Shown: positions 1 to 64,000 of the stretch, one piece after another
Layout: each line of letters starts with the position of its first letter
How positions within the stretch are numbered: the first letter of the stretch is position 1
DNA from: Geothrix sp. 21YS21S-2
Lineage (GTDB): Bacteria > Acidobacteriota > Holophagae > Holophagales > Holophagaceae
NCBI RefSeq assembly: GCF_030846775.1
Contig: NZ_CP132910.1
Span: 4,591,001 to 4,655,000, forward strand
DNA length: 64,000 bases
Direction of reading: 5' to 3'
Position numbers and translations under genes: made by a program
The notes under the pieces: generated by a model
Databases searched by the model: none
Told to the model about the DNA's origin: nothing
What the model saw: the letters and a program-made list of their open reading frames with translations, nothing else

Positions 1-3000
1 AGGGTGGCCACGCCTTCCGGGATCTCCACGGGAACGGAGAACATGTAGCTGTACTCGTACACCCGGTCCTCGCCCTTGGCGTGGAGGTGCGAGGCCCACC
101 ATGCCGGCCTGCCGGGAGCCAGGAACGCGGGATCCAGGCGCACCAGGGCGTTGTCCACGCTGTAGGTCTTGTCGGAGACCTCGCCGTCGAAGACCCGGTT
201 GTCCCAGGACCCCACGTAGCCGGTCCAGGCCGGCACGGGCACCGTCACGGCGGAGGGGCCCGCGGTGAACACGGCGGTGGTGTTGCCCGCGGAGGCGGCC
301 ATCAGCAGGTGCACCCGGCGCGCGCCCGCGGGCAGGGCCAGGGTCTGGCCGTCGCAGGCGACGGCATTGGGGCTGCGGGGGGCGCGGGGGCCCATCCGGA
401 AGGTGACGCCCGCGGCCTGGACCGAATCCTCGATCATCTCGGCGGGGTAGCCCGTGAAGGCCCCGTCCATGGCGCCGTCCTCGCGGTGGCCGTCGGTGGT
501 GAAGGCCTGCAGGTTGAAGGGCAGGTCCAGGGGCGTGGAGGCCGGGGCCGCCAGGGCCGCCGGCGCGTCCAGGCGCAGCCCGAGGGTGCGCAGCTGGTAG
601 GGCTTGAAGGCCAGCTGGAGGGAGCCGTCCTTCACGGCCACGGAGCCCAGGGGGCGCTCCAGGCCGTCCAGTTCGCGGGCCGCAAGGACGGGGCCGGCGG
701 CCTTCAGGGCCACGGACGCGGCGGCGCCGTCCAGTTCCTGGAGCCGCACCACGATGCCCTCGCCGTCCTCGGCGCGCTTCACGGCCTGGATGGCCACCTG
801 GGCCCCCGAGACCTGCAGGAGGCTGAAGGCCCGGCCCAGGGGCCCCGCGTGCGGGGTGGCCTGGAAGGCCTCCAGGGGCCGGTCCTGGCGCTGGGCCAGC
901 CAGGGGCTGCCGGCCTTGCGCCAGTCGCCCTTGTGCCCGGCGATGCCGTAGGTGAAGGCGTGCCGGCCCCAGTCCTGCCAGCGCTGCTCCCGGTAGTCCT
1001 TGTCCACGCCGGGCGTGTAGAGGAGGGTCAGGCGCAGGGTGTGGTCATCGGGCTTGTCGGAGCCGTACTTGGCGCCCGTGAGGACGGTGACGCCGTAGTC
1101 GCCCTTGGCGTCGGTGAGGTCCATCCAGCCGTGGGTGGGCACCTCGTACTTCTTCGGGTCGTTGTTGCCCCGCTGGATGGTGCCCAGGTCCCAGTTGTAG
1201 GTGGCCTGGGGGTTGGACACGGCCAGGGGCAGGTCGGCCTTGAGGGAGCTCTGGGAGGACTTCCAGTCCACGAGGTTGGCCACTTCCACGCGGTCGCCGC
1301 CCTGGGTGAGGCTGAAGGTCTGCTGGAAGCGCGAGTCCTCCGACTCCCGCTCCACCTGCAGCGAGACGCGCACGGGGCCGTTCTCCAGGACCGTGATGCG
1401 CGCGGGGCCCGAAACGAAGGCCCGGGCGGGTTTCTGGCGGTCGGTCCAGTCCATGTTCCAGGCCGGCCACCGGGAGGGCTTCTCGTGCTGGAAGGCCAGG
1501 CGCCCCGGCCCCGACAGGAGCTCGCGGCGGTTCACCTTGTCGTAGATGCCGCCGAGATCGCCGGAGTCCAGGACCGTGACGCGGTAGCGGGCGTTCTCCA
1601 GCACCCGGGCCGTGACGGAGAGTTCCCTGCCTTCGGCGGCCGGACCGGCCTGGAGGCCGAAGACCGCGAAGCCCACGGAAGGCACCTTGGCCCGGAAGAT
1701 CACGTGGCGCTTTCCGTCGGCGCCCACCGTGAGCTGGGTGGGCAGCTTGCGGCCGGCCCCGTCGGTTGCGACGAGGTTCCCGGCCCCGGCCAGGGCCGCG
1801 GGGACCAGGGCGTCCACCACGTCCTCCCGGGCGATGCCCAGGGGATTGAAGACCACCAGGGGCACGCCCGCCACCCGCGTGTCCAGTCCGCGCGTGACGG
1901 CGGCGACTCCGTCCTCCAGGCTCCCCTGGAAGGCCTTGGCCGCCAGGAGCTCGTCGTTCCAGGCGTATTCGTAGCTCTTGGGCAGGCAGGTGCCGGGCAG
2001 GATGTCGTGGAACTCGTTGCGGAGCATCAGGCCCCAGGCCTTCTCCAGCGTGGCGGCGGGATAGGGGGCGGCGCCCAGGAGGTGGGCCGCGGTGCTGGCC
2101 TTTTCCGCCGCGTCCGCCAAGAGTTCGTTGCGCCGGTTCAGGTGCTTCATGAAGGCCTGCGAGGAGAGCGAACCTGCGGAGTGCTCGATGAGGAGGAGGT
2201 CCCCGCGGTAGGACGGGAGCTTCGCCTTCTGGGCGTCCGTGATGGCGTTGAACATGAGGTCCGCCCGGCCCGCGACGATGTTCACGGGGCCCTTGGCCTT
2301 GAGCCCGGCCCAGAGGGTGGCCAGGGAATCCGGGAAGGGCGATCCGCCCTCGTCCCCGTTGCCGTTGTAGAGGTAGTCCACCTTCAGGCCCGAGGCGGCG
2401 CCGTTGGCGTCCAGGCGCTTCACCCAGGCCTCCCCGTCAAGGGGCGCGGTGAGGTGGGCGTCGTAGGTTCCCGCGTTGAGGGCGGCGACCACGGAGTTCC
2501 CGTCGGGACCTTCCCACCGCCCCACGTTGAAGGGGATGCCCGCGGCGGAGTGCCACGTGAGCTTCTGGGTGGAGAAGCCCTTGAGGCCGCAGTGGGCGAG
2601 GATGGAGGGCAGGGAGGCGGGGAACCCGAAGCAGTCCGGCAGCATGAAGTCCGAGCTCTCGGTGCCGAATTCCCGCTTGAAGAAGGTGTGGCCCACCAGC
2701 AGCTGGCGGATGACGGACTCCGAGGCGGGCACGTTCACGTCCGATTCCTCCCAGGCGTTGGAGGAGGGCCACCACTGGCCCTTGGCCACGTAGCCCTTGA
2801 GGCGCGCGTACTCGGCCGGGTAGTACTCCTTGATCAGCTGGTAGCGCCCGGCGCCGGACCAGTTGAAGACGTATTCCGGATGCTCCTCCATGATGCGGAA
2901 GTTGTCGTAGAGTGTGTTCCGGAGCATCTCCCGGACCACCAGGGGGTAGGCCCACCGCCACTGGGTGTCCAGGTGGGAGTAGTTGGCGACGAAGAGGGTC

Positions 3001-3083
3001 CGGCCCTTTTCGAGGTCCGGCGCCGCGGCGATCAGCGAAGCCAGGGACGTGGTGAGGGAGGCGGCGAGGAGGGTTCTGCGCAT
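1..3083 (-). CDS. Secreted GH38 alpha-mannosidase (3' end outside window)
   Basis: Predicted glycoside hydrolase family 38 alpha-mannosidase; about 1027 residues are visible and the C-terminus lies beyond the left edge. The N-terminus looks like a cleavable signal peptide (MRRTLLAASL, ending near the AAAP at residues 19-22), so it probably acts in the periplasm or outside the cell. Family motifs are clear: a metal-binding H-x-D-x-x-W (SHLDTQW, His37/Asp39) and the nucleophile region LPDCFGFPASLP with Asp150. The middle and C-terminal beta-sandwich regions follow. The ATG at 3083 is preceded by AGGA and lies 12 bases after the stop of the PTS fusion gene, so this is the last gene of a four-gene PTS operon. 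In E. coli a GH38 enzyme (MngB) is also linked to a fructose-family PTS, but that one is cytoplasmic. The exact glycan substrate cannot be read from the sequence. Confidence 0.9.
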   Translation of the reverse strand, partial: MRRTLLAASLTTSLASLIAAAPDLEKGRTLFVANYSHLDTQWRWAYPLVVREMLRNTLYDNFRIMEEHPEYVFNWSGAGRYQLIKEYYPAEYARLKGYVAKGQWWPSSNAWEESDVNVPASESVIRQLLVGHTFFKREFGTESSDFMLPDCFGFPASLPSILAHCGLKGFSTQKLTWHSAAGIPFNVGRWEGPDGNSVVAALNAGTYDAHLTAPLDGEAWVKRLDANGAASGLKVDYLYNGNGDEGGSPFPDSLATLWAGLKAKGPVNIVAGRADLMFNAITDAQKAKLPSYRGDLLLIEHSAGSLSSQAFMKHLNRRNELLADAAEKASTAAHLLGAAPYPAATLEKAWGLMLRNEFHDILPGTCLPKSYEYAWNDELLAAKAFQGSLEDGVAAVTRGLDTRVAGVPLVVFNPLGIAREDVVDALVPAALAGAGNLVATDGAGRKLPTQLTVGADGKRHVIFRAKVPSVGFAVFGLQAGPAAEGRELSVTARVLENARYRVTVLDSGDLGGIYDKVNRRELLSGPGRLAFQHEKPSRWPAWNMDWTDRQKPARAFVSGPARITVLENGPVRVSLQVERESEDSRFQQTFSLTQGGDRVEVANLVDWKSSQSSLKADLPLAVSNPQATYNWDLGTIQRGNNDPKKYEVPTHGWMDLTDAKGDYGVTVLTGAKYGSDKPDDHTLRLTLLYTPGVDKDYREQRWQDWGRHAFTYGIAGHKGDWRKAGSPWLAQRQDRPLEAFQATPHAGPLGRAFSLLQVSGAQVAIQAVKRAEDGEGIVVRLQELDGAAASVALKAAGPVLAARELDGLERPLGSVAVKDGSLQLAFKPYQLRTLGLRLDAPAALAAPASTPLDLPFNLQAFTTDGHREDGAMDGAFTGYPAEMIEDSVQAAGVTFRMGPRAPRSPNAVACDGQTLALPAGARRVHLLMAASAGNTTAVFTAGPSAVTVPVPAWTGYVGSWDNRVFDGEVSDKTYSVDNALVRLDPAFLAPGRPAWWASHLHAKGEDRVYEYSYMFSVPVEIPEGVAT

Positions 3084-3095
3084 GGGTTTTTCCTG

Positions 3096-5543
3096 TCAGA
3101 CGGGGGTGATGACCTGGCTCAAGAGGTGGGAGAGGATGGCCTGGGATGTGGGCGCGCTGCGAAGGGCGTCGCGGAAGGCCTCGTCCATGAGCTTGCGGGC
3201 GAGGCGCGCGAAGATGCGGAGGTGCTCCTGGCCGCCGTCGTCGGCCGGGGTGGCCAGGAACAGGAGGCAGTCCACGGGGAGCCCGTCCAGGGAGCCCCAC
3301 TCGACGGGTTCCGCCAGGCGCAGGACGGCCAGGGACGGGGTCTCCACGGCGAAGGACTTGCAGTGGGGCACCGCGAAGCCGAAGCCGACGCCCGTGGCGT
3401 AGGTGAGCTCGCGCTCCCAGGCGGCCTCCTCCAGGGCCAGCGGGTCCCGGGCCCGGCCCAGGGCCGCCATGCGCTCCGCCAGGAGCTTGATGGCCTCCTC
3501 CTTGGTGGCGCAGGATGCGCGGGCCTCGATGAGGTCCAGGGTGACCAGCTCGGCGGCCTGCGGGTTCCCGGCGCGCTCGCGCAAGAGGGTCTCCACTCCG
3601 TCCGCGTCGTCCGAGTCGAGGGCGCGCACGGCCAGGGCCCGGCACTGCCCGGAATCCAGGTGCGCCAGGGTCCTCCGCGCCTCCGGCAGGAGGGCCGGGG
3701 CCATGCTCAGCGTGCGGAAGCCGAGTCCGACCAGGAGGGGCAGAAGCCAGGGCCGGCCCGCCATCTCGCCGCAGAGGCTGACGGGGCGCCCGGAGGCCTC
3801 CGCCACGATGCGATCCAGCACCCGGAGCGTCGCCGGGTGCCAGTCGTGGGAGGCCTTGGCGACCCGCGCGTCCCCGCGGTCCGCCGCGAAGAGGTACTGC
3901 ACCAGGTCGTTGGTCCCGACGCAAAGGAAGTCGGCCTCCCGGGCCAGGGAGGCCAGGTTCAGGGCCGCGGCGGGCACTTCCACCATGATGCCCAGGGGCA
4001 GGGGCGCCCGCATCACCTCGGCCATCAGCGCGCGCACCGCGCGGATCTCCACGGCCTCGGCGACCATGGGGATCATGAGGCGCAGGTCCCCGTGGGCCGC
4101 CGCCCGCGAAGCCGCGCGCAGCTGCGTCCGCACCAGCTCCGGGTGGACCGCGTACCAGCGCACGCCGCGGCGCCCCAGGTAGGGGTTGACCTCCGGGGGC
4201 AGGGGCAGGTAGGGCAGGGGCTTGTCGCCGCCCACGTCCAGGAGCCGGAGCACCACGGGCCTGCCTTCGGCGGCCTCCAGGACCTGGCGGTAGGCCTGGT
4301 ACTGCTCCTCCTCGCCGGGGGCGGACTCCCGGTCCAGGAAGAGCATCTCGGAGCGGAAGAGCCCGATGCCCTCGGCGCCGCACGCGAAGGCCGGGCCGGC
4401 CTCCGGGGCGCCCAGGATGTTGGCCTGGAGTTCGATGCGCACGCCGTCGGAGGTGAGGCCGGACTGGGGGGCCGGCCGGCGGGACCGTTCGCGGGCCTCG
4501 ATGGCGTAGTAGGCGTCCAGGGCCGGGGGGGGATCCGGGATCAGGAGGCCCCGGTCCCCGTCGACCGTGATCCGCTGCCCAGGCGGGAAGGCGGGTCCTT
4601 CGGCCCCGGCCACGCAGGGGATGCCGAAATTGCGGGCCAGGATCGCCGTGTGGGAGGTGGCGGCGCCCTCGGCGAGCACCAGGCCGCGGACGAGGCTGCG
4701 GTCCAGCGCCAGGAGCCGGGAGGGGGTCAGGTCGTGGGCCACGACCACGCAGGGGCCGGGCAGGTCCAGGACGTCCGGCGCGGCGCCGGTGAGTTCGGCC
4801 AGGAGCCGTTCGCCCAGGTCCTGGACGTCCAGGGCCCGCTCCTGCAGGTAGGCGCTGCTGGAGGCCAGGAGCCGGGCCCGGGCCCACCGCACGCCCCAGT
4901 CCACGGCCGCGGGGGCCCCGTGGGCGAGGCCCTCCTCCATCACGCCGATCCACTCCTCGTCCTGGAGCATGGCGGCCTGGGCCTCCAGCACCGCGGTGCG
5001 GGCGGGATCGCCGGGCTGGGCCGCGGCGGCCCGCAGGGCCCCGAGCACCTTGGCCAGGGCGGCGTGCAGGGCCAGGGAGGCCCCCACGGGGTCCAGGCAG
5101 GGCCCCTGGGCGATCTCGGCCTTGGGGGCGTGGGCCAGCACGGCCGGGCCCGAACCCACGCCGGGGGCCACCGGGACGCCCTCCCGGAAGGCGCAGCCGG
5201 CCCGGGCGAGGATGCGGTGGATGGCGATGCCGGCCCGGGCTCCGGGCTGGGCGGCCTCGCCCGGCGTGTCGCAGGCCAGGAAGGCGCCGTGGATGAATTC
5301 GGCCAGGTCCGCCAGCGCCTTCTCCCCCTCGGGGCCCTCGGCCAGGATGCGGCAGGGGTCCTGGTGGCGGGTGTCGGTGGCCAGCAGGCCCAGGAGGTTG
5401 CCCAGGGGCGCGCGGGCCCCGGTGCGGTCGTTGATGAACATGCAGTGGGCCTCGAAGGCCAGGGCCCGGTCCCGCAGCACGGCCGCGGGCCGCGCGTGGA
5501 GCCCTCCGGGGAGGGGGAAGGGGAACGCGGCTTCCCGGGTCAT
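3096..5543 (-). CDS. Fused PTS phosphocarrier HPr - enzyme I - EIIA(Fru)
   Basis: An 815-residue multidomain phosphotransferase that should carry the whole soluble phosphate chain from phosphoenolpyruvate to the EIIB next door. Domain order is HPr (residues 1-90, GGLHARPAA with phospho-His16), enzyme I (about 115-660, with GAATSHTAILAR placing the active His at 298, and the PEP-binding C-terminal CGEMAG motif), then EIIA of the fructose type (about 665-815, FAVPHCKS with His about 727). E. coli FPr has the EIIA first and lacks a full EI, so this HPr-EI-EIIA order resembles the multiphosphoryl transfer proteins of other bacteria. The ATG overlaps the EIIB stop by four bases, indicating translational coupling. 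Cytoplasmic. Confidence 0.93.
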   Translation of the reverse strand: MTREAAFPFPLPGGLHARPAAVLRDRALAFEAHCMFINDRTGARAPLGNLLGLLATDTRHQDPCRILAEGPEGEKALADLAEFIHGAFLACDTPGEAAQPGARAGIAIHRILARAGCAFREGVPVAPGVGSGPAVLAHAPKAEIAQGPCLDPVGASLALHAALAKVLGALRAAAAQPGDPARTAVLEAQAAMLQDEEWIGVMEEGLAHGAPAAVDWGVRWARARLLASSSAYLQERALDVQDLGERLLAELTGAAPDVLDLPGPCVVVAHDLTPSRLLALDRSLVRGLVLAEGAATSHTAILARNFGIPCVAGAEGPAFPPGQRITVDGDRGLLIPDPPPALDAYYAIEARERSRRPAPQSGLTSDGVRIELQANILGAPEAGPAFACGAEGIGLFRSEMLFLDRESAPGEEEQYQAYRQVLEAAEGRPVVLRLLDVGGDKPLPYLPLPPEVNPYLGRRGVRWYAVHPELVRTQLRAASRAAAHGDLRLMIPMVAEAVEIRAVRALMAEVMRAPLPLGIMVEVPAAALNLASLAREADFLCVGTNDLVQYLFAADRGDARVAKASHDWHPATLRVLDRIVAEASGRPVSLCGEMAGRPWLLPLLVGLGFRTLSMAPALLPEARRTLAHLDSGQCRALAVRALDSDDADGVETLLRERAGNPQAAELVTLDLIEARASCATKEEAIKLLAERMAALGRARDPLALEEAAWERELTYATGVGFGFAVPHCKSFAVETPSLAVLRLAEPVEWGSLDGLPVDCLLFLATPADDGGQEHLRIFARLARKLMDEAFRDALRSAPTSQAILSHLLSQVITPV

Positions 5544-5835
5544 TGGAGGCGGCTGAAGATCTCGGCGGGGTTCCGGATGGCCTGCTGCACCGGCACTTCC
5601 AGGATCCGCGGGACGGCTGCGAAACGCTCCCGGCCGGTCACGGGGATGTCCGCGGCCAGGATGAGGACCTCGGCGCCCTCGATGTCACTTTCCGTGAGGC
5701 GGTTCTCCACGCCCATGGCGCCCTGGGTCTCCACCTTGACCTGGTGCCCCAGCGCGGTTCCGGCGCGCTCCAGGCACTCGGCGGCCATGTAGGTGTGGGC
5801 GATGCCCGTGGGGCAGGCCGTGATGGCGATGATCT

Positions 5836-5839
<4 letters not shown>
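5540..5839 (-). CDS. PTS fructose-family EIIB component
   Basis: A 99-residue stand-alone EIIB. It starts MKIIAITACPTGIAHTYMAA, where Cys9 in the ACPTGIAHT loop is the phosphorylated residue of fructose-type EIIB domains. It takes phosphate from the EIIA domain of the downstream fusion and passes it to the sugar bound by EIIC. The start is a GTG overlapping the EIIC stop (GTGA), and its stop overlaps the ATG of the next gene (TGATG), so EIIC-EIIB-FPr are tightly coupled. The length is normal for a free EIIB. The family includes fructose and mannosyl-glycerate type systems, and the sugar cannot be fixed from EIIB alone. Confidence 0.93.
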
Positions 5840-6864
<1,025 letters not shown>

Positions 6865-6888
6865 GACCGCTCCAGGGGGGACATGGAG

Positions 6889-6951
6889 AGCATAGGGGGT
6901 CCCCGGACACTCCGGATAGCCGCACTTCTGGCAGACTGTTAGCACTTTCTG
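6889..6951 (-). promoter_or_regulatory. Candidate AraC-type operator and PTS operon promoter
   Basis: Two direct repeats, GCACTTCTG (6922-6930) and GCACTTTCTG (6942-6951), start 20 bases apart, about two helical turns, as expected for AraC-family half-sites. On the minus strand a TATGCT -10 candidate lies at 6889-6894. The -35 position 17 bases upstream reads ATCCGG, a poor match, and the repeats lie directly behind it. This geometry fits an activator-dependent promoter for the PTS/mannosidase operon bound by the divergent AraC protein. Inferred from sequence pattern only. Confidence 0.45.
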
Positions 6952-6967
6952 ACACTGGACCGGACTC

Positions 6968-7795
6968 ATGCCCGAACTCACCACCTTCGCGCCCACCGCC
7001 CTCGAGGAAGCCTGGGGCCTCTACGCCACGGCCGTGGGTTCCATGGAGGGGGTCATGGGAGCGCCCTCCGGAGGCTGGCGGCTGCTCTACCTCGTGCGCG
7101 GGGAGGCGCTGCTGGGACGGCACCGCCTTCGGGTGGAGGCGGGGGAGGTGGTGCTCCTGGACGGCCGGGAGGCCTGCGACCTGGTCCCCGATCCCGTGCG
7201 GGGCTGCACCTTCCACCACGTGGATTTCGGCGGCGCATGGATGGAGCGGTGGGCGGGACTTGACCTTTTCGGAACCCCTCCCCGGGTGGTGCGGGCCGGG
7301 TTCGACGAGGGCCTCCTGGGGGCCATCGTCAAGCTGAGGGAGCTGGCCCGCAACCCGCCCCCCGGGGCGGGGCTCCTCATGGCGGGAGTCCTGGGGGACC
7401 TCCTGGCGAGGCTGGAGATCGCCGGGCGCCAGGGGGGGGCCGAGGGCCGCCGGGGGCGCCTGGTGCGCGACGCCCGGCGCATCCTGGCCGACCCCGCCGG
7501 GGACCGCCTCAACCTGGAGGCCGCCGCCGCCGAGCTGGGGGTGAGCTACTCGTGGTTCCGGCGCAGCTTCCGCGCCCAGACGGGCCTGGCTCCCCAGCGC
7601 TACCGCCTCCTCCTGCGCCTGGACCGGGCCTGCCGGATGCTGGCGGATTCCAGCCTCACCGTGGGCGCCGTGGCCGAGGCGCTGGGCTTCAGTTCGCAGG
7701 CGTACTTCGCTCGCATGTTCCGCCGGGAGACGGGGCTCTCCCCGACGGTCTGGCGCTCGAAACGCGTGAACCTGGGAGGGGATTCCGGCATCTGA
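6968..7795 (+). CDS. AraC-family transcriptional regulator
   Basis: A 275-residue regulator. The N-terminal half (to about residue 150) looks like the cupin-type ligand-binding part of AraC proteins (GEALLGRHRLRVEAGEVVLL). The C-terminal 100 residues hold two helix-turn-helix units with the usual hallmarks: LNLEAAAAELGVSYSWFRRSF, then VGAVAEALGFSSQAYFARMF and the closing RRETGLSPTVWR. It is divergent from the PTS/alpha-mannosidase operon with a 103-base shared control region containing two direct repeats, so it most likely activates that operon in response to the imported sugar or a derivative. The ligand is unknown. Confidence 0.9.
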   Translation: MPELTTFAPTALEEAWGLYATAVGSMEGVMGAPSGGWRLLYLVRGEALLGRHRLRVEAGEVVLLDGREACDLVPDPVRGCTFHHVDFGGAWMERWAGLDLFGTPPRVVRAGFDEGLLGAIVKLRELARNPPPGAGLLMAGVLGDLLARLEIAGRQGGAEGRRGRLVRDARRILADPAGDRLNLEAAAAELGVSYSWFRRSFRAQTGLAPQRYRLLLRLDRACRMLADSSLTVGAVAEALGFSSQAYFARMFRRETGLSPTVWRSKRVNLGGDSGI

Positions 7796-7812
7796 ATGGC
7801 AAGGAGTTCCCC

Positions 7813-8295
7813 ATGGGTTCGAAGGTGTTGAGGATCGCAGCGGTGGCTGCCCTCGCCGCGGCTGCGGCGTTCGGCGCGGAGCGGACGCTGGTGCTCGTGC
7901 AGGGCAAGGCCGTTCGGAATTCCGCCCGGGTCAAGGCCTGGTCCTTGAGCGAGAACGGACTCTTCTCCCTGCCCAGGGAAGGGGAGTTCTTCCGGGTGCC
8001 TCAGGGCCGGACCCTCGTGATCACCGAGGTCGCCTTCACCCTGCGCGGGAAGGTGAACAGGTCCGCCCGGGCCCTGCGGCTGGGCATCATCCTGAAGCAG
8101 GGCAACACCAGCTACGACCTGGCCGGGATCACCACCCGCCTGGAGTCCCGCCTCACCGCCAACATCGTGGGCAAGCGCTTCTCGCCGGGCCTCCTGGTGC
8201 CCGCGGGCGCCGAGGTGCAGGGGGAGCTGTCGGAGCTCGAAGCCGGGGGGACCCCGGTGGTGATGGACGTGAACCTGTACGGCTACTACCAGTAG
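7813..8295 (+). CDS. Small secreted protein of unknown function
   Basis: A 160-residue protein with a clear signal peptide (MGSKVLRIAAVAALAAAAAFGA). The ATG at 7813 has AAGGAG seven bases upstream, which decides the start. The mature part is rich in beta-strand-forming sequence (FFRVPQGRTLVITEVAFTL, SYDLAGITTRLESR, ending NLYGYYQ), and I recognise no family. It follows the AraC gene by 17 bases on the same strand, so it could be cotranscribed, and it converges with the secretin gene six bases away. The secreted location is inferred from the signal peptide. Confidence 0.7.
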   Translation: MGSKVLRIAAVAALAAAAAFGAERTLVLVQGKAVRNSARVKAWSLSENGLFSLPREGEFFRVPQGRTLVITEVAFTLRGKVNRSARALRLGIILKQGNTSYDLAGITTRLESRLTANIVGKRFSPGLLVPAGAEVQGELSELEAGGTPVVMDVNLYGYYQ

Positions 8296-8301
8296 CCGGA
8301 T

Positions 8302-9783
8302 CTACGCCCCGGGGGCCTCGGTGACGGTGAGGTTCACATCGGTCCTGGGCGGCGCGTCCTCCACCAGTTCGGGCGTGAGGATGATCATCAGTTCCGATTT
8401 GGAGGACTCCTTCAGGGTGCTTGCGAACAGGTGCCCCAGAAGGGGGATCCGGGAAAGGAAGGGCACCCCGTTGCGGCCTGAATCCGTGTTCTCGCGGGTC
8501 AGTCCTCCCAGCACGAGGACTTCGCCGCTGACGGCCTTCACCGTGGTCTGCGCCTCCGAGGTGATGACGTTGGGGACCTGGGCGCCGTTGACGGTGGTGA
8601 AACCGGCGACGGCGGTGACCTGCGGGTAGAGGCTCAGGACCATGTCGTTGTCCAGGCCCACCTGCACGCCCACCTGGAGATACACGCCGACCTTGGCCTC
8701 CTGGACCCCATAGATGGCGGTACCGTTGCTGCCTTCCCTGCCCTTGAACTCCGGGTAGGCGTACTTCCTGCCGTCGAGGAGGAAGCTGCGCTCGCCGTCC
8801 AGGATCGTGAGGGTGGGGTTGGAGATGGTCCTGGCGATGCCCTTCTGCTCCAGGGCGTTGAGCGTTGCGTTGACCACCAGCGGCGAGTGGGCGAATTTCC
8901 CCATCCGGAGCCCGTCCACCAGCGTTGCGGTGCTGGTGGAAGGCGCCGCGCCGGCGGCGTCGACGTTGACCCGCTCCGTGGCCTTGAGGTCGACGGAGTT
9001 CATCCAGTCCACGCCGAGGTTGAGGGAGGCGCTTTCCGAGAGGGTGATGACCTTCACGCTGAGGCGCACCATCTTCCTGGGCCGGTCGAGCTTCTGGGCC
9101 AGGGTCAGGGCCCGGCGCACCAGGTCCGCGGGGCCGGTGATGACCACGTCGTGGGTGCGGTAGTCCTTGTCCGTGGCGCCCAGGGCCTTGACCTGCCCCG
9201 CCTGGGATTCGCCGCTGGAGCCCTCCTTGAGCTCCGGCGACAGGAACACGGGGCCGGCGACGGCCTTGATCCCGGGCAGGAGGCCGGCGAGGGTTCCGGC
9301 CATGTCGCTGGCCTTCACCCGCCGGCAGCGGTAGGTGGCGTCCAGCTCGGCCTCCCCGGCCTGGGGATACCTCAGGCGCAGGTCCATGGACATGCCCACG
9401 GCAAAGCCGTCGTCCACTTTGCGGAAATCCAGGCCCCCCGCGGCCAGGATCTGGGCCAGGGCCTTCTCGAAGGGCAGATCCCTGAAGCTCACGTTCACCA
9501 GCTGCCCGGGCATCTCCAGGATGACCATGGGCCTTCCGCTCTTGAGCGCGAGGGCCTTGAGCAGGACCGTCACCTCCTGGCGGTTGGCGTCCAGCGAGTA
9601 CCGCGGGCCCGGGCCGGCGGCAGGGGAAGGCCCGCTGGGGTTCACCACCGCGAAGGGCGGGTTCTGTCCCGGGTCGAAGATGGACCTGGCGAGGGGCGCG
9701 GCCTGGGGATCCTGGGACGCGAGGCGTCCGAAGGCGAGCCCGGTCAGCAGGATCGCGCGGGGCAGGGGGGTGCGCAGCGGCAT
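8302..9783 (-). CDS. Stand-alone secretin-family outer-membrane protein
   Basis: A 493-residue protein with an N-terminal signal sequence and the layout of type II/IV pilus secretins. Residues about 65-130 resemble the short STN/N0 domain (PMVILEMPGQLVNVSFRDLP, FEKALAQILAAGGL). About 140-255 look like an N1-type domain ending VVITGPADLVRRALTLAQKLD. About 300-480 form the secretin barrel region, with SNPTLTILDG and GEVLVLGGLTRE followed by GVPFLSRIPLLGHLF and a closing LMIILTPELV. It is shorter than PilQ or GspD. No other type II, type III or pilus assembly gene is near; instead it follows two paralogous secreted proteins on the same strand with an 11-base gap. The start ATG lies after a GAGG at about ten bases. 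Confidence 0.85.
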   Translation of the reverse strand: MPLRTPLPRAILLTGLAFGRLASQDPQAAPLARSIFDPGQNPPFAVVNPSGPSPAAGPGPRYSLDANRQEVTVLLKALALKSGRPMVILEMPGQLVNVSFRDLPFEKALAQILAAGGLDFRKVDDGFAVGMSMDLRLRYPQAGEAELDATYRCRRVKASDMAGTLAGLLPGIKAVAGPVFLSPELKEGSSGESQAGQVKALGATDKDYRTHDVVITGPADLVRRALTLAQKLDRPRKMVRLSVKVITLSESASLNLGVDWMNSVDLKATERVNVDAAGAAPSTSTATLVDGLRMGKFAHSPLVVNATLNALEQKGIARTISNPTLTILDGERSFLLDGRKYAYPEFKGREGSNGTAIYGVQEAKVGVYLQVGVQVGLDNDMVLSLYPQVTAVAGFTTVNGAQVPNVITSEAQTTVKAVSGEVLVLGGLTRENTDSGRNGVPFLSRIPLLGHLFASTLKESSKSELMIILTPELVEDAPPRTDVNLTVTEAPGA

Positions 9784-9794
9784 GGCGAAACGCC

Positions 9795-11030
9795 TCAGGG
9801 AGCCCTGAAATCCTTGGCGGGATCGGGGTTCGGAGATTTCGGAACGGTCGTGCAGAAGAAGCCGAGGATCTGGGCGCCGCTGGCGGTGAGGGAGAGCCTG
9901 CCGTTCCGCACGACCGCCTTTTCCACCGAGAACGGTCCCAGGGCCTTGATGGGAGCGGGGCTTCCGCCGGACCAGGCGCCCGTCAGGGCGAGGTTTCGCG
10001 ACAGCAGGATGCCGGTGACCAGAAGGGGCATGATGCCGGGATCCCGGTCGGCGGGGTTGCCGGTGGAGACCATGGTGAACCCGCTGCTCTTCCAGAGGCG
10101 CCAGCCGGAGCTCTTGAAGATGCCCGCGTCCAGCCAGGGGCGGGCGAAGTTCACCCGCTTGGTGTCCATGGTCAGCGTGACGGAACCGAGGAAGTCGGGA
10201 GGCAGGGCCGGGGCCGCGCCCGCCGTCTTCTCGAGCGGTACGGCCAGGTTCGCGGGGGCCAGGCTCTTTTCCGTCTGGGTCAGGCTGAAGGGATTCCAGC
10301 CTTCCGCCTTCAGCCAGGATTCCGCGGGCGGGGAGCAGGTGACGGAGAACCACTCCTCACCATGGCCATGGTTCGACCAGGCGGCCAGTTCGGAGGTGAG
10401 GTTGCTGAACAGGGCCTTGACGTTGGCGTTGTAGTGGGTCTCCAGGTCCTTCTGGGCGTCCTCGATGAGCTTGCGGTGGCCCTTTTCCTCCAGGTCCCGG
10501 GCGGCCTTGTCAACCGCTCGCTGGAGGTCGGCGGGCACGGCCTTGCCGGTGGCCTTCTGTTCGGTCCGGGCCAGGGTGAGGGCGTCCATGGCGGAGGCCC
10601 AGGCGGCCTTGCAGGCCAGGTAGGCCGCAAAGGCCGGGGTGGGCTTGCCGGGGGCCCTCCTGTCGTAGATGAGGCGGCGGGCCTCCAGTGCTTTCTGCTT
10701 CCTGGCCTGGTCCACGAAGTTGGTGATTTCAGCCGAAGCCAGGATGGTCCGGTAGGTGGAGGAGAGCGTCCGGCTTCCGGTGGTGTAGTAGCGGGCGGGA
10801 AGGGGGATCCTGTCGGCCAGGCTGGCCACGTGGAAGGGATCGGAGAGGAAGTCGTCGGTGACGGCCACGCCGGGGTGGGCCAGGAGGAGGAAGTCCCCCT
10901 TCTGGCCCAGGGCCTCGCCCGCGGAAAAGGATTCCGCCAGCTTGGCGTAGACCTTCTCCACGAGGGCGGTGTCAGGGCCGGCCAGCAGGACCGGCGCGGC
11001 GGCGAGGAAGGTGGCGGCGAGGCGCTTCAT
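9795..11030 (-). CDS. Secreted protein of unknown function, paralogue A
   Basis: A 411-residue protein with a signal peptide (MKRLAATFLAAAPVLLAG). I recognise no named family, but it is a diverged paralogue of the next upstream gene: both carry a KRVN-x2-R-x-W-x-D stretch (TKRVNFARPWLD here), a preceding beta-rich segment ending in a Trp-rich patch, a following run with NPADRD and LLVTGILLSRNL, and a GAQILGF motif near the C-terminus. A helical, Lys/Ala-rich middle region (about residues 130-220) separates the halves. The gene sits between its paralogue and the secretin gene on the same strand, so the three probably form one transcript and may act together in the envelope. Confidence 0.75.
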   Translation of the reverse strand: MKRLAATFLAAAPVLLAGPDTALVEKVYAKLAESFSAGEALGQKGDFLLLAHPGVAVTDDFLSDPFHVASLADRIPLPARYYTTGSRTLSSTYRTILASAEITNFVDQARKQKALEARRLIYDRRAPGKPTPAFAAYLACKAAWASAMDALTLARTEQKATGKAVPADLQRAVDKAARDLEEKGHRKLIEDAQKDLETHYNANVKALFSNLTSELAAWSNHGHGEEWFSVTCSPPAESWLKAEGWNPFSLTQTEKSLAPANLAVPLEKTAGAAPALPPDFLGSVTLTMDTKRVNFARPWLDAGIFKSSGWRLWKSSGFTMVSTGNPADRDPGIMPLLVTGILLSRNLALTGAWSGGSPAPIKALGPFSVEKAVVRNGRLSLTASGAQILGFFCTTVPKSPNPDPAKDFRAP

Positions 11031-11054
11031 GGGTTGGGTCCGGGGCGCGAGAGG

Positions 11055-12392
11055 CTACTTGACCCAGGATGCGGGAGAGCGGTCGGGAGCGGTGCCGATG
11101 AGGCCCAGGATCTGCACGTCCGGAGCGCTCACGCCGGTGGCCGTGAAGGTGGTCGAGGACTTCCTGCCTGCCTGGGTCTTGTCGTAGCCGCCCGCGAGGG
11201 TGAAGGGGCCGAGGCCGATCCTGGCCTTCACGGACATCTTGTTCTGGTATTCGCTCATCTCGGCCGCGCTCAGGGTGGTGTCCAGCCTGAGGTCCTTCAC
11301 GAGAAGCAGCGCGGTCGTGAGCACGGGCATGGCGCAGGTCCTGTCCCGGTTGGTCACCAGATTGCCGAAGGAGATCTCCTTGAAATTCACCGTCGCCGGG
11401 AGCTTCCAGCGGTCGTTCTTCAGGACCAGGTCGTCGAACCAGCTCCGGTAGATGTTCACGCGCTTGACCTTGAAGGTGATCTTGAGGTCCTCGTGGTCCA
11501 TCAGGGCCGAAGCGCTGTAGTCCGTCTTGGAGAAGGCGCCGTCGAGGCTGAACCAGGAATGGGAGCCCTTGACGCTGGCATTGATGGCCTCACGGCTCAT
11601 CTTGTTCTCGTCGACCTTCTTGGCGTAGTCGAAGCTGATTTCGGTCCAGCCGTCGTTCGTCTTCCAGTCCTTGGGCTGGGGGTAGAAAAAGGTGTTGAAG
11701 TTGTGATCCACGGTGGCCATCTGCAACCGCTCGTTCAGCGCCTGCCAGTAGGCGTCGCCGCTCTTGGCCCCCAGGCTCCGGAGGATCTGGGTCTGCCTGT
11801 CGTACTCGATCTTGCCGCCTTCGTTCTCCCATTTCGTCATGGCGGCGGCCTTCTTCTGCTTGTAGATGAAGGGGGCCTCCTTGCCGTTCTGGGCCGCGGC
11901 CTCCTCATTCGCGAGGGCCTCCCAGTAGGCGTCCCGCAAGGCCTCGTACTTGCCGACCTTGGCCTTGTCGTTGACGTAGGCCTTCGCGGCCTTCAGCTGG
12001 GCCTCTTCCGCCGCGGTGAGGCTGACCTTTTCGGTGGGCTGGGCGTTCTGGGCGATGGCCCTGAAGATCGTGGAGTACCGCATGTTGCCATTGGCCACGT
12101 AGTTGGGGTTGGCCATGGGCACCACGTCCACGATGTCGTTGAGCATCACCTTCTGGTCCCGGCTCATCTCCGAGAAGTCGTCGGGCAGCATGGTCCCGGG
12201 GCGCTGCAGGATGAGCATGCTCTTGGAATTGTTGGCGCCGAACAGCAGGTTGTTCATCTGCATGTAGAGCTTGGTCATCCCGTCTTCGGCCTTCCTGGAG
12301 GCTGGCTTGGACTGCGCATCGGCCTGGGAGCCTGCGGCGAGCAGGCAGATGACAAGGGGGGTCAGGACCTTTCGGATCACGGAGAACTCCAT
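11055..12392 (-). CDS. Secreted protein of unknown function, paralogue B
   Basis: A 445-residue protein beginning MEFSVIRKVLTPLVICLLAA, a signal peptide ending near ADAQ. It is the first gene of the secretin transcript and a diverged paralogue of the following gene, sharing the order PDDF (early), a helical middle, DGWTEISF, VKRVNIYRSWFDD, NRDRTCAMPVLTTALLLVKDL and DVQILGLIGT. The middle is rich in Lys, Ala and Gln and probably helical. I chose the ATG at 12392, although its ribosome site is weak, because the only longer start is a TTG at 12482 that overlaps the predicted -10 element. Function unknown; membership of an envelope assembly with the secretin is inferred from context. Confidence 0.75.
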   Translation of the reverse strand: MEFSVIRKVLTPLVICLLAAGSQADAQSKPASRKAEDGMTKLYMQMNNLLFGANNSKSMLILQRPGTMLPDDFSEMSRDQKVMLNDIVDVVPMANPNYVANGNMRYSTIFRAIAQNAQPTEKVSLTAAEEAQLKAAKAYVNDKAKVGKYEALRDAYWEALANEEAAAQNGKEAPFIYKQKKAAAMTKWENEGGKIEYDRQTQILRSLGAKSGDAYWQALNERLQMATVDHNFNTFFYPQPKDWKTNDGWTEISFDYAKKVDENKMSREAINASVKGSHSWFSLDGAFSKTDYSASALMDHEDLKITFKVKRVNIYRSWFDDLVLKNDRWKLPATVNFKEISFGNLVTNRDRTCAMPVLTTALLLVKDLRLDTTLSAAEMSEYQNKMSVKARIGLGPFTLAGGYDKTQAGRKSSTTFTATGVSAPDVQILGLIGTAPDRSPASWVK

Positions 12393-12480
12393 TGATGGGG
12401 GTTTGCGGCCCTGGACCTGGAAGCGAGGGGCCTGGGGTGGGAGGTGCGGTTGCCCGTTGAAGGTTGGCAAGTTGATACCC

Positions 12481-12519
12481 AAGGTAGGAAAGCGGCGCGG
12501 TTTGTCAATGAATCATTGA
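12481..12519 (-). promoter_or_regulatory. Promoter with overlapping palindrome for the secretin operon
   Basis: Reading the minus strand, TTGACA (12503-12508) and TACCTT (12481-12486) are separated by 16 bases, a good sigma-70-type pair. A perfect 7-1-7 palindrome, TCAATGA-A-TCATTGA (12505-12519), overlaps the -35 element and could be an operator for a repressor. The region is strikingly AT-rich for this genome. Seen directly; the function is inferred. Confidence 0.5.
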
Positions 12520-12582
12520 TAATTTGAAATCGCCAATCGGGTGTTTTTATTACTTAATGCCCGCTGTGATTGAATTAGTATC

Positions 12583-12610
12583 TTGCCCGGCGTTCTACAT
12601 CGGATAAATT
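12583..12610 (+). promoter_or_regulatory. Candidate promoter for the glycine-rich lipoprotein gene
   Basis: TTGCCC (12583-12588) and TAAATT (12605-12610) are 16 bases apart on the plus strand in an AT-rich stretch 58 bases before the lipoprotein start. The match is moderate. The rest of the 275-base intergenic gap (12393-12667) holds the divergent promoter of the secretin operon and no gene. Confidence 0.3.
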
Positions 12611-12667
12611 ATAAATTGACTTTCGATCCATGCCGCCCCCCCCGGGGCCCTGATCCGGGTTACGACC

Positions 12668-14254
12668 ATGCATTCCCTCCTCCGCTGGCTGTCTGGCCTT
12701 GCCCTCCTTGCCCTGCTGGCCTGCGGCGGGGACCCCGCGACCCTTGCGGTCACGCTCCGGGGTCCCGTGGACCCGATGCCCAGCCCGGGCGCGGCTGTGC
12801 GCCTGGAAGCGAAGCTGGACGGCCACGGCGCTGCGTCCGGGGAGCACACCTTCGAATGGCTGAAGGACGGCGAGGTGCTTGCAGGGGCCACGGGTCAGGT
12901 CCTCCTGCTGGACCCCGTGGCCCTGGAGGACGCCGGGTCCTACCAGGTGCGCGTGGACGGGGGGGGCGAGGATCTCGTGTCCGAGCCCTACGACCTCCTC
13001 CCGGCCGATCACGCCTGGATCGTCACCAGCGCCGCGGACGACGGGCCCGGCACCCTCCGGGAGGTCCTGCAGGCGGCCGAAGGGTTCGACGGCGTCGTCG
13101 GCATCCAGTTCGGCCTGCCGCAGGACGAGCCGTGGACCATCCACCTCCAGAGCGGCCTTCCCCCCATCGCGGCCAAGGTCCGCATCCTGGGCCCCGCCCG
13201 CCGGACCTTGACGGTGGACGGGGGCGGGGCCCACCGTCCCTTCGCCGTGGACGGGGGCGACGTGGTGCTCGACGGGTTCACGGTGGCCAACGGCCTGGCC
13301 AAGGGCGGGGACGCCCCGGGCGGAGGAGGCGGGGCCGCGGGCATGGGGGGAGGCCTGTTCATCAACGACGGCAACGTGCTCCTGCGCCGCATGACCTTCT
13401 CCGGCAACCGCGCCGTGGGCGGGAACAGCGGCCCCGGCAGTGACGGCGAGAACGGCGGCGGAGCCGGCTTCGGCGGCGACAGTCCGCCCCTGGGCGGCAA
13501 GGGTGCCGACGGCGGGTGGCTCCTGGGCGTCGGGGGCGAAGGCTGCCTGGACGGCGTGGCCACCACGGACAGCGGCGGCGGCCCGGCCGTGGACGGCGAT
13601 GGCGCCGGAGGCGGCGCGGCCCGGGGCGGCCTGCTGACGGATCCGGTGTCCCTCTGGGCGGACAACCTGCCCGGAGGCCCCGCCACGTTCGGCGGAGGCG
13701 GCGGGTTCAGCGTGGGGCCCCTGGGCGGGGGCGGCGACGGCGGCTTCGGCGGGGGCGGCGGCAGCAGCGGAGGCAGCGCCTCGGGGCTGTTCCTGCCCGG
13801 GGCCGCGGGCGGCGCCGGGGGCGTCTTCGGCGGCGACGGCGTGCCTGGCGACGGGGTCACCGGGGGCCGGGGCGGCGCGGGCGGCGCCATGGGCGGCGCG
13901 GTCTTCCTCCGGTGGGGCGACCTCGACCTCCGCGGCTGCACCTTCAAGGACAACCGCGCCCTGGGCGGCGAAGGGGGGGACGCCGGAATGGGCAAGGGCG
14001 GGGCGGTGTTCATCTACGGGTACGACTACGCGGCCCCCAAGTCCTCCTTCTACGAGGAACGGCTGCGGGCCCAGGCCTACGCGGGAAACCTGGCCTCCGA
14101 CCTGGTGGAGGACCCCTCCTTCGACAACAATGACTTCTATGTGGCCCAGACCCTCCTGGCCTTCAGGAAGCTGGGTTCGGCCATGGACCTGAAGTACCGG
14201 GTCTACAAGCTGGACCTGAAGATGGGCCTGAAGGTGCGCGCCACGGCCCCCTGA
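12668..14254 (+). CDS. Glycine-rich surface lipoprotein with Ig-like N-terminus
   Basis: A 528-residue predicted lipoprotein: MHSLLRWLSGLALLALLACG has a lipobox LLAC with Cys19. Residues about 25-115 look like an immunoglobulin-type domain (FEWLKDGEVLAGATG, DAGSYQVRVDGG). From about 120 it resembles a parallel beta-helix or choice-of-anchor protein (SAADDGPGTLREVLQAA, FAVDGGDVVLDGFTVANG, NVLLRRMTFSGNRAVGG). Residues about 210-420 are extremely rich in Gly, mostly GG and GGG runs, giving a low-complexity region like that of PE-PGRS-type proteins. The end (about 430-528) returns to normal composition (LDLRGCTFKDNRALGG, then a helical tail). An adhesin-like or structural surface role is inferred; no enzyme motif is seen. 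It converges with uraA with three bases between stops. Confidence 0.8.
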   Translation: MHSLLRWLSGLALLALLACGGDPATLAVTLRGPVDPMPSPGAAVRLEAKLDGHGAASGEHTFEWLKDGEVLAGATGQVLLLDPVALEDAGSYQVRVDGGGEDLVSEPYDLLPADHAWIVTSAADDGPGTLREVLQAAEGFDGVVGIQFGLPQDEPWTIHLQSGLPPIAAKVRILGPARRTLTVDGGGAHRPFAVDGGDVVLDGFTVANGLAKGGDAPGGGGGAAGMGGGLFINDGNVLLRRMTFSGNRAVGGNSGPGSDGENGGGAGFGGDSPPLGGKGADGGWLLGVGGEGCLDGVATTDSGGGPAVDGDGAGGGAARGGLLTDPVSLWADNLPGGPATFGGGGGFSVGPLGGGGDGGFGGGGGSSGGSASGLFLPGAAGGAGGVFGGDGVPGDGVTGGRGGAGGAMGGAVFLRWGDLDLRGCTFKDNRALGGEGGDAGMGKGGAVFIYGYDYAAPKSSFYEERLRAQAYAGNLASDLVEDPSFDNNDFYVAQTLLAFRKLGSAMDLKYRVYKLDLKMGLKVRATAP

Positions 14255-14257
14255 CGG

Positions 14258-15559
14258 CTATTCGGGCTCGGGGGCCGCCGCCGGGGCGGGGGCGCACATC
14301 TCGCCCACCCACACCACCAGCCCGAGCAGGATGGCCACCACGGTGGCCAGGGCCATGCCCTGCAGCGCCACGTGGCCCAGGGTGATCTTCGCGCCGCTGA
14401 TGCCCACCACGAAGGTGACGGCGGTCAGGATCAGGTTGGCGGGCCTGGTGTAGTCCACCTTCTTCTCGATGATCATGCGGATGCCCGCGGCGGCGATGAC
14501 GCCGAAGAGCAGGAGGCACACGCCGCCCATGACGGGGCCGGGGATGCTGCGGATGACGGCGCCGATCTTGCCCACGAAGGAGATGACGATGGCGATGCAG
14601 GCCGCGCCGCCGATGACCCAGACGCTGAACACGCGGGTGATGGCCATGACGCCGATGTTCTCGCCGTAGGTGGTGTTGGGGGTGGCGCCCGTGAGGCCGG
14701 AGAGGACGTTGGAGAGGCCGTCGCCCAGGAGGGAGCGGTGGAGTCCGGGGTCCTTCATGAGGTCGCGGTCGACGATGTTGCCGGTGACCACCAGGTGGCC
14801 GATGTGCTCGGCCAGCACCACGAAGCAGGCCGGGAAGATCATCATGATGGCCTGGAGGTTGTAGACGGGCTTGTAGAGGTGGGGCACGGCGAACCACGGG
14901 GCGTTGTGGATGGCGGCGAGGTCCACCAGGCCCAGGTAGAGGGAGATGCAGTAGCCGGCCACCACGCCGATGAGGATCGGGATGATGGTGAAGAATCCCC
15001 GTGCGAAGAGCGAGACCAGGATGACGATGGCCAGGGTGGACAGGGACACCACGAGGCTCAGGCCGTGGGGCAGGGGCGAGGTGGCGGGACCCTGCACGAG
15101 GCCGGCCATCTGCGCGGCGGTGGGGGCCAGCTCGAGGCCGATGATGGCCACCACGGCGCCCATGGCGGCGGGCGGGAACACCACCTCCAGCCAGCGCGTG
15201 CCCACCTGCTGCACGATGAAAGATATCAGGATGAAGAAGAGGCCGAAGACGATGAAGCCGCCCTGCGCGGCGGCGTAGCCCCCCAGGGCCGGCACGGCCA
15301 GCACGGCCAGCACCGGCGCGATGAAGGCGAAGCTGGAGCCCAGGTAGGCCGGGATCCTCCCGCGGGTCACGATCAGGTAGACCAGGGTGCCCACGCCGTT
15401 CATGAGCAGCGAGGTGGCGGGATCCACGTGGAGGAGGAAGGGCACCAGCACCGTCGCGCCGAACATCGCGAAGAGATGCTGGAGGCTGAGGGGGATCGTT
15501 TCGAGGAAGGGGAGCTTCTCCTCGACCTGGATGATGCGCGGTCCCGTGCCTGTGGCCAT
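14258..15559 (-). CDS. uraA: Uracil permease (NCS2 family)
   Basis: A 433-residue membrane transporter of the nucleobase-cation symporter 2 family. The N-terminus has the signature SLQHLFAMFGATVLVPFLL, very close to bacterial UraA, and the conserved NTTYGENIG motif (family [QE]-N-x-G) lies near residue 290. About 14 hydrophobic segments are visible and the length is typical. It should import uracil with protons across the inner membrane; xanthine or uric acid are less likely given the UraA-like N-terminus. GGAGACCTC precedes the ATG at 15559. It lies 59 bases downstream of rsmE on the same strand and might be read from the same transcript. Confidence 0.9.
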   Translation of the reverse strand: MATGTGPRIIQVEEKLPFLETIPLSLQHLFAMFGATVLVPFLLHVDPATSLLMNGVGTLVYLIVTRGRIPAYLGSSFAFIAPVLAVLAVPALGGYAAAQGGFIVFGLFFILISFIVQQVGTRWLEVVFPPAAMGAVVAIIGLELAPTAAQMAGLVQGPATSPLPHGLSLVVSLSTLAIVILVSLFARGFFTIIPILIGVVAGYCISLYLGLVDLAAIHNAPWFAVPHLYKPVYNLQAIMMIFPACFVVLAEHIGHLVVTGNIVDRDLMKDPGLHRSLLGDGLSNVLSGLTGATPNTTYGENIGVMAITRVFSVWVIGGAACIAIVISFVGKIGAVIRSIPGPVMGGVCLLLFGVIAAAGIRMIIEKKVDYTRPANLILTAVTFVVGISGAKITLGHVALQGMALATVVAILLGLVVWVGEMCAPAPAAAPEPE

Positions 15560-15618
15560 GAGGTCTCCTATGAATGTTGATTAACCTTCATCTTCTCATC
15601 GGATCCCTGCCCGGTCCC

Positions 15619-16323
15619 TCAGAAAAGGCGGCCCGTGAGGGCGGCGACCGCGGTCTCCACCCTGAGGATCCGCTCCCCGAGGTTCACCGGCCTGCACCCG
15701 CTCCGGGTGAGCATCTCCACCTCGGCGGGGATGAACCCGCCCTCGGGGCCGATCACCAGGGTCACGGGGCCCCCGGCGTCGCGGGGGCAGGGCCCGGGCA
15801 CGCCCGGATGCGCCAGGAGCGGGAGGGTGCCCTGGAGAATTCCGGGGAGCTCGCCCTCGGCGAAGGGCCTCAGGAGGCGGCGGAGGTGCAGCTCCGGGAG
15901 GATGGTGTCCCGGGCCTGCTCCAGGCCCAGGATCCGCTGCTCGAGAAGGTTCTCCTCCGAAAGGCGCGGGCTCTTCCAGTAGCTTTTTTCCACCTTCCAG
16001 GCGTTGACCAGGAAGATGCGGGCCGCCCCCAGGCTCGTGGCGGCCGCCAGGGTGCGGTTGAGCACCTTGGGCCGGGGCAGGGCCAGCACCAGGGTCAGGG
16101 GCAGCTTCTGGGGCGGCGGCCGGTCCAGGACCACCTCCAGGTGGAGGCCGTCCTCCAGCGAGGCCACCCGGCCCCGGCCCACGGATCCGCCCAGGAGGCC
16201 CACCACCAGCTCGTCTCCCACGGCCGCCCGGTGCACCTCCAGGACGTGCCGCTCCCTGCGCCCATGGAGCCGGACCCGGCCCGGAGCCGTGAAGTCCTCC
16301 TCCCGGAGGAGCACGAGGTTCAT
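15619..16323 (-). CDS. rsmE: 16S rRNA (uracil-1498-N3)-methyltransferase RsmE
   Basis: A 234-residue SPOUT-class methyltransferase that methylates N3 of U1498 in 16S rRNA with S-adenosylmethionine. The C-terminal knot motifs are present: VTLVIGPEGGF (about residues 185-195) and LGERILRVETAVAAL near the end. The N-terminal PUA-like part (HVLEVHRAAVGDELVV) is also recognisable. The ATG at 16323 was chosen because the family starts here; the frame stays open upstream but runs into the divergent gene. Its ribosome site is weak. The gene is divergent from the ArnA-like gene. Confidence 0.9.
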   Translation of the reverse strand: MNLVLLREEDFTAPGRVRLHGRRERHVLEVHRAAVGDELVVGLLGGSVGRGRVASLEDGLHLEVVLDRPPPQKLPLTLVLALPRPKVLNRTLAAATSLGAARIFLVNAWKVEKSYWKSPRLSEENLLEQRILGLEQARDTILPELHLRRLLRPFAEGELPGILQGTLPLLAHPGVPGPCPRDAGGPVTLVIGPEGGFIPAEVEMLTRSGCRPVNLGERILRVETAVAALTGRLF

Positions 16324-16377
16324 GACCGTCCCATGGCGACCTGATAGACTGGACTGTTTTTGTGAACGGAGCTCATT

Positions 16378-17430
16378 GTGAAAATCCTCATCCTTGGCGT
16401 GAACGGATTCATCGGGTCGCATCTCGTTGGCCGCATCCTGCGCGACACCACCTGGGAAGTCTATGGCATGGATCTCGGCAACCACAAGGTCGCCGAGTAC
16501 CTGGACAACCCCCGCTTCCACTTCCGCGAGGGCGACATCAGCATCAGCAAGGAGTGGATCGAGTACCACGTGAAGAACTGCGACGTGGTGCTGCCCCTGG
16601 TGGCCATCGCCACCCCCAAGGTCTACGTCACCGACCCCCTGCGGGTGTTCGAGCTGGACTTCGAGGAGAACCTCCGCATCGTCCGCCAGTGCGTCAAGTA
16701 CAAGAAGCGGGTCGTCTTCCCCAGCACCTCCGAGGTCTACGGCATGTGCCCGGACGCGGAGTTCGACGAGGAGACCTCGGCCCTGGTCACCGGCCCCATC
16801 CCCATGCAGCGGTGGATCTACTCCACCTCCAAGCAGCTTCTCGACCGCGTCATCTGGGGCTACGGGTTCCGGGACAACCTCCAGTTCACCCTGTTCCGCC
16901 CCTTCAACTGGATGGGACCCAAGCTCGACAGCCTCAACACCGCCAAGGAGGGCTCCAGCCGCCTGGTGACCCAGTTCGCCTGGAACCTGTTCAACGGCGA
17001 GCCCCTCAAGCTGGTGGACGGCGGCGCCCAGCGCCGCTGCTTCTGCGACGTCGAGGACGCCATGGACGGCCTCATGAGCGTGCTGCGCAACGAGGGCGGC
17101 AAGGCCGACGGCAAGATCTTCAACATCGGCAACCCCGCCAACGACCATAGCGTGCAGGACATCGCCGAGCGCATGCTGGAGATCTGGAAGGACCACCCCT
17201 TCCGCCTGGAGCGCAACATCCCCCTGTCGCACATCGTGCAGGAGACCAGCGGCGCCTTCTACGGCAAGGGCTACCAGGACGTCCTGGTGCGCACCCCCAG
17301 CATCCGGCGCATGCGCGAGACCTTCGGCTTCGATCCGAAGATCGGCATCAAGGAGGCCCTGCGCAAGGCCATCGACTTCTTCGTGGAAGAGCACAAGGCC
17401 ATGGAGAAGATCGTGGAGACCGAGGGTTGA
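16378..17430 (+). CDS. ArnA-type UDP-glucuronate oxidative decarboxylase
   Basis: A 350-residue short-chain dehydrogenase-fold enzyme matching the C-terminal dehydrogenase/decarboxylase half of ArnA, without the N-terminal formyltransferase. It has the NAD-binding GVNGFIGSHL (residues 8-17). It keeps the ArnA catalytic pieces: STSEVYGMCPD (Ser-Glu pair), YSTSKQLLDRVIW (Tyr-x3-Lys) and RRCFCDVEDA (catalytic Arg). It also has FNWMGPKLDSLN. It should convert UDP-glucuronate to a UDP-4-keto-pentose; a UDP-xylose/apiose synthase role is the main alternative. It starts with GTG (GGAG nine bases upstream), and its stop overlaps the TTG start of an ArnT-like transferase, suggesting the two make and transfer a pentose. 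No ArnB, ArnC or formyltransferase is in the window. Confidence 0.88.
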   Translation: MKILILGVNGFIGSHLVGRILRDTTWEVYGMDLGNHKVAEYLDNPRFHFREGDISISKEWIEYHVKNCDVVLPLVAIATPKVYVTDPLRVFELDFEENLRIVRQCVKYKKRVVFPSTSEVYGMCPDAEFDEETSALVTGPIPMQRWIYSTSKQLLDRVIWGYGFRDNLQFTLFRPFNWMGPKLDSLNTAKEGSSRLVTQFAWNLFNGEPLKLVDGGAQRRCFCDVEDAMDGLMSVLRNEGGKADGKIFNIGNPANDHSVQDIAERMLEIWKDHPFRLERNIPLSHIVQETSGAFYGKGYQDVLVRTPSIRRMRETFGFDPKIGIKEALRKAIDFFVEEHKAMEKIVETEG

Positions 17431-19100
17431 CGAAAAAGGAACGGGGCACCCTCCTCTGGATCTGGCTCTTCCTCGGCCTGGTCCCGCTCTTCATGCGCCC
17501 CCTGTGGGAACCTGACGAGGCCCGCTACGCCGAGATCCCCCGGGAGATGCTCGCGAGCGCGGACTGGCTCACGCCCCGGCTCAACCAGGTCCTCTACTTC
17601 GAGAAGCCGCCCCTCCAGTACTGGCTTTCCGCCCTTTCCATGAAGGCCTTCGGCCTGCACGCCTTCGCGGCGCGCCTGCCCCTGGCCCTGGCCACGCTCA
17701 TCACCCTGTGGTGCGCGTGGAAGCTGGCCACGCGCCTGGGGGCGCGCCAGGCCACCTGGGCGGCCTTCATGGCCGCCACGGCCGTGCTGGCCTACGTCTG
17801 CGCCCAGGTGCTCACCCTGGACGCGCTCTTCTCCGCCTTCCAGGTGCTGGCCCTGGTGGCCGGCATCGAGGCGGTGGCCGCGCGTTTCGAGGAGCGCCCC
17901 GCCACCGGCTGGAGCCTCCTGGCCTTCGGGTCCATGGCCCTGGCCATGCTCACCAAGGGGCTGGCGGCGCCGGTGCTGGTGGGGGGGATCCTCATCTGCT
18001 CGCTGCCCTTCGCCTGGTCCGCGCCCCGCATGCGCTCGGCCCTGCTGAGGACCCTCCTGGACCCCCTGGGCTGGCTCCTCTTCGCCGCCGTCGCGGCGCC
18101 GTGGTTCGTCCTGGTGGAGCGGGCCAATCCGGGCCACGCGAATTTCTTCTTCATCCACGAGCACTTCGCCAGGTACACCAGCCACGTCCACGACCGCGCC
18201 GGTTCCAAGAACCCCGTCCTCGACAAGTTCTACTTCACGGCCTTCCTGGCGGTGGGCGTCCTGCCCTGGCTCGGCGCCTGCGTGACGGGCCTGCGCCGGG
18301 GCGTGGCCTTCCTGCGCCGGACGTCGGGCCCCGTCTCCGAAGGCGCGCCCCTCATCCGGTGGACCGTGGCCACCGTCATCCTGGGCGCCGCCGTCCCGCT
18401 GCTCTTCTATAGCCTCTCGGGCTCCAAGCTGCCCCCCTACATCCATCCCGCCATCGTCCCGCTCCTGGCCCTGGCCTGCGCGCTGGAGAAGGAGGGGGAG
18501 GAATGGACCGCCCTGGCCCGCGCCGGAAGGGAGCTCCTGGTGCTCGGCGTGCTGTTCCTGGCGGCGCCCTTCATCGTCAAGGACCTCACGGGACCCGCCT
18601 GGATCCTGGCCCTCGGCGTGGCCTTCCTGGCCATGGGCTGCTGGGGCCTGCGGCCCAGGGCGCTCACCGGACCCAGGTTCATGGCGGGCCTGGGCGCGGC
18701 CCTGCTGCTGCTCACCTTCGCCGCCAGCCGGGTGGCCCCGCCCACCAAGGACGCCAGCTCCCTGATCCGCAAGGCCCCGGCGGGGGCCCAGTGGATCAGC
18801 TGCGGCGACTACTACCAGGTGCTGCCCTTCCTCACCGGGGAGCGGGTGGTGGTGGTGGCGGGCACCGGCGAGCTCGCCTACGGCCGGGACCACCTGGATC
18901 CCGGCACCCGCGCGCGCTGGTTCCAGGAGGATCTGGACCAGCTCCTCCCCATGGCGCAGCGCCTGCGCGCCGAGGATCCCTCCCGCCCCGTGGCCGCCCT
19001 CATCGACCGCTGGGCCTGGCGCGACCTGCCCGAGGACCAGAAGGCGGCCTTCCAGGTCACCGTCCGCACCGACAAGAACCTCCTGGCGGTTCTGAGGTAG
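17427..19100 (+). CDS. ArnT-like membrane glycosyltransferase (GT83)
   Basis: A 557-residue multi-helix glycosyltransferase of the ArnT/PMT group, which takes a sugar from an undecaprenyl-phosphate carrier on the periplasmic face. The first periplasmic loop carries EPDEARYAEIPREML (from about residue 28), the metal/substrate acidic motif of ArnT, followed by EKPPLQYWLSA. About 12 hydrophobic segments follow, with a soluble C-terminal domain (about 430-557). The start is a TTG overlapping the upstream stop (TTGA), so it is coupled to the UDP-glucuronate decarboxylase. Lipid A is the classic acceptor, but the donor here is unproven because the rest of the L-Ara4N route is not nearby. Confidence 0.85.
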   Translation: MTKKERGTLLWIWLFLGLVPLFMRPLWEPDEARYAEIPREMLASADWLTPRLNQVLYFEKPPLQYWLSALSMKAFGLHAFAARLPLALATLITLWCAWKLATRLGARQATWAAFMAATAVLAYVCAQVLTLDALFSAFQVLALVAGIEAVAARFEERPATGWSLLAFGSMALAMLTKGLAAPVLVGGILICSLPFAWSAPRMRSALLRTLLDPLGWLLFAAVAAPWFVLVERANPGHANFFFIHEHFARYTSHVHDRAGSKNPVLDKFYFTAFLAVGVLPWLGACVTGLRRGVAFLRRTSGPVSEGAPLIRWTVATVILGAAVPLLFYSLSGSKLPPYIHPAIVPLLALACALEKEGEEWTALARAGRELLVLGVLFLAAPFIVKDLTGPAWILALGVAFLAMGCWGLRPRALTGPRFMAGLGAALLLLTFAASRVAPPTKDASSLIRKAPAGAQWISCGDYYQVLPFLTGERVVVVAGTGELAYGRDHLDPGTRARWFQEDLDQLLPMAQRLRAEDPSRPVAALIDRWAWRDLPEDQKAAFQVTVRTDKNLLAVLR

Positions 19101-19109
19101 CATAGGCGG

Positions 19110-20264
19110 ATGCCGGAAGCCCCAGTCTACCTTGACAACAACGCCACCACCCGCCTCGCCCCCGAGGCCCTGGAGGCCATGCTGCCCTTCCTGGGGGACC
19201 AGTTCGGCAACGCCGGGAGCGCCCACGGGCTGGGAAGGCTCTCCGAAGGCGCCGTGGTCGTGGCCCGGGAACGCGTGGCCGCGCTCCTGGGCTGCGCTCC
19301 TGCCGAACTGGTCTTCAACAGCGGCGGCACCGAGGGCATCAACCACGCCTTCCGGGGGGTCTTCGAGGCCCTGCCCGCCAGGCGCCACTTCATCACCACC
19401 GCCGTGGAACACAGCGCCGTCCTGGCCTGCGCCGACTGGCTGCGCAAGCAGGGCGCCGAGGTGACCGTCCTGGGCGTGGACGCCCAGGGCCGCCTGGACC
19501 TGGCGGAGCTGGAGGCCGCCCTAACCCCCGCCACCGCCCTGGTGTCGGTCATGGCCGCCAACAACGAGACCGGCGTCCTCTTCCCCCTGGAGGACATCGC
19601 CCGCATCGTGAAGGCCCGGGGCGTCCTCCTCCACGTGGACGGCACCCAGGCCCTGGGCAAGGTGCCCGTGGACCTCGCCCGGATCCCTGTGGACCTCTTC
19701 AATTTCAGCGGCCACAAGTTCCACGGCCCCAAGGGCGCCGGCGGCCTCTTCCTGAGGCGCGGCCTGCGCCTGCGCCCCTTCATGATCGGCGGCGGCCAGG
19801 AGCGCGGCAGGCGCGGCGGCACCGAGAACGTGCCGGGAATCGTGGGCCTTGGCGTGGCCGCGGACCTCGCCCGCACCCACCTGGCCGGGGACTCCCGGGT
19901 GCGGACCCTGCGGGACCGCCTGGAGGCCTTCATCCTGGACCGCATCCCGGGCTCGGCCGTGAACGGCGCCCAGGCGCCCCGGGTGCCCAACACCTCGATG
20001 ATCAGCTTCGGGGAGGTGGAGGGCGAGGCCGTGCTCCTGCGCCTGGACGAGGCCGGGGTCTGCGTGTCCACCGGCAGCGCCTGCACCACCGGCCAGAAGG
20101 AGCCCAGCCACGTGCTGCGGGCCATGGGAGCCCCGGACGCGATGGGCGCCGTGCGGTTCTCCCTGAGCCGGTACACCACGGAGGACGAGGTGGCCCGGGT
20201 GGAGGCCGTCCTGCCGGGGATCCTGTCGGAACTCAGGAGCCAGGGGCCCCTCGGAAGGCGCTGA
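19110..20264 (+). CDS. Cysteine desulfurase (NifS/IscS family)
   Basis: A 384-residue pyridoxal-phosphate enzyme that takes sulfur from cysteine for Fe-S cluster or thio-cofactor assembly. It starts YLDNNATTRLAPEAL, typical of the family. The PLP lysine is in SGHKFHGPKGAGG (about residue 205) and the catalytic Cys is in STGSACTTGQKEPSHVL (about residue 325). The PLP-binding NNETG and HVDGTQALGK motifs are present. The short loop around the Cys with SxxxSCTxG-like spacing places it with class I (NifS/IscS) enzymes. It follows the ArnT-like gene by nine bases. No iscU, nifU or regulator is adjacent, so the acceptor cannot be named. Confidence 0.93.
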   Translation: MPEAPVYLDNNATTRLAPEALEAMLPFLGDQFGNAGSAHGLGRLSEGAVVVARERVAALLGCAPAELVFNSGGTEGINHAFRGVFEALPARRHFITTAVEHSAVLACADWLRKQGAEVTVLGVDAQGRLDLAELEAALTPATALVSVMAANNETGVLFPLEDIARIVKARGVLLHVDGTQALGKVPVDLARIPVDLFNFSGHKFHGPKGAGGLFLRRGLRLRPFMIGGGQERGRRGGTENVPGIVGLGVAADLARTHLAGDSRVRTLRDRLEAFILDRIPGSAVNGAQAPRVPNTSMISFGEVEGEAVLLRLDEAGVCVSTGSACTTGQKEPSHVLRAMGAPDAMGAVRFSLSRYTTEDEVARVEAVLPGILSELRSQGPLGRR

Positions 20265-20266
20265 AC

Positions 20267-20569
20267 CTACGCGTGGGCGTGGATCCGGTCGAAGGCCAGC
20301 GGCACCTCGCCCGAGGCCACGTGCGGAGCCGTTATCCTCAGGTTCGGGAGGTTCTTCTTGAGCCAGTCCGCCGCGATCTTCGTCGATTCCTCACACCCCT
20401 TGCGGTTCTCGCAGATGGTGATGGTCGTGACGCCGTCCGAACCGTTGACAAGAAAGTAGGCGAGGAAGCCCGGCACCGCGCTGATGATCTTCTCCACCTC
20501 CTTGCCGTGCTTCGTGAGCTCGGCGGCGAGTTCCTTCTGGCCCTGGTAGTGACGCATGACCGTGTACAT
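20267..20569 (-). CDS. Small ABM-like ferredoxin-fold protein
   Basis: A 100-residue protein (MYTVMRHYQG at the start) with the length and pattern of antibiotic-biosynthesis-monooxygenase-like dimeric alpha/beta-barrel proteins: a first strand, a helix with VEKIISAVPGFLAYFLV, a strand with TTITICENRKGCEES and a helix with TKIAADWLKKNLPNL. The C-terminal tail ends FDRIHAHA. A strong AGGAGG lies just upstream of the ATG at 20569. It converges with the cysteine desulfurase, with two bases between stops. The reaction, if any, is unknown; the fold assignment is by pattern only. Confidence 0.75.
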   Translation of the reverse strand: MYTVMRHYQGQKELAAELTKHGKEVEKIISAVPGFLAYFLVNGSDGVTTITICENRKGCEESTKIAADWLKKNLPNLRITAPHVASGEVPLAFDRIHAHA

Positions 20570-20729
20570 GGGACCTCCTGCTGAACGGCGCCCCGGGGGC
20601 GCCTTGGCTGTGGTCCTGGCCGGGGAGGGGGTTCGCCCTGGCCCCCGGTGCGGACGTCAAAGTATGGTGCGGCGTGAAATCGAGTCAATATCTCAAGACC
20701 CCCCGGGGCGCGGTGCGCGGAAAAGGGGC

Positions 20730-20765
20730 TTGACTACATTTGTAATCAGATTACGTTTGTAATCA
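20730..20765 (+). promoter_or_regulatory. BlaI-type operator overlapping the blaI promoter
   Basis: TTGACT (20730-20735) and TACGTT (20752-20757), 16 bases apart, form a promoter candidate. Overlapping it are the palindromes TACA-TT-TGTA (20735-20744), GTAATC-A-GATTAC (20742-20754) and ATTAC-GTTT-GTAAT (20750-20763), plus a direct repeat TTTGTAATCA at 20739 and 20756. TACA/TGTA dyads are the known half-sites of BlaI/MecI repressors. Autorepression of the blaI-M56 pair is therefore likely. Confidence 0.7.
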
Positions 20766-20778
20766 TGCGGGAGACCCC

Positions 20779-21171
20779 ATGAAACCGAACGTACCGAAAA
20801 TCTCCGATTCCGAATGGGTGGTGATGAAGGAACTCTGGCGTTCCCACCCCCAGACCGCGGGCCAGGTGGTCGAAAGCCTGACCGGGAAGACGTCCTGGGG
20901 ACCGGCCACCATCAAGACCCTCATCAACCGCCTCGTCACCAAGAAGGCCCTGGCCTTCGTCAAGCAGGGGAGGGAATACCTCTACAGCCCCATCGCCTCG
21001 GAGGCGGATTGCGTGCGGGCGGAGAGCTCCTCCTTCCTGCGCCGGGTCTTCGACGGCGCGCTAACCCCCATGCTGGCGGCCTTCCTGGAGCGGGAGGACC
21101 TGGGTCCGGAGGAGATCGCCCGGCTGAAGGAGCTGCTGGACAGGAAGGGAGGTTCCCATGATGGCCGTTGA
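20779..21171 (+). CDS. blaI: BlaI/MecI-family transcriptional repressor
   Basis: A 130-residue winged-helix repressor. The N-terminal 75 residues match the family (ISDSEWVVMKELW, TAGQVVESLTGK, WGPATIKTLINRLVTKKAL, QGREYLYSPI) and the C-terminal helices serve for dimerisation. In the family the membrane sensor next door triggers cleavage of the repressor between these parts. The promoter upstream holds overlapping TACA/TGTA palindromes. The last 14 bases overlap the M56 protease gene. No beta-lactamase or penicillin-binding protein gene follows, so the regulon may be unrelated to antibiotics. Confidence 0.93.
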   Translation: MKPNVPKISDSEWVVMKELWRSHPQTAGQVVESLTGKTSWGPATIKTLINRLVTKKALAFVKQGREYLYSPIASEADCVRAESSSFLRRVFDGALTPMLAAFLEREDLGPEEIARLKELLDRKGGSHDGR

Positions 21172-22882
21172 GCTCCCAGGGATCCTGTCCCAGTCCCTTC
21201 AGGCCAGCGCCCTCATCCTCCTGATCCTCGGCGTGCGGGCCCTGGTGCGCAACCGCTGGTCGGCGCGGTGGCAGGCCTCCCTCTGGGTGGTGCTGCTCGC
21301 GTCCATGATTGTGCCGTGGCGGCCTCCAGCGAGCCGCACCCTCGTCGTGGCGGTGCCCGCGGCGCTCAGCCGGCACCCGGTCGCCGGGGAGGTTCCCCGC
21401 GCCGCCGTGGACGCCGCCGGGGAGCCCAAGGCCGCCAGGCCCAGGATGCCCCTTCCGTCGCCGCGGACCGTGTGGCTGGCGGGAATGCTGATCCTGGCGC
21501 TGCGCCTGGCCCAGGTGAACCTCCGGCTCTGGATGGCCGTGCGCCGCGGGCGGGTCCTCACCTCCCAGCGGGTGCTGGACCTGCTGGAGGTCTGCAAGGA
21601 GGCCATGGGCGTGCGGACCCTGGTGGGCATCGTGCTCACGGACCGGGTGCCGGGGCCGGCGCTGTTCGGGTTCATCCGCCCGCGCCTGCTGCTGCCGCCC
21701 GCACTGGTGGAGGGCCTTTCCGACGAGGAGCTGCGGTTCGTCCTCCTTCACGAACTGGCCCATCTCAAGCGCCTGGACATCCACGTCGGCTGGCTATGCG
21801 CAGCGCTGCAGCTCCTCCACTGGTTCAACCCGCTGGTGTGGATCGCCTTCCACCAGATGCGCGGGGACCGGGAACTGGCCTGCGACGAGGAGGTGCTCGC
21901 GCGGCTCTCCTCGCCGGAAAGCCCGCGGTACGGCCGCACCCTCATCAAGCTCCTGGAACCCGTCCCGCCCACCCTTCTGCCCAGTCTCGCCGGCGTCTCC
22001 GAGAACGCCGCCCACTTCAAGAGGAGAATCCAGATGATCGCAGCCGCCCCCCGCCGCCACTGGACCCTGGCCCCGTCCCTTGCCTTCGCCGCCGTCGCCC
22101 TGTGCGCCCTGGGCGTGCGGATGCACGCGGAGGACGCCCCCGGCAAGCCCATCGTCGACCGGATCGACTACCCCTTCGTGACGGATCCCCAGGTGCTGGG
22201 AGGCTGGCGCTCGGTGGATTTCGTGGCGGAGCCCGCGGATTTCGACCCCGCGGCCCGCCAGTGGAAGCAGGATCTCTTCCTCAAGGAGCTTTTCGTTCGC
22301 CCCGGCGGGAAAACCAACTGGGCCTGGTCGTGGACCAAGGGCCTGTTCCTCCATCCGGGGGAGCACACCGCGTCCGCCTACGAAGTGCGCAACCTGGCCG
22401 GAAAGGACTATCTGTTTTTCCAGTGGAAGAGCGGCGACTACGTCCACCTGCACCGCAAGCCCAGGTGGTACGTCCTGGTCCGGGACGAGCGCCTCGTGAC
22501 CCCCGAGACGCGCGTGGAGGACAGGGTCGACTACCCCTTCGTGGACGATCCCGAGGTGCACGGAGCATGGGTCGCCGTGGACTTCGTGAGGACGCCGGAG
22601 GCGTTCGATCCCGCCCGGATCGGGCCGGCGGGGGACTTCTTCCTGAGCCGGATCGAGTTCCTGGACGGGGGGAAGACCCGTTTCGGCTTCCGGGAGAACC
22701 GGATCAGCGAGAAGTCCACGTGGACCCGGGGCCTCGTTCTGAGCGCCGCCGACAAGACCGCCTCCGCCTACCAGATCCGGCGAATGGACGGAGCAACCTA
22801 TCTCTTCTTCGAATGGAAGAGCGGCGACTACACGTTCCGCGCCCAGCGGCCCCAATACTACGTTCTGCGTCGGGCAATATAG
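21158..22882 (+). CDS. BlaR1-like M56 sensor protease with duplicated C-terminal domain
   Basis: A 574-residue membrane metalloprotease paired with BlaI. Residues 1-300 hold several membrane helices and the M56 zinc site: LLHELAHLKRLDIHVGW supplies the HExxH His/Glu pair, with a downstream ELACDEEVL. After a membrane segment near 310-325, the outer part is not a penicillin-binding domain. It is instead two tandem copies of a domain of about 115 residues: DRIDYPFVTDPQVLGGWRSV ... FFQWKSGDY ... WYVLV and DRVDYPFVDDPEVHGAWVAV ... FFEWKSGDY ... YYVLR. No SxxK serine site is visible, so beta-lactam sensing is unlikely. GGAAGGGAGG precedes the ATG at 21158. The convergent gap to the next gene (22883-23030) contains only a GGGAGCC-CCC-GGCTCCC hairpin (22976-22992) without a T-run. 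Confidence 0.9.
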   Translation: MMAVELPGILSQSLQASALILLILGVRALVRNRWSARWQASLWVVLLASMIVPWRPPASRTLVVAVPAALSRHPVAGEVPRAAVDAAGEPKAARPRMPLPSPRTVWLAGMLILALRLAQVNLRLWMAVRRGRVLTSQRVLDLLEVCKEAMGVRTLVGIVLTDRVPGPALFGFIRPRLLLPPALVEGLSDEELRFVLLHELAHLKRLDIHVGWLCAALQLLHWFNPLVWIAFHQMRGDRELACDEEVLARLSSPESPRYGRTLIKLLEPVPPTLLPSLAGVSENAAHFKRRIQMIAAAPRRHWTLAPSLAFAAVALCALGVRMHAEDAPGKPIVDRIDYPFVTDPQVLGGWRSVDFVAEPADFDPAARQWKQDLFLKELFVRPGGKTNWAWSWTKGLFLHPGEHTASAYEVRNLAGKDYLFFQWKSGDYVHLHRKPRWYVLVRDERLVTPETRVEDRVDYPFVDDPEVHGAWVAVDFVRTPEAFDPARIGPAGDFFLSRIEFLDGGKTRFGFRENRISEKSTWTRGLVLSAADKTASAYQIRRMDGATYLFFEWKSGDYTFRAQRPQYYVLRRAI

Positions 22883-23030
22883 GCGACCCCGTCCATCCCC
22901 GGCGAGCATTCCTTGCCGCGTGCCGGATGATGATTACTCGACGTCCTTGACCTCCAGTTCCATTCACGCCGCCATGGGAGCCCCCGGCTCCCCCATCGGC
23001 AGGCCCGATCGTCAGGTTTTGATACCACGA

Positions 23031-23744
23031 CTAAATTCCCAGCCGCTCCTTCAGCGGCGCAAGGAACCGCCGGCTCACCGGCACGGTCCTCCCCGTGCGC
23101 GTGCGGATGAAGGCCGCGGCGGGGTCCCGGCGGTCGATCTCGTCGATGCAGGCCAGGTTCACCAGGTACTGCTTGTGGCAGCGCACCAGGTTGGCGCCCT
23201 TGGCCTCGAGGACCGTGAGGGTGAGTTCCGTCAGGAACTCGCCCCGGGGCGTGACCACGTAGACGCCGGCTTCGGAGGAACGCACGCTCTCCACCTCGGC
23301 GGTGTCCACGAGCTTGATGTTGGGGCCGGCGATGCAGGGGATGCGGTCGATGGGGGGGCCGGCGGGTGCGGGGCGGCGGCCTTCTCCCAGGAAGCGCTTG
23401 GCGCGTTCCAGGGCCTGGGCGAGGCGGGCGGGCTCCACGGGCTTGAGGAGGTAGTCGATGGCGTTGCGGTCGAAGGCCTTCAGGGCGTATTCGTCGTACG
23501 CGGTCACGAAGATCACGCAGGGCATCAGCTCGGGCTCGATCATGCTGAGCATCTGCATGCCGTCGACGCCGGGCATGGAAATGTCCAGGAAGAGCACGTC
23601 CGGGCGCGTTTCCCGCAGGGTTCGCAGCCCCTGCATGGCGCCGGGACACGTGCCCACCACGGTGACCTCGCCGGTCTCGGCCAGCAGGGCCTCCAGTTCC
23701 TCCCTGGCGTGGAGCTCGTCGTCCACCAGCACCGCCCGCAGCAT
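23031..23744 (-). CDS. LytTR-family response regulator (BtsR/YehT-like)
   Basis: A 237-residue response regulator. The receiver domain has the acidic pair in VLVDDE, the phospho-Asp in VLFLDISMPGVDG (about residue 54), the Thr/Ala in VTAYDEYALKAF and the Lys in LLKPVEP. The C-terminal LytTR DNA-binding domain (about 135-237) contains LTLTVLEAKGANLVRCHKQYLVNL and VPVSRRFLAPLKERL. The ATG at 23744 is preceded by GGAGG. It is divergent from lutC across 202 bases, and a LytS/BtsS-like kinase lies just beyond the lactate genes, so the four genes look like one module. In E. coli BtsS/BtsR responds to pyruvate, the product of lactate oxidation. Confidence 0.9.
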   Translation of the reverse strand: MLRAVLVDDELHAREELEALLAETGEVTVVGTCPGAMQGLRTLRETRPDVLFLDISMPGVDGMQMLSMIEPELMPCVIFVTAYDEYALKAFDRNAIDYLLKPVEPARLAQALERAKRFLGEGRRPAPAGPPIDRIPCIAGPNIKLVDTAEVESVRSSEAGVYVVTPRGEFLTELTLTVLEAKGANLVRCHKQYLVNLACIDEIDRRDPAAAFIRTRTGRTVPVSRRFLAPLKERLGI

Positions 23745-23946
23745 TCCGCGACCTCCGACAAACATGACAATTGCAGTTGACTATAGCATTTCCCGGGTTT
23801 CCCGCCTCCGGTCGGGGCGGGTTTTGGACCGCTTGGGTCCGAATTGAAACCGATAGGCAAAATTCCACCGCGGACCCCGCCCCGGCCTTCCCTATCATCG
23901 TCCTACCGCATTTCATTCAACCTCCAGCCATAAGGCAGGGTGAACC

Positions 23947-24471
23947 ATGGACAACCTGTTCGCTTCTTTCAAGGAACGCGCCGAGGCCGTGAGCGCCGAA
24001 GTGCACCGCTGCGGCACGGCCGCCGAGGCCCGGGACTTCGTCCAGGGCCTCCTCAAGGAGGTGGGCGGCACCGCCCTCTGGGCCCCTTGCGCCTTCCTGG
24101 AGGCCGAGGGCCGGCCGGCCTTCCCGGGCCTCTCCTACGACGTGACCCGGGAACGCGCGGCCGAGGCCAAGGTGGGCATCAGCCAGATGGACTGGGCCCT
24201 GGCCGACACCGGCACGCTGGTCGTGGACGCCACGGGGGTGGAGGGGCGCCTGGTGTCGACCCTGCCTCAGATCCACGTGGCCCTCATCGGGGCGGACCGG
24301 CTCCTGCCCGACATGGCTTCCGTCCTGGGGCGCATCAAGCCGTCCAAGGCCGGCTACCTGTCCATGATCACGGGCCCCAGCCGCACCGCGGACATCGAGC
24401 GGGTACTGACCATCGGCGTCCACGGGCCTGAGCGCCTCGTGATCGTCTTCGTCGAAGGGAGCGCGGCATGA
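23947..24471 (+). CDS. lutC: Lactate utilization protein C (LUD domain)
   Basis: A 174-residue LUD-domain subunit of the LutABC/LldEFG L-lactate-oxidising complex. Family landmarks are present: ISQMDWALADTGTLVVDA, RLVSTLPQIHVALIGADRLLPD, YLSMITGPSRTADIERVLTIGVHGPERL. Its last four bases overlap the start of the following gene (ATGA), so the two are coupled. The complex oxidises L-lactate to pyruvate in the cytoplasm and feeds electrons to the quinone pool. It is shorter than many LutC proteins (usually more than 200 residues) by a reduced N-terminus. A divergent LytTR regulator probably controls it from the shared 202-base region. Confidence 0.92.
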   Translation: MDNLFASFKERAEAVSAEVHRCGTAAEARDFVQGLLKEVGGTALWAPCAFLEAEGRPAFPGLSYDVTRERAAEAKVGISQMDWALADTGTLVVDATGVEGRLVSTLPQIHVALIGADRLLPDMASVLGRIKPSKAGYLSMITGPSRTADIERVLTIGVHGPERLVIVFVEGSAA

Positions 24472-26600
24472 CCACCACGTTCAAGGAATCCATCCAGGAC
24501 GCCCTGGCCAACCCCAATCTGAGGGGCGCCCTGGGGCGCTTCTCCGAAGCCTACAAGATCAGCCGGGAAAAGGCGTACGCGGGCATGGACTTCGAGGCCG
24601 TGCGGGACGCCGTGCGCGACGTGAAGGCGTACGGCGCCTCGCATCTCGAGGAGCTGGCCGAGGCCTTCAAGGCCAAGGCCGAGGCCGCGGGCGCCAAGGT
24701 CTACCGCGCCTCCGACCCCGCCGAGGTGAAGGCCTACATCCTGGCCCTGGCCAAGGAGAACGGCGTGCGGTCCATCGTCAAATCCAAGTCCATGGCCACG
24801 GAGGAGATCCACCTCAACAAGCACCTGGAGGCCGAGGGCATCGAGGTCTATGAGACCGACCTGGGCGAGTGGATCATCCAGCTGTGCCACCAGACTCCCT
24901 CCCACATGGTGATGCCCGCCATCCACATGACCAAGGAGGAGGTGGCCGAGGTCTTCTCCACCAAGGTGGAGGAGGGCCAGCAGCCCGACATCCCCAAGCT
25001 CGTGAAGTTCGCCCGCGGCAAGCTGCGGAACCGGTTCCTGGGCGCGGACATGGGCATCTCCGGCGCCAACATCGCGGTGGCCGAGACCGGCAGTCTCGTG
25101 CTGATCACCAACGAGGGCAACGCCCGGCTCGTGACCACGCTGCCGCGAATCCACGTGGCGGTCGTCGGCATCGAGAAGCTGGTGGCCACCTTCCAGGACG
25201 TCCAGCCCATCCTCCAGGCCCTGCCGCGCAACGCCACCAGCCAGCTGCTCACCAGCTACGTGTCGGTCATCACCGGCCAGGTGCCCAACACCGACGGCAG
25301 CCCCAAGCAGCTGCACATCATCCTCATGGACAACAAGCGCTCGGAGATGGCGGCGGACCCCAAGTTCCGCCAGGCCCTCCAGTGCATCCGCTGCGCCTCC
25401 TGCCTCAACGTGTGCCCCGTGTTCCGGCTCGTGGGCGGGCACGTCTTCGGAAAGGTGTACACGGGCGGCATCGGGACGATCCTCACCGCCTGGTTCGACG
25501 AGCTCAAGCAGTCCGACGACATCCAGGGCCTGTGCATCCAGTGCGGGGCCTGCAAGGACGTGTGCCCCGGCCGCATCGACATCCCCGAGCTCATCCTCGA
25601 GCTGCGCAGGCGCCTGGCGGTGGAGAAGGGCATGCCCCTGGTCCAGAAGGCCATCTTCGCGGTGGTCAACAACCGGCGGCTCTTCCACTCCCTGCTGAGG
25701 GCGGCCTCCGTGGCCCAGAAGCCCTTCGCCAAGGGCGGGTTCATCCGCCACCTTCCGCTGTTCCTGTCGGACCTCACGGACTTCCGGAGCCTGCCGGCCA
25801 TCGCGCCCCGGCCCTTCCGGGACACCTTCAAGGAGATCGTGCAGCCGGAGTGCAAGGAGAAGGCCGCCATCTACGCGGGCTGCCTCATCGACTTCTCCTA
25901 CCCGGAGATGGGCGAGTCCGTGGTGCGCGTGCTGAACAAGGCCGGCATCCAGGTCGTCTTCCCCGAGGGCCAGACGTGCTGCGGGGCCCCCGCGCGCTAC
26001 AACGGCGCCTACGAGACCGCCGCGGGCAACGCCAAGGACAACATCAAGGCCCTGCTGGAGGAGGACGTGACCTACGTGGTCTCCGCCTGCCCCACCTGCA
26101 CGGTGGCCCTCAAGGACGACTTCATCGCCACCTTCGAGAGCCTGGGGATGGAGGACGCCATCGGGGACGCGCGCAAGCTCGCCGCCAAGACCCTGGACTT
26201 CGCCACCCTGGTGAAGAAGCTTGTGGACGAAGGCCGGCTGGAGTTCAAGGACGGCCAGCAGGCCGAGACCGTCACCTACCACGACTCCTGCCACCTGAAG
26301 CGGACCCTCCACGCCCAGCAGGCCCCCCGGGACCTCCTGAAGAAGGCCGGCTTCACGGTCACCGAGATGAAGGAGTGCGACATCTGCTGCGGCATGGCGG
26401 GGTCCTACTCCCTCAAGCTGCCCGAGCTGAGCGCCCCCATCCTCGAGCGCAAGCTCGAGAACATCAAGGACACCGGGGCCACCTCCGTGGCCATGGACTG
26501 TCCGGGGTGCGTGATGCAGATCCGGGGCGGACTGGATAAGCTGGGGTCCGGCATCAAGGTCGAGCACACCGCCGTGAGGCTCGCGAAACGTCTGAAGTGA
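24468..26600 (+). CDS. Fused lactate utilization protein LutB-LutA
   Basis: A 710-residue protein joining two subunits that are often separate. Residues about 60-300 are the LutB LUD domain (IVKSKSMATEEIHLN, ISGANIAVAETGSLVLITNEGNA, LPRIHVAVVGIEKLV). About 305-375 hold two 4Fe-4S motifs, CIRCASCLNVCP and CIQCGACKDVCP. About 460-710 are two cysteine-rich CCG domains as in LutA: AGCLIDFSYPE, CCGAPARYNG, CPTC, then DSCHLKR, CDICCGMAGSYSLK and CPGCVMQIRGGLD. It therefore contains the Fe-S electron-transfer core and the CCG subunit in one chain. It is coupled to lutC by a four-base overlap and followed after 16 bases by the sensor kinase. Together with LutC it would make the whole L-lactate to pyruvate complex. 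Confidence 0.92.
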   Translation: MTTTFKESIQDALANPNLRGALGRFSEAYKISREKAYAGMDFEAVRDAVRDVKAYGASHLEELAEAFKAKAEAAGAKVYRASDPAEVKAYILALAKENGVRSIVKSKSMATEEIHLNKHLEAEGIEVYETDLGEWIIQLCHQTPSHMVMPAIHMTKEEVAEVFSTKVEEGQQPDIPKLVKFARGKLRNRFLGADMGISGANIAVAETGSLVLITNEGNARLVTTLPRIHVAVVGIEKLVATFQDVQPILQALPRNATSQLLTSYVSVITGQVPNTDGSPKQLHIILMDNKRSEMAADPKFRQALQCIRCASCLNVCPVFRLVGGHVFGKVYTGGIGTILTAWFDELKQSDDIQGLCIQCGACKDVCPGRIDIPELILELRRRLAVEKGMPLVQKAIFAVVNNRRLFHSLLRAASVAQKPFAKGGFIRHLPLFLSDLTDFRSLPAIAPRPFRDTFKEIVQPECKEKAAIYAGCLIDFSYPEMGESVVRVLNKAGIQVVFPEGQTCCGAPARYNGAYETAAGNAKDNIKALLEEDVTYVVSACPTCTVALKDDFIATFESLGMEDAIGDARKLAAKTLDFATLVKKLVDEGRLEFKDGQQAETVTYHDSCHLKRTLHAQQAPRDLLKKAGFTVTEMKECDICCGMAGSYSLKLPELSAPILERKLENIKDTGATSVAMDCPGCVMQIRGGLDKLGSGIKVEHTAVRLAKRLK

Positions 26601-26616
26601 CCTGAGCAGGGGGCCC

Positions 26617-28296
26617 GTGCGATCTCTGGTGACGCTCTTCCAGACCATCTCGGCCTTCCTGGTTCTGTTCTACCTCTACTGCGAATCCCCCGCGTTCCAG
26701 CCCCTGTCCTCGGACTGGGCCCGGCCGCGGGGGAGGGTGCGCCTGTTCCTGGTGTTCACCGGCATCACCATCCTGGGGAACTACCTGGGCACGCCGGTGC
26801 TGAAAGGCGGGGCGATCATCAACGCCCGGGCGGTGGGCTCGGTCCTTGCGGGCCTCCTCGGGGGACCCGTCCTGGGGGGCCTCGTGGGCGCCACCGCGGG
26901 CGTCCACCGCATGAGCCTGGGGGGCATCGCCGCCCTGTCCGGCGCCGTGGCCACCACCCTGGAGGGCGTGCTGGCCGGATTCCTGAACCGCAGGCTGCGG
27001 GACCGGCCCGAAGTGCTCATCACCATGCGGACCGCGCTCCTGGCCACCTTCGCCGGGGAGGTGCTGCACATGGGCATCGTGCTGCTCCTGACCCGGCCCT
27101 TCCCGGCGGCGGTGGAGATCGTCAAGGTCATCGCCCCGCCCATGGTCTTCCTGAATCCCGTGGGGGCCGCCCTGCTCATGGCGGTGCTGATGCACCGGCA
27201 GCGGGACCTCGACCGGGTGGCCGCGGCCTCCTCCGCCGCCGCCCTGAGGGTGGCGGAGCGCGCGCTGGGCCTCCTGGGTCGCGGCTTCGGTCCGGACACG
27301 GCTGGGGAGATGGCAGCCATCGTCAAGGAGGAAACGGGCGTCGGGGCCGTGGCGGTGACCGACAACGAGAAGGTGCTGGGCTTCGTGGGGCTGGGTTCGG
27401 ACCACCACCGTCCCGGGAGCGCGATCTCCTCGGCCATCACGCGGCAGGCCATCCAGGACCGGGCCGTGGTCTTCGCCGACGGCATCCACCAGGTCTTCGA
27501 GTGCGGGGTCTCGGGCGACTGCCCCCTCCACTCCGCCCTGGTGGTGCCCCTGGAAGTGGACGGGACGGTGCTGGGCACCGTGCAGCTCTTCGAGCCCAAG
27601 AACCGCCGGTTCCTCCACATGAACCGCCGCCTCGGGGAGGGCATCGGGGCCCTCCTCTCCAGTCAGCTGCTCATCGCCAAGTACGAGGAGCAGAAGAACC
27701 TCCTGGTTCTCAGCGAACTCAGGCTCCTGCGGGCCCAGGTGAACCCCCACTTCCTCTTCAACTCCCTGAACACCATCATGGCCATCCTCCGCAACGACGC
27801 GGTCCGCGGCCGGGAGCTGGTGGGCCACCTCTCGGGCTACTTCCGCAAGAACCTCCAGCGCCACGGGGAGCTCAGCACCCTGGAGGAGGAATTGGAGCAC
27901 ATCCGGGCCTACCTGGAGATCGAGAAGGCCCGCTTCGAGGGGCTCCGGGTGGAGATCGACGTGGCCCCGGCCTTCCGGGCCGTGAAGGTCCCGACCTTCA
28001 CCCTGCAGCCCCTCCTGGAGAACGCCATCCGCCACGGCGTCTCCCGCGTGCCGGGGCAGGGCACGGTGCGTATCCTCGCCTTCGCCGAGGGGGGAGCCCT
28101 GAGGATCGACGTGGAGGACGACGCCGGCGCCTTCGACGAGGGCCGGCGCTCCAGGGAGGGCCTGGGCCTGCGCATCGTCCAGAAGCGTCTGGCGAGCCTC
28201 TTCGGCCCCGGGGCCGGCCCCGAGATCCACTGCGAACCCGGCAGCCTCACCCGCATGACCATCCGGGTGCCCCTGGAGGGCGCCATGGTGGAATGA
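26617..28296 (+). CDS. LytS/BtsS-like sensor histidine kinase
   Basis: A 559-residue membrane sensor kinase. Residues 1-200 contain five or six hydrophobic helices of the LytS type (NYLGTPVLKGGAIINARAVG, GPVLGGLVGATAGVHR). About 215-355 look like a GAF domain (GPDTAGEMAAIVKEETGVGAVAVTDNEKVLGFVG). A His-kinase domain follows with the phospho-His in LRAQVNPHFLFNSLNTIMAI, then an ATPase with LLENAIRHGV and GLGLRIVQKRL. The start is GTG after GGGGG. The nearest regulator partner is the LytTR protein at 23.0-23.7 kb, and the lactate genes lie between them. By analogy with E. coli BtsS it may sense pyruvate or a related carboxylate; this is inferred. Confidence 0.9.
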   Translation: MRSLVTLFQTISAFLVLFYLYCESPAFQPLSSDWARPRGRVRLFLVFTGITILGNYLGTPVLKGGAIINARAVGSVLAGLLGGPVLGGLVGATAGVHRMSLGGIAALSGAVATTLEGVLAGFLNRRLRDRPEVLITMRTALLATFAGEVLHMGIVLLLTRPFPAAVEIVKVIAPPMVFLNPVGAALLMAVLMHRQRDLDRVAAASSAAALRVAERALGLLGRGFGPDTAGEMAAIVKEETGVGAVAVTDNEKVLGFVGLGSDHHRPGSAISSAITRQAIQDRAVVFADGIHQVFECGVSGDCPLHSALVVPLEVDGTVLGTVQLFEPKNRRFLHMNRRLGEGIGALLSSQLLIAKYEEQKNLLVLSELRLLRAQVNPHFLFNSLNTIMAILRNDAVRGRELVGHLSGYFRKNLQRHGELSTLEEELEHIRAYLEIEKARFEGLRVEIDVAPAFRAVKVPTFTLQPLLENAIRHGVSRVPGQGTVRILAFAEGGALRIDVEDDAGAFDEGRRSREGLGLRIVQKRLASLFGPGAGPEIHCEPGSLTRMTIRVPLEGAMVE

Positions 28297-28315
28297 TGGA
28301 GGCGGAGGCTCGACC

Positions 28316-28666
28316 ATGGGCAACCCCGAGAACGCCATCTTCTACCTCGAATTCCCCGCCACGGACCTGGCCGCGACCAAGGCCTTCTACAGCTCCGTGT
28401 TCGGGTGGACCTTCACGGACTACGGCCCCGACTACGCATCCTTCGAGGACGGCCACATGTCCGGGGGCTTCACCCGGGACGAACCGGGCCCGGGCGGCGC
28501 CCCCCTCGCGGTGATCTTCAACAAGGACCTGGAGGCCGCAAGGGAGCGGGTGGCCAAGGGAGGGGGGCGGATCGTGAAGGAGATCTTCGGCTTCCCGGGC
28601 GGCAGGCGCTTCCACTTCGCCGACCCCAGCGGGAACGTGCTCGCCGTATGCACCGATGTGGAATAG
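28316..28666 (+). CDS. VOC-family (glyoxalase-like) protein
   Basis: A 116-residue vicinal-oxygen-chelate fold protein. It has the usual pattern IFYLEFPATDLAATKAFYSSVFGWTFTDYGPDY at the N-terminus and FHFADPSGNVLAVCTD at the C-terminus. Metal ligands are partly recognisable (Glu12 in the first strand), but a full glyoxalase I set is not. It could be a small dioxygenase-like or binding protein; the specific reaction is unknown. It follows the sensor kinase by 19 bases and overlaps the next gene by 11 bases, so it is probably in the same transcript. Confidence 0.85.
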   Translation: MGNPENAIFYLEFPATDLAATKAFYSSVFGWTFTDYGPDYASFEDGHMSGGFTRDEPGPGGAPLAVIFNKDLEAARERVAKGGGRIVKEIFGFPGGRRFHFADPSGNVLAVCTDVE

Positions 28667-29528
28667 GCCCGCCGCGCTGACGGCACTTCTCGCCGGGGCC
28701 CTGTACGGGCAGGCCCCGGGGAAGGTGGTGGTCCTGGAGGCCGCAACCACCGGGATCCCGCCCCTGCCCGCCAGCGTCGCGGAGGCCCGGAAGGGCTACG
28801 CCCGGACCCGCAAGGACCTGGACGCCTCCTACCGGGAGGCCGAGCGCTACCTGGCGGCGTGCACCCGGGAACTGGCCGCCCTGGGCCAGGCCGGCGCCCA
28901 GTTCACCCTTCCCGCCACCCTGGCCGGGGAGGCCAGGACCCTTTCCGGGTTCCTGTTCGACGGAGCGTTCCTGGCCCTGGAGGATCCGCTCCTCCAGCGC
29001 TGGAACGCGTGGCAGACCACCCTGCTCCGCCAGGGCCTGGACCGTCCCGCCGAGGCCCAGCGCATGGCCGACGGCATGCGGCTGCTGTCCTCGAGCAAGG
29101 CGGAGGTCACGGGCCGGGTCCCGCCCGCCGGCAGCACCCTGGAGGTCCTCTGCGAGGACCCCGCCGGCCAGGGCCGGACGGTGCTGCGCCTCCCCCCCAA
29201 CGTCAGGTGGGTGGAGGTCATGGCCGTGGACCGCATGGAGTACGGCGCGAACACCGACTTCGGGAAGCTGGCCACGGACTACGCCGACGCCCAGGCCGCG
29301 CTCCTGGCCGAGGCCTGGAAGCCCCTGACCCTCCACCTGAAGAACGACGCCGCCGCGCTCCTGGACCTGGACCGGACGGCGCCGCCCACGGACGACCCCG
29401 GCCTGAAGGCCCTCAGGCTGATGGCGAGGGTGAACTACATGGAGCGGTTCCGGTCGACGCTGTGGTTCTGCCAGGTGGTATGGGCGCACATGGCGTCGAA
29501 GAAGGTGTTGTCAATTCAACAGATGTGA
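28656..29528 (+). CDS. Secreted protein of unknown function
   Basis: A 290-residue protein with a short signal peptide (MWNRPAALTALLAGALYGQA). The mature part is largely helical, with charged segments such as EARKGYARTRKDLDASYREAERYLAACTREL (residues about 45-75), a beta-rich centre (STLEVLCEDPAGQGRTVLRL) and a final helix ending LSIQQM. No known domain or catalytic motif is seen. The ATG overlaps the stop region of the VOC gene. It is the last high-GC gene before the lower-GC toxin-antitoxin pair. Confidence 0.7.
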   Translation: MWNRPAALTALLAGALYGQAPGKVVVLEAATTGIPPLPASVAEARKGYARTRKDLDASYREAERYLAACTRELAALGQAGAQFTLPATLAGEARTLSGFLFDGAFLALEDPLLQRWNAWQTTLLRQGLDRPAEAQRMADGMRLLSSSKAEVTGRVPPAGSTLEVLCEDPAGQGRTVLRLPPNVRWVEVMAVDRMEYGANTDFGKLATDYADAQAALLAEAWKPLTLHLKNDAAALLDLDRTAPPTDDPGLKALRLMARVNYMERFRSTLWFCQVVWAHMASKKVLSIQQM

Positions 29529-29584
29529 TGACGACAACCGGAAAGTGCCTGACGGCATTATCCTGTAGCGGAAGGAACCTACCC

Positions 29585-29878
29585 ATGGACCGGCAGGAAA
29601 TCATAGCCACGCTCCAGCCCGCGATCCCTGAACTCATGGAGCGGTATGGTGTTCTCCATCTGGATCTCTTCGGCAGCTTCGCCCGGGGCGATGCGAAACC
29701 GGATAGCGATGTGGACTTCATCGTGACGTTCGTAGGCGACCCTACTTTTAGTCGGTTCATGGGCCTGAAGGAGGATCTGGAAGCTTTGTTGCTGCGGGAT
29801 GTCGACCTTGTCACTTCGACCGGCTTGAGGCCCAGGATCCGGGAAGCCGTCCTGGCGGAAATGCACCGTGTCGCGTGA
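29585..29878 (+). CDS. mntA: MntA-type minimal nucleotidyltransferase antitoxin
   Basis: A 97-residue minimal nucleotidyltransferase. It has the signature GSFARGDAKPDSDVDF, which fits the GS-x10-DxD pattern of MntA exactly. MntA proteins transfer AMP to a tyrosine of the paired HEPN toxin and neutralise it. AAGGAA precedes the ATG at 29585. The gene overlaps the HepT gene by 11 bases, as usual for this pair. Base composition is visibly lower in GC than the neighbouring genes, suggesting acquisition by transfer. Confidence 0.9.
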   Translation: MDRQEIIATLQPAIPELMERYGVLHLDLFGSFARGDAKPDSDVDFIVTFVGDPTFSRFMGLKEDLEALLLRDVDLVTSTGLRPRIREAVLAEMHRVA

Positions 29879-30212
29879 TCCGGGGTTGTATCTCCAGGAC
29901 ATCCTGGCTGCCTGTTCAAAGATTCTGATCCTTGCCGAAGGTCTGGACCTCGAGGGATTTTCAGATGATTGGCGAACTCGGGACGCCGTTCTCCACAACC
30001 TGGAGGTGGCGGGCGAGGCCGTAAAACGATTACCGGCAGAAATCATTGCTGCCTGTCCCGAAATCCCGTGGAAGCGTATCGCCGGCTTCAGGGACGTGCT
30101 TGCCCATGCCTATTTCTCACTGGATGACGCTATCGTCTGGGACGTTGTCGCCAACCATATTGGACCTCTCCAGGAGACCGTCCGAAGAATCCTGGATCAG
30201 CTGGACGCCTAG
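29868..30212 (+). CDS. hepT: HepT-type HEPN ribonuclease toxin
   Basis: A 114-residue all-helical HEPN protein. The C-terminal half carries GFRDVLAHAYF, which matches the R-x4-H-x-Y motif of HepT toxins: Arg and His form the RNase site and the Tyr is the residue modified by MntA in the characterised pair. The N-terminal LQDILAACSKILILAEG is also typical. It starts with GTG inside the end of mntA. Its stop codon overlaps the convergent response-regulator gene by four bases. Low GC for this genome; likely a horizontally acquired toxin-antitoxin module. Confidence 0.9.
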   Translation: MSRDPGLYLQDILAACSKILILAEGLDLEGFSDDWRTRDAVLHNLEVAGEAVKRLPAEIIAACPEIPWKRIAGFRDVLAHAYFSLDDAIVWDVVANHIGPLQETVRRILDQLDA

Positions 30213-31102
30213 GCCAGGCGGACCTCCGCCCGCACATGGTTCCCCGCCCCCAGGTATTCCAGGCGGTCGAAGCTGTCCATCTTCGCCATGAAGATCCCCC
30301 GTCCGTGGTTGTCGAACAGCCTGGACGGATTGGGCACCACGTAGGTCTTCCAGTCGAAGCCCTTGCCCTGGTCCCGCACCTCGAAGGCGATGCGGTCCGG
30401 GTGGCGGGTGACCTCCACCTCCACCCACTTGTCCTGGTTCTCGGGGAGGGCCTGGCGGCGGTTGATCTCGGCCTTCCAGCCGTTCTTCTCCAGGAGTTCG
30501 CCCTTCTCCGTGTAGGTGATGCCCAGGTTGCCGTGCTCCAGGGCGTTGATGAGGAGCTCCGAGAGGCCGGTGACGATCCGGGTGGGGTCGGGGCAGGCCT
30601 TGGCCAGGAGGTTGGCGAGCTCGTGGCACTCCAGAAGGGTGCGGAAGCGGAAACGGCCGTTCATCATCATGGAGAGCGGCGTGCCCAGGCGCTCCACCTC
30701 GGCGTGGAGCACGCGGATGCGGGCGATGTCCTGGGCGGCGGTCCTGACGATGCCCAGGACCACCCGCTGGGTGAAGGGCTTGGTGAGGTAGTAGTAGGCG
30801 CCGGCCTCCATGCCCCGCTGGATGTCCTCGGGGGAGTTGGAGGCGGTCTGGAGGATGACGGGGAGGTCCTTGAGGTGGGCGTTGGCCTTCATGCGCTTGA
30901 GGACCTGGAAGCCGTTCATGCGGGGCATCACCAGGTCCATGAGGAGGACGTCGAAGGACTCCGGCGCCTTGCGCAGGTAGGCCAGGACCTCCGCCCCGTC
31001 CTCCGCGGCCACGGTCTCCATGCCCGCCTTGCTGAGCACCCGGACCAGGAGCGCGAGATTCGTGGAATCATCGTCGGCGACCAGGACTCGGATCTTGCTC
31101 AT
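30209..31102 (-). CDS. Response regulator with anti-sigma-type ATPase output
   Basis: A 297-residue two-domain regulator. Residues 1-120 are a receiver domain (VLVADDDSTNLALLVRVL, phospho-Asp in VLLMDLVMPRMNGFQVL at about residue 54, Lys in YYLTKPFTQR). A short helical linker follows. About 165-297 are a GHKL ATPase of the RsbW/SpoIIAB type with the N-box SELLINALEHGNLGI and the G-box VRDQGKGFDWKTY, ending GRGIFMAKMDSFDRLEY. Such proteins may release or capture partner switches (anti-sigma style) when phosphorylated. No partner kinase, phosphatase or sigma gene is adjacent. Cytoplasmic. The 27-base gap to the upstream small gene suggests a shared transcript with lepA. Confidence 0.85.
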   Translation of the reverse strand: MSKIRVLVADDDSTNLALLVRVLSKAGMETVAAEDGAEVLAYLRKAPESFDVLLMDLVMPRMNGFQVLKRMKANAHLKDLPVILQTASNSPEDIQRGMEAGAYYYLTKPFTQRVVLGIVRTAAQDIARIRVLHAEVERLGTPLSMMMNGRFRFRTLLECHELANLLAKACPDPTRIVTGLSELLINALEHGNLGITYTEKGELLEKNGWKAEINRRQALPENQDKWVEVEVTRHPDRIAFEVRDQGKGFDWKTYVVPNPSRLFDNHGRGIFMAKMDSFDRLEYLGAGNHVRAEVRLA

Positions 31103-31129
31103 GGGCCCACCTGGGGGAGATGATAGCCG

Positions 31130-31372
31130 CTATTTATGGAACAGGGGGGCCGAGCACTGCCTGCAGTTGGTCTGGTGCGGGGGGTTCCGGGTGCCGCAGT
31201 GGGAGCAGATCTTGTCCTGCGACCGCTTCCGGCGGTAGAGGCGGAGGTACATGAGCCCCAGCAGCACGCAGAGGATCACGCCCTTCTCGGGTCCGGTGAG
31301 GACGAAGCCGGTGAGGCTCTTCACGCCGGCCTTCGGCGCCTGCTGGGTGACCTCCATGGACGGCTGGGCCAT
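31130..31372 (-). CDS. Small membrane protein with C-terminal zinc ribbon
   Basis: An 80-residue protein with one membrane helix (KGVILCVLLGLMYLRLY, about residues 30-46), a basic stop-transfer segment (RRKRSQ) and a C-terminal zinc ribbon formed by CSHCGTRNPPHQTNCRQC, two CxxC pairs. The topology suggests the ribbon faces the cytoplasm. Family and role are unknown. It sits three bases after the lepA stop on the same strand, so it is probably cotranscribed with lepA. Confidence 0.75.
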   Translation of the reverse strand: MAQPSMEVTQQAPKAGVKSLTGFVLTGPEKGVILCVLLGLMYLRLYRRKRSQDKICSHCGTRNPPHQTNCRQCSAPLFHK

Positions 31373-31375
31373 GGC

Positions 31376-33193
<1,818 letters not shown>

Positions 33194-33255
33194 GCGTGGC
33201 CTTTTGAGGATCAGTCCGGGGGTTTCCTAGAACCGTCCATTGTATCGTTGAATCC

Positions 33256-34722
33256 ATGGTACGTCTGCTATTGACCCTCCTCCTGAGCCTTCCGGCCCTC
33301 GCCGTGCCCGTGACGGGCCGGGTCACGGACGGCGCCCGGGGCCTGGAAGGGGTCCGGGTCCACCCCGACCGCGGGGTGCGGGTGCGGCCGCGGGTCCAGC
33401 CCCCGGTGGCCTATACCGACGCCCAGGGGGCCTTCTCCCTGGACCTGGACCCGGCCGAAACCCATGTGGTGGTCGAGAAATCCGGGTTCCAGCGGGACCT
33501 GGTCCCGGTGGGGGAGCTGGCGGCCCCGGTGGTGCTGGGCCGGGCCCCGGGCTTCCGGAAGGAGCGGGTGCTGGTGGTGCGCCTGGACTTCCCGGACCAG
33601 GCCCCGTTGCGCACCGACGCCGAGCTGCGGGCCCTCTTCTTCGGGCGGGGCGCGGGGGAGGCCAGCGCCGCCAACTACTTCTACGAGATCTCCAAGGGGA
33701 GCCTGGAGCTGGAGGAGGGGGCCTTCCTCCACCTGGCCGACGCCGTCCATCCCGCCCCCCGCACCGACGCCCAGCGGGGAACCCTGGTCGCCTGGGTCCT
33801 GGAGCGGATCAAGTCCATGGACCTTAAGGCCTACGACCAAGTGGACAACCGCACCGGCGCCTTGCGTCCGGACGGCAAGCCCGACCACCTGTGGGTCGTC
33901 CCGCCCGGCCCCCCGGGCACGGTCACCCGGAGCGTGAAGGAACTCACCGCCATCTGCCTCCTGGAGCCCCTCCCGTGGAACCGCTACGTCCAGTGGCCCG
34001 CGGTCTTCTTCACGGACGAGACCCCCCTGGGCTTCATCGTCCACGAGGCCCTCCACGCCATGGGCGAGAACCGCGTGGACGACTTCTACCTGGATTCCAG
34101 GCACCCGCTCACCGCCGGCGCCTGGGACGTCATGGACGCCGGCATGTTCCGGGGGTGGGACCGCTTCCACCCCGAGGCCGGCCCCTGGCAGGAGGACACG
34201 GCCTACAGCCCCTCCCAGCCCATGGGCTGGGTGCGCGACCGCCTCTGGTACCACGGCGCCTTCAAGGACACCGTGAGCACCCTGCAGGTGCGCCGGGCCT
34301 GGGAGGGCTGGCTGGATCCCCTGGAGCGGGCCCCCCGGGACCTCCCCCAGCGCCTGGTGATCCCCGACCCCCGCCGCCGGGGCCGGTTCTGGGAGCTGAA
34401 CGTGCGCCGCCCGCTGGGCTTCGACCGGGGCCGGGTGGGGGACCGCTGGGGCCCGGGTTACGAAGGCCTGGTCGTGGCCCGGGTGGATCCCGGCCTTCTC
34501 ACCCGGGGCGAGCCCAGGGGCCCCGTGCGGATCGTCGACGCCCACCCCCGCACCCCCGGGCCGCCCGCGCCCAGCTACCCCGGGGGCCGGTGGCAGCTGG
34601 ACGACGCGGCCTTCAACGTGGGCCCCGGCGAGGCGCCCGCGGGCAGGGACGGCCCCCTGTCCTGGGAGGTCCTGGAGGCGGACGCCTCGGGCCGGCTGCG
34701 GGTGCGGGTGAGGGTCAGGTAG
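33256..34722 (+). CDS. Secreted M6-like metalloprotease with carboxypeptidase-regulatory-like domain
   Basis: A 488-residue secreted protein. It has a signal peptide (MVRLLLTLLLSLPALAVP), then a beta-sandwich region (about 20-95, GRVTDGARGLEGVRV, AYTDAQGAFSLDL) like carboxypeptidase regulatory domains. The catalytic-type region (about 110-400) opens VLVVRLDFPDQAP, then AANYFYEISKGSLEL, as in M6 (immune inhibitor A) proteases, and has a zinc site in FIVHEALHAMGENRVDDFY (His263-Glu264-x2-His267). It therefore probably degrades protein outside the cytoplasm. The substrate is unknown. It converges with the histidine kinase gene, overlapping its 3' end by eight bases. Confidence 0.8.
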   Translation: MVRLLLTLLLSLPALAVPVTGRVTDGARGLEGVRVHPDRGVRVRPRVQPPVAYTDAQGAFSLDLDPAETHVVVEKSGFQRDLVPVGELAAPVVLGRAPGFRKERVLVVRLDFPDQAPLRTDAELRALFFGRGAGEASAANYFYEISKGSLELEEGAFLHLADAVHPAPRTDAQRGTLVAWVLERIKSMDLKAYDQVDNRTGALRPDGKPDHLWVVPPGPPGTVTRSVKELTAICLLEPLPWNRYVQWPAVFFTDETPLGFIVHEALHAMGENRVDDFYLDSRHPLTAGAWDVMDAGMFRGWDRFHPEAGPWQEDTAYSPSQPMGWVRDRLWYHGAFKDTVSTLQVRRAWEGWLDPLERAPRDLPQRLVIPDPRRRGRFWELNVRRPLGFDRGRVGDRWGPGYEGLVVARVDPGLLTRGEPRGPVRIVDAHPRTPGPPAPSYPGGRWQLDDAAFNVGPGEAPAGRDGPLSWEVLEADASGRLRVRVRVR

Positions 34723-35779
34723 CTTCCGGCAGGGTGATGCGGAACCGGCTGCCCCTTCCGGGAGCGCTCGTGACCTGGATGCTGCCGCCGTGGCGGCGCA
34801 GGGTCGAATGGACGCTGGCGAGCCCCAGGCCCGTGCCGCGCTCGCCCTTGGTGGTGAACATGGGGGTGAAGAGCTGGCGCTGCACCTCATTGGTCATGCC
34901 CACCCCGTCGTCGGCGATCTCCACCACCGCCCCTCCAGTCTCCCTGAGCGAGCGGACCCGCACGGTGCCCTGGCCCTGGATGGCGTCGACGGCGTTGCGC
35001 AGCAGGTTCAGCAGGGCGTCGCGGAGCTCGGGGCCGTCCCCCGCGACCGGCAGGCTCCCGGGGACGAGGTCGGTGCGGAACCGGATGCCGCGCCCTTCGT
35101 CCAGGGCGGCCCTGTCCGCGAAGGAGCGCGCGAACTCCACCGCCGTGCGGAGGGCCTCGTTCAGGTCCAGCCGCCCCGGACTGCGGGGGAGGTCGGGCTT
35201 GGCGATCTCCAGGCAGCGGGTCACCAGGGAGGTGCCGTCCCCCACCGCCTGGAGGACCCTGGCCAGGTGCCGGTCCACCTCCGGATCCGCCCGCTCCCGG
35301 GCGGCCTCGGCGCTCATCTGGACGACGGTGAGGAGGTTGTTGAAGTTGTGGGCCACCTTGGCGGCCACCGAGCCCAGCTCGCTGAAGCGCTGGCTCTGCA
35401 GGATGCGCTCCCTGAGCAGCTCCCGTTCCGTCACGTCGGCCACGAAGATGACGCAGAGGTACTCCTCGCCCTTCCGGAAAGGGTGGAGGTGGATCCGCAC
35501 CTGGCGCGCCCCCAGGGCGAAGGGGAACGTGAAGTCGAATTCGACCTGGTCCTCGCCGCGCTCCATGAGGTCCTTGAACCGGCCGTGGAACTCCCGGACC
35601 TCGGTGCAGGGCGCCACGTCCCGGAAGAAGTTCCTCCCGACCACCTCCTCCCGCCGCCGGCCGGAGATCTGCTCCTCCCGCTGGTTGTAGTAGAGGATCT
35701 CGCCCTGGTCGTTCACCACGATCACGCCCAGGGGCAGCAGCTCCAACGTCGCGAAATCAAGGGACGCCTCGATGCCCAT
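34715..35779 (-). CDS. Histidine kinase with photoactive-yellow-protein-like PAS domain
   Basis: A 354-residue soluble sensor kinase. The N-terminal PAS domain (about 1-115) closely follows photoactive yellow protein. Relative to H. halophila PYP the chromophore residues line up with a constant offset of 11: Tyr31 (Y42), Glu35 (E46), Ser39 (T50), Arg41 (R52) and Cys58 (C69), the last within GRNFFRDVAPCT. A kinase core follows with phospho-His in AAKVAHNFNNLLTVV (about residue 145), N-box LLNLLRNAVDAI and G-boxes DDGVGM and GTGLGLASVH. It has no membrane segment. I took the ATG at 35779 because the family begins close to this PAS; the frame could extend upstream to 35884. Whether it binds p-coumarate is not known, and no coumarate ligase or TAL is in the window. 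Confidence 0.87.
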   Translation of the reverse strand: MGIEASLDFATLELLPLGVIVVNDQGEILYYNQREEQISGRRREEVVGRNFFRDVAPCTEVREFHGRFKDLMERGEDQVEFDFTFPFALGARQVRIHLHPFRKGEEYLCVIFVADVTERELLRERILQSQRFSELGSVAAKVAHNFNNLLTVVQMSAEAARERADPEVDRHLARVLQAVGDGTSLVTRCLEIAKPDLPRSPGRLDLNEALRTAVEFARSFADRAALDEGRGIRFRTDLVPGSLPVAGDGPELRDALLNLLRNAVDAIQGQGTVRVRSLRETGGAVVEIADDGVGMTNEVQRQLFTPMFTTKGERGTGLGLASVHSTLRRHGGSIQVTSAPGRGSRFRITLPEAT

Positions 35780-35943
35780 CGGAAACCTCGGCCGGGTCCA
35801 TCCCGGGTCCTCATCATGATGCAGGAAATTCTGGAATGAAAGGTGTTCGGTCTCCCTTCCCGGGAAAGGGAAGGAAACCCACAATATTCCCCGGGTTCCG
35901 CCGTCTTCAGGTATAGAAGGAGGAACCCCTGGAAGCCGCCTGG

Positions 35944-36501
35944 ATGTCCGAGCAGGATCGTCAGATCACCGAAGCCGTCGCGCGCGAGGCGTCCAGACTC
36001 CGGAACTTCATCCGGAAATGGGTGCCCGAGGAAGCCGACGCGGAGGACGTCCTCCAGGAGGTGTTCTTCGAGCTGGTGGAAGCCCAGCGCCTGATGACGC
36101 CGCTGCAGGAAGCGGGGGCGTGGATGTTCCGGGTGGCCCGCAACCGCATCACCGACCTCTTCCGGCGCCGGGGGAACGAGCTCCGGCGGCAGGCCCCCTT
36201 CGAAAAGGACCCGGAGGGCGAGGAGCGGGCCCTGGAGGACTTGCTGCCCTCCCGGGACGCGGGGCCCGAGGCCGCCTTCGCGAGGCGGGTGCTGCTGGAG
36301 GAGCTGGACGCGGCTCTGGAGGAACTGCCCGAGGAGCAGCGGGCGGTGTTCGTGGCCCACGAGCTGGAAGGGCGGAGCTTCAAGGAACTGGCGGCGGCCA
36401 CGGGGCTCCCCGTGAACACGCTGCTGTCGAGGAAACACTACGCGGTAGTGCATCTGCGCAAGCGCCTGCGGGCGATCTACGAGGAGTACGTCGATGTTTA
36501 G
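35944..36501 (+). CDS. ECF-type RNA polymerase sigma factor
   Basis: A 185-residue sigma-70-family factor of the ECF size. Region 2 is seen in the N-terminal half (DAEDVLQEVFFELVEAQ, GAWMFRVARNRITDLFRRR) and region 4 in the C-terminal half (LEELPEEQRAVFVAHELEGRSFKELAAATGLPVNTLLSRKHYAVVHLRKRL). The ATG at 35944 is used. It overlaps the next gene by eight bases, so the small membrane protein downstream is probably its partner or its target; no classical anti-sigma domain is recognisable there. The 164-base gap upstream is shared with the divergent PYP-like kinase and holds a TTCCCGGGAA palindrome but no clear promoter I trust. Confidence 0.9.
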   Translation: MSEQDRQITEAVAREASRLRNFIRKWVPEEADAEDVLQEVFFELVEAQRLMTPLQEAGAWMFRVARNRITDLFRRRGNELRRQAPFEKDPEGEERALEDLLPSRDAGPEAAFARRVLLEELDAALEELPEEQRAVFVAHELEGRSFKELAAATGLPVNTLLSRKHYAVVHLRKRLRAIYEEYVDV

Positions 36502-36832
36502 GCACAAGGGAATGACCGTCCGCAAGGGGATCGGCATCGCCGTCCTGGGCGTGGCGGCGGTGGCGGTGCTGGGGTACGTCGTGATGGGGCTGTGGAACGG
36601 ACTGATGCCGGCGATCTTCGGGCTGCGGGCCATCCACTTCTGGCAGGCCGTGGGCCTCCTGGTGCTGAGCCGGATCCTGTTCGGGGGCTTCCACAGGTCC
36701 CACGGCGGCGGCTGGCACCGGCGCCATCACATGATGCGGCGCTGGGAGGGCATGACCCCGGAGGAGCGGGAGAAGTTCCGGCAGGGCCTCCGGGGCCGGC
36801 ACTGCGGCTGCGGCGAAACGGGGCAGGTGTAG
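36494..36832 (+). CDS. Small membrane protein with His/Cys-rich tail
   Basis: A 112-residue protein with two hydrophobic helices (IGIAVLGVAAVAVLGYVVMG, and LRAIHFWQAVGLLVLSRILFGG) and a soluble tail of unusual composition (GGFHRSHGGGWHRRHHMMRR, later EREKFRQGLRGRHCGCGE). The tail holds many His plus a CGCG cluster and could bind metal. It overlaps the end of the ECF sigma gene by eight bases and is likely cotranscribed. A role as an anti-sigma-like regulator or a regulated membrane protein is possible but not shown. The gap after it holds a long hairpin beside the intron. Confidence 0.7.
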   Translation: MFRHKGMTVRKGIGIAVLGVAAVAVLGYVVMGLWNGLMPAIFGLRAIHFWQAVGLLVLSRILFGGFHRSHGGGWHRRHHMMRRWEGMTPEEREKFRQGLRGRHCGCGETGQV

Positions 36833-36858
36833 GCGGGGATTTTTTCATCCTGTTGCCA

Positions 36859-36912
36859 TCCCCGTTCATCCCCTGCAAATTCAGCGTTTAAATTGCCGGG
36901 GATGGACGGGGA
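36859..36912. repeat. Long inverted repeat abutting the intron 5' end
   Basis: CCCCGTTCATCCCC (36860-36873) pairs with GGGGATGGACGGGG (36898-36911) over 14 bases, one of them a G-U pair in RNA, extended by T36859 to A36912. Inner GCAA/TTGC (36875-36878, 36893-36896) extends the stem. The hairpin ends immediately before the GTGCG at which the intron starts, and follows the small membrane protein gene by about 26 bases. It may be a transcription or processing hairpin used as the intron target. Confidence 0.7.
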
Positions 36913-37505
36913 GTGCGCCAGGCCAAGCCTGGGCGAGGAGGATGGATGACCTAAGACAGACTGAAACCTCGCAATGGAGCCCAGCGGGGAGGCAGCAAGC
37001 CCCGCCCGGCAAAGCTGGCCAGCAGCCGGAACCGAGTCTTGCGTGGGGAAGGGCGACCGACCTCGTGAAGCGTAGACAGGGAGTGCATGGGCCGTGTGAT
37101 GGAGCCCCGAAAGCATCCAACCGTGGGAGTCGACGCCGTTCTCCGATCGGAAGACAGCACCCGAAGGTCGCAAGGGCCTGACCGTAGGGTCCCACCGGGG
37201 TCATAGAGCAGGGCACGTGCACAGGGGTTCCCCAGGAACCTGGGAGATCCAGCCATCTCCGCCAACAACCCAGTGGTGAGGGAAGCCACGTAAAACGAAC
37301 CCAGGCTCGCCGGGGGGTGCCGCCCCCGGCGGGAGCGAACAGCCGGCACAGGGCGGTACCGCAAACTGAAGGAAACGAAGGAGCGCGGGAGGGGTGGCCG
37401 GAAGTCGGAGCAGCTCATAGTAGCGATGATCGCGGGGAACCGGGCCGCCGGGACCCGCTGGAGCCAAGGAGCTGCCGGATCACGGAACCGTTGAAGGGAA
37501 AGATA

Positions 37506-38834
37506 ATGGGTGCAATGACATCCAACAGCGTCTCCACGAAACAACAACGGATCGCAGAACTGGCCAGGATCCACCCGGAGGTGGCTTTCACCTCCTTGGC
37601 CTACCACATGGACCTGGACTGGATGAAGGAAGCCTTCGGGCGCACCCGCAAGGATGGGGCGACCGGGGTGGACGGCGTGACGGGCAAGGAATACGGGGAA
37701 AACCTGGAGTCCAACCTCCAGAGCCTCCTGAACCGGGCTAAGAACGGCGACACCTACAAGGCCCCTCCAGTCCGGAGAACCTACATCCCGAAAGGGGATG
37801 GCAGCCAACGCCCCCTGGGCATTCCCGCCTTCGAAGACAAGGTCCTGCAAAGGGCCGTGGTGATGGTGATGGAACCGCTCTATGAGCAGGACTTCCTGGA
37901 CTGCTCCTACGGGTTCAGGCCCGGGCGCTCCGCGCACATGGCGCTGGAGGCGATTTGGCAGGGGTTGATGGACATGGGGGGAGGCTGGGTGCTTGACGTG
38001 GATATCCGTAAGTATTTCGATACTTTGGACCACGGGAAGCTGCGGGAAATCCTTGACCTGCGGATGAAGGACGGCGTTCTGAGGCGCCTGATCGGCAAAT
38101 GGCTCAACGCGGGCGTGCTGGAGAAAGGATGCATCACGCACCCGGAAACCGGCTCGCCCCAGGGCGGGGTGGTCAGTCCGATGCTCGCCAACATCTACCT
38201 CCACGAGGTGCTGGACGTGTGGTTTGAAAGGGAGGTCAAGCCCCGACTCCGGGGTCGGGCCTTCCTGGTGCGCTACGCGGACGACTTCGTGATGGGCTTT
38301 GCCCAGGAGGAGGATGCCAAGCGGGTTATGGAAGTCCTGCCCAAGCGGTTCGAGCGGTATGGCCTGACGATCCACCCGGATAAGACCCGGCTGGTGGAGT
38401 TCTGGAAGCCGAGGGAGCCCAGGGACCCCAATGGGGGACCAGGCCACTTCGACTTCCTGGGATTCACCCACTACTGGGCCACGGCCAAGAACGGCCGGTG
38501 GGTGGTGAAGCGGAAGACCGCGAAGAGCCGGATGAGTCGGGCGCTCACGAAGATCGGGGAGTGGATGGCCAAACACCGCCACCTCCCGGTGCGCGAGCAA
38601 TGGCGGACGATCAACCAGAAACTGGTCGGTCACTTCAGGTATTACGGGATCACGGGGAACTCCAGGGCCCTGGCGCACTTCCGCTATGAAGTTGGGCGAA
38701 GGTGGCGTGGATGGCTCAACCGGAGGTCCCAGCGGGCCCGCATGACCTGGGATCGCATGAACAAGCTTCTGGCTCGGTTCCCACTGGCCCCAGCCATCAG
38801 TTACGCATCGAAACTACGTCCTCAGCGACCGTGA
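37506..38834 (+). CDS. ltrA: Group II intron reverse transcriptase/maturase
   Basis: A 442-residue intron-encoded protein. Reverse transcriptase motifs are clear: GATGVDGVTGKEYGENL, RRTYIPKGDGSQRPLGIPAFEDKVLQRA, YGFRPGRSAHMALEAI, the catalytic VRYADDFVMGF, and GLTIHPDKTRLVEFW. The X/maturase region follows (KLVGHFRYYGITGNSRALAHF and WLNRRSQRARMTWDRMN). The C-terminus ends at ISYASKLRPQRP with no HNH endonuclease domain. It should promote splicing of its host intron and copy it into DNA at new sites. I chose the ATG at 37506; the frame is open further upstream but that part is ribozyme. The stop is four bases before domain V. Confidence 0.93.
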   Translation: MGAMTSNSVSTKQQRIAELARIHPEVAFTSLAYHMDLDWMKEAFGRTRKDGATGVDGVTGKEYGENLESNLQSLLNRAKNGDTYKAPPVRRTYIPKGDGSQRPLGIPAFEDKVLQRAVVMVMEPLYEQDFLDCSYGFRPGRSAHMALEAIWQGLMDMGGGWVLDVDIRKYFDTLDHGKLREILDLRMKDGVLRRLIGKWLNAGVLEKGCITHPETGSPQGGVVSPMLANIYLHEVLDVWFEREVKPRLRGRAFLVRYADDFVMGFAQEEDAKRVMEVLPKRFERYGLTIHPDKTRLVEFWKPREPRDPNGGPGHFDFLGFTHYWATAKNGRWVVKRKTAKSRMSRALTKIGEWMAKHRHLPVREQWRTINQKLVGHFRYYGITGNSRALAHFRYEVGRRWRGWLNRRSQRARMTWDRMNKLLARFPLAPAISYASKLRPQRP

Positions 38835-38838
38835 CGAG

Positions 38839-38911
38839 GAGCCGGATGCGGTAGTCCCGCACGTCCGGATCTGAGGGGGGCCGGGGGCGCAAGCTCCCCG
38901 GCCTACCCGAC
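38839..38911 (+). ncRNA. Group II intron domains V and VI
   Basis: Domain V is a 34-base hairpin (38839-38872) starting GAGCC with the catalytic AGC at 38840-38842, two stems (CCGGA with TCCGG, and GCGG with CCGC) and an internal bulge. Domain VI follows as a GC hairpin around GCGCAAGC and ends CCTACCCGAC, containing the candidate branch-point A. These are the catalytic centre and lariat-forming element of the intron. Confidence 0.85.
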
Positions 38912-39033
38912 TGGAAAAGATAAAAAGCAGATCCGTGCATTTCCCGCGGGAATTCCGCATGTGTGAGATCATGGATCCGGGCTGATTTTTCATGCCTTTT
39001 TTTTACAATTCTTGATTTCTCCTGTTGTGCCCC

Positions 39034-40707
39034 ATGAAAACCAGGCCTCCCATGGACACCGAATCGGATCCTCTCCCGGGAGTCCCAGGCTGGGGTCCTC
39101 TCCTGGCCAGGATGAAGGCCCGGTGCCGGGCCCATCCCGTTCGCACGGCCCTTGGCGCCCTGGGCCTCGCCCTGGTCCTGACGCTCGGCTTCGTGGACCG
39201 GCTGCTCGCGCGGCCCATGCAGGCTTGGGCCGAGCGGACCATGAACCAGCAGCTCAAGGGCTACACGGTCCACATCGCCCGGGCCCACCCCCACCTCTGG
39301 CGCCTGGCCTTCGACCTGGACCAGGTGGTGGTGGCCCAGAACACCCATCCGGTCCCCCCCGTGGCGGATTTCGGCTCGCTCCGCTTCTCGCTGCTCCTCA
39401 GGGAGCTGCTCCGGTTCAAGGTGGCCGGGAACCTCACCCTGGAGAGCCCCGCGCTTCACATCGACCTGGCGCAGGCCACCGAGGAGGTGCGGAGCCGGGT
39501 GAGCCTCAAGGAACGGGGCTGGCAGCGGGCCGTGGAGTCGGTCTTCCCGTTCAAGCTCGACCGGGTCGAAGTCCGGAACGGCTCCCTGCTCTACCTTTCC
39601 GCGGACACGGCCAGCAAGCCCCTGCAGCTCACCCGGATCTCCCTGCTGGCCCTGAACATCCGCAACATCGCGGCGGCCAGGGGCACCTACCCCTCCCCCG
39701 TCAGCCTGGAAGGCCTGATGTTCGACACCGGCAAGCTGCGCTTCCAGGGATCGGCGGATTTCCTGCGGGAGCCCTACGTGGCCGCCCAGGGGAGGATCCA
39801 CCTGGAGCGGGTGCCCCTGGACCGGCTGAATCCCCTGGCCCAGGCCTACCAGATCAAGACCACGGGCGGCTTCCTCTCCCTGGACGGGGACGTGGAGAGC
39901 ACCCCGGAAGGCCAGACGGCCCACCTCACGGAGATGCACCTCGAGGACCTGCGGGTGGACTACGTGCACAGCCTGGCCACCGTGGCCGTCGAGAAGGAGC
40001 ATGGGAAACAGGCGGTGAAGCTGGCCCGGAAGCTCCGGAACGCCCCCCAGCTCAAGCTCCGGCTGGACACCCTGAAACTCACCAACAGCCAGGTGGGGTT
40101 CCTGAACGAGGCGACCCAGCCGCACTACCGGGTATTCATGACAAAGGTGAACCTGAAACTGGAAAACCTGAACAACCAAGTCGGCCACGGTCCATCGCCC
40201 TTTCAAGCGCATGGCACATTCATGGGTAGCGGCCCGACCTCCCTCTCCGGGAAATTCCAGGGCTCCGCGAAAACGGCGGATTTTGATGTCCACTTCAAGC
40301 TGGACGACGCCCCGTTGCCCAGCCTCAACGACATGCTCATGGCCCACGCGGGGGTGGACGTGGCCGCGGGATCCTTCTCCCTCTTCACCGAACTCACCGT
40401 CAAGGATGGCCGGGTGGAGGGTTACGTGAAGCCGCTCATCAAGAACCTCCAGGTCTACGACAAGGCGAAGGACAAGGACAAGCGCTTCGGGAAGCGCGTG
40501 GAGATGCACGTGCTCCAGTTCCTCGGGAAGCTCTTCAAGAACCGGTCCTCCCGCTCGGTGGCCACGGTCGTCCACATCTCGGGCTCCACCCGGGCGCCGG
40601 AGACCAGCGAGTGGCAGGTCATCCGGAGACTCATCGGGAACGGGCTTTTCCGGGCGATCCTCCCGGGGTTCCAGGACAAGGGGGAGCCGCCGCCGCCCAA
40701 ACGGTAG
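39034..40707 (+). CDS. AsmA-like/DUF748 envelope protein
   Basis: A 557-residue inner-membrane-anchored protein with a single N-terminal helix (VRTALGALGLALVLTLGFVDRL) followed by a long periplasmic beta-rich region, as in DUF748/AsmA-like proteins of the lipid-transfer group. Repeated strand segments are visible (GNLTLESPALHIDL, DRVEVRNGSLLYLS, LKLDTL and later DFDVHFKLDDAPLPSLNDML), and the conserved C-terminal part runs to GNGLFRAILPGF. Members are thought to help move phospholipids or keep the outer membrane intact. The ATG at 39034 is one choice; a TTG at 39025 and an ATG at 39052 are alternatives and no ribosome site decides. It is the first gene after the intron. Confidence 0.75.
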   Translation: MKTRPPMDTESDPLPGVPGWGPLLARMKARCRAHPVRTALGALGLALVLTLGFVDRLLARPMQAWAERTMNQQLKGYTVHIARAHPHLWRLAFDLDQVVVAQNTHPVPPVADFGSLRFSLLLRELLRFKVAGNLTLESPALHIDLAQATEEVRSRVSLKERGWQRAVESVFPFKLDRVEVRNGSLLYLSADTASKPLQLTRISLLALNIRNIAAARGTYPSPVSLEGLMFDTGKLRFQGSADFLREPYVAAQGRIHLERVPLDRLNPLAQAYQIKTTGGFLSLDGDVESTPEGQTAHLTEMHLEDLRVDYVHSLATVAVEKEHGKQAVKLARKLRNAPQLKLRLDTLKLTNSQVGFLNEATQPHYRVFMTKVNLKLENLNNQVGHGPSPFQAHGTFMGSGPTSLSGKFQGSAKTADFDVHFKLDDAPLPSLNDMLMAHAGVDVAAGSFSLFTELTVKDGRVEGYVKPLIKNLQVYDKAKDKDKRFGKRVEMHVLQFLGKLFKNRSSRSVATVVHISGSTRAPETSEWQVIRRLIGNGLFRAILPGFQDKGEPPPPKR

Positions 40708-40753
40708 GCAGGGGGGTGGATACCGCACATAATGAGGCATCGACGGAGGCTTC

Positions 40754-42157
40754 ATGCGCGGTTCCCTCTCCCTGCTTCTCGCCCTGGGTTTCGGTGCGTC
40801 CGCCCTGCTGGGCACGACGCCGGAGGACCCCCTGGCGAAGGTCCGGGCCCAGGCCTCGGCCCTGGCGGCGCGGGCGCTGGCCTCGGACAGGGCCTACCGG
40901 AACCTGGCCTCGCTCTGCGACGACGTGGGCCACCGCCTCAGCGGTTCCGCCAACTACGACAAGGCCGTCCTTTGGGGCCTCCAGGCCATGCGGGACGCGG
41001 GACTCCAGAACGTGCACGCCGAGAAGGTCATGGTGCCCCACTGGGTGCGGAACCAGGAGTCGGCCTGGATGGTGCTTCCCAACCTGAAGGAGGTGTCCAT
41101 CCTGGGCCTGGGGATGAGCGTCCCCACGCCCAAGGGCGGCATCACGGCCGACGTGGTGGTGGTCGCCTCCCTCGAGGAGCTGGCCGGGCTCAAGGACGAC
41201 CAGGTGAGAGGCCGCATCGTCCTGTTCGAGTCCCCCTTCAGGGGCTACGGCCCCGGCGCGCGCATGCGCTTCTCCGGCGCCTCCGCCGCGGCCCGGAAAG
41301 GGGCGGTGGGCATGCTGCTGAGGTCCGTGGCCTCCCTGAGCTACGACACGCCCCACACCGGGACCCTCCACTACGACGCCGACGCGCCGGCCATTCCCGC
41401 CGCCGCGGTCTCGGTGGAGGACGCCATGATGATGAGGCGGATGTGGGACCGCGGGCAGCGCATCATGGTCCACCTGGAGATGGGCTGCGAGACGCTTCCC
41501 GACGCCGAGGCCGCCAACGTGGTGGGCGAGCTTCCCGGAGCGACCCGGCCGGGCGAGATCGTCCTGGTCGGGGGCCACCTGGATTCCTGGGACGTGGGGC
41601 AGGGGGCCCAGGACGACGGGGTGGGCTGCATCCTGTCGCTGGCCGCCGCGAGCCTCATCCGCGAGCAGGGCCTGAAGCCCGCCCGCACCGTGCGGGTGGT
41701 GTTCTTCGCCAACGAGGAGAACGGGAACCGGGGCGGGGAGGGCTACCTGGCCCTGCACCGCGCCGAACTGAAGGACCACGTCGCGGCCATCGAGACGGAT
41801 TCGGGCAACGGCCCGGCCCGGGGCTTCTCCCTGGAACTGCACGCCCCGGAGGGCGGCAGGGCCCCGGACGCCCAGAAGGCCCTGGCGGTGCTGGGGGGCC
41901 TCCGGCCCATGCTGGAGCCCCTGGAGGCGGGGCGGCTGGTGCTGGGCCACGGCGGCGTGGACATCGAGCCCTCGGTCATGGTGGGCGTCCCCGGCCTGGG
42001 CATGAACCACGATACGTCCAAGTACTGGGAGGTCCACCACTCCAAGGCCGACACCTTCGACAAGATCAACAAGGAGGACCTGGCCCGGAACTCGGCCATC
42101 CTCGCGGTGGCGGTGTACGGTCTGGCGGACATGCCCGGACGGCTCCTGGAACCCTAG
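40754..42157 (+). CDS. Secreted M28-family zinc aminopeptidase/carboxypeptidase
   Basis: A 467-residue secreted peptidase with a signal peptide (MRGSLSLLLALGFGASALLG). Zinc ligands of the M28 family are seen: GGHLDSWDVGQGAQDDG (His275, Asp277 region and the bridging Asp), FFANEENGNRGG (Glu), IETDSGN (Asp) and VHHSKADTFD (His). Before this is an inserted PA-like domain (about 110-230, RGRIVLFESPFRGYG). The architecture matches carboxypeptidase Q or plasma glutamate carboxypeptidase-like enzymes, which hydrolyse dipeptides or short peptides outside the cytoplasm. It follows the AsmA-like gene by 46 bases. Confidence 0.88.
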   Translation: MRGSLSLLLALGFGASALLGTTPEDPLAKVRAQASALAARALASDRAYRNLASLCDDVGHRLSGSANYDKAVLWGLQAMRDAGLQNVHAEKVMVPHWVRNQESAWMVLPNLKEVSILGLGMSVPTPKGGITADVVVVASLEELAGLKDDQVRGRIVLFESPFRGYGPGARMRFSGASAAARKGAVGMLLRSVASLSYDTPHTGTLHYDADAPAIPAAAVSVEDAMMMRRMWDRGQRIMVHLEMGCETLPDAEAANVVGELPGATRPGEIVLVGGHLDSWDVGQGAQDDGVGCILSLAAASLIREQGLKPARTVRVVFFANEENGNRGGEGYLALHRAELKDHVAAIETDSGNGPARGFSLELHAPEGGRAPDAQKALAVLGGLRPMLEPLEAGRLVLGHGGVDIEPSVMVGVPGLGMNHDTSKYWEVHHSKADTFDKINKEDLARNSAILAVAVYGLADMPGRLLEP

Positions 42158-42364
42158 ACCCCTGTGATGGCCATCAATACCCTTTTTTTTCGCCTTTCCT
42201 CATCCTTTCCTCCGGTCGATGGGAAAACAATATGGCGAAAGGGAATTTACCTGCCTACCCTGCTCTTGACCCGCCGGGACTCCCGCCGGAACGTGAACTT
42301 TCCGGTTCGGTCGATTCAATAATTTAAGATACCCTGATCCCTTAGACAGACTAAATGGCGGCCC
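42158..42364 (+). promoter_or_regulatory. Leader and likely promoter region of the haem operon
   Basis: A 207-base gap upstream of hemA that is AT-rich for this genome. It contains a T-run (42182-42190), a CCGGAA / TTCCGG stem with an 8-base loop (42286-42291 and 42300-42305) and an AATAATTTAAGATACCC stretch that could hold a -10 element. I see no convincing -35 or known riboswitch. Calling it the operon promoter is inferred from the unbroken run of genes that follows. Confidence 0.35.
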
Positions 42365-43501
42365 ATGGATCCTGTTCTCTACTCCTACTACATACCGAGG
42401 CATGACCCAGAGGTTGTGGCCAGGAACGTGGTCCGTGCGCATCTGGCCGATCACCTGCTCATGTGGCGGCGCATCTCCGACGCCTGCGAGCTGGTCTACC
42501 TCGCCACCTGCCAGCGGGTCATCTTCATGTTCTGGGGCGGGGACGGCACCACGCTGGGCTTCGACCCCGACATCGAGTGCTTCCAGGGGGAGGCCGCCTG
42601 GCGGCACCTGCTGGAGGTGGCCACCGGCCTCAACAGCGCCAACCTGGGCGACCGGGAGATCGTGGGCCAGATGAAGCAGGCCCTGCAGACGGCCAAGGAG
42701 ACCCGCACCGCGGGCCACGAGGCCCAGGCGGCCTTCGAGGACATCCTCCGCGAGGCCCAGCGCCTGCGTACCCGCATCGGCCTGGACGACGGCAGCGCCA
42801 GCGTGGCCACCGCCGCCCTGCGCCACCTGGAGACGACCCTGGCCCCGGGCGCCAAGGTCGCCATCGTGGGCGTCGGCCCCATGAGCCGGTACCTGGCCCA
42901 GCGCCTGCCCGAGCGCGGCTTCCAGATCACCATGAGCAACCGGACCCTGTCCAAGGCCGAGGCCTTCGGCCTGCCGCTGGTGCCCCTGGCCCAGCTCCAG
43001 ATGGATCCCGAGGGGTTCGACGCGGTGGTCACGGCCACCGCCAGCTCGGCCCCCATCTTCACCAAGGGCAACTGGGAGCGCCTGGACCGGCCCCCCGTGA
43101 GGCTGGTGGACCTGGCCCTCCCCTACGACACCGAACCCGAGATGGACGAGATCCCCTGGGTCACCCGCGTGGACCTGTCCACCTTCCTGGCGGAGACCGA
43201 GGGCGGGCGCATGAAGCGGCGGGAAGCCGCGGTGCACGCCGAGCCCTACATCGTCGGCGCCGTGGAGCGCCTTCGGCGCCGCGCGGACGCCCGGATCCAG
43301 AAGCACGCCAACCGCACCGCCCAGGATCGCCTCACGGAAGCCTGGGAGGCCCTGGAGGCGGAAGCCGTCGCGCCCGGTAGTGTGCTCGCCGGTCTCGACC
43401 CCGTCCAGATGGAAGCCCTGGAGGCCCTCCTCAAGCGGGGGCGCACGCTCGCCTTCCGGGCCCTCAACCTCCACCGTGAGCCAGCCCTGGAAGGACGATG
43501 A
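42365..43501 (+). CDS. hemA: Glutamyl-tRNA reductase
   Basis: A 378-residue NADPH-dependent enzyme that reduces glutamyl-tRNA(Glu) to glutamate-1-semialdehyde, the first step of the C5 haem route. The catalytic Cys49 lies in YLATCQRVIF; the family sequence is TCNR, so this copy has Gln for Asn. The second signature GLNSANLGDREIVGQMKQA matches the conserved L-G-E/D-x-Q-I-x-G-Q region, and the Rossmann fold with GVGPMSRYLA (about 180) follows. The C-terminal dimerisation helix is shorter than usual. It is the first gene of the haem run and overlaps hemC by four bases. Confidence 0.93.
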   Translation: MDPVLYSYYIPRHDPEVVARNVVRAHLADHLLMWRRISDACELVYLATCQRVIFMFWGGDGTTLGFDPDIECFQGEAAWRHLLEVATGLNSANLGDREIVGQMKQALQTAKETRTAGHEAQAAFEDILREAQRLRTRIGLDDGSASVATAALRHLETTLAPGAKVAIVGVGPMSRYLAQRLPERGFQITMSNRTLSKAEAFGLPLVPLAQLQMDPEGFDAVVTATASSAPIFTKGNWERLDRPPVRLVDLALPYDTEPEMDEIPWVTRVDLSTFLAETEGGRMKRREAAVHAEPYIVGAVERLRRRADARIQKHANRTAQDRLTEAWEALEAEAVAPGSVLAGLDPVQMEALEALLKRGRTLAFRALNLHREPALEGR

Positions 43502-44367
43502 AAATAATACTGGGCACGCGGGGTTCCCTCCTCGCCGTGCAGCAATCGGAAGACCTGGTGGCCCACCTGCGTGCGGCCGGGCATGAAGTCCTCTGGAAGC
43601 GGTTCACCACCCACGGCGACCAGTGGCTCGCCGGCCCCCTGGGCAAGGAGGAGGGCGCGGGCTTCTTCACCAAGGAACTGGAGGACGCCCTCCTGTGCAA
43701 GGACGTGGACCTCCTCATCCACTCCTTCAAGGACGTGGCCCTGGACCGCCCCGCCGGGATCGTCACCGCCTGCGTCCCGGAGCGGGAGGACTCGGCCGAT
43801 TGGCTCGTCATGCGCCCCGACGCCCCGGAGAACCCCGTCATCGGCACCAGCTCCGAACGGCGCCTGCGGTTCCTTTCCCAGGCCCTTCCCAAGGCCTCCT
43901 TCACCTGGATCCGCGGCAACGTCCCCACCCGGCTCCAGCGGGTCAAGGACGGCCTGCTGCGCGACGAGCCCCTCCACGGCACCGTGCTGGCGGCCGCGGG
44001 CCTGCGCCGCCTGGGCCTGGACCTCGCCGGCCTGGACGTGCGGCCCTTCGGGCCCCGGGAGCTGCTCCCGGCCCCGGCCCAGGGCGCCCTCCTGGCGGAA
44101 TGCCGGGCGGAAGACGTCGCCATCATCGAAGCCCTCAAGGGCTTCCACCACGCCCCGACCCTGAAGTGCGTGACGCTCGAGCGGGAAGTCCTGCGGGGCA
44201 TCGGCGGCGGCTGCCAGCAGCCGCTGGGCGCCCTCTGCGTGGAGGAGGCCGGCGGCTTCCATCTCCAGGCCGCCTACGCGGGGCCGGACGGAATCCGGTG
44301 GGGCCAGTCCCGCAGCAAAGATGAGGATGTCCTCGTCACCGAGGTCCTCCGGGGGCTGGGGCTGTGA
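43498..44367 (+). CDS. hemC: Hydroxymethylbilane synthase (porphobilinogen deaminase)
   Basis: A 289-residue enzyme that joins four porphobilinogens into hydroxymethylbilane. It has the N-terminal GTRGSLLAVQQ, the arginine-rich GNVPTRLQRVKDG, the active-site Asp in SFKDV (residue 79), and the dipyrromethane-attachment Cys239 in GIGGGCQQPLG. The length is normal. It starts inside hemA (ATGA) and its stop overlaps the GTG of hemD, so the three are coupled. Cytoplasmic. Confidence 0.95.
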   Translation: MKIILGTRGSLLAVQQSEDLVAHLRAAGHEVLWKRFTTHGDQWLAGPLGKEEGAGFFTKELEDALLCKDVDLLIHSFKDVALDRPAGIVTACVPEREDSADWLVMRPDAPENPVIGTSSERRLRFLSQALPKASFTWIRGNVPTRLQRVKDGLLRDEPLHGTVLAAAGLRRLGLDLAGLDVRPFGPRELLPAPAQGALLAECRAEDVAIIEALKGFHHAPTLKCVTLEREVLRGIGGGCQQPLGALCVEEAGGFHLQAAYAGPDGIRWGQSRSKDEDVLVTEVLRGLGL

Positions 44368-44999
44368 AACGCGTGGGCCTCGCCCGCGCCCAGGATGACG
44401 CGATGAGCCGGGCCGTCTCGGCCGCGGGCTGGGAACCCGTCACCTTCCGGGTCACCACGCTCGAGGCGACCGGCGCCCCGGCTCCGCATCCGCGCCCCGA
44501 CGGCGTCATCGTCCTCAGCCCGGCCGCTGCCCGGCTCGCCCAGATCCCTCCGGGCGTGCCCTGCCTGGCCCAGGGCGCGGCCACCGCGCGGGCCCTGGAG
44601 GGCCGGCAGGTGGTCACCAGCGCGATCCCCCAGGCCGAGGGCCTCGTGCAGCTGCTCAAGGACCGCTTCCCCGGGGGCGGGACCTTCCTCCTGGCCCGGG
44701 CCGAGCGCAGCCGGGAGCACCTGGAGGAGGCCCTGAGGGGCACCCCGTGGACCGTCCTCCCCTGGATCACCCACCGGGAAGTGCCCCTGGACCCCCCGCC
44801 GGAGCTTCCGGATCTGGACGCCATGCTGGCCCTCAGCCCCCTCCAGGCCGAAGTGCTGGGCCCCCTCTCCGGGGACCGCCTGCGCCTGGCCTGGGGTGAA
44901 CGAACGGACCGGGCCTTCGCCCAAGTGGGATATCCTTCCCATGGCTGGTGCGAGCCCCACCTGTCCGCCCTGCAGCAACTCCTGTCTTCACGAGGTTGA
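44364..44999 (+). CDS. hemD: Uroporphyrinogen-III synthase
   Basis: A 211-residue protein assigned to uroporphyrinogen-III synthase by position and weak family features, since this family has little sequence conservation. It has a plausible two-domain alpha/beta layout (GLARAQDDAMSRAVSAAGWEPVTF, then PDGVIVLSPAAARLAQIP and LLARAERSREHLEEAL). It is coupled to hemC by a GTGA overlap and precedes hemB by two bases. It should cyclise hydroxymethylbilane with ring-D inversion. It is somewhat short compared with E. coli HemD (about 246 residues). Confidence 0.82.
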   Translation: MKRVGLARAQDDAMSRAVSAAGWEPVTFRVTTLEATGAPAPHPRPDGVIVLSPAAARLAQIPPGVPCLAQGAATARALEGRQVVTSAIPQAEGLVQLLKDRFPGGGTFLLARAERSREHLEEALRGTPWTVLPWITHREVPLDPPPELPDLDAMLALSPLQAEVLGPLSGDRLRLAWGERTDRAFAQVGYPSHGWCEPHLSALQQLLSSRG

Positions 45000-45001
45000 C
45001 C

Positions 45002-45973
45002 ATGCTGATCCGATCCCGCCGCCTTCGCACCACCAACGCCATGAGGGACCTCGTGGCCGAGACCACCGTCCAGGCCCGGAACCTCATCCAGGGCCACTTC
45101 GTGCAGCCCGGCAACGACTCCACCGAGATCTCCAGCCTCCCCGGCATCTCCCGCAACAGCGTGGAGGCCACCGTCCGCCAGGTGGAGTCCGACCTGAAGC
45201 TGGGCCTGCGCAGCCACCTCTTCTTCGGCGTCCCCGACCCTTCCGACAAGGCCTCCGACGCCCACGCCGCCCACGACCACGAGGGCATCGTGCCCGTGAC
45301 CGTGCGCCGCCTGAAGAAGGAGTTCGGCTCGGACGTCATCGTCATGACCGACGTGTGCCTGTGCGCCTACACCGACACCGGCCACTGCGGCGTCAACGAC
45401 GGCCCCGTGATCGTCAACGACAAGTCGGTGGAGATCCTGGCCCGCATGGCCGTGGCCCACGCCGAGGCCGGCGCCGACATGGTGGCCCCCTCCGACATGA
45501 TGGACGGCCGCATCCGCGCCATGCGCGAGGCCATGGACGCCCAGGGCTTCACCCAGACCGGCATCCTCAGCTACGCCATCAAGCACGCCGGCGCCTACTA
45601 CGGCCCCTTCCGCGAGGCCGCGGACTCCTCCCCGAAGTTCGGCGACCGCCGCAGCTACCAGATGGATCCCAGGAACGCGAGGGAGGGCCTGCGCGACGCC
45701 CTGCTGGACCTGGAGGAGGGCGCCGACGCCCTCATGGTCAAGCCCGCCATGCCCAACCTGGACCTGATCTGGCGCCTGCGGGAGAAGACCCTCTGCCCCA
45801 TCGCCGCCTACCACGTCTCCTCCGAATTCAGCAGCGTCAAGGCCGGGGCCCGCATGGGCTGGCTGGACGAGGCCAACCTCTTCAGGGAGCACCTGCTGGC
45901 CATCCGCCGCGCGGGCGCCGACTGGATCGTCACCTACGTGGCCCGCGAGGCCCTTGAGAAGAAGTGGATCTGA
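45002..45973 (+). CDS. hemB: Delta-aminolevulinic acid dehydratase (porphobilinogen synthase)
   Basis: A 323-residue enzyme that condenses two 5-aminolevulinates to porphobilinogen. It carries the zinc-site cysteines in DVCLCAYTDTGHCGVND (Cys119, Cys121, Cys129), so it belongs to the zinc-using type, and the lysines in LSYAIKHAGAYYGPFREA and LMVKPAM are the substrate Schiff-base positions. I chose the ATG at 45002 with GAGG upstream; a longer frame exists but adds sequence overlapping hemD. Cytoplasmic. Confidence 0.95.
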   Translation: MLIRSRRLRTTNAMRDLVAETTVQARNLIQGHFVQPGNDSTEISSLPGISRNSVEATVRQVESDLKLGLRSHLFFGVPDPSDKASDAHAAHDHEGIVPVTVRRLKKEFGSDVIVMTDVCLCAYTDTGHCGVNDGPVIVNDKSVEILARMAVAHAEAGADMVAPSDMMDGRIRAMREAMDAQGFTQTGILSYAIKHAGAYYGPFREAADSSPKFGDRRSYQMDPRNAREGLRDALLDLEEGADALMVKPAMPNLDLIWRLREKTLCPIAAYHVSSEFSSVKAGARMGWLDEANLFREHLLAIRRAGADWIVTYVAREALEKKWI

Positions 45974-45975
45974 CC

Positions 45976-47241
45976 ATGAGCAACGACACCCTGTTCCAGG
46001 AAGCCCTCACCCACTTTCCTGGCGGCGTCTCCAGTCCCGTGCGCGCCTTCCGCGCCGTGGGCGGGACCCCGAAGTTCTTCCGCAAGGCCTGGGGCAGCCG
46101 CTTCGAGGACGAGGAGGGCCGCCGCTACGTGGACCTCTGCATGTCCTGGGGCCCGCTGATCCTCGGCCACGCCGTGCCCGAGATCATCTCCGCCGCCGTG
46201 GAGGCCATGCAGGAGGGCCTCACCTTCGGCGCCCCCAGCCGGCGCGAGATCGCCCTGGCCCGGCGGATCAAGTCGATGGTCCCCTTCGTGGAGAAGATGC
46301 GCTTCGTGTCCTCGGGCACGGAGGCCGTGATGAGCGCCCTGCGCGCCGCCCGCGGCTTCACGAAGCGCGACCGCATCCTGAAGTTCGACGGCTGCTACCA
46401 CGGCCACAGCGACGCGATGCTCGTGAAGGCGGGCTCCGGACTCGTCACCTTCGGCGAGCCCAGCAGCGCGGGTGTGCCCCGGGGCTTCGCCGACCTGACC
46501 ACCGTCATCAGCCTGGACGACCTGGAGGCCCTCGAGGCCACCTTCGACAAGCTCGGCCACGAGCTGGCCGCGGCCATCATCGAGCCCATCCCCGCCAACA
46601 ACGGCCTCCTGGTGCAGGACACGGCCTTCCTCCGGCGCCTGCGCGAGCTGTGCACCGCCTACGGCGTGGTCCTGATCTTCGACGAGGTCATCAGCGGCTT
46701 CCGCGTGGCCCCCGGCGGCGCCGCCGAGCTCCTGGGCATCACCCCCGACCTGGTCACCTACGGCAAGATCATCGGCGGCGGCATGCCGGTGGGGCTCTAC
46801 GGCGGGCGCAAGGACATCATGGCCGTCATCTCCCCCGACGGCCCCGTCTACCAGGCCGGCACGCTCAGCGGCAACCCCGTGGCCATGGCCGCGGGCCTGG
46901 CCACCCTCGAGCGCCTCACGCCCAACCTCTACCGCGACCTCGACCAGAAGGGGGCCCAGTGGGCCGCCGCCTTCGAGAAGATGCCCGGCCTGCACGTGCC
47001 CCGCGTGGGCAGCCTCCTGTGGCCGCTCTTCCAGCCCGGCGTCAAGCGCGCCGACCGCGTGGAGTCCGGCGCCATCGACCGGTTCAACAGGATGCACGGC
47101 CTTCTGCTGAAGGAGGGCGTCTACCTCCCCCCCTCCGGCTACGAAGTGGCCTTCCTCTCCGCCGCCCACGGCGAGGAGGAGCTGGCCCACGTCGAACGCG
47201 CCATCGGCGTGGTCGCCGCCGCCCTCAAGAACGAAGCCTAG
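45976..47241 (+). CDS. hemL: Glutamate-1-semialdehyde 2,1-aminomutase
   Basis: A 421-residue PLP enzyme that converts glutamate-1-semialdehyde to 5-aminolevulinate. It has the family N-terminus FPGGVSSPVRAFRAVGG, MRFVSSGTEAVMSALRAAR, DEVISGFRV and the PLP lysine (Lys264) in TYGKIIGGGMPVG. It lies two bases after hemB. Its presence with hemA confirms the C5 route and rules out an ALAS (hemA-type synthase) route in this operon. The ATG at 45976 is preferred to a GTG 12 bases earlier. Confidence 0.95.
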   Translation: MSNDTLFQEALTHFPGGVSSPVRAFRAVGGTPKFFRKAWGSRFEDEEGRRYVDLCMSWGPLILGHAVPEIISAAVEAMQEGLTFGAPSRREIALARRIKSMVPFVEKMRFVSSGTEAVMSALRAARGFTKRDRILKFDGCYHGHSDAMLVKAGSGLVTFGEPSSAGVPRGFADLTTVISLDDLEALEATFDKLGHELAAAIIEPIPANNGLLVQDTAFLRRLRELCTAYGVVLIFDEVISGFRVAPGGAAELLGITPDLVTYGKIIGGGMPVGLYGGRKDIMAVISPDGPVYQAGTLSGNPVAMAAGLATLERLTPNLYRDLDQKGAQWAAAFEKMPGLHVPRVGSLLWPLFQPGVKRADRVESGAIDRFNRMHGLLLKEGVYLPPSGYEVAFLSAAHGEEELAHVERAIGVVAAALKNEA

Positions 47242-47253
47242 AACGGAACCGCC

Positions 47254-48240
47254 ATGACTCCTCAGCTCGTCCGCGCCCTCCGGGGTGAAGTTCTGCCCAC
47301 GCCCCCCATCTGGTTCATGCGCCAGGCGGGGCGGTTCCTGCCCGAGTACCGGAAGATCCGCGAGAAGGCCACCTTCGAGGACCTGCTCTACGACTCCGAC
47401 CTGGCCGCCGAGGTCACCCTCCAGCCGGTGCGCCGCTTCCCCAAGCTCGACGGCGCCATCATCTTCTCGGACATCCTGGTGATCCTGGACGCCCTGGGCT
47501 GCGGCGTGGTGATCCCCGAGGGGGGCCCCCGCCTCACGAAGACCCTGGACCAGATCGACCCGGACATCCTCCTGGACGAGAAGGTGTTCGAGTCCGTGCA
47601 GGCCGCGCTGCGCAAGGTGCGCGCCGCCCTGCCCGAGGACAAGGCCCTGCTGGGCTTCGCCGGCGCCCCCTGGACCCTCCTGGCCTACGGCATGGAGGGC
47701 AAGGGCAGCAAGAACTGGGTGCGGGCCAAGTCCTACCTCCACCAGGAGCCCGAGAAGGCCCGCAAGTGGCTGGACCGCCTCGCGGACGCCTCGGCGCGCC
47801 TGCTCAACCTCCACATCGGCGCCGGCGCCCAGGGCGTGCAGCTCTTCGACACCTGGGCCGGGGAACTGGACCGGGAGGACTTCGAGGCCTTCGCCCTGCC
47901 CGCCGCCCACCGGGCCCTCGCGCAGGTGGAAGGCGCCCCCCGGCTCTACTTCCCCCGGGGCATCCTCCCCGCCAGCCTCGGGACCCTTCCGTGCGAGGGC
48001 TTCGCGGTGTCCTGGCAGGTCCCCATGGCCCAGGCCCGGGCCCAGTTCCCCGGCAAGGTGCTCCAGGGCAACCTGGACCCCACCTCCCTGCTGGCTGGCG
48101 AAGAGACGGCCGTCCGCAAGGCCAAGGCCATCGTGCAGGTGATGAAGGGCGCCCCCCACGTGTTCAACCTCGGCCACGGGCTGCTGCCCGAGACGGACCC
48201 GGCGGTGGTGGGTGCGGTGATCGACGCGGTCAAGGGATAG
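47254..48240 (+). CDS. hemE: Uroporphyrinogen decarboxylase
   Basis: A 328-residue enzyme that removes four carboxyl groups from uroporphyrinogen III to give coproporphyrinogen III. Recognised by PPIWFMRQAGRFLPEYRKIRE near the N-terminus (the IWxMRQAGR signature), FSDILVILDALG and the later GFAGAPWTLLAYGMEGKG. The C-terminal GNLDPTSLLA and HVFNLGHGLLPETDP are also typical. It follows hemL by 12 bases. The length is usual for the family. Confidence 0.95.
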   Translation: MTPQLVRALRGEVLPTPPIWFMRQAGRFLPEYRKIREKATFEDLLYDSDLAAEVTLQPVRRFPKLDGAIIFSDILVILDALGCGVVIPEGGPRLTKTLDQIDPDILLDEKVFESVQAALRKVRAALPEDKALLGFAGAPWTLLAYGMEGKGSKNWVRAKSYLHQEPEKARKWLDRLADASARLLNLHIGAGAQGVQLFDTWAGELDREDFEAFALPAAHRALAQVEGAPRLYFPRGILPASLGTLPCEGFAVSWQVPMAQARAQFPGKVLQGNLDPTSLLAGEETAVRKAKAIVQVMKGAPHVFNLGHGLLPETDPAVVGAVIDAVKG

Positions 48241-48293
48241 TTGACCGGAATCATCCCCTTTATCTGCGAAAATGGACTCTGGAGGTTCCGAAG

Positions 48294-49664
48294 ATGGCCC
48301 TGTCCCTCTCCGACCTGATCAAGCACTACGACCGCCCCGGACCCCGCTACACCGGCTACCCCATGCCGCCGGTGTGGTCCGAGGGGTTCCCCCAGGAGGA
48401 GGTGGCCCAGGCCCTGGCGCGCGCCGACGCCGACCCCGAGCCGCTCTCCCTCTACGCCCACCTCCCCTTCTGCAAGCGCCGCTGCTCCTACTGCGGCTGC
48501 AACGTGGTGGTGAGCCCCCACTACTCGCCCGTGGACGGCTTCCTGAAGTCCCTGGAGACCGAAGTGGAGATGTGGGCCTCACACCTGCCCACCCGCCGCG
48601 GCGCCATCCAGCTCCACTGGGGGGGCGGCACGCCCACCTACCTGAACGTGGCCGACCTCAAGCGCACCTTCAAGCTCATCACCGACCGCTTCCCGCTGCT
48701 GCCCGGGGCCGAGGTCTCCATCGAGGTGGACCCCACCTTCCTGGAGCCCGACCAGCTTCCCGCCCTGCGCGAGATGGGCTTCAACCGGGTGTCCTTCGGC
48801 GTGCAGGACCTGGACGAGCACGTGCAGGAGCTGATCACCCGGGGCCAGACCTGGGAGCAGACGCTGACCACCGTCAAGCAGGCCCGCGAACTGGGCTTTC
48901 CCGGCGTGAACCTGGACCTGGTCTACGGCCTGCCCGGCCAGACCATGGCCACCTTCCGGCGCACCCTGGAGAGCACCCTGGAGCTGAACCCCGACCGCAT
49001 GGCCATCTACGGCTTCGCCTACCTGCCCTCGGTCATGCCCTACCAGCGCAGCATCCCCGCCGAGACCCTGCCCAGCCCCGAATTGCGGCTGGACCTCCTG
49101 CTCCTGGCCGTGGACATCCTGGAGAAGCACGGCTACGTGGCCATCGGCATGGACCACTTCGCCCGCCCCGGCGACGAGATGGCCAAGGCCGTCAAGGAAG
49201 GCCGCCTCATCCGCAACTTCATGGGCTACGCCGTGGCCGCGGGTTCCGACCTCCTGGGCTTCGGCCCCAGCGCCATCTCCAACGTGGCCGGCGTCTACTC
49301 CCAGAACGAGAAGATCCTCACCAAGTGGGAGCGGGACATCGCCGAAGGCCGCTTCTCCGTGCACAAGGGCCACCGCCTCGACGGGGAGGACCTCATGCGC
49401 CGCTGGCTCATCCACGAGCTCATGGGCACCTTCGAGCTGCGCTGGGACGACCTCCGCCAGCGCTTCGGCGTGGACGGCCCGGTCCACTTCGCCGGCGCCA
49501 TCGAGGAGCTCAGGGCCGAGGTGCCCTTCGGCACCGTCGAGGTGCGCGACGAGGGCGTCTTCATCACGCCCCTGGGCCGGCGCTTCGTGCGCAACATCGT
49601 GCAGCCCTTCGACGCCTACCTGAAGAAGCTGGCCGCCAGCACCCCGTTCTCGAGAACGGTGTGA
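48294..49664 (+). CDS. hemN: Oxygen-independent coproporphyrinogen III dehydrogenase
   Basis: A 456-residue radical-SAM enzyme that converts coproporphyrinogen III to protoporphyrinogen IX without oxygen. The SAM cluster motif is CKRRCSYCGCN, including the extra Cys of true HemN, and YDRPGPRYTGYPMPPVW at the N-terminus and IGMDHFARPGDEM near residue 285 distinguish it from HemW. WGGGTPTYL and the C-terminal HemN domain follow. GGAGG nine bases before the ATG at 48294 fixes the start. It overlaps hemH by four bases (GTGA). Works with an oxygen-type HemY next door. Confidence 0.95.
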   Translation: MALSLSDLIKHYDRPGPRYTGYPMPPVWSEGFPQEEVAQALARADADPEPLSLYAHLPFCKRRCSYCGCNVVVSPHYSPVDGFLKSLETEVEMWASHLPTRRGAIQLHWGGGTPTYLNVADLKRTFKLITDRFPLLPGAEVSIEVDPTFLEPDQLPALREMGFNRVSFGVQDLDEHVQELITRGQTWEQTLTTVKQARELGFPGVNLDLVYGLPGQTMATFRRTLESTLELNPDRMAIYGFAYLPSVMPYQRSIPAETLPSPELRLDLLLLAVDILEKHGYVAIGMDHFARPGDEMAKAVKEGRLIRNFMGYAVAAGSDLLGFGPSAISNVAGVYSQNEKILTKWERDIAEGRFSVHKGHRLDGEDLMRRWLIHELMGTFELRWDDLRQRFGVDGPVHFAGAIEELRAEVPFGTVEVRDEGVFITPLGRRFVRNIVQPFDAYLKKLAASTPFSRTV

Positions 49665-50608
49665 AGCCTGACACCGCCGTCGTCCTGCTGAACCTGGGCG
49701 GCCCCCTGCGCTCCCGGGACGTGGAGGGCTTCCTCTACCGCCTCTTCTCCGACCGGGACATCATCAAGTTCCCGGGCCCCGCGTTCCTGCAGCCGCTGTT
49801 CGCCACCCTGCTGTCCAAGGGGCGCAGGAAGGAAGTGGAAGGCCGCTACGACGAGATCGGCGGCGGCAGCCCCATCCTGCGGGAGACCGCGCGCCAGGCC
49901 GCGGCGCTGCGCACCGCGCTGCGCGAAGCCGGACGCCCCGAGCCCGTGAAGATCGCCTTCCGCTACACCTCGCCCCGGGCCGCGGGCGTGCTGCGCTCGC
50001 TGAAGGGGCAGGGCATCCGGCGCATCGTGCCCGTCACCCTCTATCCGCACGACTGCAAGGCCACCACGGGCTCCAGCCTCGTGGAGCTGGAGCGCGAGGC
50101 CAGGGCCCTGGGCATGGAGGTCCTGCCCGGCGTCCTGCACTACGCCACCGACGCCGACTACCTGGAGAGCCTCGCGGGGCCCCTGGAGGCCGCGCTGCGC
50201 GAAGTGCCCGGCGCCACCGTGGTCTTCTCAGCCCACAGCCTGCCGGCAAGGCAGATCGAGCAGGGCGACGCCTACCAGCGGGAGATCGAGGCCACGGTGG
50301 AGGCCCTCAAGGCCCGTGTGGGCGACATCCCCGGCGGGTTCCGGCTGGCCTACCAGAGCAAGGTGGGCCCCATCAAGTGGCTGGAGCCCGAGCTGGGTTC
50401 GGTGCTGAGGACCCTGGGCGGGAAGGACATCATCGTCCTCCCCGTGAGCTTCGTCACCGAGCACATCGAGACCCTCCACGAGCTTGATATCCTTTTCAGG
50501 GACGTGGCGCTCAAGGCGGGCGTCCGCAGCTACCGGCGCCTCCCCGCCCCGGCCGCCGACCCCGCGTACATCCGCTGTCTTGCGCGGCGCACCCTGTCGG
50601 CAATCTGA
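49661..50608 (+). CDS. hemH: Ferrochelatase
   Basis: A 315-residue enzyme that inserts ferrous iron into protoporphyrin IX to give protohaem. The metal-site His is in VVFSAHSLPARQI (about residue 190), the conserved YQSKVGPIKWLEP follows, and the C-terminal region has VLPVSFVTEHIETLHELD with the active-site Glu. The start is a GTG overlapping the hemN stop. The N-terminus (AVVLLNLGGPLRSRDVEGFLYRLFSD) is typical of the family. Probably soluble or membrane-associated on the cytoplasmic side. Confidence 0.95.
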   Translation: MKPDTAVVLLNLGGPLRSRDVEGFLYRLFSDRDIIKFPGPAFLQPLFATLLSKGRRKEVEGRYDEIGGGSPILRETARQAAALRTALREAGRPEPVKIAFRYTSPRAAGVLRSLKGQGIRRIVPVTLYPHDCKATTGSSLVELEREARALGMEVLPGVLHYATDADYLESLAGPLEAALREVPGATVVFSAHSLPARQIEQGDAYQREIEATVEALKARVGDIPGGFRLAYQSKVGPIKWLEPELGSVLRTLGGKDIIVLPVSFVTEHIETLHELDILFRDVALKAGVRSYRRLPAPAADPAYIRCLARRTLSAI

Positions 50609-50621
50609 AAGCGAGGCTCCC

Positions 50622-51914
50622 ATGACCACCTTGATTCTCGGCGGAGGCATCACCGGACTGCTGGCGGCCTACTACCTGCAGGAGCGGGGCGAGGCCACCG
50701 AGGTCTGGGAGGCCGAGGAGGCCGTGGGCGGCTGGGTGAAGACCCTCCCCTGGGCCACGGAGGACGGCCGCCCCGGGCGCATCGAGAAGGGCCCCCAGGG
50801 CGTCCTGGTCACGCCCGGCAGCCGCACCGACACGCTCTTCAGGGCCCTGGACCTCCAGCTCAAGAGCCCCGGCAAGGGCGCCCGCTGGGTGGGCACCGGG
50901 GGCCGCCTGGTGCCCGTGCCCGCGCATCCCGTGGGTCTCTTCGGCACCGCCCTCATGTCCTGGTCCACCAAGTTCCGCATGTGCTTCGAGCCCTTCATGC
51001 CCGTGAGGCCCGCGGAGCCCGAGGAGGGCCTGTCCGAGTTCATGGCCCGGAGGGCCGGCCAGGGCATCGCCACCGAGCTGCTGCCGCCCATGGTGGCCGG
51101 CATCCTGGCCTCCCCCGCCGAGCTGCTCAGCGTGGACGCCATCCCCAAGCTGCGCCAGTGGGAGGCGTACGGCAGCCTCCTGCAGGGCATCATGAAGTCC
51201 GGAGTCAGCCACCTGCAGGTGCCCGAGGGCGGCATGGGAAGCCTCCCCGTGCGCGTCGCCTCGCGCCTGGCCGCGGTGAAGACCGGCCTCAGGGCCGAGT
51301 CCCTGGAGCGCACCGCCGACGGCAGGTGGCTCGTCAAGGGCGACGGCCTGGAGCGCGTCGCCGACCGGGTCCTGCTCGCGCTGCCCGCCTTCGACGCCGC
51401 GCGCCTCCTGGCGCCCCACGCCGAGGCCTCCGCCAAGGCCCTGGCCGAGATCCCCTACACCTCCGTCAAGCTCTGGCACAGCCGCCACGCGCCCCTGGCC
51501 CCCTTCAAGGACGGCTTCGGCTTCCTCATCCACCCCAAGGAGGGCCGCCCCTACCTGGGCTCCCTGGTGCCCAGCTGGATCGACGCCGGGTGCGCCCCCG
51601 GGGACCGCATGCAGCTGCGCAGCTTCATCGGCGACTCGGACCTGTGGCGCGATCCCGACCCCGGCGCGGCCAAGGACTGGGCCTGGACCCTGGGCCGCCT
51701 CCGGAACTGGGTGCCCGCGCTTTCCGACGCGTACCAGACCCGCGAGGAGATCAGCCCCAACGCCATCCCCCGCGCCGAGAAGGGCCACCGCGGCCGCGTG
51801 CGCAGGGCCGTGGAGGGCCTGCCCCAGGGCATCCACTGGCTCTCCAACGCACGGTTCGGCCCGGGCGTGCGGGACGTCATCGAAGGGCTGGAGCCCTGGC
51901 TGGATACGCTCTGA
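50622..51914 (+). CDS. hemY: Protoporphyrinogen oxidase, HemY type
   Basis: A 430-residue FAD enzyme that oxidises protoporphyrinogen IX to protoporphyrin IX. The FAD-binding LILGGGITGLLAAYYLQERG is at the N-terminus, then WEAEEAVGGWVKTL and GPQGVLVTPGSRTD as in HemY proteins. Later sequence includes VPEGGMGSLPVRVA and FGPGVRDVIEGL, closing the FAD site. It is slightly shorter than Bacillus HemY (about 470). The ATG at 50622 gives the family start. It is the last gene of the haem run, 13 bases after hemH. HemY usually uses oxygen, which is notable beside oxygen-independent HemN. Confidence 0.9.
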   Translation: MTTLILGGGITGLLAAYYLQERGEATEVWEAEEAVGGWVKTLPWATEDGRPGRIEKGPQGVLVTPGSRTDTLFRALDLQLKSPGKGARWVGTGGRLVPVPAHPVGLFGTALMSWSTKFRMCFEPFMPVRPAEPEEGLSEFMARRAGQGIATELLPPMVAGILASPAELLSVDAIPKLRQWEAYGSLLQGIMKSGVSHLQVPEGGMGSLPVRVASRLAAVKTGLRAESLERTADGRWLVKGDGLERVADRVLLALPAFDAARLLAPHAEASAKALAEIPYTSVKLWHSRHAPLAPFKDGFGFLIHPKEGRPYLGSLVPSWIDAGCAPGDRMQLRSFIGDSDLWRDPDPGAAKDWAWTLGRLRNWVPALSDAYQTREEISPNAIPRAEKGHRGRVRRAVEGLPQGIHWLSNARFGPGVRDVIEGLEPWLDTL

Positions 51915-51920
51915 CCTGAC

Positions 51921-52382
51921 CTACTTCCCCTTCTCCATGCTGCCGGTGTAGGTCCCCAGGTGCGCCTTGGGGGTCCTGAAGCCGAAGGCGTCGTGGTTCA
52001 CGCTCACGAACACCGTGAGCAGGAACAGCAGGAACGCGAGCATCGGCGCGCCGCGCTTGCGGGCCGCCAGGGCCTTGGGGCTCATCTCGGAGAACATCAT
52101 CACCAGGAGCACCAGGACCAGCTTCCAGTGGAGGTAGAGGGCCTGGAAGGGCTCGGCGCCGGCCCGGAACTTCATCACCAGGAGCACGATGCCCAGCAGG
52201 AGGGCGATGCGGAATCCCCAGGCGGCGGTGCGCTTCCACAGGACGGAGGTCAGGCCCTGGAGGTCCTCGCGGGTCTCCTCGAAACCCACCAGGAGCAGGA
52301 CCACTGCGGCCGAGCCTCCAGCCAGGGCGAAGGCGATGACATGGAGACTCCTGAGGAGATTGAACGTATCGAAATGGGGCAT
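51921..52382 (-). CDS. Four-helix membrane protein, CopD/HemJ-like pattern
   Basis: A 153-residue protein with about four membrane helices: LLRSLHVIAFALAGGSAAVVLLLVG, a second starting WGFRIALLLGIVLLVMKF, a third at LHWKLVLVLLVMMFSEMS and a fourth at APMLAFLLFLLTVFVSV. His residues at the start of helix 1 and in LHWK before helix 3 resemble the layout of CopD- or HemJ-like haem-binding membrane proteins, but the match is distant and I cannot name it. It converges on hemY with a six-base gap. The ATG at 52382 was chosen for the helix start and a GAGG upstream; the frame extends to 52499. Confidence 0.65.
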   Translation of the reverse strand: MPHFDTFNLLRSLHVIAFALAGGSAAVVLLLVGFEETREDLQGLTSVLWKRTAAWGFRIALLLGIVLLVMKFRAGAEPFQALYLHWKLVLVLLVMMFSEMSPKALAARKRGAPMLAFLLFLLTVFVSVNHDAFGFRTPKAHLGTYTGSMEKGK

Positions 52383-52492
52383 TTCCGACCTCGCGAATGG
52401 GTGGGCTTGAAAACCCGATTGTCCTACATTAACGCCCAAGGTGAAAGGCGCGGACCCATGTATGATGAGATCGATCCTCGAGTGGGCTGAAC

Positions 52493-54196
52493 ATGGCAAA
52501 GACCATCGGCAAGTATGAAATAATCCGCTCCCTTGGTTCAGGCGCCATGGGTGAGGTGTACCTTGCCAGGCAGGCCGCCATCGGGCGGGAAGTGGCCATC
52601 AAGACCATCCTCCCCAACGTGGCCAAGGGCGAGGAGGCCGAGGGCCGGTTCCGGCGCGAGGCGGAGGCCGCGGGCAAGCTGAGCCACCCCAACATCGTCA
52701 CCATCTTCGATTTCGACAAGGACGGGGACACGTTCTTCCTGGTCATGGAGTTCGTGAAGGGCGACGACCTCGAGGACGTCATCAAGCACCAGGCCCTGTC
52801 CCATTCCCAGTTCCTGGAGGTGCTGGCCCAGGTGTGCGACGGCCTCAGCCACGCCCACCGCAACGGCATCATCCACCGGGACATCAAGCCCGCCAACGTG
52901 CGGGTGATCCGGGACGGCAAGAACCTCCAGGCCAAGGTCATGGACTTCGGCATCGCCCGGGTGGAGGACAGCAACATGACGGCCACCGGCATCGTCATGG
53001 GCACCGTCAGCTACATGGCGCCCGAGTACATCCGGAACGGCCACGCCACGACCCAGTCCGACCTCTTCGCGGTGGGCGTGATGCTCTACGAGTGCCTCAC
53101 GGGCCGCAAGCCCTTCGCCGGGGACAACACCACCACCATCCTGTTCAAGATCGTCTCCGAGACGGCGCCCCCCATCGACCTGAGCACCATCCACGGCATC
53201 AGCCACAGCATCCGGAACGTCCTGGACAAGGCCCTCTCCAAGGAGCCCGGGGACCGCTTCCAGACCGCGGACGACTTCGGCAAGGCCCTGCGGGCCTGCA
53301 AGGACCCCAGCTGGACCGGGACCCTGGACGAGGCCACCGCCATGATCACCCGCCACCAGGAGGCGCTGGCCGCGACGCCGCCGGCCCATCCGGACGAAAC
53401 CGAGGTCATCCGGCAGCCGCTCCCGTCCCCGCCCACCGTCATGGGCCGGGTCGCGCCGGCCGAGGGCACCGCCCTCATGCCTTCCGTTCCGGCCCCGGCC
53501 AAGGCCGGCGGCAGCCGCACCGGCCTCTTCGCGGCCGTGGGCGCCGTGGCCCTGGCGGCCGTCGCCGGCGGCGGCTACCTGGCCCTGCGCCCCAGGACCC
53601 CGCCCGCGCCCCTCCCCGACGTCCAGCCTCCGGCCCCCGCCGCCGCCCCGCAGCGGCCTGAACCCGCCCCCGCCGCGCAGGCCGGGTCCCCCGGGACGGC
53701 TCCCGCGCCCCAGGCCGAGCCGCCCAGGCCCGAGCCCGTCAAGGCCGGGCCCGCCAAGGCCGAGCCTGCCAGAACCGAGACCGCCAAGCCCGCCCCGCCC
53801 AGGCCGGAGCCCCCGAAGCCGGAACCTCCCAAGGCAGAACCCCCCAAGGCGGCGCCTCCCAAGGCCGAGCCCACCGGCACCAAGGCCGTCCTGGCCCTCC
53901 TGGACACCGATCCCCGCCAGGCCGCGGCCCAGGCCAAGGCCATGGCCGCGGCCGACCCCGGCAACGCCGAGGTCCAGGGCCTCTACCTCGCGGCGCTGTA
54001 CCAGAGCCGGAACGCCTGGGACTTCGAGCGCGGCCTCAACCGCGCCATGGCCTCGGGCCTCACGGTCGGGCAGATGCTCCAGGCCGCCCCCGCATTCAAG
54101 AAGGCCCTGGCGCAGGAGATCCGCCTCCAGAAGGCCAACCCTCCCGCGGGCATCCTGCCGGGAGACGTCATGAAGAAGATCAGCGCCGGGCTGTAG
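52493..54196 (+). CDS. Membrane Ser/Thr protein kinase (Hanks type)
   Basis: A 567-residue kinase. The N-terminal 270 residues are a complete kinase domain: glycine loop LGSGAMGEVYLA, the Lys in VAIKTILP, HRDIKPANV with catalytic Asp, MDFGIARVED and MGTVSYMAPEYI, with GVMLYECLTGRKPF later. A linker leads to a single membrane helix (GLFAAVGAVALAAVAGGGYLAL, about 340-365). Beyond it a long Pro/Ala/Lys/Glu repeat region (about 370-460, EPPKAEPPKAAPPKAEP) spans the periplasm, followed by a helical C-terminal domain (about 460-567, ALLDTDPRQAAAQAKAMAA). It signals through an extracytoplasmic segment, but no PASTA or other known sensor is seen. It is convergent with the LPP20-like gene with no gap. 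Confidence 0.92.
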   Translation: MAKTIGKYEIIRSLGSGAMGEVYLARQAAIGREVAIKTILPNVAKGEEAEGRFRREAEAAGKLSHPNIVTIFDFDKDGDTFFLVMEFVKGDDLEDVIKHQALSHSQFLEVLAQVCDGLSHAHRNGIIHRDIKPANVRVIRDGKNLQAKVMDFGIARVEDSNMTATGIVMGTVSYMAPEYIRNGHATTQSDLFAVGVMLYECLTGRKPFAGDNTTTILFKIVSETAPPIDLSTIHGISHSIRNVLDKALSKEPGDRFQTADDFGKALRACKDPSWTGTLDEATAMITRHQEALAATPPAHPDETEVIRQPLPSPPTVMGRVAPAEGTALMPSVPAPAKAGGSRTGLFAAVGAVALAAVAGGGYLALRPRTPPAPLPDVQPPAPAAAPQRPEPAPAAQAGSPGTAPAPQAEPPRPEPVKAGPAKAEPARTETAKPAPPRPEPPKPEPPKAEPPKAAPPKAEPTGTKAVLALLDTDPRQAAAQAKAMAAADPGNAEVQGLYLAALYQSRNAWDFERGLNRAMASGLTVGQMLQAAPAFKKALAQEIRLQKANPPAGILPGDVMKKISAGL

Positions 54197-55300
54197 CTAC
54201 TTCACCAGGTTCTCCAGCCACTTCGTGAAGGTCTTCTCGACCTTCTCGCGGAAGTCCTGCTTCAGGCGGTTCTCGGCCTGGAAGTCCGAGACGCCCAGGC
54301 CCTTGGCCTCGATCTCCACCGACTCGTACTCCGTGCCGGCGCGGTCCCGGAGGGTGATGGAGAGGACGCCCCGCGCCACGATGATGCCGGTGTCCTTGGT
54401 GGTGGAATGGCTGACCCAGCCGCCCCGCCACCAGCCGTTCCACTGCTTCTGGCTCGCGTCGACCTTGGCGGTCTTCGCGTCGGAGCGGTAGTCCAGCACC
54501 AGCTGGAACTCGCCGTCGCGCTCGGCCCAGCCGAGGCCGGTCTTGAGGGCGGCGTTGCGCAGGATCGCCGCGATCTGGCTGGCGCCGGAGCCCCCTTCCA
54601 GGGACAGGGTGAGCGAGCCCCTGAGCTGGTCCATCTGGCGGTCCACGGACAGCTTCCCGGCGCGGATGTCCTTGCGGAGCTGGGGGTCGCCGCCGCCGGC
54701 GGCCAGCAGCGCCGCCATGTCGTCCAGCTTGGCCAGCTCCACCTGGGCGTTCTTGAGGCGGTTGAGCTGGCGCATGCGCTCCCGGGGTGCGGTGGGGGTG
54801 TCCGACTCCTGGAACAGGTCGTTCTTCTGGGCCGTGAACCGGGCCCGCAGCTCCCGCTCGGCGATGGGCACGTCCAGGTACGCCAGGGCGTAGGCCGTGG
54901 CCCCCTTCACGTCGACCCAGGTCTCCTCCACCGAAAGTCCGGGGAGTTCGGTGGCCGAGGCCTGGATGTTGGTGTTCTGGCCCACCTGCTGCTCCGAGGT
55001 GCCCGTGGCCCTGCCTCCGGTCTGCTGGGTCACGGTGGCCCGGCTGGAGACGCTGGTCTCGGACTTGACGTTGGCCCGGAGGCGGCTGAGCACTTCGCCC
55101 CGGGCGTTCTGGGAGGCCTGGGTGATGGCCTGGGCTTCGCTGGGCGACACCGGGGCGAGGCCCATGGCGTAGACCCGGCCGGCCTGGGCGGGGAGGGCGG
55201 TGATCCACATGGGCTTGACGAGGCCCTGCCGGATCGTGGGCGTCTGTCCCCATGCGGCGCCGGAGAGCAGGGCTGCAAGAAGAATGCTTGCGATCTTCAT
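54197..55300 (-). CDS. LPP20-like secreted envelope protein
   Basis: A 367-residue protein with a signal peptide (MKIASILLAALLSGAAWGQT). Residues about 25-165 resemble the LPP20 family (RVYAMGLAPVSPSEAQAITQASQNARGEVLSRLR, then QTGGRATGTSEQQVGQNTNIQA and ETWVDVKGATAYALAYLDVP), which marks flagellar or outer-membrane-associated lipoproteins in other bacteria. The rest is helical, with a final WLENLVK. It lacks a lipobox Cys, so it is probably periplasmic. A companion LPP20-like lipoprotein is divergent 185 bases upstream. No flagellar genes are nearby. Confidence 0.75.
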   Translation of the reverse strand: MKIASILLAALLSGAAWGQTPTIRQGLVKPMWITALPAQAGRVYAMGLAPVSPSEAQAITQASQNARGEVLSRLRANVKSETSVSSRATVTQQTGGRATGTSEQQVGQNTNIQASATELPGLSVEETWVDVKGATAYALAYLDVPIAERELRARFTAQKNDLFQESDTPTAPRERMRQLNRLKNAQVELAKLDDMAALLAAGGGDPQLRKDIRAGKLSVDRQMDQLRGSLTLSLEGGSGASQIAAILRNAALKTGLGWAERDGEFQLVLDYRSDAKTAKVDASQKQWNGWWRGGWVSHSTTKDTGIIVARGVLSITLRDRAGTEYESVEIEAKGLGVSDFQAENRLKQDFREKVEKTFTKWLENLVK

Positions 55301-55485
55301 GGCGATTTCTCCTCGGGCTTGGGATTATCCGGAACGGAATTGATGCTAGGATTGATGCCGCAAATATGCCAGCTTTGGAGTTGCAGCACAACGCGATCGA
55401 AGGACGAATGTTTCGCGCATTCCGGAAAAGCCTGGGATGCTCCTTCAAACGGAAGTCCACCCCAACCCCCAATCAAGGAGTCGAC

Positions 55486-56097
55486 ATGCGTCTTTCCCTC
55501 TACCTCCCCGTGGGTCTGGCCATGGCCGGACTGGTGGCCTGCGGCGGCCCCAAGACGGAGCCCAACAAGGTGGCCGTGACCACCACCGCGACCAAGAACG
55601 CCCCCAGCTGGATCGACAACGAGGAGATCCCCGACGGCCTCGCCGCCGTGGGCATCGCCCAGCCCAACCCCATGGGCGACAAGTCCATGATGCGCACCGT
55701 GGCCATCGCCGACGCCCGCACCAAGCTGGCCGGGAAGCTCAAGGTCCGCGTGCAGAACATGTTCAGCCAGCTCAACCAGCAGGTGACCACCGCCGCCGCC
55801 GACAACACCAAGAAGCCCATCAAGACCGACGTCATGAACCGCGTCATCGAGAACGTCACCCGGCAGCTGGTGGACCAGGAACTGGCCGGCACCACCACCC
55901 GCAACTTCTGGAACGACCCCTCCGACGGCAGCCTCTACGTCTTCGTGGTCATGACCAAGGAGACCATGGACCGCGCCCTGGCCGGCGCCGCCCAGAGCCA
56001 GATCCGCAAGGAGATCGCCCAGGGCGAGCAGAGCCTCAACGCGGCCCTGGACAAGCTGGACGCCGCCATCGCCGCCAGCGATCCCACCCGGCACTGA
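55486..56097 (+). CDS. LPP20-family lipoprotein
   Basis: A 203-residue predicted lipoprotein: the signal peptide ends LVACGG, with lipobox Cys19. The mature part (about 40-150) resembles LPP20 (APSWIDNEEIPDGLAAVGIA, AIADARTKLAGKLKVRVQNMFSQ, and later FWNDPSDGSLYVFVVM). Proteins of this group sit in the outer membrane and have been linked to flagellar or envelope functions. AAGGAG (55475-55480) precedes the ATG at 55486. It is divergent from the other LPP20-like gene and 81 bases before a YvlD-like gene. Confidence 0.8.
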   Translation: MRLSLYLPVGLAMAGLVACGGPKTEPNKVAVTTTATKNAPSWIDNEEIPDGLAAVGIAQPNPMGDKSMMRTVAIADARTKLAGKLKVRVQNMFSQLNQQVTTAAADNTKKPIKTDVMNRVIENVTRQLVDQELAGTTTRNFWNDPSDGSLYVFVVMTKETMDRALAGAAQSQIRKEIAQGEQSLNAALDKLDAAIAASDPTRH

Positions 56098-56178
56098 GCC
56101 CCGCCCCGGACCCCGGCCGCCGCATCCGCCTACCGCGGGACGGCGGCCGGGGTCTAGAATGGGGAACGGAGACGGATT

Positions 56179-56583
56179 GTGAGAACGCTGCTTCGGTTCC
56201 TGTTTTCCGCGGTGGGGCTGCTCATCGCGTCATACTTCGTGCCGGGCATCCACCACGGCGCCTTCATCGACCTGGTGGCCGTGGCCGTCATCCTGGGGGC
56301 CCTCAACGCGACCCTGGGGATGCTGCTGCGGTTCGTGGCCTTCGTGCCCCTGGCCTGCAGCCTGGGGTGCCTGGGCCTGTTCATCAACGGGCTGGTGTTC
56401 TGGGCCGCGAGCTGGGTGGCCGTGCGGCTCGGCCTGGACTTCCGGGTGTCGGGGTTCTGGGCGGGGTTCTTCGGGGCGCTGGTCTCCAGCGTGTGCGCCA
56501 CGTTCCTGGAGACGCTGCTCATCGGCAAGGAACAGAAACGCCGGGAGGAGGCCCCCCGGCGCATCAAGATCATCAACGAGTGA
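56179..56583 (+). CDS. YvlD/phage-holin-4-2-like four-helix membrane protein
   Basis: A 134-residue protein with four hydrophobic helices (LLRFLFSAVGLLIASYFVPG, AVAVILGALNATLGMLLRFV, SLGCLGLFINGLVFWAASW, FWAGFFGALVSSVCATFLETLL) and a charged tail (EQKRREEAPRRIKI). This matches the small YvlD-type membrane family also called phage_holin_4_2. In spite of the name it is a chromosomal membrane protein of unknown role. It starts with GTG after GGAG. It is convergent with the CsgG-like gene, whose stop follows directly. Confidence 0.82.
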   Translation: MRTLLRFLFSAVGLLIASYFVPGIHHGAFIDLVAVAVILGALNATLGMLLRFVAFVPLACSLGCLGLFINGLVFWAASWVAVRLGLDFRVSGFWAGFFGALVSSVCATFLETLLIGKEQKRREEAPRRIKIINE

Positions 56584-57336
56584 CTAGTCGTCCGCTTCCG
56601 CGCTGGCGCGGGTGATCTTGCCCAGCATCTGCTTGGCCAGCTTCTGGATGATCGGCTCGAAGATCTGGTTCACCATGCTCTGGTCGAACTGGAGCTGGCT
56701 GCCGGTGCCGGCGACCTTGACGCCCATGTCCTTGACGGTGGCCTCGTCGTGGGCCACGGCCACGATCTCGGCGGTCTGCACGTCGATGAGCTTCATGTCC
56801 AGGCGGCCCGTGAGGGTGGCCTTCTGCACGTGGATGTCGCCGGCCACGCCCCCGGCGATGCCGCTGCCGGTGAGCTTGCCCACCAGGGCGCCGGCGCCCC
56901 AGCCCGTGCCGAATCCGCTCTTCTTGTAGGCGAAGCGGGTCACCTTGCCGGTGACCATCCACCGCACGCCCAGGAGCTTGCCCATCTTGGCGACCTTCCT
57001 CTGCTCGGCGGGATCGTCGGATTCCTCCACCAGACCGCTGGCATTGAGCTTCTGTTCGGCCAGCACCTCGTCCAGGCGGGCGCGGTCCATCACCCGGACC
57101 TTGTCGCTGCCCTCTTCGATGAGGGTGGTGACGCAGAGGTCCTGGAGCACGTCGCTGATGCGGGTCTCCCCGCCGACGTAGCCGTAGCCCCAGCCGCCCC
57201 AGCCTTCGTAGGCGCCCTTGGCGACGGGGAAGGGCGCGACGATGACGCGGGGACGGTCCTTCTTGGGAACCACCGCGACTGCGGGCGCCAAAGCGAGCAG
57301 GCAAAGTGCGCAAAGCGCGAACATTCGGCGTGTCAC
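56584..57336 (-). CDS. CsgG-like secreted envelope protein
   Basis: A 250-residue protein with a signal peptide (MFALCALCLLALAPAVAV). The mature region resembles CsgG and related curli/FlgT-type proteins: PRVIVAPFPVAKGAYEGWGG, ISDVLQDLCVTTLIEEGSDKVRVMDRARLDEVLAEQ, LLGVRWMVTGKVTRF, and TLTGRLDMKLIDVQTAEIVAVAHDE. It lacks an evident lipobox. I chose the GTG at 57336 because a strong GGAGG lies eight bases before; the upstream ATG at 57351 is inside that site. CsgG makes outer-membrane pores in curli secretion, but many homologues have no curlin partner, and none is seen here. Confidence 0.78.
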   Translation of the reverse strand: MTRRMFALCALCLLALAPAVAVVPKKDRPRVIVAPFPVAKGAYEGWGGWGYGYVGGETRISDVLQDLCVTTLIEEGSDKVRVMDRARLDEVLAEQKLNASGLVEESDDPAEQRKVAKMGKLLGVRWMVTGKVTRFAYKKSGFGTGWGAGALVGKLTGSGIAGGVAGDIHVQKATLTGRLDMKLIDVQTAEIVAVAHDEATVKDMGVKVAGTGSQLQFDQSMVNQIFEPIIQKLAKQMLGKITRASAEADD

Positions 57337-57416
57337 CACGGAATCCTCCATTCTGGGGTTTACCAAACCGAGTATACACACGGCCCGGAAAAAACCCACC
57401 TTTCGGCGAAGGGAAT

Positions 57417-57460
57417 GTTCCATGTAAAAAGCCCCCTTCCGGGGGCTTTTTACATGGAAC
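57417..57460. terminator. Perfect bidirectional intrinsic terminator
   Basis: A perfect inverted repeat with 20-base arms (57417-57436 and 57441-57460) and a TTCC loop. The stem contains GCCCCC/GGGGGC flanked by an A-run on one side and a T-run on the other, so it can stop transcripts in both directions. It lies between the start of the CsgG-like gene and the end of the coiled-coil lipoprotein gene, both on the minus strand, so its main use is probably ending the latter transcript. Confidence 0.9.
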
Positions 57461-57469
57461 CCGGAGGTC

Positions 57470-58609
57470 CTAGTCGGTGACGGCGAAGACGACCTTCTCG
57501 TTCTTGAAGCGTTCCTTGTTGATGAGCTTGACGACGGCGGTGGCCTTGTCCTCGGCGATGGTGAGGGTGTAGTGCTTGTCCCTCTCGATGGAGCCGGGGA
57601 TGACGCTGACCTTGCCGATCTTCTTCAGGCCCACTTCGGAGGCCGTGATGGTGATGGTGTCCGTGGAGCGCAGGTCCAGGGCCTTGGTGAACACGCCGTC
57701 GGCCCAGTTGGAGCCGGCGCGGTCCTTGGCGAAGACGGGGACGACCACGACGCCGTCCTTCTCCAGGGCCTTGCGGTCGCCCACCACGTAGTGGAGGGAG
57801 TTGAGCTTGGCCTTGGCGGCCTCGTTGCTGGCGTTCAGGCTCTCCAGCTCCTTGATCATGTTGGTCTTCTCGGCCTGCAGGCCCTCGATGTCGGCCATGA
57901 GCTTGGCCTTCTGGGCGGTCAGGTCCGTGAGCTCCTCGGTCTTCTTGGCGGAATCGGCCTGGGCCACGTCACGCTCGCCTTCGATCTTGGCCTTCTCTTC
58001 GGCCTGGAGCTCGGTGGGGGAGATGTGGGCCTTGCCCTGGGAGACCCAGCTGCCGTAGACGCCGTTGTTGTAGAAGTGGTAGACCTCGAACCCGGCGGCC
58101 ATCTTGTCCATGATCAGGACGCGGCTGACGAGCTGCTTGGCCTTCTCCTCGTTCACGCCCTTGCGCTTCAGGAAGCGCATGGCCATGCCGTAGTGGCTGT
58201 CGTTCTCCTTGGCGATGTCGGGCTTGGGCAGCACGGCGCGGAGCTTGGCGATCTTCTCGTTGAGGTCCTTGATCTCCTTGTCCTTGTCCAGCACCTCCTG
58301 GAGGAGGGCCTGGTAGGAGCTGTTCTTCTCGGCCTTGATGCGCTCTTCCAGGGCGCTCTTCTGCTCGGGCGTCAGCTGGAGGGTCTCGGCGTTGGGGCGG
58401 ATGTCGTTGACGCCCGCGGCCTTCAGGTTGCGGGTCTGTTCCGAGCCGGCGACGTTGGCCTTCTGGCTCATCTTGTCCAGTTCGGCGGCCTTCTGGGAGA
58501 GTTCGTGGATCTCCTTGTCCTCGCCCGTCTTCTTGCAGGCTGGCGAAATCGTCAGCATCGCGACGGCCAGGGCTCCGAACAGGTATCGTGCTATTCGCGA
58601 GACGTTCAT
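57470..58609 (-). CDS. Coiled-coil envelope lipoprotein of unknown function
   Basis: A 379-residue protein. The N-terminus (MNVSRIARYLFGALAVAMLT, then ISPACKK) is a signal peptide with a Cys at residue 25 in a weak lipobox. Two strongly helical, charged regions are predicted coiled coils: about 30-125 (KEIHELSQKAAELDKM, then EVLDKDKEIKDLNEKIAKLRA) and about 205-275 (EGERDVAQADSAKKTEELTDL through LKSLNA-like repeats). Between them lies a small folded segment (YHFYNNGVYGSWVSQG), and the C-terminus is beta-rich (VVVVPVFAKDRAGSNWADGV, and KVVFAVTD). No named family. A strong terminator follows its stop. It is divergent from metK. Confidence 0.75.
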   Translation of the reverse strand: MNVSRIARYLFGALAVAMLTISPACKKTGEDKEIHELSQKAAELDKMSQKANVAGSEQTRNLKAAGVNDIRPNAETLQLTPEQKSALEERIKAEKNSSYQALLQEVLDKDKEIKDLNEKIAKLRAVLPKPDIAKENDSHYGMAMRFLKRKGVNEEKAKQLVSRVLIMDKMAAGFEVYHFYNNGVYGSWVSQGKAHISPTELQAEEKAKIEGERDVAQADSAKKTEELTDLTAQKAKLMADIEGLQAEKTNMIKELESLNASNEAAKAKLNSLHYVVGDRKALEKDGVVVVPVFAKDRAGSNWADGVFTKALDLRSTDTITITASEVGLKKIGKVSVIPGSIERDKHYTLTIAEDKATAVVKLINKERFKNEKVVFAVTD

Positions 58610-58738
58610 AAATACTCCATGGTTGAGTTGACTGGGGGAGGCTTTGCCCCGTCAGAATAGCCATCCTTGGTCCGGGTGGCAAGAAAGGGGACCCGGCATT
58701 TGCTGCTACCATTATTCTCCCAATCCGGCGGAGGCGTC

Positions 58739-59881
58739 ATGTCAGCTGATTCCAGGGCTCTTTTCACCTCAGAAAGCGTCACGGAAGGCCATCCCGACAA
58801 GATCGCCGACCAGATCTCCGACGCCGTCCTGGACGCGGCGCTGCGAGGCGACCCGCGCAGCCGCGTGGCCTGCGAAACCCTCGTCACCACGGGCCTGATC
58901 CTGGTGGCCGGGGAGATCACCACCGAGTGCTACATCCCCGTGGCGCAGCTGGCCCGGGACACCGTGAAGGGCATCGGCTACGACCACAGTATCAAGGGCT
59001 TTGATTGCAACACGTGTGCTGTGATGGTCACCCTCGACCAGCAGAGCCCCGATATCGCCATGGGCGTGGACACCGGGGGCGCCGGGGATCAGGGCCTCAT
59101 GTTCGGGTACGCCACGGACGAGACGCCCGAGCTCATGCCGGCCCCCATCCACTTCGCCCACGCCCTGACCCGCAAGCTCGCCGAGGTGCGCAAGAGCCAG
59201 CAGATCCCCTGGCTGCAGCCCGACGGCAAGTCCCAGGTGACGGTGGAATACGACGGCCACCGGGTGGCCCGCATCCACACCGTGGTGATCTCCACGCAGC
59301 ACGCCGAGTCCGCGGGGAACAAGGAGATCCGGGAGCGGGTCATCCAGGAGGTCATCCAGGCCGCCCTCCCGCCCGAGTATCTGGACGCCGACACCATCTA
59401 CCACGTGAATCCCACCGGCCGGTTCGTCATCGGCGGCCCCATGGGCGACACGGGCCTCACGGGCCGCAAGATCATCGTGGATTCCTACGGCGGCACCGGC
59501 CACCACGGCGGCGGGGCCTTCTCCGGCAAGGATCCCTCCAAGGTGGACCGCTCCGCGGCCTACATGGGGCGCTATATCGCCAAGAACATCGTGGCCGCGG
59601 GCCTGGCGCGCACCTGCGAGATCCAGCTGGCGTACGCCATCGGCGTGGCCGAGCCGGTGTCCATCGCCGTGGAGACCTTCGGCACCGGGACCGTCAGCGA
59701 CGCCGCCATCGTCCGGGCCGTGCGGGAGGTGTTCAGCTGCACGCCCAGGGCCATGATCGAGACCCTGGACCTGCGCCGGCCCATCTACCTCCCCACCGCC
59801 GCCTACGGCCACTTCGGCCGGGACGGCTTCAGCTGGGAGCGCACCGACAAGGCGGACGCCCTTCGGTCCGCCGCGCGCTAG
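58739..59881 (+). CDS. metK: S-adenosylmethionine synthetase
   Basis: A 380-residue enzyme that makes S-adenosylmethionine from methionine and ATP. The signatures are intact: [20 protein letters not shown], the [12 protein letters not shown] loop, and [19 protein letters not shown]. Length is normal. The ATG at 58739 follows GGCGGAGG. Upstream (58610-58738) is a GC hairpin CCGGGT / ACCCGG near 58672-58697 but nothing that matches a known SAM riboswitch class that I recognise. Cytoplasmic. Confidence 0.97.
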
Positions 59882-59995
59882 GGGGGTTTCGCCCCCGCGC
59901 CCGCCGGGTTCGCCCCAGTTCCCTGGGACGCCGGCGCCGATGCCCGAATCTTGGTTCGCACGGGAACGATCCCGGCCCCACCAGGAGGAGGTAGC

Positions 59996-60565
59996 ATGCG
60001 CACCTTGGTCCAACTATCCGGCATCGCGGCCATGGCCCTGGCGGGTTCCGCCGCCCAGGCGACCGATTTCGGCCCCCTCATGGACGTCGCCCACTCCACG
60101 TGGCCCGCCAAGACCCACATCGCCGTGGTGGCCGACTACGGCCGGTCCCAGGACGAGGTCCAGAACCTCGCCATGGCCGCCGGGGAAGGCAACCGCATCA
60201 CCGTTCTGGACACCCGGAACCAGATCGACGTCGAGAAGGCCTACGGCCTCATCACGGACCGGGTGCGCCCCGACTACCTGGTCCTCCTGCCCAAGGACCG
60301 CCTGGTATGGGACGGCTCCTTCGCCGCCACCCAGGTGGTGAACCGCCTGGCCTACAAGGGCATTCCCTCGATCGCCACGACCCCCAAGGCCATCTCCCAG
60401 GGCGCCGTCTTCGCCATCGGCGAGGCCACGGGAATGAACCTGCTGGTCACCGACAAGGTGATCGGGACCGTGGGCGTGATCCTGCCGCAGCGGGCGAACT
60501 TCGTCAACAGCATGTCCAACTATGGAAAGGGGATGGCCACGGTTTCGGTGGTGGCGTCCCGCTGA
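59996..60565 (+). CDS. Secreted binding-protein-like (ABC substrate-binding/TrpX-type) protein
   Basis: A 189-residue secreted protein with a signal peptide (MRTLVQLSGIAAMALAGSAAQA). The mature part resembles one lobe of the ABC-substrate-binding family of YtrB/TrpX proteins (HIAVVADYGRSQDEVQNLAMAAG, YGLITDRVRPDYLVLLPKD, GIPSIATTPKAISQGAVFAIG, GVILPQRANF). It is shorter than a full two-lobe binding protein, so function as a transport component is uncertain and no permease or ATPase gene is adjacent. AGGAGGAGG lies directly before the ATG at 59996. A terminator follows. Confidence 0.75.
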   Translation: MRTLVQLSGIAAMALAGSAAQATDFGPLMDVAHSTWPAKTHIAVVADYGRSQDEVQNLAMAAGEGNRITVLDTRNQIDVEKAYGLITDRVRPDYLVLLPKDRLVWDGSFAATQVVNRLAYKGIPSIATTPKAISQGAVFAIGEATGMNLLVTDKVIGTVGVILPQRANFVNSMSNYGKGMATVSVVASR

Positions 60566-60581
60566 ACCGAATCCAGGCGAT

Positions 60582-60610
60582 GGAAAGGACCCCTCCGGGG
60601 GTCCTTTTCC
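60582..60610 (+). terminator. Intrinsic terminator after the binding-protein-like gene
   Basis: GGAAAGGACCCC (60582-60593) pairs with GGGGTCCTTTTCC (60598-60610) around a short loop, with one unpaired T in the right arm and a T-run within it. It lies 17 bases after the stop of the preceding gene. Confidence 0.7.
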
Positions 60611-60698
60611 GTTGGGCACGAGCAGACCCAAGATTACTGAATTCCGCTGTTGCCAACCCTTTATCCCTGCGATCCGTCAGGTTCAGGAGAAGAACCTA

Positions 60699-60774
60699 TC
60701 GCCGAGGAGCCGAGGATCGCCGAGAAATGCAGTTTCCCTTCCCGGCGATCCTCGGCTCCCCGGCGCCTCGGCGA
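60699..60774. repeat. Interspersed palindromic repeat (GCCGAGG-type)
   Basis: GGAGCCGAGGATCGCCG (60706-60722) is exactly complementary to 60743-60759, with a 20-base loop, and outer arms TCGCCGA (60699-60705) and TCGGCGA (60768-60774) extend it past an 8-base bulge. The left arm is built from a repeated unit close to 9 bases (TCGCCGAGG, AGCCGAGGA, TCGCCGAGA). This looks like a repeat-family element of the extragenic palindrome kind rather than a terminator. Its family cannot be identified from one copy. Confidence 0.7.
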
Positions 60775-61014
60775 AAGGCTTTTACAAGGGTGGTGCCGAT
60801 CTTCGCGATCCAGGCCGCGAAAAGACATTGGGACGTCATTCGACACCCAACCAGGCCCGAAAGCCCCGCGCCAGAAAGGGCGCCTTCCTCCTGGACTTCG
60901 ACTCGACCCCCATCGACTTGCCGAACCGCCTCCCGCCTGAACCTGATCCGGCCCGGAAGGATCCCGCGGACGCGCCTGGCTTGCCGGCCGCGGCAACTCC
61001 TGACCTTCCCTGCC
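60775..61014. other. Intergenic region without recognised gene
   Basis: After the palindrome this 240-base stretch contains no reading frame with a ribosome site or recognisable protein, no tRNA and no clear promoter. Sequence is GC-rich and lies between convergent genes, the next being the LytTR regulator ending at 61015. The short possible frames here look like non-coding sequence. Confidence 0.5.
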
Positions 61015-61755
61015 TCAGAGCCACTCCCCCAGCTGATTCCGGTAGGTCCGGCTCATGGTCAGCTGGCTCCCGTCCTTCATCGTCACCAGGTAGTCCCCCC
61101 CGGTCCACGGCTCCAGGTGGCGGATGAAGTCCAGGTTCACGATGGCCGAGCGGTGGATGCGCCGGAAGCGGGAGGGGCTGAGCTTGTCCAGCATGCCGCT
61201 CATGGTCTGGCGCACCAGGTGGCTGGTGCCCTCCACGTGGAGCCGGACGTAGTTGTCCTCGGCCTCCACCCACTGGATGGCGGCGGGGCGCACGAAGGCG
61301 TAGCGGGTGCCCTCCTTGATGAGGAGGCGCTCGGGAGGGGGGCGGTCGGCTTGCACCTGCTTGAGCATGGGCTCCAGGGACGGGCGCGGGCTGCCCTGGA
61401 TCCAGGTGCGCACCCGGGCCAGGGCGGCGGCGAACCGCTCGGGGTCGAAGGGCTTGAGCAGGTAGTCCAGGGCGTGGACCTCGAAGGCCTTCAGGGCGAA
61501 CTGGTCGTAGGCGGTGACGAAGAGGGTGGGGGGCATCCGGTCCGGGCCCACCTCCTCGATGACCCCGAAGCCGTCCAGCTCGGGCATCTGGATGTCCAGG
61601 AAGACCAGGTCCGGGCGCAGGGCCTCGATGTCCCGCACCGCCTCCAGGCCGTTGGAGCATTCCCCCGCCACCTCCAGGTCCGGATGGTCCCCCAGCAGCC
61701 GGCGCAGACGCTGGCGGGCCAGCACCTCGTCATCGACTATCAGGGACCGGATCAT
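61015..61755 (-). CDS. LytTR-family response regulator
   Basis: A 246-residue response regulator. The receiver domain has SLIVDDEVLARQRLRRLL, the phospho-Asp in LVFLDIQMPELDGFG (about residue 54), LFVTAYDQFALKAFEVHALDYLLKPFDP. The C-terminal LytTR domain (about 140-246) has LIKEGTRYAFVRPAAIQWVEAE and FRRIHRSAIVNLDFIRHLE, as in DNA-binding LytTR regulators. It follows the sensor kinase by 21 bases on the same strand, and the pair should act together. The target gene is not evident; the adjacent lipase is upstream in the same direction. Confidence 0.92.
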   Translation of the reverse strand: MIRSLIVDDEVLARQRLRRLLGDHPDLEVAGECSNGLEAVRDIEALRPDLVFLDIQMPELDGFGVIEEVGPDRMPPTLFVTAYDQFALKAFEVHALDYLLKPFDPERFAAALARVRTWIQGSPRPSLEPMLKQVQADRPPPERLLIKEGTRYAFVRPAAIQWVEAEDNYVRLHVEGTSHLVRQTMSGMLDKLSPSRFRRIHRSAIVNLDFIRHLEPWTGGDYLVTMKDGSQLTMSRTYRNQLGEWL

Positions 61756-61776
61756 CGTGGGGGCCGCCCTTCGGGT

Positions 61777-62835
61777 TCAATGAAGGGGTATACGCACGAC
61801 GACGCGGGTCCCCTTATCCGGAACGGAGAATATCTCCAATCGATGATTTTCGTGATAAAGCATCAATAGCCTGGCCCGGGTATTCCGGAGGCCGACCCCC
61901 TCCCGGCTGCCTTCGAAGCCCGCGCCGTTGTCCTGGACCTCGAGGGTGAGCCAGGGAGCCTCACGGGTGGCGCGGATGAGCAGCTTGCCGGGCCGGGCCC
62001 GGGGAGCCAGGCCGTGCTTCAGGGCGTTCTCCACCAGGGGCTGCAGGAGGAACTTCGGCACGGGGGCCCGGGCCAGCCCGGGGGGGATGTCCACCTCCAC
62101 CTCCAGCCGGTCCTGGAAGCGCACCTTCTCGATGGCCAGGAAGGCGTCCACCAGGGCCATCTCCTTTTCCAGGGGGAGCTCCTGGGAGGCCTCGGCGTCC
62201 AGGTTGAGGCGCAGCAGGTCGCCGAGCCTGGCCACCATGCGATCCGCGGCCTGGGGGTCGGTGTGGATGAGGGCGGAGATGGAGTTGAGGGCGTTGAAGA
62301 GGAAGTGGGGCTGGAACTGGGCCAGGAGCATCTGGTTCCGGGCCAGGGTGAGCGACGCCTCGAGCTGGGCCGCCTCCAGCTCCCGCGCCTTCATCCCCTT
62401 GTAGAGGAGGAACCCGTGGAAGCCGCCCAGGACGGCCCACATGAGGATGAGGGTGGAGTGGAGGTAGGTGAAGAAGAACCGCAGCAGGTTCTTCCAGGGC
62501 CACTGGAGGATCTTGGCGCGCATCTCCGGCTCCTGGAAGGCCAGGGAGATGAGCCAGGCGATGCCCAGCCCCAGGCAGGCCAGGACGAAGCCGGTCCCCA
62601 GGTTGATGATCCAGGCCGGCAGCCCCTTCAGGGAGAAGGACTGGATGGGGAAGCGCTGGGCGACGCGGAGGATGACGAGGCCTTCCAGGGCCCACACCGC
62701 GTTCTGCAGGAGGTTCATGGGCAGGACCGACAGGAAGGGCATGCGGTAGGCCACCATGTCCCAGGTGGTGTAGTAGAGGCCCATGAGGACCCAGATCCCG
62801 CCGTACATGATCCAGTGCACAGGCTTCTTGAACAT
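61777..62835 (-). CDS. LytS/AlgZ-like sensor histidine kinase
   Basis: A 352-residue membrane kinase. Residues 1-140 hold about four hydrophobic helices (HWIMYGGIWVLMGLYYTTWD, MNLLQNAVWALEGLVIL, WIINLGTGFVLACLGLGIAWLI, LHSTLILMWAVLGGFHGFLL). The kinase domain has the phospho-His in LLAQFQPHFLFNALNSISAL, and the ATPase has LLQPLVENALKHGLAPRA and DNGAGFEG with GVGLRNTRARLLMLY. It pairs with the LytTR regulator downstream. I chose the ATG at 62835, but GGAGG is only one base from it; the alternative ATG at 62913 overlaps the lipase end and would add 26 residues, so the start is uncertain. Confidence 0.88.
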   Translation of the reverse strand: MFKKPVHWIMYGGIWVLMGLYYTTWDMVAYRMPFLSVLPMNLLQNAVWALEGLVILRVAQRFPIQSFSLKGLPAWIINLGTGFVLACLGLGIAWLISLAFQEPEMRAKILQWPWKNLLRFFFTYLHSTLILMWAVLGGFHGFLLYKGMKARELEAAQLEASLTLARNQMLLAQFQPHFLFNALNSISALIHTDPQAADRMVARLGDLLRLNLDAEASQELPLEKEMALVDAFLAIEKVRFQDRLEVEVDIPPGLARAPVPKFLLQPLVENALKHGLAPRARPGKLLIRATREAPWLTLEVQDNGAGFEGSREGVGLRNTRARLLMLYHENHRLEIFSVPDKGTRVVVRIPLH

Positions 62836-62896
62836 GCCTCCATGGTGGTGGCCAACCCGCGCGCCCACAAGCCCCCGTGGGGCGAAGGAGCCGATT

Positions 62897-63997
62897 TCAG
62901 GGGCGGATTCCATCCAGGAATCCGGCCCAGGCCCGGTAGAGGGGCAGGACCTCGTCCCCGTGCTCGGGGCCCATGCCCAGGATCTCGCTGTGGTCCCACC
63001 CGTCCAGGACCCCCATGTGGCTCCAGACGCCGGGGCGGGGGGTGCCGCCGTAGGGTTCCACGGGGTCGCCGCCGGGTCCGGCCATGCTGACGGTGTTCAC
63101 CACGCCGTCGCTGCGGAACCAGTCGGGGCCGGCGCCCGGGGCCCTTCCGATGTACCGCGCGCCGGAGCGCCAGAGGAGGTTCATGTGCGGGGCGGGGACG
63201 TGGAAGCCGCCGGGGCCGGGCTCGGTCTTGGCGGTGGACCAGGAGAAGGCGTAGACGTCCGCGGGGAGCCGGACCCAGGCGTTGAGGTCCCGGGCGCCCT
63301 CCGGGCTCAGCTCCCGGGCGCTGAAGTCCGCCGTGCCCGCCCACAGCGGCGTGGCCAGGATCCGGTCCCGGTAGGCCTTCCAGCTTTCGAGGGGGAGCCG
63401 CTGCAGGCCCCACTGGTCGAGCTTGAGGTCGTACACGGAGCTGGCGAGGCCCCCCGCCAGGGCCAGGATGCGCTGGGCGACTCCTTCCAGGGCCTCGCGC
63501 TTGCGGGTGAGGGTGGTGCCCAGGTGGGGCGTGGCGAGGGTGGTCAGGCTCAGCACGCCGGGGTGGCCGCCCCGGAACAGGGGGCTCAGGTCGCCCTCCG
63601 GCGTGGCCTGGCGCTCCTCTTCGGAACCCTCGGCCAGGAGGTGGGCCAGGACCCGGATGGTCTGGCCCCCCATGCTGTGGCCGATGAAATGGACGCCCAG
63701 CTCCCAGTCCGGAAGGAGGCCCGGGTAGGTGCGGCCGAACCGGGCGTGGCCGAAGCGCTCCGCGTGGGCCCTGCCGTAGTCGACCGTGCCCCCCCGCAGC
63801 TGCGCGTAGACCTCGGCGGCCCGGTCCCAGTTGCTGGAGAAGGGGCCCGGCGCGGCGGTGACCGCGGGGTGGCCCTTGGCGCGCAGGTCGTCCTGGATGT
63901 CCCGGCCGGGACCGCCCCAGTACTTGATGCCGAAGGCCTCCTCGCGGCCCCACACGGTGAAGCCTCCCACCAGGACGATGGGCGCGCGGCGGATCAT
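62897..63997 (-). CDS. Family I.5-like lipase (Geobacillus L1/T1 type)
   Basis: A 366-residue lipase that strongly resembles the thermoalkalophilic lipases of Geobacillus and Staphylococcus. Catalytic Ser is in FIGHSMGGQT; the Asp in SDGVVNTVSM; the His in GWDHSEILG. The zinc-site pattern of this family is conserved: SSNWDRAAEVYAQL (Asp), DYGRAHAERFGHARFGRTYPGL (two His) and VYDLKLDQWGL (Asp). The oxyanion stretch is LVGGFTVWGREE, where the usual HG is GG. It starts at the ATG 63997, three bases from the window edge, so a signal peptide or more N-terminus may lie beyond. It precedes the LytTR kinase gene and overlaps its alternative start. Confidence 0.88.
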   Translation of the reverse strand: MIRRAPIVLVGGFTVWGREEAFGIKYWGGPGRDIQDDLRAKGHPAVTAAPGPFSSNWDRAAEVYAQLRGGTVDYGRAHAERFGHARFGRTYPGLLPDWELGVHFIGHSMGGQTIRVLAHLLAEGSEEERQATPEGDLSPLFRGGHPGVLSLTTLATPHLGTTLTRKREALEGVAQRILALAGGLASSVYDLKLDQWGLQRLPLESWKAYRDRILATPLWAGTADFSARELSPEGARDLNAWVRLPADVYAFSWSTAKTEPGPGGFHVPAPHMNLLWRSGARYIGRAPGAGPDWFRSDGVVNTVSMAGPGGDPVEPYGGTPRPGVWSHMGVLDGWDHSEILGMGPEHGDEVLPLYRAWAGFLDGIRP

Positions 63998-64000
63998 TCC

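Follow-up and report, generated by a model that had tools for sequence, protein, structure and literature searches.

A soluble histidine kinase with a PYP-family PAS domain in Geothrix sp. 21YS21S-2, and an aryl-polyene cluster as candidate source of its chromophore

The locus and its neighbours

The window analysed here is a 64,000-nucleotide stretch of Geothrix sp. 21YS21S-2 (contig NZ_CP132910.1, positions 4,591,001 to 4,655,000; genome G000). An intact open frame on its reverse strand, running from 35779 to 34715 (gene 34715..35779), encodes a soluble protein of 354 aa, referred to here as PYP-HK, in which a PAS domain of the photoactive yellow protein (PYP) family is joined to HisKA and HATPase_c domains. 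A GAGG sequence lies shortly 5' of the ATG, and no transmembrane segment was found in the 354-aa sequence. A gene for a 488-aa putative secreted protein (33256..34722, forward strand), which served as a syntenic landmark, converges with PYP-HK and overlaps it by 8 bp. On the other side, across an intergenic gap of 164 bp, lies a divergent ECF sigma factor gene (35944..36501, forward strand), which is overlapped by a gene encoding a 112-aa protein (36494..36832, forward strand). Just beyond the ECF gene, a group II intron reverse transcriptase/maturase (RVT_1, GIIM; 37317-38834, forward strand) marks an intron insertion in the genome. Elsewhere in the same genome a DNA photolyase gene (G000:C1:4698011-4698415, L196) hints at light exposure.

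The initial annotation linked PYP-HK to the divergent ECF gene, a link that is contradicted by synteny. Genome G066 carries a PYP-HK ortholog, 54% identical and with the Y/E/C residues kept, in the same slot, flanked by an M28 peptidase on one side and the block of the 488-aa protein and LepA on the other, and no ECF gene was found beside it in the comparison. Conversely, in G067, the nearer relative as judged by LepA (96%), the ECF gene and the adjacent 112-aa gene are retained and PYP-HK is absent, with about 70 bases separating the ECF and 488-aa genes (L187:9075-9146) and no trace of PYP-HK between them. Since each gene thus occurs without the other, the ECF neighbour appears to be incidental, and a partnership between the two was rejected.

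No response regulator gene adjoins PYP-HK. A REC-HATPase_c_2 response regulator (30209..31102, reverse strand), the HATPase_c_2 part of which is anti-sigma-kinase-like, lies 3.6 kb away next to lepA, and is conserved in three other genomes of genus g1 (G066, G067 and G069), one of which has no PYP-HK. Because it is kept also where PYP-HK is missing, this regulator is a weak candidate for the partner of the kinase.

The PYP-family PAS domain, its pocket and the kinase core

Residues 1-116 of PYP-HK (35432..35779, reverse strand) were assigned to the PYP family from a match to TIGR02373 (photo_yellow) and from the PDB matches of the modelled domain. The TIGR02373 match scored 100-103 bits over residues 6-113, and the next-best PAS domain of the same genome 27.6 bits, a gap of 75 bits; PYP-HK is the only PYP among the approximately 100 PAS matches of the genome (101 with the Pfam PAS model). 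Its score (100.4) falls below the equivalog cutoff of 143.05 bits, placing PYP-HK outside that equivalog. The cutoff was reached in 0 of the 396 genomes of the phylum that were searched, and TIGR02373 covers only ∼20% of PYP homologs (PMC9664959). A phmmer search of the PDB with PYP-HK returned PYP structures at E values of about 1e-20. Residues 1-118 were also modelled by themselves (pLDDT 84.4), and the first 39 Foldseek matches of this model in the PDB were all PYP or PYP-derived (FAST) structures at a TM of about 0.8, including the Ppr kinase's PYP domain; heme PAS domains ranked after these. A careful structural comparison, put forward in the initial annotation as the means by which its reading might fail, therefore upholds the assignment. 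The PYP family is defined by its conserved Cys69 (PMC9664959) and, judged as in that work, PYP-HK has a fold nearest to PYP and a cysteine (C58) at the Cys69 position, accompanied by Y31 and E35 at those of Tyr42 and Glu46.

Alignment with Halorhodospira halophila PYP is free of gaps, at an offset of 11, to about PYP residue 109, with 37/94 residues identical. The five pocket residues named at the outset are thereby confirmed as counterparts: Tyr31 (codon 35687..35689, reverse strand, as are those that follow) of Tyr42, Glu35 (35675..35677) of Glu46, Ser39 and Arg41 (in the Ser39-Gly40-Arg41 codons, 35657..35665, matching Thr50-Gly51-Arg52) of the family-variable Thr50 and Arg52, and Cys58 (35606..35608) of Cys69, the position of the chromophore thioester. 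Also kept, in PYP numbering, are I31, N43, I49, G51, F62, F63, V66, A67, P68, T70, F75, G77, F79, F92, F96 and V105. The offset is constant through the five pocket residues but ends near residue 99, where PYP-HK has a 2-residue insertion. When PYP-HK, 17 further PYP domains from the phylum and H. halophila PYP are aligned, positions Y42, E46, C69, F62, F63, A67, P68 and F96 are invariant and positions 50 and 52 are variable; weak conservation of the latter two among PYPs is also noted in the accessible text of PMC12826048. Thus, PYP-HK shares with the H. halophila protein the domain family, Y42/E46/R52/C69, the aromatic pocket and the fold (TM about 0.8, 37% identity), but differs from it in the kinase fusion, in Ser for Thr50, Leu (Leu89) for Met100 and Phe for both Tyr94 and Tyr98, in the absence of Trp119, in an N-cap shorter by about 11 residues, in the insertion, and in having no pyp-TAL-pCL operon. 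The original description of a full chromophore set, although correct as to the five matches, therefore needs trimming, given the variability at 50/52, the substitutions at Met100, Tyr94 and Tyr98, the loss of Trp119 and the short N-cap.

The fusion of this domain directly to a soluble kinase core was borne out, with a linker of ordinary length and all of the kinase boxes. The HisKA dimerisation and phospho-acceptor region (residues 136-196; 35192..35374, reverse strand), assigned from Pfam HisKA and the fold, scored 24.1 bits, slightly under the cutoff of 26.9, and its H box, VAHNFNN with the phospho-acceptor His144, is intact. The HATPase_c domain (residues 247-353; 34721..35041, reverse strand) scored 88.8 bits against Pfam PF02518, and its N, G1, F and G2 boxes are likewise intact by motif position. 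From Asp115 of the DVTERE linker motif to His144 (35348..35437, reverse strand) the spacing is 29 residues, as in 9/11 measurable PAS-kinases of the fetched loci, a count that includes PYP-HK itself and its G066 ortholog; a spacing shared with most of the measured PAS-kinases suggests that the linker is in an ordinary signalling register. For the full-length protein, AlphaFold2 gave a model with a mean pLDDT of 92.9, which is matched best in the PDB by the light-regulated LOV-FixL kinases 4gcz and 8a7f. As a query against the genome contigs, the full-length protein retrieved chiefly kinase-only relatives.

A candidate chromophore source in an aryl-polyene cluster

The search of the genome for coumarate ligase and tyrosine ammonia lyase that was initially proposed gave a divided answer. 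A canonical pCL (TIGR02372 above cutoff) was found neither in this genome nor in any of 22 relatives, but a TAL/PAL-type lyase and a pCL-like ligase are present together. The best match to TIGR02372 (4-coumarate ligase) in the genome, at 124.6 bits and below cutoff, is an AMP-ligase at 2.5506 Mb, for which TIGR02372 is in turn the best family model, and it is adjoined by an aromatic ammonia-lyase at 2.552 Mb. Both genes lie in a block (G000:C1:2536000-2562200; L100, L101), 2.07 Mb distant from PYP-HK, that also encodes an acyl carrier protein, ketosynthases, a ketoreductase, an ApeP-like dehydratase, an MMPL exporter, a glycosyltransferase and an acyltransferase, and that is, by its predicted gene content, an aryl-polyene cluster.

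The cluster lyase matched best the model of the BagA/FevW tyrosine ammonia-lyase (395.6 bits, below cutoff), and scored 297.5 bits against the FlxA model, the cutoff of which is 700 bits. At motif 2, which distinguishes lyase types (PMC3992019), it has the Gln of TAL/PAL enzymes. The second lyase of the genome is a clear HutH (614.7 bits, with Ser-His and Glu motifs), from which the predicted cluster enzyme is distinct. A substrate assignment from motif 1 was tried and set aside as not decisive, the Tyr-His found there being neither the Ser-His of HutH nor of the R. sphaeroides TAL type; motif 1 is reported to be misleading for FlxA too (PMC3992019). A precedent for the gene arrangement exists in the flexirubin cluster of Chitinophaga pinensis, in which FlxA (TAL) and FlxY (4-coumarate ligase) are encoded, as here, inside an aryl-polyene pigment cluster (PMC3992019). 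FlxA has the same TAL/PAL-type Gln at motif 2, although the present lyase falls below the FlxA cutoff and is fitted best by BagA/FevW. Together, the cluster lyase and ligase are a plausible candidate source of chromophore for PYP-HK. Ligases of aryl-polyene clusters may load ACP instead of CoA.

Among the relatives, genera g1 and g8, including G000, G066, G061 and G063, are the only ones with both the lyase (>70% identity) and a pCL-like ligase. The pair is absent from the g3 PYP carriers tested and from five carriers of other families; a TAL-like gene is absent from the g3 genomes altogether, and a pCL-like gene from those g3 genomes tested. Over the whole order the cluster lyase is present in 4 of the 24 PYP carriers (Fisher p=0.25), and outside g3 in 4/5 (p=0.011, without correction for relatedness); the co-occurrence is accordingly only suggestive, and was rejected as proof of supply. 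Since most related PYP carriers have neither gene, conservation of the Y/E/C residues is independent of the lyase and ligase. A search of the accessible literature for PYP together with aryl polyenes found no paper naming both.

Light sensing, its alternatives and related PYPs

With a PYP-family domain on a soluble kinase core, a blue-light two-component input, as first suggested, is still the most likely reading, and PYP-HK is probably a compact soluble blue-light receptor kinase (probability about 0.6). We infer chromophore binding and a photocycle of the following kind. Cys58 would carry a p-coumaroyl thioester, the phenolate of which is held by Tyr31 and Glu35, and blue light would isomerise this chromophore. 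Strain would then leave the PAS domain by its last strand and travel along the DVTERE coiled-coil linker into the HisKA/HATPase core, such that phosphorylation at His144, in whichever direction it is regulated, and then that of a response regulator would change. The simplest source of chromophore would be tyrosine, acted upon by the ammonia-lyase of the aryl-polyene cluster, with activation by the neighbouring AMP-ligase. That the kinase does take its p-coumarate from this pathway, so that a photoprotective pigment cluster doubles as supplier and the receptor may report on or regulate the cluster, is a more tentative proposal, which we regard as possible but rather doubtful.

The main rivals to light sensing with a chromophore made in this way are an exogenous chromophore and redox sensing without a chromophore. 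In the latter, Cys58 would be free to act as a redox or electrophile sensor in a PYP pocket inherited without its ligand, a reading that draws on the lack of a canonical pCL in the genome, on the absence of an obvious chromophore pathway from most related PYP carriers and on the redox use proposed for some Ppr relatives (PMC9664959). The proposed redox cases, however, lost Cys69 and gained other cysteines, whereas Y42/E46/C69 and the aromatic pocket are kept in both PYP-HK orthologs, and the redox reading is considered unlikely. A working light receptor supplied with p-coumarate from outside, for example from plant phenolics, is judged to be no more likely and no less; many of the family's PYP carriers have neither a TAL-like nor a pCL-like gene, and environmental uptake is suggested in the accessible text of PMC12826048, but G000 and G066 each have both lyase and ligase, and an activating ligase would be needed all the same. 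Far less probable is a single light-response unit of PYP-HK and the ECF gene, for which the divergent arrangement around a common gap speaks and against which the occurrence of each without the other in G066 and G067 weighs heavily. Finally, short motifs can recur by chance among some 100 PAS domains, but the bit-score gap of 75, the E value to PYP, the fold search and the conservation in the ortholog refute a fortuitous residue match in an ordinary PAS domain, the probability of which is negligible.

The output of PYP signalling is poorly understood, and most PYPs are single-domain proteins without a known partner. At 354 aa, soluble and free of a phytochrome module, PYP-HK would offer a simple test object for a PYP photocycle driving phosphorylation. 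It may be regarded as a natural counterpart of the engineered LOV-kinase YF1: in YF1 and SB2F1, both LOV-FixL kinases, a photosensory PAS domain is likewise coupled directly to HisKA via a helical linker in a soluble protein, but PYP-HK is natural and its chromophore, as assigned from sequence, would be of the PYP rather than the flavin type. Ppr of Rhodospirillum centenum, a PYP-phytochrome-histidine kinase, also bears an N-terminal PYP on a histidine kinase, and has Ser at position 50 like PYP-HK (PMC12826048, accessible text); PYP-HK differs in having no phytochrome module, and no PHY domain was found in the genome. PYPs with Ser at position 50 have so far been found to absorb at 432-434 nm (PMC12826048, accessible text). 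Closest in architecture are 15 short histidine kinases that carry PYP at the N-terminus, for which the accessible text of PMC12826048 does not describe pairing with an aryl-polyene cluster. Short PYP-kinases and Acidobacteriota PYPs are already published, and what is new is the testable idea of a shared chromophore source. Such a link to a pigment cluster would offer an answer to the absence of TAL/pCL from most pyp operons; many PYPs of the phylum with an intact pocket show no visible chromophore pathway.

The host had been thought unexpected for such a receptor, a view that is only partly supported. Acidobacteria are listed among PYP carriers (PMC9664959), Acidobacteriota account for 2.4% of the 984 PYP sequences counted in the accessible text of PMC12826048, and PYP carriers were found in 21/396 genomes of the window's phylum. 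Within the order, 24/77 genomes have a real PYP, in the form of PYP-HK (G000, G066), PYP-V4R (G058), EAL-PYP (G061, G063) or the short PYPs of g3. In the tree the two PYP-HKs pair with support of 99/98, and the pair branches at an open fork close to the g3 PYPs, with a long stem.

The g3 proteins (L106-L122, L124) are single-domain PYPs from ORFs of ∼150-190 aa with Y/E/C conserved, most of them with a CxxC...HGICxxC N-terminus. This zinc-ribbon-like segment (CAWCG...HSHGICxxCY), which has no Pfam match in L107, is missing from the PYP architectures named in the accessible text of PMC12826048. EAL proteins with a C-terminal PYP (L104:610-1833, L126, L168) are found both in genus g8 and in G237, which belongs to a distant family of the phylum, and the PYP domains of these proteins are sisters in the tree (97/97), suggesting horizontal transfer. 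The PYP-V4R fusion of G058 (L125:1402-2484) keeps Y/E/C and lies just upstream of an open frame resembling a receiver/cyclase protein.
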